DNA of 38,593 bases from NCBI GenBank assembly GCA_024400665.1, contig JAKSML010000014.1:1-38593 (forward strand). The letters are read 5' to 3'. This document shows positions 1 to 38,593 of the stretch, piece by piece. Origin of the DNA: Bacteroidales bacterium. Lineage in GTDB: Bacteria > Bacteroidota > Bacteroidia > Bacteroidales > P3. The notes under the pieces were generated by a model. It saw only the letters and a list, made by a program, of their open reading frames with translations, ran no database searches and was not told the DNA's origin. The translations under genes and the position numbers were made by a program. Positions within the stretch are counted from its first letter, which is position 1; each line of letters opens with the position of its first letter.

Positions 1-410
1 GCATCGGTTCCAGTGCTTTCTATGGTTGTAGCGGCATCACCTCGCTGACGCTGCCGAACTCGCTCACCAGCATCGGTTCTTATGCCTTCGCTGGCTGTAG
101 CGGCATCACCTCGCTGACTATGTCAAATTCGCTTACCAGCATCGGTTCCAGTGCTTTCTATGGTTGTAGCGGCATCACCTCGCTGACGCTGCCTAATTCG
201 CTCACCAGAATCGGCCCCAGTGCCTTCTCTGGCTGTAGCGGCATCACCTCGCTGACTATGTCAAATTCGCTTACCAGCATCGGTTCCAGTGCTTTCTATG
301 GTTGTAGCGGCATCACCTCGCTGACGCTGCCGAACACGCTGACCAGCATTAGTAGCTCTGCGTTCAATGGCTGTAGCGGCATCACTTCGCTGACGCTGCC
401 GGATGCCTTG
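1..410 (+). repeat. 69-bp LRR-coding tandem repeats with 138-bp higher-order unit
   Basis: The DNA coding for the LRR array repeats every 69 bp (23 codons). Two neighbouring units form a 138-bp dimer: positions 91-193 are identical base for base to 229-331 (103 bp). Near-identity at silent positions points to recent expansion of the array. The array continues off the left edge. Confidence 0.85.
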
Positions 411-1148
411 GATACGATTGGAGGGAGTGCCTTCGCCCGCTGTAGCGGACTGACAACGGTGTCGATTCCCCGAACGGTGAGATATATTGCTGGCGGAGCA
501 TTCGGGGAGTGCGAGGGACTGACGAGCGTGGATCTGCACGCCGACAGCTGCACCTATATGGGTGAGGACTATTACGGGGAGACTTATTCCGCTTTTTACC
601 ACTGCCCCAACCTCGCCACGCTGAATATTGACGAGAATGTGAAGAATATTCCCGCAGCAGCTTTTGCCGGCTGCACGGGATTGATGAGCCTGAGGGTGCC
701 GAGTTCGGTGGAGCGCATTGGCGACAGGGCTTTCTCGGACTGCTATAATATCAGCCGCATCGATATGCTGAGCGACGTTCCTCCTTCAATCATGGGGGGG
801 ACGTTCTATAACGTGGCTACGGCGGTGCCTATATGGGTGCCTTGCGGTGCTTCGGAGACGTATCGCAACGCGAGTTTCTGGAGCATGTTTATCAATTATC
901 ACGAGGACTGCGGCTCGGAGGGCATAGACCCCGCGGAGGCTGAGGGTTGCAGGATTGCGGCGGAGAGCGGCGTGCTGCGGATTGAGGGGGCTGCGGGCAA
1001 GTCTGTCCGCATCTTCGATATGGCAGGCAGGCTGCTGGTGTCGGAGGATGGCGCCCAGGAGTCGCAGCGCTTTGCGATGCCTGCGGGCGGAGTGTATCTG
1101 GTGCAGGTTGGCGAGGCTCCTGCCCAGAAAGTGGTCGTGGTGAAATAG
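1..1148 (+). CDS. BspA-like leucine-rich repeat surface protein, 5' truncated by window edge
   Basis: The reading frame is open from position 3, so the start lies outside the window; the ATG at 120 is internal to the repeats. The visible part is a string of about 23-residue LRR_5/BspA-type repeats with the pattern GITSLTLPNSLTSIGSSAF-YGCS. They are nearly identical at first and become degenerate after about position 400 (for example VKNIPAAAFAGCTGLMSLRV). After a linker rich in Cys and Gly, the last ~70 residues look like a T9SS type A sorting domain: a VRIFDMAGRLL strand, then GVYLVQVG, ending KVVVVK. BspA-like proteins are surface-exposed or secreted and in several species bind host or matrix proteins. 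The family call is firm; the ligand is unknown. No downstream partner gene follows on this strand. Confidence 0.88.
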   Translation, partial: IGSSAFYGCSGITSLTLPNSLTSIGSYAFAGCSGITSLTMSNSLTSIGSSAFYGCSGITSLTLPNSLTRIGPSAFSGCSGITSLTMSNSLTSIGSSAFYGCSGITSLTLPNTLTSISSSAFNGCSGITSLTLPDALDTIGGSAFARCSGLTTVSIPRTVRYIAGGAFGECEGLTSVDLHADSCTYMGEDYYGETYSAFYHCPNLATLNIDENVKNIPAAAFAGCTGLMSLRVPSSVERIGDRAFSDCYNISRIDMLSDVPPSIMGGTFYNVATAVPIWVPCGASETYRNASFWSMFINYHEDCGSEGIDPAEAEGCRIAAESGVLRIEGAAGKSVRIFDMAGRLLVSEDGAQESQRFAMPAGGVYLVQVGEAPAQKVVVVK

Positions 1149-1195
1149 AAGATATCCTTTCCCCGTCCTTGGGGATGTTCTGAGGGCGGGGCGTT

Positions 1196-1332
1196 GTGTC
1201 GGATTTGCAATCCGACACATATAAATATAAGGATTTGCAATCCGCATTAAATAATTCATTATAAATAATGTATGATATGTTTGCGGATTGCAAATCCTTA
1301 TATTAGACAGGCTCGGATTATAAATCCGAGCC
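1196..1332. repeat. Cluster of REP-like palindromes
   Basis: Three palindromes lie in the non-coding gap 1149-1451. First, 1196-1218 has perfect 10-bp arms (GTGTCGGATT) and a 3-nt loop. Second, 1224-1246 pairs perfectly with 1282-1304 (23-bp arms around TAAGGATTTGCAATCCGCA). Its loop holds a smaller hairpin, CATTAT-AA-ATAATG, at 1257-1270. Third, 1310-1332 has 10-bp arms, GGCTCGGATT. All share the core CGGATT...AATCCG. This layout resembles REP/BIME elements mobilised by RAYT transposases, but no transposase gene is present here. Confidence 0.7.
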
Positions 1333-1368
1333 AACGTGAAATTGAATGAGGCGTATCATATTATACGA

Positions 1369-1403
1369 AGTTCAGCCACCTCTTGGGAAGGGGTGGCTGA
1401 ACT
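1369..1403 (+). terminator. Hairpin followed by T-tract between convergent genes
   Basis: Perfect 12-bp arms (AGTTCAGCCACC / GGTGGCTGAACT) enclose an 11-nt loop and are followed on the plus strand by TTTTGATTT. It lies between the LRR gene (plus) and folC (minus), whose 3' ends converge. It fits a terminator for plus-strand transcription; the T-tract is short, so the call is moderate. Confidence 0.5.
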
Positions 1404-1451
1404 TTTGATTTATATTGGTCTGTTGTCTCCTTGCGGTGAGGGGTCTTTTTT

Positions 1452-2888
1452 TTACAAGGGAGGTCTGGATGTGTAGTAGCCTACTGCGTCGGCTACGAGG
1501 AAGATGCTGCCTGTGACAAGGACGAGGTCGTGGGTCTTGTCGGCTATGCTGCGGACATGCTCTATGGCTTCGCCCACGGTGGGGAAGGAGCTGCCAGCCA
1601 TGCCAAGCTCCTGAGCGGCCTCGGCAAGCTGTGCGACAGGGAGGGCACGCGGCACGGAGGGCTGGGTGTAGTAGTAGGTGGTGCGCTCCTGCGGGAGCAT
1701 ACGGAGGATGTGGCGGTAGTCTTTGTCGTTGACGCAACCGTAGATGAGGTGCAGATGACGATAGGGCAGCTGCGAGAGCTTCTCTAACATGGCGCCTACG
1801 CCGTCGGCATTATGGGCGGTCTCGCAGACGGTGAGCGGCTGCACGTCCATCTTCTCCCAACGGCCATGCAGGCCTGTGTCGGAGACCACGCGGGCGATAC
1901 CTTGCTCTATATTCTCAAGCGTGATGTTGTAGCCGACCTGCGGCAGCAGTTCCAGGGCTTGGAAGAGCGTGGCGAGGTTGCGGAGCTGATAGCTGCCCGA
2001 AAGCGGACATTTTAATTGAGAATTGAGAATTGAGAATTGAGAATTGGGCTGACGCACCTCTTGCGGCGTGTCGCAGGGATGGGTTAATTGAGAATTGAGA
2101 ATTGAGAATTGCGGCGTGTCGCCGTGACAATTAATTTGAGAATTGATTTGGACGGTGAACTTGAGGTCGGTATCGTCTAAGGTGGGCTCATGAGGCACTT
2201 CGACGATGCGGTATTTGTCATCAGCGAAGCAGATGGGTGCGCCCACGGCTTCGGCTTTCTGCTGGAAGACGGGGCGGGTCTCGGGATGGCTCTCCCCTAT
2301 CACCACAGGCACGCCGGGCTTGATGATGCCGGCCTTCTCAGCGGCAATCTTGGGCAGCGTGTCGCCGAGGAACTGGGTGTGGTCGAAGCCGATGTTGGTG
2401 ATGACGCAGAGGTCGGGGGTGATGACGTTGGTGCTGTCGAGGCGTCCGCCCATGCCGACTTCGATGACTGCCACATCGACCTGCTCGGCGGCGAAATAGT
2501 CGAAGGCGAGGCCCACAGTCATCTCGAAGAAGCTGAGGTCCATGCCCTGCATGAAGTCTTTATGCTGGGCAACGAAATCGGTGACCTGCTGTTCGGGGAT
2601 CTTCTGTCCGTTGATGCGGATGCGCTCGCGGAAATCGACGAGGTGGGGCGAGGTGTAGAGGCCCACCTTGTAGCCCGCCTGCATGAGGACGGAGGCGAGG
2701 GTGTGAGAGACTGAGCCTTTGCCATTTGTGCCAGCCACATGGATGGTGCGGAACTTACGCTCGGGGTTGCCGAGGTGCTGCATGAGCTGGACGGTGTTGG
2801 TGATATCGGCCTTATAGGCAGCCTTGCCGATGCGGTGATACATGGGCAGGCTGTTGAAAAGATAGTCTAATGTTTCTTGATAAGTCAT
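1452..2888 (-). CDS. folC: Bifunctional folylpolyglutamate synthase/dihydrofolate synthase with in-frame repeat insertion
   Basis: FolC adds glutamate to folates (and makes dihydrofolate from dihydropteroate) in the cytosol, using ATP. The 478-residue product shows the Mur-ligase-type P-loop GTNGKGS at residues 53-59, the FolC signature SPHLVDFRERIRING near 80-94, VGMGGRLDSTNV at 144-155, and ITNIGFDHTQFLG near 163-175. The C-terminal ligase domain follows (GRWEKMDVQP, AHNADGV). Residues about 249-292 do not belong to the family. They read twice as FSILNSQL and are coded by tandem AATTGAG words also found between genes elsewhere in this window. The insertion keeps frame and lies just before the segment joining the P-loop domain to the rest, so the protein may still work. 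The upstream gap (2889-2981) holds another word-repeat. It is the last gene of a minus-strand run. Confidence 0.93.
   Translation of the reverse strand: MTYQETLDYLFNSLPMYHRIGKAAYKADITNTVQLMQHLGNPERKFRTIHVAGTNGKGSVSHTLASVLMQAGYKVGLYTSPHLVDFRERIRINGQKIPEQQVTDFVAQHKDFMQGMDLSFFEMTVGLAFDYFAAEQVDVAVIEVGMGGRLDSTNVITPDLCVITNIGFDHTQFLGDTLPKIAAEKAGIIKPGVPVVIGESHPETRPVFQQKAEAVGAPICFADDKYRIVEVPHEPTLDDTDLKFTVQINSQINCHGDTPQFSILNSQLTHPCDTPQEVRQPNSQFSILNSQLKCPLSGSYQLRNLATLFQALELLPQVGYNITLENIEQGIARVVSDTGLHGRWEKMDVQPLTVCETAHNADGVGAMLEKLSQLPYRHLHLIYGCVNDKDYRHILRMLPQERTTYYYTQPSVPRALPVAQLAEAAQELGMAGSSFPTVGEAIEHVRSIADKTHDLVLVTGSIFLVADAVGYYTSRPPL
2012..2150. repeat. AATTGAG word-repeat inside folC
   Basis: Tandem 7-bp words GAATTGA occur in three clusters: about 2014-2046, 2084-2111 and 2128-2146. 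They are separated by spacers carrying GCGGCGTGTCGC at about 2063-2073 and 2112-2122. The same word, in reverse complement (CTCAATT), appears in the intergenic gap at 33575-33593. The repeat sits entirely within the folC reading frame and does not break it. Confidence 0.85.
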
Positions 2889-2981
2889 GTGGGCTGTGAA
2901 CTGTGAACTGTGAACTGTGAGCTGTGAACTGAACTGACGCGGTCATTTGTCAGTTCACAGGTCACTATTCACTGTTCACTA
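2889..2981. repeat. GTGAACT word-repeat filling the gap before folC
   Basis: The whole gap between the barrel gene and folC is low-complexity. CTGTGAA words repeat at about 2894-2936. Inverted and diverged copies (CAGTTCAC, GGTCACTATTCACTGTTCAC) follow at about 2949-2981. Direct and inverted copies could fold into alternative hairpins in the folC leader. No promoter box is visible here. Confidence 0.7.
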
Positions 2982-4844
2982 TTAATTAGGGATGGTGTAG
3001 GTGAGACCGAGGATGAAGAGGCCGCGGTAGCTGGGGTAGTTCTCCCAATAGAAATAGCGCTGGAAGAGGAGGTTGTCGGCTTTGAGGAAGAAGCTGAGGG
3101 CCTTGTTGTGACGGTATTCGAGTTCGAGGTTGAGACCGTAGCGCATGGGGAGGCAGAGGGTGCTGTCGGCACCGTCGGCAGCCGTAGCGGTGGCGTAGGG
3201 TGTCTTGCCGAGGACCTGGCATTCGAGGCGGCCGAAGATCTTGCCGTTATAGTTGACCGTAGCGCTCAGCGAGGCATCGAAGTCGGGGCGGTAGTAGAGC
3301 GGCACCTCGACACGCTCGTCGCCGTGGACGACGCTCTTCTTGTTCTTGTAGATATAGTAGTTGCCCTTGGCTTCGAGGCGCAGCATCTCGTCGTTGACGA
3401 AGACCACGCTGCCACCCAGCTTGATACGGCTGAGGCTGTCATACACGGGTGTGAAGACGTTGTGCAGCTGATAGCGGTCGTCGAGCTTGAAGGAGAGGTC
3501 GTCGTCAAGCATACTGTAAACGCCGTAGAGGTTGAGGTCTAACTTCTTGCTGAAGTTGAAGCGGGCCTTGGCAGCAAAATCGTAGTGGCTGGTGGCGCGG
3601 ACGGGGCTGCCGGGAGCGATGTAGGGGTTGACCAGACGTATCTGGTTCCAGCTGTTGGCATCCACGTTGCCGAGGGCTTCGAGAGAGAGGCTGATGAAAT
3701 CTTTCAAGAACGACTTGCTCACGGTGGCATCGGGATAGACGTGCACGATGCCGCCGTTGGGAGCGTTGTAGGCATCGAGAGCCACCACGGCACCCGCATG
3801 AATCTGGAAGCCGGAGAAGATAAAGTCGATGTAGGGGTTGGCCTTATAGAGGCTCAGGTAGGCATGGGTGGCGAGGGCTGAGAGGCCAGTGCTGTCGTCG
3901 ATGTCGAGGAGCGCGGCATCGAGGAGGCTGTCGGCACCAAACGGCAGGGCTGTGGGATTGTAGTTGTTGAAGAAGCCGTTATAGACAAGGTGCAGATAGG
4001 CGATGGCCTTATGGTTGTTGGTGAGGTTGAAGCCGTAGTGGACGTTGCCGTCGAAGTTGAGGCTCAGCTCGTTCTGCCCGTAAGAGGCGAAGAGGTCGGA
4101 AGCGTTGATGTTAGCCTCATAGCCGAGGGCGTTCAAGTCGGTGTTGAGCGACTTGATGCCGGCATTGAACTGCGCCAGATTGTAGGCAGCCTTGAAGGCC
4201 GACTTGTCGAGAGAGTCGCGCAGGAGGCCTGTCTCAGCAAAGAGGGTGCTGTCGCTGAAGCCGTAGTAGCGGTTGTAGTCGTTCTGATAGCCGAGGTCGG
4301 CGCTGAGCTGAATGTTGTTCTTGGTGATGAGCTTGCCGAAGAGGGTGACATCGGAGAAGGAGAAGGGGGCCTGGCCGTAGTAGGTGGGCGAGGGCACACT
4401 GTCACACGGCTTGCCAATCTTGCCCCACGAGGAGCGATGGGTGGCGCGGATGCCGTAGGTCTTGTCGGGGCTGCGGAGGGAGTTGAAATAGAGTTCGGCA
4501 AGGGGCGAGAGATAGTTGCCCATGCCAATCTTGAAATAGTTGTTGTAGAGCTTTGTGGCAGGCTCGCCGATGATGCGGGCAGCCTTGATGCGCGAAGGCT
4601 CGTAGAGCGAGGTGAGGCGCTTGGTGGCGACGTCGTAGGTGAGCGACTTGGGCATCGTGGCCGCAGTGTCGGTGATAGTGGGGGCGACATTAATCTTTTG
4701 TGATTCCTCCACCACAGGGCGGTAGCGGCTCTCGACCACCACGCGCTCGTTATACACATTGCTGTCGCTCTGGGCGTGGCTTGCAAAGCCTGTCAGCACC
4801 ATTCCGGCAACAGCGAATATCGTTAGAATATTATTGTACTTCAT
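2982..4844 (-). CDS. Outer-membrane beta-barrel protein, TonB-receptor-like barrel without plug
   Basis: The start is placed at 4844 (MKYNNILTIF...) because it begins a clear signal peptide ending near HAQS; a longer frame to 4892 adds only a non-signal tail. The product is about 620 residues. After a short ~60-residue mature N-terminus (VVVESRYRPVVEES...) the rest is alternating amphipathic strands. It ends like a TonB-dependent receptor barrel, with FLKADNLLFQRYFYWENYPSY then a final strand, LGLTYTIPN. No plug domain or TonB box is visible, so it may be a porin-like or structural barrel rather than an active importer. It lies just downstream of the large TPR gene on the same strand (71-bp gap holding a strong stem-loop), so the two are probably co-transcribed and may act together at the outer membrane. 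The substrate is unknown. Confidence 0.75.
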   Translation of the reverse strand: MKYNNILTIFAVAGMVLTGFASHAQSDSNVYNERVVVESRYRPVVEESQKINVAPTITDTAATMPKSLTYDVATKRLTSLYEPSRIKAARIIGEPATKLYNNYFKIGMGNYLSPLAELYFNSLRSPDKTYGIRATHRSSWGKIGKPCDSVPSPTYYGQAPFSFSDVTLFGKLITKNNIQLSADLGYQNDYNRYYGFSDSTLFAETGLLRDSLDKSAFKAAYNLAQFNAGIKSLNTDLNALGYEANINASDLFASYGQNELSLNFDGNVHYGFNLTNNHKAIAYLHLVYNGFFNNYNPTALPFGADSLLDAALLDIDDSTGLSALATHAYLSLYKANPYIDFIFSGFQIHAGAVVALDAYNAPNGGIVHVYPDATVSKSFLKDFISLSLEALGNVDANSWNQIRLVNPYIAPGSPVRATSHYDFAAKARFNFSKKLDLNLYGVYSMLDDDLSFKLDDRYQLHNVFTPVYDSLSRIKLGGSVVFVNDEMLRLEAKGNYYIYKNKKSVVHGDERVEVPLYYRPDFDASLSATVNYNGKIFGRLECQVLGKTPYATATAADGADSTLCLPMRYGLNLELEYRHNKALSFFLKADNLLFQRYFYWENYPSYRGLFILGLTYTIPN

Positions 4845-4874
4845 TGTTGTAATGTATTTATTGTTTTGAAGTCT

Positions 4875-4906
4875 GGGCTGATGAGACTGCAAGGCCTCAT
4901 CAGCCC
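4875..4906 (-). other. Intercistronic stem-loop between TPR and barrel genes
   Basis: Perfect 11-bp arms (GGGCTGATGAG / CTCATCAGCCC) enclose a 10-nt loop, directly after the TPR stop on the minus strand. No T-tract follows, so it looks more like an mRNA-stabilising or attenuating hairpin than a full terminator. Confidence 0.5.
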
Positions 4907-4915
4907 ATCAACTAT

Positions 4916-7900
4916 TTATTCACGATTGTCAAGTTCGATGACCACTTCGTCCTCCTCGGGCTGCTGCACAGGGTTCTCCTCCTGGAGGATGGCGTCGCGC
5001 TTCTGGGTGGCGAGGCTGACGAGGTCGTCGCCATCGTAGTTGTCGATGATGCTCTGGAGGGTCTGCTTGGCCTGGAGGTTGTTGCCGCGGGCGTGGAAGA
5101 TGTCGGCCCAGAGGATGAAGGACTTAGCCAGCCAGTAGTCGCTCACGGGGTCGGCAGTGATGGCCTCGATGGCACGCTCAGCCTCATCATAGTCGGACTG
5201 GCGGTAGCTCATCTCGGCGATGCGGTAGGAAGCCTCGCCGCTGTAGTCGCCGTTTGTGGAGGTCATGAGGAGCGAATAGACGCTGTCGGCCTGATGGTAG
5301 GTGCTCTCGGTCTCGTAGTAGCTGCGGGCGATGCTGATGCGGGCCTCGTCGCGGAGTTCGTCGGTTATCTTATTCTCATAGAGGAGGTTGTTGGCGGCGG
5401 AGATGATGCTGTCGCGTTCGCCGAGGCGCACCCAGCAGCGCAGGTAGCCCACGCGGCCGGAGAGGCGGTTGTTGTCGCTCTCAGCCACCTCTGCCAGCTG
5501 AGCATAGAGGTCGAGGGCCTTGGTGTAGTTGCTGAGGTTGTAGGCGATGTTGGCGGCATTCTGGAGCGAACGCTCGGTGAAGCTGTTGCGGCCTGCGGCT
5601 GCCACGGCCTCGTAGTGCGGGAGCGCCTTGTCGTTCTGGCCGCTGCGGAAGAGGCAGTCGGCAGCATAGTAGTGGGCCTGGAGATGGAAGAGGCCTTGCG
5701 GGAATTTCTCCAGATAGCTCTCGAAGCCCTTGACCGAGCTCTCGCAGTCGCCGTTCATATAGCGGTTCTCGGCCGACATATAGAGGGTGCTGTCCTGCTC
5801 CACGGTGGAGATGTTGGTCTTGGTGGTGCGTTTCACATAGCTGAAATATTCATCTACGCGGTTCTGACTCACATAGATGTTCTTCACCGTGCTGAGGGCG
5901 TCGCGTGCCTCATCGGTACCGGCGTAGTGGGTGAGCAGCTGGTCGAAGACATCGAGGGCCTCGCTCTCGTGGTCCGTATTATAATAGATAAGGCCCATGT
6001 TCAGCAGCGCGGTCTTCACGAGGCTGTTCTGGGGGTACTTGTTGCGGAAGTTGTTGAAGTAGAGCAGCGCCATATCGTTATTGTCGCACACCAGGTAGGT
6101 GTTGCCCACCTCGAAGAGGGAGCGGGGTGCGAGAGGAGACTCGCTGTAGTGTTCGAAAATCTGGTTGAGGTAGGTGAGCTTGTCCTGATACTTGCCCATG
6201 GCGCCATACGAGAGGGCCTTCTGATAGGTGGCATAGTCGGCATCGGCATCGCCAGCCTTAATCACGCGATCATAATATTTGATAGCCTCGGGATAGTTGC
6301 TTTCCAGATAGTAGCAGTCGCCCAGGCGGTTATACACATCGTTCACCTGATGGGGGTCGATGGAGGCGTCGGCCAGACGGGCAAAGAGTTTGAAATCGTC
6401 GGCGGCGTCAGCCACGTTGTTGCGCTTCATGCTGATATAGCCGTGGGTATAGAGAGCCTGGCGGTAGTAGGGCGAGGTGGAGGCATTGCTGCTGAGCATG
6501 AAGCGGTCGAGGGTCTTGCCGGCGGCATCAAAGTCGCCGAGGCGGTAGCGGCTCTCGCCATAGAGATAGTAGGCATCGGTCGTATATTTGGGCAGGGCGT
6601 TAATCTTGGTGGCCTTGAGGAAATAGGTGGCGGCGCCCTTCATATTGCCCGTGTTGAAGACCTCGATGCCGCGGTTGATGACGATGCGCTGATAGGCCTG
6701 GTTCATCACCGGCGAGCGGTCGGGCATCTTCTCAATGAGCGTCAGCGCGTTCTTGTAGTTGCGAGTGCTGAAATAGAGCGAGGTGAGAATCTCCTGCACC
6801 TCGGCCTTATGCTCGCTCTTGGGGTATTTCTCCAAATAGTCCTCAAAGGAGCGGATAGACTCGTTGTAGGGGTTGGCGTTGAGCTCGTAGGAGAGCTTGG
6901 CGTAGTTGAAGAGGGCGTCCTCTTTGATCTTGGCGTCGAAATCCATGGTCGAAGCCTGGAGGAACATGCTGCGGGCCTCGCTCTTCTTGCCGAGCTTCAG
7001 ATCCACGTCGCCCAGCACGAAGAGGGCGTTCTGCGCCACGCTATCCACGCAGGCGGTCTTCTTGGAGAGGTAGTACTGGGCGGAGTCGTACTGGTGCAGC
7101 ATATAGTGGCAGTAGCCAATCTGGTAGTAGCTGTCCTGCGGGGTGCAGGAGCGCACGAGGGCGGCGCTGTTGCTCTTCTTTGCCGTGCCGACAGAGGCCG
7201 CGACCTCTTCGGCAGGATTGGCGTCGTCCTGATGGCGCATGGCGGCATTGTAGTAGTCGAGCGCATTCTTGTACTCGCCACGGTTGAAATAGACCTCAGC
7301 CACCATCTGGCGGATCTCGTTCTTCTTGAAGACATCCTCCTCAAGCAGCAGCGTGGGAGCCATCTGCAGCAGCTCGTCCTCCTTGCCTAAATAATAGTAT
7401 ATGCGGGCGATATACGAAGGCACAATCTTGGCAAACTTGCGGTCGCTCTGCAGTTTCTCGAAGTTGCGGAGAGCCAGATCGTACTTGCCGTCCATATACT
7501 GCAAGTGGGCGTAGTAGTAGAGCGCGGCATTGGTATATTTTGACTTGCCGCTCATCTCCTGGCCGAAATACTTGCGGGCCTCGGCATAGTCGCCAGCGTT
7601 GAAATGGCAGTAGCCGACCTTGAAGTTATACTCGCTGCGATGGCCGTAGTCGATTTCGCGGCACTGCACCTTGGCATAGTTCTGGAGAGCCTTGGTGTAG
7701 TCGCCCGCGGCATAGTGGAAGTTGCCGAGGTAGAACCTCGCCATCACCACGCGGCGGCTCTGAGGATAGAGACGGATGAACTCGCTGAGGCGGAAGTCGG
7801 CATCCTTGTTGTCGAGGCGTTCGGCACAGACAGCCGCGTAGAAACGCGACTCCTCGGCCATCTCGGCAGCAGCGGGATCAGCGGTCAAAATATCAAACAA

Positions 7901-8056
7901 ACTCTGTGCCGAGGCGAATTTTTCTTTCTCAAAAAGATCCACAGCCTGGCGGAAACGGAGACGCAAAGCCTCGTCGGACGAAGACTTCTGAGCCATTACA
8001 GCCCCTGCCGACAAAGCGAAAAGCATCGTAAACACAAGAACCTTAATACGTTGCAT
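4916..8056 (-). CDS. Large secreted/periplasmic tetratricopeptide-repeat protein
   Basis: The chosen start at 8056 (MQRIKVLVFTMLF...) gives a signal peptide ending ...GAVMAQ; the frame extends to 8140 but that extra N-terminus is unlikely. The ~1046-residue product is almost entirely TPR-type helical hairpins, with repeated patterns such as FHYAAGDYTKALQNYAKV, GYCHFNAGDYAEARKYF, GDCYYLESNYPEAIKYYDRV and AADCLFRSGQNDKALPHYEA. The C-terminus is acidic (EEDEVVIELDNRE). Proteins of this kind in Bacteroidota are periplasmic or outer-membrane-associated scaffolds related in style to YbgF/BamD-type TPRs. Its neighbour is an outer-membrane barrel in the same orientation, suggesting a scaffold-barrel pair. 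No catalytic motif is seen and the specific function is unknown. Confidence 0.85.
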   Translation of the reverse strand: MQRIKVLVFTMLFALSAGAVMAQKSSSDEALRLRFRQAVDLFEKEKFASAQSLFDILTADPAAAEMAEESRFYAAVCAERLDNKDADFRLSEFIRLYPQSRRVVMARFYLGNFHYAAGDYTKALQNYAKVQCREIDYGHRSEYNFKVGYCHFNAGDYAEARKYFGQEMSGKSKYTNAALYYYAHLQYMDGKYDLALRNFEKLQSDRKFAKIVPSYIARIYYYLGKEDELLQMAPTLLLEEDVFKKNEIRQMVAEVYFNRGEYKNALDYYNAAMRHQDDANPAEEVAASVGTAKKSNSAALVRSCTPQDSYYQIGYCHYMLHQYDSAQYYLSKKTACVDSVAQNALFVLGDVDLKLGKKSEARSMFLQASTMDFDAKIKEDALFNYAKLSYELNANPYNESIRSFEDYLEKYPKSEHKAEVQEILTSLYFSTRNYKNALTLIEKMPDRSPVMNQAYQRIVINRGIEVFNTGNMKGAATYFLKATKINALPKYTTDAYYLYGESRYRLGDFDAAGKTLDRFMLSSNASTSPYYRQALYTHGYISMKRNNVADAADDFKLFARLADASIDPHQVNDVYNRLGDCYYLESNYPEAIKYYDRVIKAGDADADYATYQKALSYGAMGKYQDKLTYLNQIFEHYSESPLAPRSLFEVGNTYLVCDNNDMALLYFNNFRNKYPQNSLVKTALLNMGLIYYNTDHESEALDVFDQLLTHYAGTDEARDALSTVKNIYVSQNRVDEYFSYVKRTTKTNISTVEQDSTLYMSAENRYMNGDCESSVKGFESYLEKFPQGLFHLQAHYYAADCLFRSGQNDKALPHYEAVAAAGRNSFTERSLQNAANIAYNLSNYTKALDLYAQLAEVAESDNNRLSGRVGYLRCWVRLGERDSIISAANNLLYENKITDELRDEARISIARSYYETESTYHQADSVYSLLMTSTNGDYSGEASYRIAEMSYRQSDYDEAERAIEAITADPVSDYWLAKSFILWADIFHARGNNLQAKQTLQSIIDNYDGDDLVSLATQKRDAILQEENPVQQPEEDEVVIELDNRE

Positions 8057-8083
8057 AATAATACAATTACTATATTTGAAAAG

Positions 8084-8091
8084 TAAAAGTA
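8084..8091 (-). promoter_or_regulatory. Candidate -7 box of TPR gene
   Basis: On the minus strand TACTTTTA matches 7 of 8 positions of the Bacteroidota -7 consensus TAnnTTTG, about 27 nt before the TPR start codon. The -33 region (GTTG, 18 nt upstream) is weak. Confidence 0.35.
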
Positions 8092-8140
8092 CGAATAAAA
8101 AAGAGAAGACAACGCTCCGTAACCAAATAATTTTCAACAC

Positions 8141-8478
8141 CTAAATGTTAGTGAGCAATACAAACCGTCCTCAACAGTTCCAAAGGTGCGGATGATTACG
8201 GCAAAACATCCCACAGAAAAGCATCTGCTATTTTCCATATTTCACAATAAGGTCCCTCGCAAAATTCACCTTCAAAACGAGGCTCGAAAGGCCGTTTTTC
8301 ACGCCATAGACAGCACAGGTCCACTTCTGCCCTATCTTCGCCCCAACTCCGCTTTGGCTCCGCTCTCAAGACGAAGCCAAAGCAGCGCTAAAACGAGGCA
8401 TCTCTCGGCCTATCATGAAGCCGCAGAGAGGCACGTCATCGGCTTTATGAGGCCTGACGCAGAGAGGCACGAGCCACG
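8141..8478. other. Non-coding gap with imperfect repeats
   Basis: I see no convincing gene in this gap between the hydrolase 3' end and the TPR gene leader. A plus-strand frame at 8186-8491 lacks a recognisable product and runs into the end of the hydrolase gene. Structures present: an inverted repeat GCTTTGGCT (8351-8359) / AGCCAAAGC (8375-8383); a 14-bp direct repeat CGCAGAGAGGCACG at 8422-8435 and 8458-8471; and an imperfect inverted repeat around 8407-8454 with the cores AAGCCG/CGGCTT and GGCCT/AGGCC. The last could end hydrolase transcription. Confidence 0.5.
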
Positions 8479-9390
8479 CTACTTCAAATAGAGGTCGAAG
8501 AGCGTCATATTTGTCCACTCACAGACCTTGACGGCGGCATCTGTGCAGTGAGCGTCATAGCTCATGACGCGGCCCGAAAGGGCGGCATCGACAAAGGCGC
8601 AGAACTCGTCAATCGTCGGAGGCAGCGCAATTGCCACCTCATGGCCGCGCTTGTCGAAACGCATCATCCAATGACTGTAGCCCTCCTTCTGGAAAAGACG
8701 CGACACCTTGTCGGCGCCGAAGAGGCTCTCGGAGAGAGAGGCACGGAAACGACGGTAGTTGACAATACGGTCTGAAGTGCCATGGAAAAAGCATGTGGGC
8801 GCGGGAGGCTGGGCATAGCGGAGATCCCTGTTGTGGCACAAGATGGCGCCAGCGTAAGGGATGACAGCCGCAGGGCGGAAGCCTTGGGGGAGCGAGGCTG
8901 CGTCTGGCAGGGAGTTGGCACGGCAATAGTCTGTCTGCAACACAGTTATAGCCCCTGCGCTACTTCCCGTGAGGATGATGCGCGAAGTGTCGATTTTCAG
9001 TTCCGTGGCATGATCACAGAGGTAACGGACTGCATCAGAGCAGTCCTGCACAGCCTGGCTGATGGCTGTCTCGAAATTGCGGTACATCTTCAGCAGCGGC
9101 AGCTTGGGCGCATGCTTGAGATAGAGGCGGTAGTCGATAGCCACAGCCACAAAGCCTCGATCGGACAAAAGCTGACAGCACTTCTTGGAGTACTCATTAT
9201 CGCGCTCGCCAGAGAAAAAACCGCCGCCGAAAACATAAACCACACAGGCATGATCGGGGCGAGGATTGGCAGGCTGGTAAACATCTAATTTCAGTCCCAA
9301 AGTGTCGCGCATAGCAAAAGAATAAGTTTTTTGAGCGAAAACGCTGAATATCTGCAACAAGGCAAACGTTATGAGAATGAGCTTTTTCAT
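8479..9390 (-). CDS. Secreted alpha/beta-hydrolase, carboxylesterase/feruloyl-esterase-like
   Basis: The 303-residue product begins with a signal peptide (MKKLILITFALLQIFSVFAQ). It has the alpha/beta-hydrolase landmarks: an oxyanion-hole segment VFGGGFFSG near 53-61, the nucleophile elbow TGSSAG with Ser144, Asp207 in HGTSD, and His250 in KRGHE. The layout (HGGG-like loop, GxSxG, late D and H) matches the BD-FAE/carboxylesterase type B-like group acting on esters outside the cytosol. The substrate cannot be told from sequence; acetyl or feruloyl esters of polysaccharides are plausible. The C-terminal ~40 residues (GRVMSYDAHCTDAAVKVCEW...) lie beyond the catalytic core. It is divergent from the lipoprotein gene at 9473 and shares a symmetric promoter region with it. 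Confidence 0.8.
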   Translation of the reverse strand: MKKLILITFALLQIFSVFAQKTYSFAMRDTLGLKLDVYQPANPRPDHACVVYVFGGGFFSGERDNEYSKKCCQLLSDRGFVAVAIDYRLYLKHAPKLPLLKMYRNFETAISQAVQDCSDAVRYLCDHATELKIDTSRIILTGSSAGAITVLQTDYCRANSLPDAASLPQGFRPAAVIPYAGAILCHNRDLRYAQPPAPTCFFHGTSDRIVNYRRFRASLSESLFGADKVSRLFQKEGYSHWMMRFDKRGHEVAIALPPTIDEFCAFVDAALSGRVMSYDAHCTDAAVKVCEWTNMTLFDLYLK

Positions 9391-9416
9391 TATAAAGTAT
9401 TTTTAACATTAATAAA

Positions 9417-9452
9417 TTGCAAATATACGATTTTTTTTCGTATTTTTGCAAA
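9417..9452. promoter_or_regulatory. Overlapping divergent promoters in a near-perfect palindrome
   Basis: Arms 9417-9429 and 9439-9451 are inverted copies (12 of 13 bp) around a T-rich 9-bp centre. On the plus strand TATTTTTG (9441-9448) is a perfect TAnnTTTG -7 box with a TTG 21 nt upstream at 9417-9419. On the minus strand TATATTTG (9420-9427) is a perfect -7 box with TTTG 21 nt upstream (9449-9452). Each promoter's -33 box overlaps the other's -7 box. It would serve the hydrolase (minus) and the 9473 gene (plus), probably in competition. Confidence 0.75.
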
Positions 9453-9472
9453 TTGAAAGAAAATAATATAAT

Positions 9473-10792
9473 ATGCCTATGAAACTCAGAATTATGATGG
9501 TATGCCTTTTTTCAGCACTTGTCATGACGGCTTGTGTGAAAGAAGGAGACTTTGAAGCGCTGAAACATCCGATGATAATTGAGGGTGAATTTGACCCTGT
9601 GTTCGGATTTCCCATTGCCAAAATGTCGGCAGACGTGGGAACTGTTATCAATATGTTCGACAGCACCAAAAGGCTGACCGTGGATGTAGATGCTAACGGC
9701 GCTGTGACGCTGCACATCACCGACACCATGCAGGCCAATTTGGACTGGAGAATACTCAAGAAAGGCAGAAACGAGATGTCGAAAGCGTCCAGCGACACCA
9801 TCGTGAGGCATATCCCCATCACGGGAGCACAGACGACAAACCTCTTCAACGCACTGCAAGACCTGAACGTCGAGGGCGTGGAGCTTGACAAGATGCTCGT
9901 ATCTGTGGATGCTGATGTGAAAGCTCACCTCAGCAACGCCTTCAACGACCTGATGAGCCGCGGCTGCCGCGTCACTTTCGACTCTATCGTGCTCACTGCC
10001 GTCTGCTCCGACGGATACATCAACGAGCTGCCTACGAATGTTCGTGGCCGTTCCATAGACCTGAATGACTTGACCGCAGGCACAAACATCGTGCTCATGG
10101 ATTGCGCCGACATGAAAGAATACACCAAGCACAAGCCGCTTTATGTAGATTACAAACTCCGCGCAAACGTTGCCATCCCCCTGTCGCAGTGGCGGGTGAG
10201 CGACACCAACCTCAACCTGGACTCTATCGGTGTGGATAGCGTTGCAGCCTCCATCAACACACGAATCGATATCCCGTTGGCCCTTTCCAGCTCACAATTC
10301 GGCCTCAACGACACCATGGCACTGAACCTCGAAGATCTGGATTCGACGCTTGCCGAAGTGCGCAAATACGTATCTATCAGCAACCACCATGAAAGCTATA
10401 TAGCTTTTGTTATCGACAACGGTCTGCCCGTGGCCATCGATTTCGATGCCATGCTCCTTGACGAGGGCAAACAGCCCGTGGTGGCGAGCCTGTTAGGCGG
10501 CGACACCCAAATACAAGGTGCGCCCATCGTTCCTTTCAGCGGCAACACCTATATGGCTCAAGGCACCAGCTCATCGACCATCAAGGTGATGATTACCGAC
10601 CAGCTCTTGAACAATCTTGCCAAGACCCGCCACTTGGTATTCTCTGTAGATCTGCATACATCCAATAACGGCGCCATGGTGCAGATTCGCCCCGAAGACC
10701 GCCTGAACGTGAGAGCCTATATTGTAGCCAGCCCTCATGCAGGCTTCCGCACAGACACTATCGACCTCAATCTTCCATCAATCATTAAATAA
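9473..10792 (+). CDS. Putative lipoprotein of unknown function
   Basis: The 439-residue product starts with a lipoprotein-type signal (MKLRIMMVCLFSALVMTAC), with the lipobox Cys followed by VKEGDF. A second ATG at 9479 is an equally good start. The mature part is rich in Asp, Asn and Leu with many predicted beta strands (for example DTMALNLEDLDSTLAE, LNVRAYIVASPHAG) and no catalytic motif that I recognise. It is followed 8 bp later by a beta-barrel gene (10801), so the two are probably translated from one message and may be an outer-membrane lipoprotein-barrel pair. It opens a plus-strand run that includes housekeeping RNA and ribosome genes. Confidence 0.75.
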   Translation: MPMKLRIMMVCLFSALVMTACVKEGDFEALKHPMIIEGEFDPVFGFPIAKMSADVGTVINMFDSTKRLTVDVDANGAVTLHITDTMQANLDWRILKKGRNEMSKASSDTIVRHIPITGAQTTNLFNALQDLNVEGVELDKMLVSVDADVKAHLSNAFNDLMSRGCRVTFDSIVLTAVCSDGYINELPTNVRGRSIDLNDLTAGTNIVLMDCADMKEYTKHKPLYVDYKLRANVAIPLSQWRVSDTNLNLDSIGVDSVAASINTRIDIPLALSSSQFGLNDTMALNLEDLDSTLAEVRKYVSISNHHESYIAFVIDNGLPVAIDFDAMLLDEGKQPVVASLLGGDTQIQGAPIVPFSGNTYMAQGTSSSTIKVMITDQLLNNLAKTRHLVFSVDLHTSNNGAMVQIRPEDRLNVRAYIVASPHAGFRTDTIDLNLPSIIK

Positions 10793-10800
10793 AATCCACC

Positions 10801-12234
10801 ATGAAAAGAATTACCCTCATCCTGGCTTTTGTCCTCTTGGCCTTAGGCCAGGCACAAGCGCAACGCATCACCGACAATGGCATATTCTACCACTCTTTCC
10901 GCTCGCCATGGTCGAACAGCTACAACCCCGCCCTCTTCCCCAATAAATCAGGCGGATATTTCACAACAGCAAAAACCGACATCAATCTGGACCTGCCGCT
11001 AAGCTACAAAGACCTTGGCCTGCAGTACGACCCTGAACGAGATGTGACGATACTGAATGTCAACGATGTTGTCAACAACCTCATCGACAACGGATGCCAC
11101 TTGGGCGTAAGCACAGACCTCAACGTATTGGGTTTCGGCTTCACCGTGAAAAACAAGCTGCATATTTCGGCCTCTGCCGGCGTCCGCATTGACGGATCTG
11201 CCAATGTGCCCCTCGGACTCCTGGAGCTGGTCTCGGAAGGAAACATCAACAGCAACGAGATGAACAGCATCAACTTCGGAGCCGAGAATATCCTCAACCT
11301 GCAAGCCTACGGCTATGCCTCGGTGAGCGCAGCCTTGAAACTGCCGGTACTGCCTTTGACCGTCGGTGCCAGAGTGAACGTCCTGGACGGACTTGTCTCT
11401 GCCGCTGTAGATAATCTCTCGGTCGATCTGAGGACATCCGACGACATCAGCAAGATGACGCTGACCTCCGACTACCGCCTGCACCTCGCCGGCCTGCCCA
11501 CTATCGAAGATTTGGAAGACCTCAAGGATATCGATTTCAGCAACATCGACATCAAAAACATCCTGAGCGAGTTCAAATTCCCAACCAACTTCGGCTTCAC
11601 CTTCGACCTGGGCGCTAAGGCCTCACTGGGTATGTTCGACCTCAGCATGAGCATCAAAGACCTCGGTCCCGGCATTCATTGGACATACAACCCCATCGCC
11701 ATCGTCCCCAAGACTCGTGACATCACCATCTCGTTCGACGGCGTGGAGCTCAGCACCTTGCTGACAAACGGAGAGATTGACACCTCCTTCATCAGCAACT
11801 TCAAAGACAGCCTGCTGGCTATGATTGACTACACCGAAGTAGAAGAGGATTTCTGGTACTCGATGCCCACGCACATGTACATCGGCGCCTCGGCACATCT
11901 TGGCGACTTCCTCCGCGTAGGCTACCTGTTCCAAGGCCTTTGGCACAACGGCTGGTTCAGCAACCATCATGTGTCGGGCACCCCCTTTGCCTGCAATAAC
12001 ACCCTCTCTGCCAACCTCAACCTCTTCAACTGGCTGGAACTCGGAGTTGCCAACTCCTTCACCTACGACGGCACCAACTTCACAGCCTTCAACCCTGGAG
12101 CCTCCCTCACCGTGGGTCTCGGTGGCAAATTCCAGCTTTTTGCAGCTGTGGAGTATGTGTCGAGCATATATCTCGCCGAAATAAAGGCGGCACATGTGCT
12201 CTTCGGCATCAACATCGTCGGCCTCAAGAAATAA
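10801..12234 (+). CDS. DUF5723-like outer-membrane beta-barrel protein
   Basis: The 477-residue product has a signal peptide (MKRITLILAFVLLALGQAQAQ). Its mature N-terminus, SFRSPWSNSYNPALFPNKSG, is the kind of opening seen in Bacteroidota proteins annotated DUF5723, which resemble FadL/PorV-type barrels; this assignment is from memory. Repeated amphipathic strands and Gly/aromatic turns run to a C-terminal strand, HVLFGINIVGLKK. A charged central stretch, DLEDLKDIDFSNIDIKNIL, may be an extracellular or periplasmic insertion. It is preceded by the lipoprotein gene and followed by der after a 133-bp gap. The function is unknown. Confidence 0.75.
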   Translation: MKRITLILAFVLLALGQAQAQRITDNGIFYHSFRSPWSNSYNPALFPNKSGGYFTTAKTDINLDLPLSYKDLGLQYDPERDVTILNVNDVVNNLIDNGCHLGVSTDLNVLGFGFTVKNKLHISASAGVRIDGSANVPLGLLELVSEGNINSNEMNSINFGAENILNLQAYGYASVSAALKLPVLPLTVGARVNVLDGLVSAAVDNLSVDLRTSDDISKMTLTSDYRLHLAGLPTIEDLEDLKDIDFSNIDIKNILSEFKFPTNFGFTFDLGAKASLGMFDLSMSIKDLGPGIHWTYNPIAIVPKTRDITISFDGVELSTLLTNGEIDTSFISNFKDSLLAMIDYTEVEEDFWYSMPTHMYIGASAHLGDFLRVGYLFQGLWHNGWFSNHHVSGTPFACNNTLSANLNLFNWLELGVANSFTYDGTNFTAFNPGASLTVGLGGKFQLFAAVEYVSSIYLAEIKAAHVLFGINIVGLKK

Positions 12235-12367
12235 CGACAAAGAGAGGTTGCGACAGCAGCCCGCCCTCTTCTATAAAATATATACAATAAAAATTACACG
12301 CTATCGGTGAGTGCAGGCAGAACCGCTGAACACCACTTCTTCAACATCACTAAAACGACAAATAGAC

Positions 12368-13675
12368 ATGAGTAACTTAGTAGCTATCGTAGGACGACCC
12401 AATGTGGGGAAATCCACACTTTTCAACCGACTCACCGAAAGCCGCAAGGCTATCGTCGATGAAACCTCTGGCGTCACCCGCGACCGCCAATACGGCAAAT
12501 CAGACTGGAACGGAAAACGATTCTCCATCATCGACACAGGCGGATATGTGATGGGCGGCGACGACGAATTTGAGACGGAGATCCGCAAACAGGTGCAACT
12601 TGCCATCGAAGAGGCCGACACAATCCTGTTCCTCGTCGATGCCCGCGAAGGTCTCACACCCATGGACGAAGACGTGGCCGACATGCTGCGCCGTTGCTCC
12701 AAGAAGGTAATCCTCGTGGCTAACAAAGTGGACGAATCGAAAGAGATGGAAGGACTGTGCGAGTTCTATTCCCTCGGCTTGGGCGAGCCTGTGCCCATCG
12801 CAGGCATCAGCGGAAGCGGTACTGGCGACCTCCTCGACATGGTGGTCGAAGACTTTGACGAAGGCGAAGAGGACGAGAGCGAAGGTCTCCCCAGAATAGC
12901 TGTGGTGGGCCGTCCCAACGTGGGCAAGAGCTCCTTCATCAACTTCATCACGGGACAGGACCGCAATATCGTCACCCCCATCGCAGGCACCACCCGCGAC
13001 AGCATCTACACACGCTACAACATGTTCGGCTTCGACTTCAACTTTGTTGATACTGCCGGTCTGCGCAAGAAGTCGAAAGTGAGCGAGGACCTCGAGTTCT
13101 ACTCTGTGATGCGCAGCATCCGCGCCATCGAGAACAGCGACGTCTGCATCCTTATGCTCGATGCCAGCCAGGGACTCGAACAGCAAGACCTCAACATCTT
13201 CTCGCTCATCCAGCGCAACAACAAAGGCGTGGTGGTCGTGGTGAACAAATGGGACCTCATCGAAAAAGACAACAATACGCACAAAGAGTTCGAGCAACTC
13301 ATCCGCAGCCGCATCTCGCCTTTTGAAGATGTGCCCATCATCTTCACCAGCGTGCTGAACAAACAGCGCATCTTCAAGGTGTTGGAGACTGCAAAACAGG
13401 TCTATGAAGCCCGCAGCCGCCGCATCAGCACAAGCGAGCTCAACGACACCCTGCTACCCATCGTGAAAGAGCAGAACCCGCCACCCTCGGTGAAAGGCAA
13501 GTGGATTAAAATCAAATACATCACGCAGTTGCCTACGCACTATCCGCAGTTCGTATTCTTCTGCAACCTGCCGCAGTATATCCGCGACCCATACAAACGC
13601 TTTGTCGAGAACCGTATGCGCGAACTCTGGGACTTCCACGGCGTACCCATCTCCATCTTCTTCCGCGCCAAATAG
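12368..13675 (+). CDS. der: Ribosome-assembly GTPase Der (EngA)
   Basis: Der is a tandem GTPase needed for 50S ribosome maturation. The start at 12368 ([16 protein letters not shown]) is chosen over an in-frame ATG at 12311 because the first G1 motif must lie at the N-terminus. The 435-residue product has two G domains. The first has GRPNVGKS at 9-16, DTGG and NKVD. The second has GRPNVGKS at 181-188, DTAG and NKWD. The C-terminal KH-like domain contains [19 protein letters not shown] and ends PISIFFRAK. The length is typical for the family. An acidic linker between the two G domains ([12 protein letters not shown]) is also family-typical. Confidence 0.97.
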
Positions 13676-13706
13676 AAACTAATCAACTCTAAGCATCTAC
13701 AATATA

Positions 13707-14420
13707 ATGAAAAGACTCTTTCCTATCCTTCTCGCAGTCCTGATGACTCTCTCTTCCTGCAACCGCGTTCGCGAAGAGGTGATGCAAAAATACCCCGACG
13801 GCAAGCCTATGATCACCTTCCTGCTCAAAGGCTCGAAGAAAGACCCTACCCGCGTGGGCGAACGTATGTACTACGAAAACGGCCAGCTGCAATTCGAGAA
13901 GAAATTCTCGGGCAAACCCGAAGTGCCAGACAATGAATGGAGCTATTACTTTGACAACGGGCAGCTCTTCGCCTCGGGCGATTTCTCAAAGAACCATGAG
14001 TTCGGCAGCAACTGGACTTTCTTCAACCGCAATGGCAATCCCTACTACGATGGAAAGCTTGACTCGGTCTATGTAACAGACCTGGGCATGTTCGGCACCC
14101 CCTCGACGGTTGTTTTCTGCTCTGGGGTACACCAAGATGTAGTTCAATTCTACAGCAACTACACTGTCCGTAGCACCGAACGTCTCACCAACGGAGCAAG
14201 AAGCGGCCGCGTGTATTTCTACTTCCCCAACGGACGCACTCAGGTGGAAGCCAACTTCGACAACGGACAAGAGGACGGCCCCTATATCGTCTATCGCGAA
14301 AACGGCATACCCTACTACCAAGGCAACTACAGCCACGGTGAGCGCGTGGGCGTCTGGGAATTTTACGACGAAGAGGGAAACCTCGCTCATACGATGGACT
14401 ACAATAAAGCCAAGAAATAG
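13707..14420 (+). CDS. MORN-repeat lipoprotein (YwqK-like), first of a tandem pair
   Basis: The 237-residue product has a lipoprotein signal with lipobox LSSC (MKRLFPILLAVLMTLSSC). It is then made of MORN_2-type repeats: YPDGKPM, MYYENGQLQFEKKF, YYFDNGQLFASGDF, FYFPNGRTQVEANF, VYRENGIPYYQGNY and FYDEEGNLAHTMDY. Such proteins are often annotated as YwqK-family antitoxins, a label with little support when, as here, the protein is a lipoprotein. They are more likely cell-envelope binding proteins. The next gene, 11 bp downstream, is a paralog. No toxin-like gene is adjacent. Confidence 0.85.
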   Translation: MKRLFPILLAVLMTLSSCNRVREEVMQKYPDGKPMITFLLKGSKKDPTRVGERMYYENGQLQFEKKFSGKPEVPDNEWSYYFDNGQLFASGDFSKNHEFGSNWTFFNRNGNPYYDGKLDSVYVTDLGMFGTPSTVVFCSGVHQDVVQFYSNYTVRSTERLTNGARSGRVYFYFPNGRTQVEANFDNGQEDGPYIVYRENGIPYYQGNYSHGERVGVWEFYDEEGNLAHTMDYNKAKK

Positions 14421-14431
14421 TCGCTATAGCA

Positions 14432-15112
14432 ATGAAGCCATCTCTGCTTTTCATCCTCGCAGCATCAACGCTCTTCTCGTCCTGCATCCTCTTTGGCGGC
14501 AAAACGACAGACACATACCCTGACGGAAGCCCCAAAAGCGTCACCCAGATAACGGGGATGCGCAATTTTGAGTTGTGCCAGGTTGAGCGCATGTACTACG
14601 AGAACGGACTGATAAAGTACGAGAAACGATTCTACGGGAACGATAAAGTTCCCGATGGAATATGGAACTTCTACTACGATAACGGCCAAATATTTGCCTC
14701 GGCCGACTTCTCGGAGAATCATACTGAGGGCTCCAAATGGATGCTCTATAGTAATAACGGCGAATACATACACGACAGAAACAGTTATGACTCTGTCTGC
14801 ATTGCCAAGAAAGATGATTTCGATGTGCCTATCAAAGTGATTTTCTATTCCGGCAATAAATCGGAGGTCGTCATGTTCGATGAAACGCACAACATACAGC
14901 GTGTGCAGCACTTCACAGACCAGGAGCCCGACGGACCAGACATCACATATTACCCCAATGGGCAGGCAAAAAGCATCTCGTTCTTCAGCAACGGACAGAA
15001 GGCCAGCCAGACTCTCACTTTCCGAAAGAATGGTATGCCCTACGGCAGGAATAGCACCAACATCAGCACACCATCCTCTCGTTTGGGAGACTCATCATAC
15101 CTATATCACTGA
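14432..15112 (+). CDS. MORN-repeat lipoprotein, second of a tandem pair
   Basis: This 226-residue protein is a paralog of the preceding one. It has a lipoprotein signal with FSSC and the same repeat order: [63 protein letters not shown]. It also keeps the same insert between the third and fourth conserved repeats ([13 protein letters not shown] here, LDSVYVTDLGMF in the first). The C-terminus diverges into a Ser-rich tail. The sequence divergence shows an old duplication. It ends 5 bp before cca. Confidence 0.83.
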
Positions 15113-15117
15113 ACTAC

Positions 15118-16542
15118 ATGGACGTCATATTAAACAACCCTATATACCGCATCGTCGGTCAAGCGGCCGATGAGATGGGCCTACAGGCTTTTGCCGTGGG
15201 TGGTGTGGTACGTGACTACTTCCTTCAACGCCACTGTACCGACATCGATATCGTCTGCGTCGGCAATGGCATTGCCTTAGCCAAAGCCGCAGCCCGAAGC
15301 ATCAGTCCCAATATCGAAGTCAACGTCTTCAAAAACTTCGGCACCGCCTCGTTTCACTACCATTACGAAGGGGTGACTTGGCAGATTGAGTTCGTGGGGG
15401 CACGACGCGAAAGCTACCGCCGCGACAGCCGCAAGCCTATCGTTGAAGACGGAACACTCGAAGACGACCAAAACCGCCGCGACTTCACCATCAATGCAAT
15501 GGCTGTATCCCTCAACAGCACCACCTTCGGACAGCTACTTGACCCATTCGGCGGCATACGAGACCTCAACGAAGGCGTCATCAAAACGCCCCTCGACCCA
15601 GATATCACTTTCAGCGACGACCCCCTGCGCATGATGCGAGCCATCCGCTTCGCCACCCAGCTCGGTTTCTATATTCAAGACTCCACCTTCGACGCTATCT
15701 GCCGTAATGCCGAACGTATCAAGATTGTATCTGCCGAACGCATCACCACAGAACTTAACAAGATTGTCCTCTCCCCTACCCCATCGCTCGGCTTCAAACT
15801 GTTGCAGAAGTCGGGACTGCTCAAAATCATCTTCCCCGAATTTTCCAACCTCAAGGGCGTCGATACAGTGGGTGCACGCGGACACAAGGACAACTTCTAC
15901 CACACGCTCGAAGTTTTAGACAACGTGGCAGAAAGAAGCGACAACCTCTGGCTCCGCTGGGCAGCCATCCTACACGACATCGGAAAGCCCGCCACAAAAC
16001 GTTATGACGAAAAGACGGGTTGGACATTCCACGGACACGAAGTGCGTGGCAGCAAGATGGTGAAGAAGATATTCTCCCATCTGCGTCTGCCTCTCGACAA
16101 CAAGATGAAGTATGTCGAGAAGTTAGTTCTGCTCCACCTTCGCCCCATCATCCTCGCAGAAGATGAGGTGACGGATTCGGCTGTACGCCGGCTTCTGTTT
16201 GATGCGGGAGACGACATCGACGACCTCATGACCCTCTGCGAAGCCGACATCACCAGCAAGAACGAGGAGAAGGTGCGCCGCTACATGAAAAACTTCCAAC
16301 TGGTTCGCCAGAAACTAATCGAACTGGAAGAGAAAGACCGCATCCGCAACTTCCAGCCCCCTGTGAGCGGAGAAGATATCATGAAGACATTCGGCATTCC
16401 ACCCTGCCGCGAAATCGGCACCATCAAAGACTCCATCAAGGATGCCATTCTTGACGGCGTGATTCCAAATGAAAGGGAAGCCGCATGGAAGATGATGTTG
16501 GACAAAGCCGCCGAACTCGGCCTAAAACCAATTGTAAAATAA
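15118..16542 (+). CDS. cca: CCA-adding tRNA nucleotidyltransferase/poly(A) polymerase family with HD domain
   Basis: The family adds or repairs the 3' CCA end of tRNA. The 474-residue product has the nucleotidyltransferase motif GGVVRDYFL at 28-36 and the metal-binding DID at 42-44. Next comes the [10 protein letters not shown] motif, then [20 protein letters not shown] and [18 protein letters not shown]. An HD domain follows, with His286-Asp287 in LHDIGKP and HGHEVRG. This is a class II CCA enzyme with a fused HD phosphohydrolase domain, as usual in Bacteroidota. It is followed 10 bp later by miaA, another tRNA-modifying gene, so the two probably share a message. Confidence 0.95.
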
Positions 16543-16552
16543 CAATCACACC

Positions 16553-17467
16553 ATAAAACTAACGTTCATACTCGGTCCAACAGCTGTCGGCAAAACATCC
16601 TACGCTATTGAATTGGCACAAAAGCTCAACACGGAGATTGTGTCGTGCGATTCTCGTCAGTTTTATAAAGAGCTGAACATCGGTGTTGCAAGGCCCTCGG
16701 AAGAAGAGCTTGCCGCCGTTCCGCACCATTTCATTGCCTGTCGCTCTGTGAACGACCCCTACAATGTATTCACATACGAACAAGAAGCCTTATCTTGCAT
16801 AGATAGACTATTCATGACACACGAAAACGTCATTGCCGTAGGCGGCAGCGGACTCTATATCGAGGCTTTGAGCAATGGAATATCAATACTCCCAGACCCT
16901 ACCCCAGAACTTAGAAACGAGCTACAGCAGAAGCTCAAAAACGAAGGTGTAGAGAGCCTCGCCTCTATGCTCAAACAACTTGACCCTGAATACTATAATC
17001 AAGTCGATCTTGCCAACGGTGTGAGGATTCAACGAGCCTTGGAAGTCTGTATTATGACAGGCGAGCCATACAGCCAGATTATCAAACAGCCCAAACAGCA
17101 GAGACCTTTCGAGATAGAGACCATTGTGCTGCAACGAGACCGTGACGACCTACGCCGACGCATAGACCTGCGCGTTGACCAAATGTTTAAAGATGGATTA
17201 GAGGCGGAAGTCCGCAATCTGTATGGATTAAGACATCTAACGCCGCTCAACACCGTTGGTTATAAAGAATTTTTCAACTTATGGGCAAGCGAAGATACTA
17301 ACGAGCCTTGCAATAGCGCCAATATGGACAACCAAGCCCGCAACCTATCCGCCCAACAGATAGAAGAGGTGTCAAATGCCATAAAACTCAACACATGGCA
17401 CTATGCAAAAAAGCAAATCACCTGGTTCAAAAAGAAAGCTAATCAATCAAAAATTATAACACTATGA
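16553..17467 (+). CDS. miaA: tRNA dimethylallyltransferase, apparent AUA start
   Basis: MiaA transfers a dimethylallyl group to A37 of tRNAs that read UNN codons. The first ATG in frame (16613) would remove the P-loop. Upstream, the frame encodes KLTFILGPTAVGKTSYAIEL and is closed by a TAA at 16535-16537. The only codon that gives a normal N-terminus is ATA at 16553, which yields M-KLTFILGPTAVGKT. The 304-residue product then has DSRQFYKELNIGVARPS, VGGSGLYIEAL, NGVRIQRALEV and a typical C-terminus (NTWHYAKKQITWFKKK). The start is 10 bp after the cca stop. Either AUA is used as a start or the base is a sequencing error for ATG. The gene overlaps the next one by ATGA. Confidence 0.9.
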   Translation: MKLTFILGPTAVGKTSYAIELAQKLNTEIVSCDSRQFYKELNIGVARPSEEELAAVPHHFIACRSVNDPYNVFTYEQEALSCIDRLFMTHENVIAVGGSGLYIEALSNGISILPDPTPELRNELQQKLKNEGVESLASMLKQLDPEYYNQVDLANGVRIQRALEVCIMTGEPYSQIIKQPKQQRPFEIETIVLQRDRDDLRRRIDLRVDQMFKDGLEAEVRNLYGLRHLTPLNTVGYKEFFNLWASEDTNEPCNSANMDNQARNLSAQQIEEVSNAIKLNTWHYAKKQITWFKKKANQSKIITL

Positions 17468-18402
17468 GAAAACACATTATCACTTTCTGTCTCATTCTGA
17501 CAGCAGCAGTCACACTCTGGGCACAAACGCCCACTGTCCGCATCAACATCATGGATATAGCCGAAACCTCCTACACAGCATCATTTCAACAAAATGATTG
17601 CAGTCAGTACTACATCTACTCCGATGTGGTTGGAGGCATGGACATGTGGATTATGATGATGGGCAGCGTCGAAAACATTGTCAGTTCATGGGGTATTGCT
17701 TGTACGTCTGACACTATTCACACTTGGACGGAGATGCAGCCCGGCACTGATTATGTGATTTACGCACTTGCAACAAATGGCAGCACTTCCATTCTTTACA
17801 CAGACACGCTTCGCACACTTTCTGCTGGCGGATCTGGCGAGAGTGTAATCACATTGTCTGTCGAAGACATCACCGACAACAGCGTCAAAACAATCTCCGA
17901 ACCCAACGACCAGACCCTTCTCTTCAAAGACTTCCTCATTGAAAAGGCCTCTTTTGACACATTAGACATCGACACCGTGACCAACTGGCTCAAAGATGAC
18001 CCCTACGTTCATTATGAAACCGACACTTGGACATGGCTTGACCTCAAGCCTGGTACGCCCTACTATCTTTGCGCAATCGGCATGAATGGCGACAGCGTCT
18101 GGGGTGAAATGTCGAAATTAGAATTTAGCACTACTGGCGAACCTGTGTCCATCACACTGAACAGCGACAACAGTATCAAGGTATATCCCAATCCTGCCAG
18201 CAACTACATCAATATTGAAAACCTCTCTGCACAAAGCCACGTGGTGCTGACCGATATGCAGGGGAAACAGATTGAATCTTTCAACACTTCTAATTCCAGT
18301 CTTACTATCAACACCTTGGCTCTATCCCGCGGCAGCTATCTGCTTCAGATATTCAACAATCCTGCCACGGCTCCTATCGTAAAGACCATCATCCTTCAAT
18401 AA
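17464..18402 (+). CDS. Small secreted protein with T9SS type A sorting domain
   Basis: The 312-residue product has a signal peptide (MRKHIITFCLILTAAVTLWAQ). Two fibronectin-III-like beta domains follow; each ends in the pattern W-x-[DE][LM]-[KQ]PGT-x-Y (TWTEMQPGTDYVIYALA near 88-104, TWTWLDLKPGTPYYLCAIG near 190). The last ~75 residues form a T9SS type A C-terminal domain: YPNPASNYINI, VVLTDMQGKQI, LSRGSYLLQIF, ending KTIILQ. It should be exported through T9SS and cleaved or anchored at the surface. Its start overlaps the miaA stop (ATGA), so it is translationally coupled to a tRNA-modification gene, probably by chance of operon layout. Its ligand is unknown. Confidence 0.85.
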   Translation: MRKHIITFCLILTAAVTLWAQTPTVRINIMDIAETSYTASFQQNDCSQYYIYSDVVGGMDMWIMMMGSVENIVSSWGIACTSDTIHTWTEMQPGTDYVIYALATNGSTSILYTDTLRTLSAGGSGESVITLSVEDITDNSVKTISEPNDQTLLFKDFLIEKASFDTLDIDTVTNWLKDDPYVHYETDTWTWLDLKPGTPYYLCAIGMNGDSVWGEMSKLEFSTTGEPVSITLNSDNSIKVYPNPASNYINIENLSAQSHVVLTDMQGKQIESFNTSNSSLTINTLALSRGSYLLQIFNNPATAPIVKTIILQ

Positions 18403-18428
18403 CGTCTGAAAAGATTATTTGATAGACG

Positions 18429-18463
18429 AAAAGAGAGTCCCATACAGCATGGGACTCTCTTTT
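18429..18463. terminator. Bidirectional intrinsic terminator
   Basis: Perfect 15-bp arms (AAAAGAGAGTCCCAT / ATGGGACTCTCTTTT) enclose a 5-nt loop, flanked by T-tracts on both strands. It lies between the convergent ends of the 17464 gene (plus) and nagB (minus). Confidence 0.92.
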
Positions 18464-18478
18464 TATAATCTCACCAAC

Positions 18479-19300
18479 CTATTCAAAAAGGTTGATATAA
18501 CGTTCGATAGTGCCTTCGAGGCGCTGCTTATCCTTGAAATAATCGTAGGTGCTAATCTGGAGCTCTTCGCAAGCCTCTTCATCGCAAACAACAGTGCCGT
18601 GCTGGTGCATCTGAAGCATGCTTGACGTCCACATGTGGCTGACACCGCATTCAATCATGTGATGGAGTGCACGGGCCTTCTTAGGACCATTGCAGAGGAT
18701 GAGAACCTCGCGGGCATCCATAACGGTGCCGACACCCACGGTGAGAGCCTGCTTGGGAACCTTGGTTTCATCGTTGTCGAAGAAACGGCAGTTGGCCTGG
18801 ATGGTGTTGGTGGTAAGGGTCTTGATGCGCGTTCTGGAAGAAAGGCTGCTACCCGGCTCGTTGAAAGCGATGTGACCGTCAGGGCCGATACCGCCCATAA
18901 AGAGGTCCACGCCACCAGCCTGAGCAATCATCTCCTCATAATGGGCACATTCGGCCAAAAGGTCGGGAGCATTGCCATCGAGGATATGGACATTTTCGGG
19001 TTTGATATCGATGTGGTTGAAGAAATTGTTCCACATGAAGCTGTGGTAGCTCTCGGGGTGGTTTACATCGAGGCCGACATACTCGTCCATGTTGAATGTG
19101 ACCACATTTTGGAAACTGATGACACCCTTCTTATTCAATTCAATCAGATGCTTGTAGAGGCCGAGGGGCGAGCTGCCCGTGGGGCAGCCCAAGACGAATG
19201 GCTTCTCGGGTGTCGGTTTAGCATCTAAAATACGTTTGGCCACATAATTGGCAGCCCAAACGGACATTTCGTCATAATCTTTTGCAATAATTACTCTCAT
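18479..19300 (-). CDS. nagB: Glucosamine-6-phosphate deaminase
   Basis: NagB converts glucosamine-6-phosphate to fructose-6-phosphate and ammonia in amino-sugar catabolism. The 273-residue product matches the family's usual length. It has the conserved sugar-phosphate loop LGCPTGSSPLGLY near 38-50, FNMDEYVGL near 69-77 (catalytic Asp), GGIGPDGHIAFNEPGSS with the catalytic His, and TVGVGTVMDAREV. It stands alone, with its own promoter (19399-19430) and a terminator at 18429-18463. No nagA or transporter gene is adjacent. Confidence 0.97.
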   Translation of the reverse strand: MRVIIAKDYDEMSVWAANYVAKRILDAKPTPEKPFVLGCPTGSSPLGLYKHLIELNKKGVISFQNVVTFNMDEYVGLDVNHPESYHSFMWNNFFNHIDIKPENVHILDGNAPDLLAECAHYEEMIAQAGGVDLFMGGIGPDGHIAFNEPGSSLSSRTRIKTLTTNTIQANCRFFDNDETKVPKQALTVGVGTVMDAREVLILCNGPKKARALHHMIECGVSHMWTSSMLQMHQHGTVVCDEEACEELQISTYDYFKDKQRLEGTIERYINLFE

Positions 19301-19398
19301 AGTTGCAATATTTTTAGTAGGTATATATCTCTGTATCTATCTGTAAATCTACATCATATACAACATTTTCATGCCTTTTTAGGCAAAATATCACAATG

Positions 19399-19430
19399 CA
19401 AATATACAAACAATTAAGAAATATTCCAAA
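19399..19430 (-). promoter_or_regulatory. nagB promoter, Bacteroidota type
   Basis: On the minus strand TATATTTG (19399-19406) is a perfect TAnnTTTG -7 box with TTTG (19427-19430) 20 nt upstream. The implied leader is about 90 nt and contains a small hairpin TGCCTAAAAAGGCA (19372-19385). Confidence 0.72.
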
Positions 19431-19474
19431 ATTTTAACACTTAAAAAAGGAAAAAGCAACTAAAAAAGTAAAGC

Positions 19475-19505
19475 AAAGCTCTCGAACAGGGTGTTCGAGA
19501 GCTTT
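19475..19505 (-). terminator. Terminator of the etf operon
   Basis: Perfect 13-bp arms (AAAGCTCTCGAAC / GTTCGAGAGCTTT) enclose a 5-nt loop, 22 bp after the etfA stop. Further along the minus strand comes the T-rich GCTTTACTTTTTTAG. It ends the ridA-acd-etfB-etfA unit. Confidence 0.85.
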
Positions 19506-19527
19506 GATGAGGAATATACAAGGTGTA

Positions 19528-20538
19528 TTATTTCTGCATATTCTTGAGGCGCTCGGTGAGCATGGGGACAATCTTGTGGAGGTCGCCAACGATGCCGAGG
19601 TCGGCAACGCTGAAGATGGGAGCAAACTTGTCTTTGTTGATAGCGATGATGAACTCGCTCTCTTCCATACCTGCGAGATGCTGGATAGCGCCGCTGATGC
19701 CGCAAGCCATATAGAGGCTGGGGCGGACGGTCTTACCAGTCTGACCAACCTGACGGCTCTGCTCCATCACGCCAGCGTCAACCATAGCACGGCTGCTGGA
19801 GACCTCGCCACCGAGCTCCTTAGCGAGAGCTTCAAGTTTGGCGAAACCTTCCTTGTTAGCCACGCCGCGGCCGCCGGAAACGAGGATCTTAGCCTGGCTG
19901 ATGTCGGTGACGACCTTCTCTTCCTTGACGGTCTTGACAACCTTCACACGGGAAATCTTCTTCTCATCGAAGTTGATAGCATAGTCAACGACCTCGCCTT
20001 TGCGGCTTGCATCGGGGGTGAGCTTCTGCATGACGCCGGGGCGAACGGTGGACATCTGCGGGCGGTTATTCTTACAAAGAATGGTAGCCATCAGGTTGCC
20101 GCCGAAAGCGGGACGGGTCATACGGAACTCGTGAGCCTCGTCATCGCTGATTTCGAGCTTGGTAGCATCAGCGGTAAGACCGGTGATGTTACGAGCGGAA
20201 ACGCGGGGACCGAGGTCGCGGCCGATGGTAGTTGCGCCGATGAGGAGGATGCTGGGCTTCTGCTCCTGGATAATCTGGGTGATAGCCTCGGTGTAAGGTT
20301 CGGTGAGGTAGGTCTCGAGAAGAGGATGATCGACCACGAGGACCTTGTCAGCGCCGGAAGCGATGAGGGTCTGAGCCTGATCCTTGATGCCCTTGCCGAG
20401 GAAGATAGCGACAACCTTCTCATTGTTGGCGTCAGCCAGCTCACGGGCTTTACCTAACAGCTCAAGAGCTACATTCTGGATTTTGCCGTCGCGCTGCTCG
20501 GCAAATACATATACGTCTTTATAATCTGCTAAATTCAT
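19528..20538 (-). CDS. etfA: Electron transfer flavoprotein, alpha subunit
   Basis: EtfA binds FAD and passes electrons between acyl-CoA dehydrogenases and the quinone pool or, in bifurcating systems, NADH and ferredoxin. The 336-residue product has the N-terminal ETF domain (MNLADYKDVYVFAEQRDGK), GATTIGRDLGPRVSARN, and the FAD-binding motif SGAIQH at 282-287 with the following IIAINKD. It lies 5 bp after etfB. Whether the complex is bifurcating cannot be decided here; the adjacent acyl-CoA dehydrogenase makes a butyryl-CoA-dehydrogenase/Etf complex plausible. Confidence 0.96.
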   Translation of the reverse strand: MNLADYKDVYVFAEQRDGKIQNVALELLGKARELADANNEKVVAIFLGKGIKDQAQTLIASGADKVLVVDHPLLETYLTEPYTEAITQIIQEQKPSILLIGATTIGRDLGPRVSARNITGLTADATKLEISDDEAHEFRMTRPAFGGNLMATILCKNNRPQMSTVRPGVMQKLTPDASRKGEVVDYAINFDEKKISRVKVVKTVKEEKVVTDISQAKILVSGGRGVANKEGFAKLEALAKELGGEVSSSRAMVDAGVMEQSRQVGQTGKTVRPSLYMACGISGAIQHLAGMEESEFIIAINKDKFAPIFSVADLGIVGDLHKIVPMLTERLKNMQK

Positions 20539-20543
20539 GGCTA

Positions 20544-21329
20544 TTAGATAATATGTTTTTCTTTCAGTTTATTAACGATGAGTTCGACGGCCTCCTCGGG
20601 AGTGACCTCGAAAGTCTCGCCAGCGGGCTTAAGCTGCTTGGGGAAAGACTTGAAGACGCTGGTGGGAGAGCCAGCCTTGCCGATGCGGTCCTCGGGGACA
20701 TTGATGCGGTCTGCGCCCCAAACCTCGACCTCTTTGTCGAAGGCGGTCATAATGCCGTTGACGGTCATGTAGCGGGGCTGGACAGCGCTTGCGAGAGCGG
20801 TGACCACGCAGGGAGCCTGCATCTGGAGGATCTGGTAGCCGTCCTCCATCTGCTTGCGGACGGTGAAGGTCTTGGTGGCCTCATCGTACTGGAGGTCTTC
20901 CATATAGGAAACCTGGGGGAGGTCGAGGTGCTCAGCAATCTGAGGACCGACCTGGGCGGTATCGCCATCGATAGCCTGACGGCCGGTGATGACGAGGTCA
21001 AAATCCATGGTGCGGAGGGCGCCAGCGAGAGCGCTGGAGGTTGCCAGGGTATCTGCGCCGCCGAGCTTGCGGTCGGTGAGCAGGATGGCGCGATCCACGC
21101 CCATAGCGAGAGCCTCGCGGAGGATGGCCTCGGCCTGGGGAAGACCCATGGTGATGACGGTGACGTGAGCGCCGTACTTGTCTTTGAGCTGGAGAGCGAA
21201 CTCAAGGCCGCCCTTATCGTCGGGGTTCATGATGCTAGGAACGCCCTCGCGAATGAGCGTGCCGGTCTGGGGGTTGATCTTCACCTCGGTAGTATCCGGC
21301 ACTTGCTTTATGCAAACTACAATTTTCAT
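20544..21329 (-). CDS. etfB: Electron transfer flavoprotein, beta subunit
   Basis: The 261-residue product begins MKIVVCIKQVPDTTEVKIN. It has the family's conserved GLEFALQLKD and VDRAILLTDRKLGGADTLATS, plus the GRQAIDGDTAQVGPQ signature; these form the nucleotide-binding site (AMP or a second FAD). It is the partner of etfA, with which it forms a heterodimer. Its leader (21330-21392) contains CTAGAAGTT word-repeats. Confidence 0.96.
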   Translation of the reverse strand: MKIVVCIKQVPDTTEVKINPQTGTLIREGVPSIMNPDDKGGLEFALQLKDKYGAHVTVITMGLPQAEAILREALAMGVDRAILLTDRKLGGADTLATSSALAGALRTMDFDLVITGRQAIDGDTAQVGPQIAEHLDLPQVSYMEDLQYDEATKTFTVRKQMEDGYQILQMQAPCVVTALASAVQPRYMTVNGIMTAFDKEVEVWGADRINVPEDRIGKAGSPTSVFKSFPKQLKPAGETFEVTPEEAVELIVNKLKEKHII

Positions 21330-21349
21330 GTTTTCTGTTTGATTTTTCT

Positions 21350-21390
21350 CTAGAAATTCTAAAAGGGCTAGAAGTTCTAGAAGTTCTAGA
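21350..21390. repeat. CTAGAAGTT word-repeat in the etfB leader
   Basis: Words CTAGAAATTCT (21350-21360) and CTAGAAGTTCTAGAAGTT (21368-21385), followed by CTAGA, fill most of the 63-bp gap. CTAGAAGTTCTAG is itself partly palindromic, so several hairpins are possible. Confidence 0.65.
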
Positions 21391-21392
21391 TT

Positions 21393-22532
<1,140 letters not shown>

Positions 22533-22621
22533 TATGCTTTGCAATTTTAAGTGTTAAGTGTCGAATGCTAAACGAGCGTCTCGCGCTGCGGCCTACCATT
22601 CAACAGCTAAAAATTACCATT

Positions 22622-22996
22622 TTATTTCACGGCGATAGTCTCAATCTCAACGAGGGCGCCAAGGGGCAGAGCCTGCACGGCGAAGGCGGCGCGGGCGGGG
22701 CACTCGGTGGGATAATATTTGGCATAGACCTCGTTCATGGGCTTGAAATAGTCCATGCTGGCGAGGAGGCAGGTCGATTTGACCACGTCCTGGAAGGAGA
22801 ATCCGGCCTCGTCGAGGATAGCCTTGATGTTCTGCATAACCTGCTCGGTCTGCTCAGTGATGCCCTCGGGAATCTTGCCCGTAGCGGGGTTGATAGGCAC
22901 CTGACCAGAGATGTACAGCGTGTTGCCTGCCAGGACTGCCTGGCTGTAAGGACCGATAGCTGCGGGAGCCTTGGGGGTGTTGATGATTTTCTTCAT
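22622..22996 (-). CDS. ridA: RidA/YjgF-family 2-iminobutanoate/2-iminopropanoate deaminase
   Basis: RidA hydrolyses reactive enamine/imine intermediates made by PLP enzymes. The 124-residue product has the family hallmarks PAAIGPYSQAV, LYISGQVPINPATG, CLLASMDYFKPMNEVYAKYY, and the substrate-binding Arg in CPARAAFAV, ending VEIETIAV. It is the first gene of the unit ridA-acd-etfB-etfA, followed by an 89-bp gap with a two-copy TTAAGTG word (22547-22560). Confidence 0.95.
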   Translation of the reverse strand: MKKIINTPKAPAAIGPYSQAVLAGNTLYISGQVPINPATGKIPEGITEQTEQVMQNIKAILDEAGFSFQDVVKSTCLLASMDYFKPMNEVYAKYYPTECPARAAFAVQALPLGALVEIETIAVK

Positions 22997-23042
22997 AACG
23001 AGATGAAATTATTAAGTTATTATTTTATTATATTTGAAAGTG

Positions 23043-23050
23043 CAAAGATA
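23043..23050 (-). promoter_or_regulatory. -7 box of the ridA-acd-etfBA operon
   Basis: On the minus strand TATCTTTG is a perfect TAnnTTTG match about 47 nt before the ridA start codon; the -33 region is poor. A plus-strand TATATTTG (23029-23036) faces it 6 bp away, but no plus-strand gene follows closely. Confidence 0.6.
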
Positions 23051-23274
23051 CGATTTTTTTTTGACATAATGGCATTCTTTCCGAAAAAAAATTACTACCC
23101 GCTAACTATCAGCCACTAACGGATATCGCTAACGACGATAGCCTCAGTCAAATTATCGATAGGCATGGCTGTCCCAAGCCCAATTCCGCGCTCTTTGCTC
23201 AGCTCCCTGCTGTTCAAAAAAGGGCTTCCCTCCCCCAGCACAGCCTCCGCCCAAGATGAGGTGTAGCTTCGTTC

Positions 23275-23363
23275 TGCATTGCTACTGCATTGCTACTGCA
23301 TTGCTACTGATATGCTATGGCAAAGCAATGTGGTAGCTATGCAGACCGAATGCAGTAGCAATG
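23275..23363. repeat. 11-bp tandem repeat with inverted partner
   Basis: Three copies of TGCATTGCTAC stand in tandem at 23275-23307. A 14-bp inverted copy (ATGCAGTAGCAATG) lies at 23350-23363 and can pair perfectly with either of two registers in the array (23277-23290 or 23288-23301). A degenerate copy, AGCAATGTGGTAGC, lies between. The product would be a slipping hairpin. Confidence 0.75.
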
Positions 23364-23567
23364 TACAGCGAAGGTAAGCCGAATTTAAGGCGGTGCATAG
23401 CATGGTGTCGGGGGGTGAGGAATCGAAGCTGACGGACGAGACGAAGGGGGTGTCACGCTTGATTTTTTCAGGGGCATTTTTACGTCATTATTGGGGAAAT
23501 GTTAAAAAATCAGGCATCAAATAGTTAAATAATCATAAATATTAGGGGGTCTGGGTAAAAAAAACGG

Positions 23568-23575
23568 TACTTTTG
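23568..23575 (+). promoter_or_regulatory. Candidate -7 box for the T9SS triplet
   Basis: TACTTTTG matches TAnnTTTG perfectly, about 125 nt before the first of the three tandem genes. No clear TTTG is found at -33. The second and third genes have only a 51-bp spacer each, without a -7 box, so they probably depend on this promoter. Confidence 0.5.
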
Positions 23576-23699
23576 ACTCTATATAGGTAAGATTATGAAT
23601 TGCGAATTGTGAGACGCGAAATAATTGATGCAATTAATAAAAATAATACTATCGCACAATAACAAAAAAAAATCATCGTTATATAGATAACTTGCGGCT

Positions 23700-26600
23700 A
23701 TGACGAAGAAGATAGAGATACTGCTGGTTTTGCTGGCACTGATGACAGGCCTACAGGCACAGAACGACACGGTGAACGGATATGTCTGCTCACACGGGGT
23801 GGATACGGCTATGTGGATTACGTTCGACAATCCAGTCACAATCAATACCCAAAGCAACTTTGATTGGAACGACCCAATCGCTATCGGCTTCGACCTCCTA
23901 TACTTCGGCCAGGCCAGAAGGTGGGTGAAGCTTTCCCGCCATGGCACTGTGACTTTCGAGCACGAATCTCCATCGAGCTATAACCATTATATGCTATGGC
24001 CCAACACGCTCTTTCCCTTTGGCATCCTGATGGACTGGCACGCTGCCGCCTCCTACTGGAAATACCAAACCTTCGGCACGCCTGGCAACAGGGTTCTGGT
24101 CTTCGAGTATTGCGGAATTATTCATAGCGACGGCAGTGTGATAATATGCACCTACCAGATTCATCTGCGCGAGGCCGACAACAGCATTCATTTCGTGTAT
24201 AAGCAGTCGGCTCCTGGAGCTTTTTCCAGAATCCTCATGACAGAATCAGGAGAGGCTATCTCTATAGCAAACCACCATGGCGTAGGGTATTTCTGGCGGA
24301 ATGACGACCAGCCCTGGCCTGGGGATGGCCACTACTACTCCTTTGTGCCCCAGCCATGCCTGCCGCGCGTGAACGCCAATATCCGTTACAACAGTCCCAC
24401 CTCTGTCACGCTCTTTTTGCAGCCAATCAATTCTCAGACCGTTGCCAACCAGATTGAGTACGGTCCCACAGGCTTCATCCGAGGAACGGGGACCCACATC
24501 AGCACCACGCTGAACAAGATAGACATCGACGACTTCAACTCCGAGGAGGGCTTCGACTTCTACATCACGCCACTCTGCGCCGACAGTTCGAAGGGCATCA
24601 CAAAGGTGATACGGCATAGGGCCTCATGCAGCCTCACGGACGCCACTTCCAACCTGATAAACTATTGGGACTTGCAGCAGACCGATGTGACCTGCAGCTT
24701 TGGATCATTATCGACATCAGGCACGAGCATAGGCATCATCGACTATGGAGACAGCAGCCAAGAGTCGCGCCACACCGTCCATTCCGACACGTCCGAGACC
24801 GACCCATACACCTTGGGCGAGCTGCACACCGTCCCCGAAGGGCACTGCTATTCCGTGCGCCTCGGCAACATGCTCTCTGGTGGCGAAAGAGAGCGCATCA
24901 CCTACCACCTGCACGTCGATACCAACAGCTACGACTTGCTCCTGCTGCGCTACGCCATCGTAGAAGAAGACCCCAACCATCCCGCCACCCTCCAGCTATT
25001 CTTCACCTTCGGCATCTACGACACTAACGGCGGCGCCTTCAACGCTTGCTACTATGCCAACTTCGTAGCAGGCGACTTCTCGGGATGGAACAGGTCTTAC
25101 AATGGAAACACGCGATTAGTGTGGCACAACTGGCAGATTATGGGCGTCGATCTCAGCCCCTTGCACGGCATGGACATAAACGTTGCCTTGGACAATGCCG
25201 ACTGCGCTGCTGGCGGACATTTCGGCTACAGCTACTTCACCCTCGAAAGCGCCACAAAACACATCAGGGCAGACTATTGCGGAGCCACTGACACCAATAT
25301 TCTCCGCGCCCCCAAAGGCTTCACCTACAGATGGTACCGCGACGGCGACAGCAGAACGACCCTCAGCACAGCCGACTCGCTCGTCGTCACCGACGGAGAT
25401 CGTTACTTCTGCGAAGCCACCTACCTTCTGCGAAACACTTCGTGCCACATCCTCCTCTCCTCCTACGGAGGCTCGCGCTACCCTGTGGCGGACTTCGACT
25501 TCGAGCCACAGAACGTCTGTGGAAACGTGTGCCAGCTCATCAACCGCAGCCTTGTGGCTCGCGACAGCCTCCGCACCCAGATCACCTCAACGCCATGCAA
25601 CAGCTACCTCTGGCGCTTCGACGACGGCACCACATCCTCCCTCATCAGCCCCACCCACCGCTTCACCCCCGGCACCCACGCTGTCACCCTCTACGCCATG
25701 CTTGCTGACGGGCAATGTATAGACTCTGTGACGAAGTCCATAGATATTGTGACCGTTGCCGATACCTCCATCAGCATGCAGACCTGCTCGTCCGACACGC
25801 TCTTCTTCGGCGATTCCGCCTACACCGTCACAGGCGACTACATCTGCCCAAGCACAGAAAACGGCTGCACCCTCTTCACCCACCTACACCTCACTGTGCT
25901 GCCAGACTACCACTTCCACCATGCCGACACCTTTCAAAACGGACAGTCCTACACTTGGAGAGGCAGCACTTACCGACGCCCCGGCCTCTACCAAAACCGT
26001 TTCGCCACTACGGCAGGCTGCGACAGCATCTACGCCCTCAGCCTCAGCTGCATAGAACAGCACGACACCCTCGTCTGCCAAGACGACCTCCCCCTCTATT
26101 GGCATGGACGCCACTTCGACACCGAAGGCACCGACACCCTCGTCTTTCCCATTCACGCGGGAGCCGACAGCATCGTCCTCATCACCCTCCGCACAAGGAA
26201 GCACCCAGATTATGCCACATCCTCACTGCTCCACTGCGACGGCGTTCCCTACTATTCCATCGCCATCCCCGACTCCATGATCTACACCTTCCGCACTGAC
26301 CCCCTCGACCCGCAGATCGACTCACTCAGCCGCATCATACCCTCCATGCCCACCCTCCTCATCATCCAGTCGAACTATCCCAGCGAACCCACGTGTCCCT
26401 CCTCCGACACCCTCATACTTGAGCCTCTGCGACCTCTGGTGGCACATCTCGAAGTGCAGCCAAAATGGATTGATGAGAGCGAGTCCGACATCACAGCCAC
26501 CGACCGAAGCAAGGGCAACCTCTGGAGAGAGTGGTACATCAACAACGAGCTGCAAGAGAGCCAAGAGTCCTCCATCAGATATCGCTCTGACCTCCAGGGC

Positions 26601-26951
26601 GACAGCGTGACCATCATGCTGGTCATAGGCATCGATGAATGCACCGACACCGCATACACCACCATCTATATCCGTCACCAAGACCTCCTCTGGTTTCCCA
26701 ACGTCTTCACCCCCGACCTCCTCACCAACAACCTATTCCGCGCCTACGGCATCAACATCCGCGACTACGACCTGCAGATCTTCACCCGCTGGGGCGAGCG
26801 CATCTTCCGCACCCACGACATGGCAGAAGGCTGGGACGGCACCGCCCGCGGCATCCGTCTCCCCCAAGGCACCTACGCCTACGTCTGCACCTATACCACC
26901 CCCACCGACGAGAAGAAAAGGATGTATGGCACAGTCACCCTCATACGTTGA
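23700..26951 (+). CDS. Multidomain secreted protein with T9SS type B sorting domain, paralog 1 of 3
   Basis: The 1083-residue product has a signal peptide of ~21 residues (MTKKIEILLVLLALMTGLQA). By eye the domains are: a beta-rich N-terminal domain (about 22-215, with NDTVNGYVCSHGVD and FGTPGNRVLVFEY); an FN3-like domain (218-305); a jelly-roll-like domain (315-520, with WDLQQTDVTC and FGYSYFTLES); and an Ig-like domain (525-585, YRWYRDGD...YFCEATY). After these come a PKD-like domain (592-690, YLWRFDDGTTSS...HRFTPGTHAVTLYA) and Cys-containing adhesin-type modules (690-880, GCDSIYALSLS). The C-terminus is a CHU_C/type B sorting domain (998-1083, WFPNVFTPDLLTNNLF...IFTRWGERIF...GWDG). It should be surface-exposed or secreted through T9SS. 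The ligand is unknown. Residues about 683-869 are coded by DNA private to this copy. Confidence 0.88.
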   Translation: MTKKIEILLVLLALMTGLQAQNDTVNGYVCSHGVDTAMWITFDNPVTINTQSNFDWNDPIAIGFDLLYFGQARRWVKLSRHGTVTFEHESPSSYNHYMLWPNTLFPFGILMDWHAAASYWKYQTFGTPGNRVLVFEYCGIIHSDGSVIICTYQIHLREADNSIHFVYKQSAPGAFSRILMTESGEAISIANHHGVGYFWRNDDQPWPGDGHYYSFVPQPCLPRVNANIRYNSPTSVTLFLQPINSQTVANQIEYGPTGFIRGTGTHISTTLNKIDIDDFNSEEGFDFYITPLCADSSKGITKVIRHRASCSLTDATSNLINYWDLQQTDVTCSFGSLSTSGTSIGIIDYGDSSQESRHTVHSDTSETDPYTLGELHTVPEGHCYSVRLGNMLSGGERERITYHLHVDTNSYDLLLLRYAIVEEDPNHPATLQLFFTFGIYDTNGGAFNACYYANFVAGDFSGWNRSYNGNTRLVWHNWQIMGVDLSPLHGMDINVALDNADCAAGGHFGYSYFTLESATKHIRADYCGATDTNILRAPKGFTYRWYRDGDSRTTLSTADSLVVTDGDRYFCEATYLLRNTSCHILLSSYGGSRYPVADFDFEPQNVCGNVCQLINRSLVARDSLRTQITSTPCNSYLWRFDDGTTSSLISPTHRFTPGTHAVTLYAMLADGQCIDSVTKSIDIVTVADTSISMQTCSSDTLFFGDSAYTVTGDYICPSTENGCTLFTHLHLTVLPDYHFHHADTFQNGQSYTWRGSTYRRPGLYQNRFATTAGCDSIYALSLSCIEQHDTLVCQDDLPLYWHGRHFDTEGTDTLVFPIHAGADSIVLITLRTRKHPDYATSSLLHCDGVPYYSIAIPDSMIYTFRTDPLDPQIDSLSRIIPSMPTLLIIQSNYPSEPTCPSSDTLILEPLRPLVAHLEVQPKWIDESESDITATDRSKGNLWREWYINNELQESQESSIRYRSDLQGDSVTIMLVIGIDECTDTAYTTIYIRHQDLLWFPNVFTPDLLTNNLFRAYGINIRDYDLQIFTRWGERIFRTHDMAEGWDGTARGIRLPQGTYAYVCTYTTPTDEKKRMYGTVTLIR
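25359..25445 (+). repeat. 87-bp identity block, paralog 1 = paralog 3
   Basis: Identical to 31941-32027. Paralog 2 differs here (it reads GTGTCCGATGCAGCAACA where the others read GTCACCGACGGAGATCGT). The block codes for the end of the Ig-like domain. Confidence 0.85.
25448..25744 (+). repeat. 297-bp identity block, paralog 1 = paralog 2
   Basis: Identical to 28733-29029 at every base, silent sites included. Paralog 3 differs at many positions over the same stretch (for example VPQNACGN for EPQNVCGN). It covers the PKD-like domain. Confidence 0.88.
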
Positions 26952-27049
26952 TACTTGATTAGTCAAGAACAGAAAGGGCACCAGCACAGAGTTTAAACGA
27001 CCATGATAAAAAAAACGCACATACTATTCATTCTGTTAGTCTTGGCAGC
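26306..27049 (+). repeat. 744-bp identity block across gene end, spacer and next gene start (copy 1)
   Basis: Identical to 29591-30334 (offset 3285). It covers the last ~215 codons of paralog 1 including the sorting domain, the whole 51-bp spacer, and the first 47 bp of paralog 2 (signal peptide). The first mismatches are at 26305 (T versus A) and 27050 (A versus G). Confidence 0.9.
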
Positions 27050-30000
27050 AACTGTCACGGCGCAGAACGACACGGTGAACGGATACGTCTGCTCGCACGG
27101 GGTGGATACGTCAATGTGGATTACGCTTGACAATCCGACCACCACCATTATGAACTACAGCTCCCCCATACATATCGGATTCGACTTCCTATACTTCGGC
27201 CAAGCCATGAGGTGGGTGTGGCTTTCCTACATAGGTACTATAACTTTTGAGGACGAACAACCGACGAGATATAGTTATTATACATGGCCCCATACGCTCT
27301 TCCCCTTTGGAATCATAAATATGGGGGGCAACATCTACTGGAAATACCAAACCTTCGGCACGCCCGGCGACAGGATTTTGGTCTTCGAGTATATCGATGG
27401 TGCTTATGGTGGCACCAATATAAATTGCACCTACCAGATTCAGCTGCGCGAAGCCGACAACAGCATTCATTTCGTGTATGGGCTGCCGTCGGTACTACAA
27501 AGCTATTCATCAGGAATTTCCTTAACAGGATTAGAAGAAGCCATCACTATGGTAAACCACCATGCCATAGAGGGTTTCTGGCTATCTGCCAACAACCAGC
27601 CTTGGCCAGGGGAGGGACACTACTACTCCTTCGTGCCCCAGCCATGCCTGCCGCGCGTGAACGCCAGCATCCAACTCAACAGCCCCACTTCTGTCACGCT
27701 CTTTCTGCAGCCTGCCAACCCGCAGGCCGTCGCCTGCCATATAGAATATGGCCCCGCAGGCTTCGCCCGAGGAACGGGAACGCTTATCAGCACCACGCTA
27801 AGCCAGATAGACATTGACACGCTCAACTCCGGGGAGGACTACGACTTCTACATCACGCCATTATGCGCCGACAGTTCGGAGGGCATCACAAAGATGATAC
27901 GGCATAGGGCCGCATGCAGTCTCACGGATGCCGATTCCAACCTGATAAACTACTGGGATCTGCGGCAAAACAATGTAACCTGCCGCCATGGGTCCCTTTA
28001 TCAATCGAGCATACCCACAGGCGTCATCGATTACGGATACAGCAGCCATACGTCGCGCCACACCGTCCATTCCGACACTGCCGAGACCGACCCGCGCACC
28101 TTGGGCGGACTGCACACCGTCCCCAAAGGACACTGCTATTCAGTGCGTCTCGGCAACTGGATGATAGGTGGCGAAAGAGAGAGCATCACATACCGCCTGC
28201 ACGTTGATACCAACAGCTACGACCTGCTCCTGCTGCACTACGCCATCGTAGAACAGGATCCAAGCCACGACTCCGCCAGCCAGCCATTCTTCACCTTCGG
28301 CATCTACGACACCAACGGCAGCCTCGTCAGTTCCTGCTACTATGCCAACTTCGTAGCAGGCGACCTCTCTGGTTGGAACAGCATAGACTACCGTGGAGAG
28401 CCGTTAGTGTGGCACGACTGGCAGACCGTGGGTGTCGATCTCAGTCCCTTGCACGGCATGGACATAGATGTCATCTTAGACAATGCCGACTGCACCGGCG
28501 GTGCTCATTTCGGTTACAGCTACTTCACCCTCGAAAGCGGCACCAAACACATCAAGGCAGACCGCTGCGGAGCTGCGGACGGCAACATTCTCCGCGCCCC
28601 GAAAGGCTTTGCCTACAGATGGTACCGCGAGGGCGACAACACCACCCTCAGCACGGCCGACTCGCTCGTCGTGTCCGATGCAGCAACATACTTCTGCGAA
28701 GCCACCTACCTTCTGCAAAATACATCGTGCAGCATCCTCCTCTCCTCCTACGGAGGCTCGCGCTACCCTGTGGCGGACTTCGACTTCGAGCCACAGAACG
28801 TCTGTGGAAACGTGTGCCAGCTCATCAACCGCAGCCTTGTGGCTCGCGACAGCCTCCGCACCCAGATCACCTCAACGCCATGCAACAGCTACCTCTGGCG
28901 CTTCGACGACGGCACCACATCCTCCCTCATCAGCCCCACCCACCGCTTCACCCCCGGCACCCACGCTGTCACCCTCTACGCCATGCTTGCTGACGGGCAA
29001 TGTATAGACTCTGTGACGAAGTCCATAGACATTGTGACCGTTGCCGACACCTCCATCAGTGTGCAGCTATGCTCGCCCGACACCCTCTTCTTCGGCGACT
29101 CCGCCTATACCGTCTCGGGCAACTATACCTACACGGAAACCCAACTCGGATGCACGACCATCACACATCTGAACCTCACCCTTCTGCCGAGCTACAACAT
29201 ATCCCAAGCCGACACCTTCCTGCTTGGTCAGACCTATCTCTGGCACGGAACAGCCTACCAGCGTCCCGGCCTCTACACCACGCCCCTCCGCACCCTCCTC
29301 GGCTGCGACAGCATCCTCACCCTCCGCCTCAGCAGCATCGAGCGGCACGACACCCTCGTCTGCCATGACGACCTCCCTCTCTTTTGGCACGACCACGCCA
29401 TGACCGCCGAAGGCACCGACACCCTCAACCTCACCACCCACGCAGGAACCGACAGCCTCGTTGTGCTTGTTCTCAGCACACGGCAACGCCATGACCACAT
29501 CACCGACCCACAGCTCCACTGCCAAGGCACCCCCTATTACAGTATTCCACTCTCCGACACCCTCCGCTACACCTTCCGCACCGACCCCTACGACCCGCAG
29601 ATCGACTCACTCAGCCGCATCATACCCTCCATGCCCACCCTCCTCATCATCCAGTCGAACTATCCCAGCGAACCCACGTGTCCCTCCTCCGACACCCTCA
29701 TACTTGAGCCTCTGCGACCTCTGGTGGCACATCTCGAAGTGCAGCCAAAATGGATTGATGAGAGCGAGTCCGACATCACAGCCACCGACCGAAGCAAGGG
29801 CAACCTCTGGAGAGAGTGGTACATCAACAACGAGCTGCAAGAGAGCCAAGAGTCCTCCATCAGATATCGCTCTGACCTCCAGGGCGACAGCGTGACCATC
29901 ATGCTGGTCATAGGCATCGATGAATGCACCGACACCGCATACACCACCATCTATATCCGTCACCAAGACCTCCTCTGGTTTCCCAACGTCTTCACCCCCG

Positions 30001-30236
30001 ACCTCCTCACCAACAACCTATTCCGCGCCTACGGCATCAACATCCGCGACTACGACCTGCAGATCTTCACCCGCTGGGGCGAGCGCATCTTCCGCACCCA
30101 CGACATGGCAGAAGGCTGGGACGGCACCGCCCGCGGCATCCGTCTCCCCCAAGGCACCTACGCCTACGTCTGCACCTATACCACCCCCACCGACGAGAAG
30201 AAAAGGATGTATGGCACAGTCACCCTCATACGTTGA
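27003..30236 (+). CDS. Multidomain secreted protein with T9SS type B sorting domain, paralog 2 of 3
   Basis: The 1077-residue product has the same domain order as paralog 1, with a different signal peptide (MIKKTHILFILLVLAATVTA) shared with paralog 3. It is a mosaic. The PKD-like region and the last ~215 codons are base-identical to paralog 1. Parts of the jelly-roll-like domain (28206-28386) and of the module region (29184-29368, GCDSILTLRLSS) are base-identical to paralog 3. The N-terminal beta domain (residues 22-215) is the most divergent part, with short indels such as MNYSSPIHIGFDFLYFG here and NSQNLYQWNAPVPILIGFDF in paralog 3. The type B sorting domain spans about 992-1077. It starts 51 bp after paralog 1 with no promoter of its own visible. 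Confidence 0.88.
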   Translation: MIKKTHILFILLVLAATVTAQNDTVNGYVCSHGVDTSMWITLDNPTTTIMNYSSPIHIGFDFLYFGQAMRWVWLSYIGTITFEDEQPTRYSYYTWPHTLFPFGIINMGGNIYWKYQTFGTPGDRILVFEYIDGAYGGTNINCTYQIQLREADNSIHFVYGLPSVLQSYSSGISLTGLEEAITMVNHHAIEGFWLSANNQPWPGEGHYYSFVPQPCLPRVNASIQLNSPTSVTLFLQPANPQAVACHIEYGPAGFARGTGTLISTTLSQIDIDTLNSGEDYDFYITPLCADSSEGITKMIRHRAACSLTDADSNLINYWDLRQNNVTCRHGSLYQSSIPTGVIDYGYSSHTSRHTVHSDTAETDPRTLGGLHTVPKGHCYSVRLGNWMIGGERESITYRLHVDTNSYDLLLLHYAIVEQDPSHDSASQPFFTFGIYDTNGSLVSSCYYANFVAGDLSGWNSIDYRGEPLVWHDWQTVGVDLSPLHGMDIDVILDNADCTGGAHFGYSYFTLESGTKHIKADRCGAADGNILRAPKGFAYRWYREGDNTTLSTADSLVVSDAATYFCEATYLLQNTSCSILLSSYGGSRYPVADFDFEPQNVCGNVCQLINRSLVARDSLRTQITSTPCNSYLWRFDDGTTSSLISPTHRFTPGTHAVTLYAMLADGQCIDSVTKSIDIVTVADTSISVQLCSPDTLFFGDSAYTVSGNYTYTETQLGCTTITHLNLTLLPSYNISQADTFLLGQTYLWHGTAYQRPGLYTTPLRTLLGCDSILTLRLSSIERHDTLVCHDDLPLFWHDHAMTAEGTDTLNLTTHAGTDSLVVLVLSTRQRHDHITDPQLHCQGTPYYSIPLSDTLRYTFRTDPYDPQIDSLSRIIPSMPTLLIIQSNYPSEPTCPSSDTLILEPLRPLVAHLEVQPKWIDESESDITATDRSKGNLWREWYINNELQESQESSIRYRSDLQGDSVTIMLVIGIDECTDTAYTTIYIRHQDLLWFPNVFTPDLLTNNLFRAYGINIRDYDLQIFTRWGERIFRTHDMAEGWDGTARGIRLPQGTYAYVCTYTTPTDEKKRMYGTVTLIR
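28206..28386 (+). repeat. 181-bp identity block, paralog 2 = paralog 3
   Basis: Identical to 31500-31680; paralog 1 differs (for example VEEDPNHPATLQLF versus VEQDPSHDSASQPF). It codes for part of the jelly-roll-like domain. Confidence 0.87.
29184..29368 (+). repeat. 185-bp identity block, paralog 2 = paralog 3
   Basis: Identical to 32481-32665. Paralog 1 is strongly diverged at the same place (YHFHHADTFQNGQSYTWRG versus YNISQADTFLLGQTYLWHG). It codes for the adhesin-type module region. Confidence 0.87.
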
Positions 30237-30334
30237 TACTTGATTAGTCAAGAACAGAAAGGGCACCAGCACAGAGTTTAAACGACCATGATAAAAAAAA
30301 CGCACATACTATTCATTCTGTTAGTCTTGGCAGC
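29591..30334 (+). repeat. 744-bp identity block across gene end, spacer and next gene start (copy 2)
   Basis: Second copy of 26306-27049. It covers the end of paralog 2, the 51-bp spacer and the first 47 bp of paralog 3. Confidence 0.9.
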
Positions 30335-33300
30335 GACTGTCACGGCGCAGAACGACACAGTGAACGGATACGTCTGCTCGCATGGGGTGGATGCGTCTAT
30401 GTGGATTACGCTCGACAATCCGACCACCCTTAATTCCCAAAACCTATACCAATGGAATGCCCCTGTCCCTATCCTTATCGGCTTCGATTTCCAATACTTC
30501 GGCCAAGCCAAGAGGTGGGTGAGGCTTTCCCCCTTTGGTACTGTCACTTTTGAGGGCGAACCTCCGCTGAACTATAGTTATCACACATGGCCCCATACGC
30601 TCTTCCCCTTTGGATCCATAATGTTGTATGGGGGCTCCTCCTTCTGGGAATACCAAACCTTTGGCACGCCTGGCGACAGGATTTTGGTCTTCGAGTATAT
30701 CGATGGTGCTTTTGGTGACACCTGTGCCTACCAGATTCAGCTGCGCGAGGCCGACAACAGCATTCGTCTCGTGTACGGGTCGCCGTCGGCACAAATCTAT
30801 TCGTCAAGAATTTCCTTAACAGATTTGGAAGAGGCCATCTCTATGGTAAACCACCATGCCGTAGGAGGTTTCTGGCTATATGGCGACCAGCCTTGGCCAG
30901 GGGAGGGGCACTACTACTCATTCGTGCCCCAGCCATGCCTGCCGCGTGTGAACGCCAGCATCCGACTCAACAGTCCCACCTCTATCACGCTCTTTCTGCA
31001 GGCTGCCAACCCGCAGGCCGTCGCCTGTCATATAGAATATGGTCCCGCAGGCTTCGCCCGAGGGGCGGGAACGCTTATCAGCACCACGCTAAGCCAGATA
31101 GACTTTGACACGCTCAACTCCGAGGAGGGTTACGACTTCTACGTCACGCCACTCTGCGCCGACAGTTCTGAGGGCAGCACAAAGATGATACGGCATAGGG
31201 CAGCATGCAGTCTCACCGACGCCACCTCCAACCTGATAAACTACTGGGACCTGCGGCAAACTAATGTGACCTGCCGTTTTGGAACATTAGGCTCGGTCTC
31301 AGACCTGCACACAGCCATCATCGACTACGGAGACAGCAGCCATACGTCGCGCCACACCGTCCATTCCGACACAGCCGAGACCGACCCGCGCACCTTGGGC
31401 GTGCTGCACACCGTCCCCGAAGGTCACTGCTACTCAGTGCGTCTCGGCAACTGGATGACAGGTAGCGAAAGAGAGAACATCACCTACCGCCTGCACGTCG
31501 ATACCAACAGCTACGACCTGCTCCTGCTGCACTACGCCATCGTAGAACAGGATCCAAGCCACGACTCCGCCAGCCAGCCATTCTTCACCTTCGGCATCTA
31601 CGACACCAACGGCAGCCTCGTCAGTTCCTGCTACTATGCCAACTTCGTAGCAGGCGACCTCTCTGGTTGGAACAGCATAGGCTACCTTGGCGAACCGTTA
31701 GTGTGGCACGACTGGCAGGCCGTGGGGGTCGATCTCAGCCCCTTGCACGGCATGGACATAGATGTCATCTTAGACAATGCCGACTGTGCTGGCGGCGCTC
31801 ATTTCGGCTACAGCTACTTCACCCTCGAAAGTGCCACCAAGCACATCAGGGCAGACTATTGCGGAGCCACCAGCGCCAACATCCTCCGCGCCCCCAAAGG
31901 CTTTGCCTACAGATGGTATCGTGACGGCGACATCGCCACCACCCTCAGCACAGCCGACTCGCTCGTCGTCACCGACGGAGATCGTTACTTCTGCGAAGCC
32001 ACCTACCTTCTGCGAAACACTTCGTGCAGCATCCTCCTCTCCTCCTACGGAGGCTCACGCTACCCTGTTGCAGACTTCGACTTCGTGCCGCAGAATGCCT
32101 GTGGAAATGTGTGCCAGCTGGTCAACCGCAGCCTTGTGGCTCGCGACAGCCTCCACACCCAGATCACTACTACGCCCTGCGACAGCTATCTCTGGCACTT
32201 CGACGACGGAACCACATCCTCCCTCATCAGCCCCACCCACCGCTTCACCCCCGGCACCCACACTGTCACCCTTTACGCCATGCTCGCTGATGGGCAATGC
32301 GCCGACTCAGTGACCAAGACCGTAAACATTGTGACCGTTGCCGACACCTCCATCAGCATGCAAACCTGCTCGCCCGACACCCTCTTCTTCGGCGACTCCG
32401 CCTACACCGTCTCGGGCAACTATACCTACACGGGAACCCAACTCGGATGCACAAGTATCACACACCTCAACCTCACTGTGCTGCCGAGCTACAACATATC
32501 CCAAGCCGACACCTTCCTGCTTGGTCAGACCTATCTCTGGCACGGAACAGCCTACCAGCGTCCCGGCCTCTACACCACGCCCCTCCGCACCCTCCTCGGC
32601 TGCGACAGCATCCTCACCCTCCGCCTCAGCAGCATCGAGCGGCACGACACCCTCGTCTGCCATGATGACCTCCCTCTCTCTTGGCACGACCACACCATGA
32701 CCGCCGAAGGGACCGACACCCTCAACCTCACCGCCCACGCAGGAGCCGACAGCCTCGTTGTGCTTGCTCTCAGCACACGGCAACGCCCTGACCACATCAC
32801 CGCCCCACAGCTCCACTGCCAAGGCACCCCTTATTACAGTATTCCACTCTCCGACACCCTCCGCTACACCTTCCGCACCGACCCCCTCGACCCGCAGATC
32901 CTCTCTCTCAGCCGCATCACACCCTCCATCCCCACACTCCTCATCATCCAGACCGAACACTCCGACGAGCCCTCGTGCCCCGTCACCGACACGTTCCTCC
33001 TCGACCCGCTGCGGCCAGTCGTGGCACGTCTCGAAGTGCAGCCTCAATGGATTGAAGAAGGCCAGTCCGAAATCACAGCCACAGACCGAAGCAAAGGCAT
33101 CCAATGGCGAGAGTGGTACATCAACGACGAGCTGCAAGAAAGCCAAGATCCCACCATCCTCTATCATTCCGACCTCCAAGGCGACAGCGTGACCGTCATG
33201 CTGGTCATAGGCATCGACCAATGCACAGACACCGCCATCGCCGCCATCCCTATCCGCCGCCAAAACCTCCTCTGGTTTCCAAACGTCTTCACCCCCGACC

Positions 33301-33533
33301 TCCTCACCAACAACCTATTCCGCGCCTACGGCACCAACATCCGCGACTACGACCTGCAGATCTTCACCCGCTGGGGCGAACGCATCTTCCGCACCCACGA
33401 CATGGCAGAAGGGTGGGACGGCACCACCCACGGCATCCGCCTCCCCCAAGGCACCTACGCCTACGCCTGCGCCTACACCACCTCCGCCAACGAGAAGAAA
33501 AGAATATATGGCACAGTCACCCTCATACGCTGA
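30288..33533 (+). CDS. Multidomain secreted protein with T9SS type B sorting domain, paralog 3 of 3
   Basis: The 1081-residue product has the same signal peptide and domain order as paralog 2. Its segment from about 32895 to 33240 (residues ~870-984, just before the sorting domain) differs from the other two: SLSRITPSIPTLLIIQTEHSD versus SLSRIIPSMPTLLIIQSNYPS, and QPQWIEEGQSEITATDRS versus QPKWIDESESDITATDRS. The type B sorting domain (about 996-1081) is again nearly the same (WFPNVFTPDLLTNNLFRAYG). It is the last of the tandem set. Downstream is a 339-bp gap with a word-repeat and then the alpha-oxoamine synthase gene. Confidence 0.88.
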   Translation: MIKKTHILFILLVLAATVTAQNDTVNGYVCSHGVDASMWITLDNPTTLNSQNLYQWNAPVPILIGFDFQYFGQAKRWVRLSPFGTVTFEGEPPLNYSYHTWPHTLFPFGSIMLYGGSSFWEYQTFGTPGDRILVFEYIDGAFGDTCAYQIQLREADNSIRLVYGSPSAQIYSSRISLTDLEEAISMVNHHAVGGFWLYGDQPWPGEGHYYSFVPQPCLPRVNASIRLNSPTSITLFLQAANPQAVACHIEYGPAGFARGAGTLISTTLSQIDFDTLNSEEGYDFYVTPLCADSSEGSTKMIRHRAACSLTDATSNLINYWDLRQTNVTCRFGTLGSVSDLHTAIIDYGDSSHTSRHTVHSDTAETDPRTLGVLHTVPEGHCYSVRLGNWMTGSERENITYRLHVDTNSYDLLLLHYAIVEQDPSHDSASQPFFTFGIYDTNGSLVSSCYYANFVAGDLSGWNSIGYLGEPLVWHDWQAVGVDLSPLHGMDIDVILDNADCAGGAHFGYSYFTLESATKHIRADYCGATSANILRAPKGFAYRWYRDGDIATTLSTADSLVVTDGDRYFCEATYLLRNTSCSILLSSYGGSRYPVADFDFVPQNACGNVCQLVNRSLVARDSLHTQITTTPCDSYLWHFDDGTTSSLISPTHRFTPGTHTVTLYAMLADGQCADSVTKTVNIVTVADTSISMQTCSPDTLFFGDSAYTVSGNYTYTGTQLGCTSITHLNLTVLPSYNISQADTFLLGQTYLWHGTAYQRPGLYTTPLRTLLGCDSILTLRLSSIERHDTLVCHDDLPLSWHDHTMTAEGTDTLNLTAHAGADSLVVLALSTRQRPDHITAPQLHCQGTPYYSIPLSDTLRYTFRTDPLDPQILSLSRITPSIPTLLIIQTEHSDEPSCPVTDTFLLDPLRPVVARLEVQPQWIEEGQSEITATDRSKGIQWREWYINDELQESQDPTILYHSDLQGDSVTVMLVIGIDQCTDTAIAAIPIRRQNLLWFPNVFTPDLLTNNLFRAYGTNIRDYDLQIFTRWGERIFRTHDMAEGWDGTTHGIRLPQGTYAYACAYTTSANEKKRIYGTVTLIR

Positions 33534-33749
33534 CCCAACAACACAAGCAGAACGCCCCCCCGACGGCCTCCGCCCAATTCTCAATTCTCAATTAAAAAAA
33601 ACCATCCCCCGCCATTCAACGCACCCTCCAGAAAAGGCACTTTCGAAGAATGGCACAAATACCATAAAACACACGCAATTCGCACATTCTTAAATGTTAA
33701 AATAACCCATGCGGCTCTGCGAAAAAATGTTTTGTTCATAAAAAAGATG
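33534..33749. other. Non-coding gap with AATTCTC repeat
   Basis: The gap between the third T9SS gene and the alpha-oxoamine synthase (33534-33872) holds no gene. CAATTCTCAATTCTCAATT lies at 33575-33593 followed by an A-run; it is the same word that fills the folC insertion. The following ~130 bp are AT-rich without a clear hairpin terminator. Confidence 0.55.
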
Positions 33750-33757
33750 TACCTTTG
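33750..33757 (+). promoter_or_regulatory. -7 box of the putative sulfonolipid operon, with structured leader
   Basis: TACCTTTG is a perfect TAnnTTTG match, about 115 nt before the start at 33873. TTTG lies at 33731-33734, 15 nt upstream, which is closer than usual. The leader contains inverted words: TTGGAGATA (33771-33779) with TATCTCCCAA (33836-33845), and GATTTGAAGG (33792-33801) with CCTTCTAATC (33822-33831), so it may fold into a long imperfect stem-loop. Confidence 0.6.
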
Positions 33758-33872
33758 CAGTCACAAAAAATTGGAGATATGCCGATTTTGAGATTTGAAG
33801 GAACGCCCTCTCATCCTCAAACCTTCTAATCCTCCTATCTCCCAATCTTCTTAACTTCAATACTACACAACT

Positions 33873-35132
33873 ATGAAAGACATATTCGACAGAATCAAAG
33901 AATCGACAGGCGGTCCCTTAGGACAGTACCAAAAGTATGCAGACGGGTACTTCTACTTCCCCAAGCTCGAAGGCGAACTCGGCCCCGAGATGACCTTCAA
34001 CGGCAAGCCCGTCCTCAACTGGAGTCTCAACAACTACCTCGGCCTCGCCAACAACCCCGAAGTACGCGCTGCCGACGAAGAAGGCGCTCGTCGCTGGGGC
34101 CTCGCCTACCCCATGGGCGCACGCATGATGAGCGGCAACACCTCCCTCCACGAAGAAGTCGAAGCCATGCTCTGCGAATACACCCATAAGAAGTACGGCT
34201 ACCTTCTCAACTTCGGCTACCAAGGTCAAATCAGCATCATCGACACCATGGTGACGCTCCGTGACGTCATCGTCTATGACAGCGAGGCTCACGCATGCCT
34301 CATCGACGGCTTCCGCGTGACGGGCGCCAAACGTTTCAAATACCAGCACAACGACATCGAAAGCCTCCGCAAGCAGCTGCGCCAGGCCACAGCCCTCGCC
34401 GAGAAGCAGGGCGGCGGCATCCTCGTAGCCACCGAAGGCGTCTATGGCATGGAAGGCGACCTCGGCGCACTCGACCAGATCTGCGCCCTCAAAAAAGAGT
34501 TCAACTTCCGCATCCTCATCGACGATGCCCACGGCATGGGCGTCATGGGTCCTGAAGGCCGCGGCACCCACACCCACTTCCACTGCGAGAACGATATCGA
34601 CCTCTACTTCTGCGCTTTCGCCAAAACCATGGCCATCATCGGCGGCTTCATCGGCTGCAACGACCCCGACATCATCACCTATCTCCGCATGAATATGCGC
34701 AGCCAGATCTATGCCAAGAGCCTCCCCATGCCCATCGTCTGGGGCGTCAAACGCCGTCTTGAAATCATCAACGCCCATCCCGAATACCGCGAACGCCTTT
34801 GGGAGATTGCCAACTACCTCCAAAGCTCCCTCCAGCACGAAGGCTTCAACACCGGCGTGACAGAATCGCCCGTGACGCCCGTCTTCTTCCCCGGCGACAT
34901 CAACCAGGGCACCAACGTCGTCGTCGATCTCCGCGAGAACTACGGCATCTTCTGCTCCATCGTAGTCTATCCCGTTGTACCAAAAGGCCAGATCATGCTC
35001 CGCATCATTCCCACAGCCGTCCACACCATGGATCACGCCAACCGCACGCTCCAAGTGTTCAAAGAGGTGAAGAAGAAACTCGACGCAGGGGAGTACAACA
35101 AGCCCATGCCTGTAATGAGAGTGAACAAATAA
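33873..35132 (+). CDS. Alpha-oxoamine synthase, probable cysteate acyltransferase of sulfonolipid synthesis
   Basis: The 419-residue PLP enzyme belongs to the alpha-oxoamine synthase group (relatives: serine palmitoyltransferase, 2-amino-3-ketobutyrate CoA ligase, BioF), which condense an amino acid with an acyl thioester and lose CO2. Motifs: SLNNYLGLANNPEV, GARMMSGNTSLHEEVE, LNFGYQGQISIIDT, DSEAHACLIDGFR, the PLP-binding DDAHGMGVMG with Asp217/His220, and Lys251 in FAKTMAIIGGF. The pattern FAKTMA in place of the usual SKAFG sets it apart from true KBL and BioF. The next two genes encode a cysteate-synthase-like enzyme and a short-chain dehydrogenase, so the likely job is cysteate + fatty acyl-ACP/CoA to 3-ketocapnine. 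Alternatives are a serine palmitoyltransferase or glycine acyltransferase. The family is firm; the substrate is inferred from neighbours. Confidence 0.8.
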   Translation: MKDIFDRIKESTGGPLGQYQKYADGYFYFPKLEGELGPEMTFNGKPVLNWSLNNYLGLANNPEVRAADEEGARRWGLAYPMGARMMSGNTSLHEEVEAMLCEYTHKKYGYLLNFGYQGQISIIDTMVTLRDVIVYDSEAHACLIDGFRVTGAKRFKYQHNDIESLRKQLRQATALAEKQGGGILVATEGVYGMEGDLGALDQICALKKEFNFRILIDDAHGMGVMGPEGRGTHTHFHCENDIDLYFCAFAKTMAIIGGFIGCNDPDIITYLRMNMRSQIYAKSLPMPIVWGVKRRLEIINAHPEYRERLWEIANYLQSSLQHEGFNTGVTESPVTPVFFPGDINQGTNVVVDLRENYGIFCSIVVYPVVPKGQIMLRIIPTAVHTMDHANRTLQVFKEVKKKLDAGEYNKPMPVMRVNK

Positions 35133-35141
35133 AGGAAAGAT

Positions 35142-35193
35142 ATTCAGATGTTTAGATTTTGAGATATTCAGAAAGTCTGAATATCTGAATATC
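35142..35193. repeat. GATATTCAGA direct and inverted words before the cysteate-synthase-like gene
   Basis: GATATTCAGA occurs near 35139-35149 (as GATATTCAGATG) and at 35163-35172. Its inverted copy TCTGAATATC lies at 35176-35185, with a second TGAATATC at 35186-35193 followed by TTTT. The arms 35163-35172 / 35176-35185 form a perfect 10-bp hairpin with a 3-nt loop, about 30 nt before the next start codon. Confidence 0.7.
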
Positions 35194-35214
35194 TTTTCAT
35201 CTGAAAAAATCTTC

Positions 35215-36456
35215 ATGATTTCCAAATCTATGAAATATCAGCTTGTTTGTAAGAATTGCGGCAAAGTGATTGGCGACTTTGCCACTTGGTTTCAGCAAGA
35301 TCAGAAATGCCGCTGCGGCTCCACATACGCCGAAGTGGAATATCTGGAACAGCCATCGCTGCCGCAGGATTTTGTCACAGAGTGCAGCAGCAACTACCAA
35401 GAGCTCTACTTCAGCCTCCTCCCCCTGCTGCGCCGAGAGAACATCGTCAGCATCGGCGAAGGCACTGTGCCTATCGAACGCTGGACGCACCTCGAAGCCG
35501 TGGCACGCAAGCAGTATATCAACTGCAAGGTGTACGTCGTCCGCAACGACCTCAACGCCGGCTCTGGCACCTTCAAGGACATCAGCGCCGCCCTCGCCGC
35601 CTCTGTGCTCAAAGAGAACGGCGTGAAAGACTACTGCCTCGCCTCAACAGGCAACGCCGGCACCGCCTTCGCCACCTACCTCGCCAAAGCCGGCATCCAC
35701 TTCACCGAGTTCGCCCCATCGTTTATCGACAAAAAGAGCGTGGAGACCATCCGCGGATGCGGACAAGACTGCGTCATCTCCGCAGGCGGCTACGGCGATG
35801 CCAAGAAAGAGGCAGCGGCGTTCCACAACGACAGCCACATCCTCATCAGCGGCGGCAACACCGACCCCCTGCGCATAGAATCAAAAAGAACGCTCGTCTT
35901 CGAATGCCTCCGCCAGTTAGGATTCATCCCCTCCGTCTATATGCAGGCTGTGGCTGGTGGCACAAGCCCTCTGGCCTTTGACAAAGGTGTCAGAGACCTC
36001 AACAAGATGTACCCGCAACGCCACTATCAGCTTCCCCGCATGCTCCTCGTGCAGCAAGACGAGTGCGACCCCATGGTGACAGCCTGGGAACATGCCGCAG
36101 CAGAATGCTTCCCCCACGGATGGGAACAGCAGTATGAGGCGAAGAAGGATGTCCACACCCATATCGGCATCCTCACCGCGGCCAATCCCGGCAACTATCC
36201 CCTCGTGGCGCCCCTCGTGTGCAGCAGCCGAGGCACATTCCTCCGCGTCGCCGAAGCCGAACTGCCCGCATACGCCAAGATGATGCAGAAGAAGCAAGGC
36301 GTCACACTCGGCGCCGCCTCGCTCGTATGCTACGCAGGCTTCTTCCAAGCCCTCAAAGAAGGCGTCATCCACGACCGCGACACCGTGCTCCTCAACATCG
36401 GCGAAAGCAACCAGCGCTCCGAATGGCCTAACGAAATAACCATCCATGAAGAATAA
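35215..36456 (+). CDS. Threonine-synthase-like PLP enzyme, probable cysteate synthase
   Basis: Cysteate synthase makes L-cysteate from O-phospho-L-serine and sulfite; it evolved from threonine synthase. The 413-residue product opens with a zinc ribbon (Cys12-x2-Cys15 and Cys32-x-Cys34). The fold-type II PLP core follows: VRNDLNAGSGTFKDISAAL with PLP Lys121, the phosphate-binding loop STGNAGTA at 144-151, a second glycine-rich stretch QAVAGGTSPLAFDKG, and a late NIGESNQRSEWP. An ATG at 35230 is a possible alternative start. A true threonine synthase would normally sit with threonine-pathway genes. Here it lies between an alpha-oxoamine synthase and a dehydrogenase, which is the set expected for capnine synthesis. 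The function is inferred from family and context together. Confidence 0.75.
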   Translation: MISKSMKYQLVCKNCGKVIGDFATWFQQDQKCRCGSTYAEVEYLEQPSLPQDFVTECSSNYQELYFSLLPLLRRENIVSIGEGTVPIERWTHLEAVARKQYINCKVYVVRNDLNAGSGTFKDISAALAASVLKENGVKDYCLASTGNAGTAFATYLAKAGIHFTEFAPSFIDKKSVETIRGCGQDCVISAGGYGDAKKEAAAFHNDSHILISGGNTDPLRIESKRTLVFECLRQLGFIPSVYMQAVAGGTSPLAFDKGVRDLNKMYPQRHYQLPRMLLVQQDECDPMVTAWEHAAAECFPHGWEQQYEAKKDVHTHIGILTAANPGNYPLVAPLVCSSRGTFLRVAEAELPAYAKMMQKKQGVTLGAASLVCYAGFFQALKEGVIHDRDTVLLNIGESNQRSEWPNEITIHEE

Positions 36457-36486
36457 TCAGCGAACCACAAACTGACAGCCAATCAG

Positions 36487-36528
36487 CCCAATTAGTCCAA
36501 TCCTCCCAATTAGCCTCAACACTCAATT
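36487..36528. repeat. CAATTAG word-repeat overlapping the dehydrogenase start
   Basis: CCCAATTAGTCCAATCC (36487-36503), CCCAATTAG and ACTCAATTG fill the gap. A copy with one mismatch (CCCAATTAGACCAATCC) lies at 37401-37417, after the same gene. The TTG start codon proposed for the dehydrogenase is part of the last CAATTG word. Confidence 0.7.
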
Positions 36529-37330
36529 GAAACATCGATTCCTAAACAAAGTAATCTGGATTACGGGAGCCTCGTCCGGCATCGGCGAGGCTGCCGCCTA
36601 CAAATTCGCCCAAGAAGGCGCCACCCTCATCCTCACAGCTCGCAATGCCCATAAGTTGCAACAAATCGCCGACCAATGCCAGGTCCTTGGAGCCGCACAC
36701 GCCGCGACCCTCCCCTTCGACCTCAGCAACCTCGACGGCATAAACGCCCTCGCCGGCAAGGCATGGCAACTTTTCGGCCACATCGACATCCTCTTCAACA
36801 ACGCAGGCATCAGCCAGCGCAGCACCACCGTCGAAACCGACATCCACGTCATCCGCCAAGTCATGGACATCGACTTCTACGCCCCCGTCATGCTCACCAA
36901 GAGCATCCTTCCCCGTATGATCGCGCAGGGCGGCGGACAGATCGCCGTCACCACCAGCATAGCCGGACGCTTCGGCTTCCCCATGCGCTGTGCCTACTCC
37001 TCCGCCAAGCACGCCCTCTACGGATTCTTCGAGACCCTTCAAGCCGAAAACCACAAAGACAACATCCACGTCACCATAATATGTCCTGGCCGTGTGAGGA
37101 CGGAAATATCCCTCCACGCCTTAGAAAAAGACGGACGCGAGCACGGCAAGATGGATGCGGGACAAGCCTCCGGCATCTCACCCCAGCAGGCTGCCAATAC
37201 CATCGCCAACGCCATCTACCGCCAACGACTCGAAATGCTCGTGGGCGGAAAAGAACTCCTCATGATCCATATCAAACGCCTCCTCCCTGCCCTCTGCGCA
37301 CGCCTCGCACGCCATATCAAAGCAACATGA
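36527..37330 (+). CDS. Short-chain dehydrogenase, probable 3-ketocapnine reductase; TTG start
   Basis: The 267-residue classical SDR has the Rossmann motif TGASSGIGE at 13-21, NNAG at 91-94, a Ser in TTSIAGRFG, and the catalytic Tyr157-x3-Lys161 in YSSAKHALYGF. The region after it (ICPGRVRTEIS) matches the DHRS7/ketosphinganine-reductase-like subgroup, and the C-terminus is basic and hydrophobic (LLMIHIKRLLPALCARLARH), suitable for the membrane surface. No ATG exists in frame between the upstream stop (36473) and the Rossmann motif, so TTG at 36527 is the best start. Reducing the ketone made by the alpha-oxoamine synthase would fit: 3-ketocapnine to capnine. It is the third gene of the plus-strand set. 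Confidence 0.82.
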   Translation: MKHRFLNKVIWITGASSGIGEAAAYKFAQEGATLILTARNAHKLQQIADQCQVLGAAHAATLPFDLSNLDGINALAGKAWQLFGHIDILFNNAGISQRSTTVETDIHVIRQVMDIDFYAPVMLTKSILPRMIAQGGGQIAVTTSIAGRFGFPMRCAYSSAKHALYGFFETLQAENHKDNIHVTIICPGRVRTEISLHALEKDGREHGKMDAGQASGISPQQAANTIANAIYRQRLEMLVGGKELLMIHIKRLLPALCARLARHIKAT

Positions 37331-37447
37331 CCCCCTCTCAATATGCGGCACCTAACTCACAACCAGCGAGGAAACCATCCCCCCCTCCTGCGACAGCCCG
37401 CCCAATTAGACCAATCCGCGCTACCCCTCCACTCTTTATTCTTCAAT

Positions 37448-38485
37448 TCATCCATTCCCTTCACTCAGTTCTTCCAGCATCTGCCAAGCAGCCGAGCGGC
37501 CATCGTTGACCGCGTCAGTGAGGGTCATCGGGCGTTTGCAGGTTCCCGCCACAAAGAGTCGTCGGCGAGGGGTGAGGTTGTCTTCGAGGTGTGGTTCTTT
37601 CGACTGGGCGAAGCCGTATTCGCCGCAGATGTGGCACTGCGTGGCGAGCCGTGTCGTTCCCGGGGAGGCTTCGATGCCGACCATGAGCACCAGCATGTCC
37701 GCCGTGATGGTGACAGGCAGCCCCATGAGGGTGTCTTCTGCCTTGATCTGCACTCTGCCGTCGAAGGTGGAGGAGGCTTCGGAGATGCGTCCGCGGATGA
37801 ACTTGATGCCATATTCCTGCTGTGCTGTGCGATAGAGCTCTTCGAAGTGCTGCCCCCATAGGCGGAGGTCCATATAGAAGAGGTACACTTGTGTGGCTGG
37901 CGAGAGCCGTTTCACTTCGATGGCCTGCTTGACGGCGGTGACGCAGCAGAGCTTGGAGCAGTAGCGATTGCCTGTCTTTTCGTCGCGTGAGCCTACGCAT
38001 TGAAGGAAGACTACACGCTTAGGCGCTTCGCCAAGCGGCGTGACGAGTTGCTGACCACTTATCAGCCTCTCCATCTCCAACGAGGTGCAGACGCCGGCAT
38101 AGATGCCATAGCCCAGTTCCTCTTTCCGATGCGCATCGAAAGGTTTGTAGCCAGAGGCCAGAAGCACCGCGTCGTATGGCTCACCATCCACCAACCACCT
38201 CGCACGACCATCCGTCGGAGGAACGATACGCGACACTTCCCTGCTGGTCGCCAACTTGATGCGAGGATGGTGGAGCTTCGCCCTCAGACGTGCTGCAACT
38301 TCTTGTGCATCGGCGAAGTTGGGGAATAGGAGGGCTTTGTCGGTGACGTTGGGGAGTGGGGCGTCTGCCTTTTCGTATATTACTACGTCGGCGTAGTCGG
38401 CGAGGATGGCGGCAGCCTCTATGCCGGCAGGGCCGGCGCCTATGATTGCGACGAGCTTAGAGCTGGATGTGATAAGATTTTTCAT
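37448..38485 (-). CDS. Short HdrA/QmoA-like FAD oxidoreductase
   Basis: The 345-residue product has an N-terminal FAD-binding motif GAGPAGIEAAA at 16-26, then LLASGYKPFDAHRKEELGYG near 109-127 and TSLEMERLI near 134-142, both typical of HdrA. The HdrA-type cluster motif follows: QCVGSR...YCSKLCC, with Cys163, Cys176, Cys180 and Cys181. It ends with a GTCKRPMTLTDAVNDGRSAA segment (FAD site). It lacks the N-terminal and C-terminal ferredoxin domains of full HdrA and is shorter than typical QmoA. Such subunits pass electrons in heterodisulfide-reductase-like complexes. Partner genes (HdrB/HdrC-like), if present, would be upstream beyond 38593. It is convergent with the dehydrogenase gene, 117 bp apart, so not in the same operon. 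Confidence 0.85.
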   Translation of the reverse strand: MKNLITSSSKLVAIIGAGPAGIEAAAILADYADVVIYEKADAPLPNVTDKALLFPNFADAQEVAARLRAKLHHPRIKLATSREVSRIVPPTDGRARWLVDGEPYDAVLLASGYKPFDAHRKEELGYGIYAGVCTSLEMERLISGQQLVTPLGEAPKRVVFLQCVGSRDEKTGNRYCSKLCCVTAVKQAIEVKRLSPATQVYLFYMDLRLWGQHFEELYRTAQQEYGIKFIRGRISEASSTFDGRVQIKAEDTLMGLPVTITADMLVLMVGIEASPGTTRLATQCHICGEYGFAQSKEPHLEDNLTPRRRLFVAGTCKRPMTLTDAVNDGRSAAWQMLEELSEGNG

Positions 38486-38496
38486 TTGATGTTTTG

Positions 38497-38539
38497 TTAA
38501 AGATGTTCAGATTTTCAGACTTAAAGATGTTCGGATTTA
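38497..38539. repeat. TTAAAGATGTTC word-repeat in the HdrA-like gene leader
   Basis: TTAAAGATGTTCAGATTT (38497-38514) and TTAAAGATGTTCGGATTT (38521-38538) differ at one base and are 24 bp apart, just upstream of the start codon on the minus strand. The remaining bases to the window edge hold no recognisable gene. Confidence 0.65.
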
Positions 38540-38593
38540 ATGATTATCCGCAATCACCACTAATAAATGGAAGATATGTGATGCGGCAGCCTT

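What the first reader, a model, noticed from the sequence alone, without database searches (positions are those of the whole stretch)
23700..33533. Tandem triplet of T9SS type B surface proteins with a three-way mosaic of perfectly identical DNA blocks
Three ~3.25-kb genes in a row encode proteins of the same architecture. Their identity is patchy and switches partner. Paralogs 1 and 2 share 25448-25744 = 28733-29029 (297 bp) and 26306-27049 = 29591-30334 (744 bp). Paralogs 2 and 3 share 28206-28386 = 31500-31680 (181 bp) and 29184-29368 = 32481-32665 (185 bp). Paralogs 1 and 3 share 25359-25445 = 31941-32027 (87 bp). In each case the third gene differs. Silent positions are identical too, so selection on protein cannot explain it. 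Repeated gene conversion or unequal crossing-over among the copies is the simplest reading. The effect would be to shuffle N-terminal and module segments behind a constant sorting domain, a possible surface-diversification system.
Basis: partly seen in the sequence, partly recalled or inferred. Interest (0 to 1): 0.85.

Follow-up and report, generated by a model that had tools for sequence, protein, structure and literature searches.

The report
Tandem surface-protein genes copying each other
Three neighbouring genes for type IX-secreted surface proteins in a gut-type Bacteroidales bacterium have overwritten patches of one another by gene conversion, a known process, and some relatives show the same thing happening to the tail that sorts such proteins while their front halves stay anciently different.

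Summary
Three intact tandem genes (23700-26951, 27003-30236, 30288-33533) encode T9SS type B (CHU_C) cargo; all five stated blocks are exact. Shuffle tests reject chance. The 744-bp block runs through a stop codon, 51 bp of intergenic DNA and 47 bp of the next gene, so selection on protein cannot explain it; ectopic gene conversion is the simplest reading. Two corrections: the first kilobase shows no clear exchange among the three genes, and dN/dS is below 1 wherever computable, so a surface-diversification system is not demonstrated.

The wider finding lies outside the window. In this genus, 10 of 21 adjacent type B gene pairs share a nearly identical 3' end; dispersed copies, tested in two genomes, do not. 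In the window's gene family six other genomes hold tandem pairs whose fronts fall into types older than the species; in three of the six the sorting domains are nonetheless sisters within a genome (concerted evolution, as in H. pylori homA/homB), in two they are not, in one it is unclear. Another array of this genome contains a chimera.

Limits: the genomes compared are largely MAGs and no second assembly of this species was found. A new variant of a known kind.

The parts
23700..26951 (+). g1: T9SS type B cargo gene, 1083 aa
   Evidence: ORF; CHU_C PF13585 and PKD_4 over cut-off; TIGR04131 over cut-off
27003..30236 (+). g2: T9SS type B cargo gene, 1077 aa
30288..33533 (+). g3: T9SS type B cargo gene, 1081 aa
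26306..27049 (+). 744-bp tract, copy 1: g1 codon 869 to stop, 51-bp intergenic, g2 codons 1-16 (first 47 bases)
   Evidence: identical to 29591-30334
29591..30334 (+). 744-bp tract, copy 2: g2 codon 863 to stop, 51-bp intergenic, g3 first 47 bases
25448..25744 (+). 297-bp g1=g2 block, copy 1 (g1 codons 583-682, around the PKD domain)
28733..29029 (+). 297-bp g1=g2 block, copy 2 (g2 codons 577-676)
28206..28386 (+). 181-bp g2=g3 block, copy 1 (g2 codons 402-462)
31500..31680 (+). 181-bp g2=g3 block, copy 2 (g3 codons 405-465)
29184..29368 (+). 185-bp g2=g3 block, copy 1 (g2 codons 728-789)
32481..32665 (+). 185-bp g2=g3 block, copy 2 (g3 codons 732-793)
25359..25445 (+). 87-bp g1=g3 block, copy 1 (g1 codons 554-582)
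31941..32027 (+). 87-bp g1=g3 block, copy 2 (g3 codons 552-580)
23568..23575 (+). possible -7 promoter element TACTTTTG (Bacteroidales TAnnTTTG, consensus recalled); none found around the two gene junctions
   Evidence: weak, a pattern match only

Best explanation
The triplet is a tandem expansion of a modular T9SS type B surface protein, kept partly uniform by recurrent ectopic gene conversion (RecA-type homologous recombination is inferred) between neighbouring copies. Shown: DNA-identical patches that switch partner, ignore a gene border and include silent and intergenic positions; the same kind of pattern in about half of the adjacent type B cargo pairs examined in the genus, and not between dispersed copies in the two genomes tested; in three of six relatives with tandem pairs of the same family, front parts that follow ancient types and sorting domains that follow the genome. 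Inferred: the three genes are co-transcribed; conversion is most frequent where copies stay similar enough to pair (often the sorting end, sometimes the signal-peptide start or middle modules); diverged N-terminal parts drop below the similarity needed and so persist as separate types. The likely effect is that different outward-facing parts keep one common secretion and PorP/SprF-docking tail. Whether that is selected or a by-product is open.
For: Blocks exact and beyond chance. g1-g2 dS is 0 in two tracts against 0.37-0.67 in the other segments. The 744-bp tract includes 51 intergenic bases; in G142 the exact run also goes 130 bp past the stop. Of 21 adjacent same-strand CHU_C pairs in this genome and ten others of the genus, 10 have the last 88 codons at least 88% identical in DNA; non-adjacent pairs reach at most 78% (49 pairs, own genome) and 70% (167 pairs, G142). 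In the window's gene family, N-part trees reject pairing the two copies of one genome (AU p 3.6e-9 in G122, 0.0012 in G142, 1.6e-37 in G017), while sorting-domain trees pair them (support 96/96, 100/99, 83/95) (also 97/95, 100/99, 93/93). Contig C20 pair: 1202 bp near the 3' end identical, N-part of copy 1 belongs with another lineage (AU p 4.7e-6 against pairing with copy 2). SprA and a PorP-family protein are encoded in this genome.
Against: The records are largely metagenome assemblies; exact long repeats can be smoothed or mis-phased by assemblers, and no second assembly of this species was found. 11 of the 21 adjacent pairs show no such homogenisation, though 6 of these are orthologues of one old pair. 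In the window's own family 3 of 6 other genomes with tandem pairs do not show within-genome sorting-domain sisters: in G143 and G071 (80% and 71% identity) that pairing is rejected, AU p 0.008 each, and in G021 one copy's domain groups first with the single copy of G027. Of 9 C20-like loci with two copies, the similar stretch is 3' in 3, 5' or middle in 4, broad in 1 and absent in 1, so a 3' bias is not universal. At sites with the same amino acid, dispersed sorting domains of this genome share codons at a median of 67% but up to 90%, close to the lowest homogenised pairs (91%).
Confidence: 0.85

Rival explanations
1. Assembly artefact: repeats collapsed or mis-phased in a short-read MAG, giving false identity, false phase or a false copy number.
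For: Incomplete genome (64.7% complete, 46 contigs). Orthologous genes in other genomes run into contig ends inside the gene (G062 C16 and C58, G081 C14, G122 C27, G020 C9). The 744-bp and 297-bp repeats allow an alternative path that swaps the 561-bp segment between them, or a loop walked more than once (reasoned, not tested). A long-read study of P. gingivalis found some long repeats to be misassembled loci (PMC5771137, passages seen).
Against: Copies that elsewhere differ by about 20% should not be merged into 100% tracts unless they really share that DNA (reasoned). Similar tracts recur in other genomes with strongly diverged neighbouring parts. The contig breaks themselves suggest that copies share long near-identical DNA.
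Confidence: 0.08
2. Unequal crossing-over or one recent duplication created the triplet, and the identical blocks are what has not yet diverged.
For: Copy number differs at related loci (2 in G122 and G142, 1 in G109 and G062 near shared neighbours; 2 in G021, 1 in G027). The 744-bp tract spans a gene junction, as a crossover joint would.
Against: Within 100 bp or so past the junction g2 and g3 fall to 72-83%, and g1-g2 dS jumps between 0 and 0.37-0.67 within one gene; one event gives a uniform age. In three relatives front parts are older than the species while tails are young.
Confidence: 0.12
3. A dedicated antigenic-variation system (programmed recombination, diversity-generating retroelement or silent cassettes) diversifies these surface proteins.
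For: Surface-protein architecture; mosaic; a front-end swap in the C20 pair.
Against: All three genes are intact and closely spaced. Pfam scans of 25 window ORFs found no recombinase or reverse transcriptase; no reverse transcriptase in this incomplete genome nor in G142 or G122, one in G021. dN/dS below 1. No clear exchange of N-parts inside the triplet.
Confidence: 0.05
4. Purifying selection alone keeps the sorting domain similar among T9SS cargo.
For: In most distant tandem pairs the sorting domain is moderately more alike than the rest. In G143 and G071 the domains are 80% and 71% alike without grouping by genome, which selection could explain.
Against: For the window tracts silent and intergenic bases are identical. 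Dispersed copies in the same genome reach only 70-78% DNA identity. In G122, G142 and G017 orthologues of other species are less alike than neighbours.
Confidence: 0.02

Closest known systems
Helicobacter pylori homA/homB and babA/babB outer-membrane protein genes (concerted evolution of segment 3 by gene conversion; PMC2795765, passages seen)
   Same: Paralogous surface-protein genes whose 3' segment groups by strain while the 5' segment groups by gene type; interpreted there as gene conversion.
   Different: Different protein family, no T9SS (recalled). Here the copies are side by side, the shared tail is a T9SS type B sorting domain, the comparison is between species, only 3 of 6 genomes show it in this family, and a tract crosses a gene junction.
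Porphyromonas gingivalis surface-protein domain rearrangements and allelic exchange (Kgp, HagA and others; PMC5266723, passages seen)
   Same: T9SS cargo in Bacteroidales; mosaic variants attributed to domain rearrangement, exchange between strains and gene conversion.
   Different: Concerted evolution of neighbouring type B genes is not described in the passages seen.
Type B CTD proteins P. gingivalis PG1035 and Flavobacterium johnsoniae SprB, bound to PorP/SprF (PMC9143113, abstract seen; PMC11205867, passages seen)
   Same: Same type of sorting domain and presumably the same anchoring route.
   Different: No tandem array or gene conversion mentioned in what was seen; N-terminal modules not compared.

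Membership tests
T9SS type B (CHU_C, TIGR04131) cargo | C-terminal type B sorting domain over curated cut-off | tested here: met
   PF13585 45-49 bits (cut-off 27) in all three; TIGR04131 36-37 bits (cut-off 35) in all three
T9SS type B (CHU_C, TIGR04131) cargo | Host encodes the T9SS translocon and a PorP-type partner | tested here: met
   SprA TIGR04189 2370 bits; PorP TIGR03519 195 bits
T9SS type B (CHU_C, TIGR04131) cargo | Protein reaches the cell surface | not testable with these tools
   needs cell fractionation or microscopy
Gene conversion between paralogs | Tracts identical at silent and non-coding sites inside otherwise diverged copies, beyond chance | tested here: met
   g1-g2 tracts strongest, g2-g3 blocks weak on silent sites alone
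Gene conversion between paralogs | Conflicting trees for segments of the same genes | tested here: met
   Relatives. Triplet: codons 20-560 group g2+g3 (98/93; 95/93) and the sorting domain groups g1+g2 (identical). With fewer outgroups g2+g3 had only 78/79 and g1+g2 was not rejected, p 0.216; AU tests on the 297-bp and 744-bp blocks did not run
Concerted evolution (homA/homB-like) in the window's gene family | Within-genome copies closer than cross-species orthologues in one segment only | tested here: inconclusive
   Met in 3 of 6 other genomes with tandem pairs (G122, G142, G017: sorting domain 88-95% within, 59-83% across species; N-part the reverse). Not met in G143 and G071. Unclear in G021 (93% within, 94% to G027)
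Silent-cassette antigenic variation (pilE/pilS, vlsE type; recalled) | One expressed locus plus silent partial copies | tested here: not met
   three full-length ORFs, each starting with a signal-peptide-like stretch; expression itself not testable
Diversity-generating retroelement | Reverse transcriptase in the genome | tested here: not met
   no PF00078 match in the own genome (64.7% complete), G142 or G122; one in G021

The most novel reading that the evidence does not exclude
In this Bacteroidales genus, neighbouring type B cargo genes form a modular display system: gene conversion keeps renewing one common secretion/PorP-docking tail (and sometimes the signal-peptide start), while ancient alternative N-terminal types are kept by balancing selection and are occasionally spliced onto the resident tail, as in the C20 chimera.
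Probability: 0.19. Interest if true: 0.66.

Novelty: new variant of a known kind. Interest (0 to 1): 0.48.

Why it matters
It links a mechanism known from pathogen adhesins to the type IX secretion cargo of gut-type Bacteroidales, and gives a set of natural cases, with counter-examples, in which the sorting tail is homogenised while the displayed part is not. That makes testable whether a tail co-evolves with its PorP-type anchor, and whether conversion is limited by similarity or guided by selection. It also warns that short-read assemblies may break or mis-phase such arrays.

Tried and rejected
Unequal crossing-over as sole cause: rejected on uneven silent divergence. Selection on the sorting domain as sole cause: rejected for the window tracts on silent and intergenic identity and on the dispersed control. 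Diversity-generating retroelement: rejected for lack of a reverse transcriptase, with the caveat of 64.7% completeness. Positive selection by dN/dS: none above 1; averaged counts are insensitive. Weak NCBIfam hits of g1 to D-ala-D-ser ligases (at most 17.4 bits against cut-offs of 520 or more) are taken as chance. A profile search of the PDB: the 60 of 137 matches shown are FN3 stretches (about positions 208-342 of the profile) or PKD-like stretches (644-695). A first genome-contig scan with the triplet alone found no relative; a second with family members gave 76 named loci, best 80 kept of 347.

Literature: T9SS with tandem, paralog, sorting domain and recombination gave 0 papers. T9SS with gene conversion gave 5, of which I searched three for passages; only PMC5266723 bore on the question. 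Searches listed 15 of 140, 15 of 25, 2 of 2 and 8 of 90 papers; I saw no report of this pattern among their titles and abstract starts. The library lacks most subscription journals.

Controls with limits: adjacent non-CHU_C paralogs, 0 of 8 with an exact run of 50 bp or more, against 10 of 34 CHU_C rows with 100 bp or more; the set is small, the loci were fetched around CHU_C genes, and the CHU_C rows include at least one re-fetched duplicate. The longest-match column contains self-matches where the downstream flank of one gene is the next gene; one search replaces it, but its C10 row is out of register by 3 bases, so use there. In the first tree of the family I had left out the pairs of G143 and G071, which are less alike; one search adds them, and the result is against a general rule.
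Full report
WHAT IS THERE. The window is a whole contig (C6) of a 1.54-Mb, 46-contig, 64.7%-complete genome. The closest named relatives of the three proteins are Bacteroidales MAGs, several from sheep, goat, red deer and water buffalo (forestomach where the record names the organ), and one is Candidatus Colimorpha merdihippi; further down the list come other Bacteroidota. The genome itself is unnamed. Three intact ORFs lie in a row with 51-bp gaps. Each has a type B sorting domain over both curated cut-offs, and a PKD_4 domain; a profile of 26 family members matches FN3 domains at about position 236-320. The genome encodes SprA and a PorP-family protein.

THE OBSERVATION. Every block is exact at the stated coordinates. 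Identity in 90-bp bins shows g2 and g3 as the closest pair over much of the gene, except in two stretches where g1 and g2 are identical and g3 is 75-96%. Site-shuffling rejects chance for the g1-g2, g1-g3 and g2-g3 blocks; on silent codons alone the g1-g2 runs stay extreme, the g1-g3 block is at P=0.015 and the g2-g3 blocks are weak (0.04, 0.23). Looking at g2-g3 differences only, both g2-g3 gaps exceed chance. Silent divergence g1-g2 is 0 in two tracts and 0.37-0.67 in the other segments.

THE KEY DETAIL. The 744-bp tract is not confined to a gene: it covers the last 215 codons and stop of g1 (g2), the 51-bp intergenic stretch and the first 47 bases of g2 (g3). Beyond those 47 bases g2 and g3 are 96% alike for some 50 bases and then 72-83%, with silent divergence 0.25 over the N-domain. 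A single crossover would not leave that; a conversion tract does. In the first 1.5 kb there is no long g1-g2 or g1-g3 run; one five-codon silent g1-g3 run at columns 1002-1059 has P=0.015 without correction. So clear N-terminal shuffling is not seen inside the triplet. dN/dS is below 1 in every segment where it can be computed, highest (0.43-0.59) in the N-terminal part.

IS IT SPECIAL TO THIS LOCUS? No. In the same genome two other tandem pairs show diverged fronts and identical 3' stretches: contig C10 (460 bp exact) and C20 (1202 bp exact); the C13 pair does not. In this genome and ten others of the genus I compared 21 adjacent same-strand CHU_C pairs. Five of the ten were chosen because they had relatives of g2, five by assembly quality; one of the ten (G016) showed no pair; the listing was truncated, and one further close pair in G109 was not fetched. 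In 10 of 21 the last 88 codons are at least 88% identical in DNA; of the 11 others, 6 are orthologues of one old pair. As control, non-adjacent sorting domains in the same genome reach at most 78% (49 pairs, 11 of 14 domains of the own genome) and 70% (167 pairs, 19 of 23 domains of G142); at sites with the same amino acid they share codons at a median of 67% and 50%, maximum 90% and 79%, against 91-100% in the homogenised pairs of these two genomes.

CONCERTED EVOLUTION IN THE SAME FAMILY, IN PART. Relatives of g2 occur in 17 of 120 genomes of the genus, this one included, at E 1e-120 or better; apart from the triplet the listed matches are 33-48% identical. Six other genomes have two in tandem in that list. 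A tree of codons 20-560 puts the two copies of G122, G142, G017 and G021 into two old types; holding the two copies of a genome together is rejected in G122, G142 and G017 (AU p 3.6e-9, 0.0012, 1.6e-37); G021 was not tested, but its copies lie in different well-supported clades. In the tree of the sorting domain the copies of G122, G142 and G017 are sisters. In G021 the two domains are 93% alike, but the first groups with the single copy of the close relative G027, so conversion may predate their split, or G027 may have lost a copy. The pairs of G143 and G071, added, go the other way: their N-parts also fall into two old types (AU p 2.4e-35 and 0.00026 against pairing), but their sorting domains (80% and 71%) are not sisters within a genome (AU p 0.008 each). 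So the pattern holds in three of six. In G142 the exact run goes 130 bp past the stop codon. Copy number differs between species near shared neighbours: two in G122 and G142, one in G109 and G062; two in G021, one in G027.

A CHIMERA IN ARRAY C20. Relatives of the C20 genes occur in 62 of 119 genomes, this one included, at E 1e-150 or better. In the four close genomes with a pair (this one, G006, G142, G143) codons 560-929 are nearly identical within a genome, against 66-85% between this genome and G142 in the same columns. In the N-part tree copy 1 of this genome joins G100 and not copy 2 (AU p 4.7e-6), while its 3' part is almost identical to copy 2 (and pairing it with G100 there is rejected, p 0.0006). 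The pairs of G006 and G142 are sisters in both parts, and G143's first copy lacks its N-part, so only one pair shows an ancient front on a young tail. Of nine C20-like loci with two copies (two close, seven distant) the similar stretch is at the 3' end in three, 5' or middle in four, broad in one and absent in one. So conversion is patchy in place and not tied to the sorting domain.

ARTEFACT. Several orthologous genes run into contig ends inside the gene, including two contigs of G062 that both stop at query residue 517. Short-read assemblers do this when copies share long near-identical DNA; it suggests that the identity is real and warns that copy number and phase in any one assembly are uncertain. 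The 561-bp piece between the 297-bp and 744-bp repeats could be swapped between g1 and g2, and the loop could be walked more than once (reasoned).

MECHANISM AND MEANING. Best reading: homologous recombination repeatedly copies patches between neighbours. Where neighbours remain similar this keeps them alike; where they have drifted apart, it stops. Type B proteins may anchor by binding their PorP-like partners (PMC9143113, abstract; PMC11205867, passages), so a shared tail behind different fronts would let neighbours use one anchor; this is inference. The closest described case is H. pylori homA/homB, whose segment 3 groups by strain and segment 1 by gene (PMC2795765, passages). In T9SS cargo, P. 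gingivalis domain rearrangement and allelic exchange are known (PMC5266723, passages). I found no report of tandem type B cargo under concerted evolution in the searches, which cover open-access papers only and were partly seen as capped lists.

Noticed in passing
window 3-469: 69-nt tandem repeats, 76-95% identical to the first copy, in a BspA-type leucine-rich-repeat gene (LRR_5, DUF6383) that is open at the contig start.
   Followed up: partly
L052 19770-19937 (own contig C10 end): About four copies of a roughly 42-bp repeat directly after the second C10 cargo gene; the contig ends inside them.
   Followed up: no
window 13707-15112: Two adjacent MORN-repeat proteins (237 and 226 aa), paralogous at 51% DNA identity with no long identical run.
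   Followed up: partly
window 17464-18402: A gene with the other T9SS sorting domain (Por_Secre_tail) directly after a gene with an IPP transferase domain.
   Followed up: no
L214 (G062:C16), L215 (G062:C58), L216 (G081:C14), L218 (G122:C27): Contigs that end inside C20-type cargo genes, two of them at the same residue, as expected where copies share a near-identical 3' part.
   Followed up: partly
L099, L102-L106: An old, conserved tandem pair of type B cargo genes (about 1080 and 1190-1240 aa) in six of the genomes examined, with sorting domains only 46-55% alike: adjacent but not homogenised.
   Followed up: partly
L094 (G143:C44), L095 (G071:C19): Tandem pairs of the window's family with two old N-part types but sorting domains that do not group by genome: counter-examples that ask why some neighbours convert and others do not.
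   Followed up: partly
G020:C184:780-1985: A cargo-gene relative with an in-frame TAA inside the match, perhaps a decayed copy.
   Followed up: no
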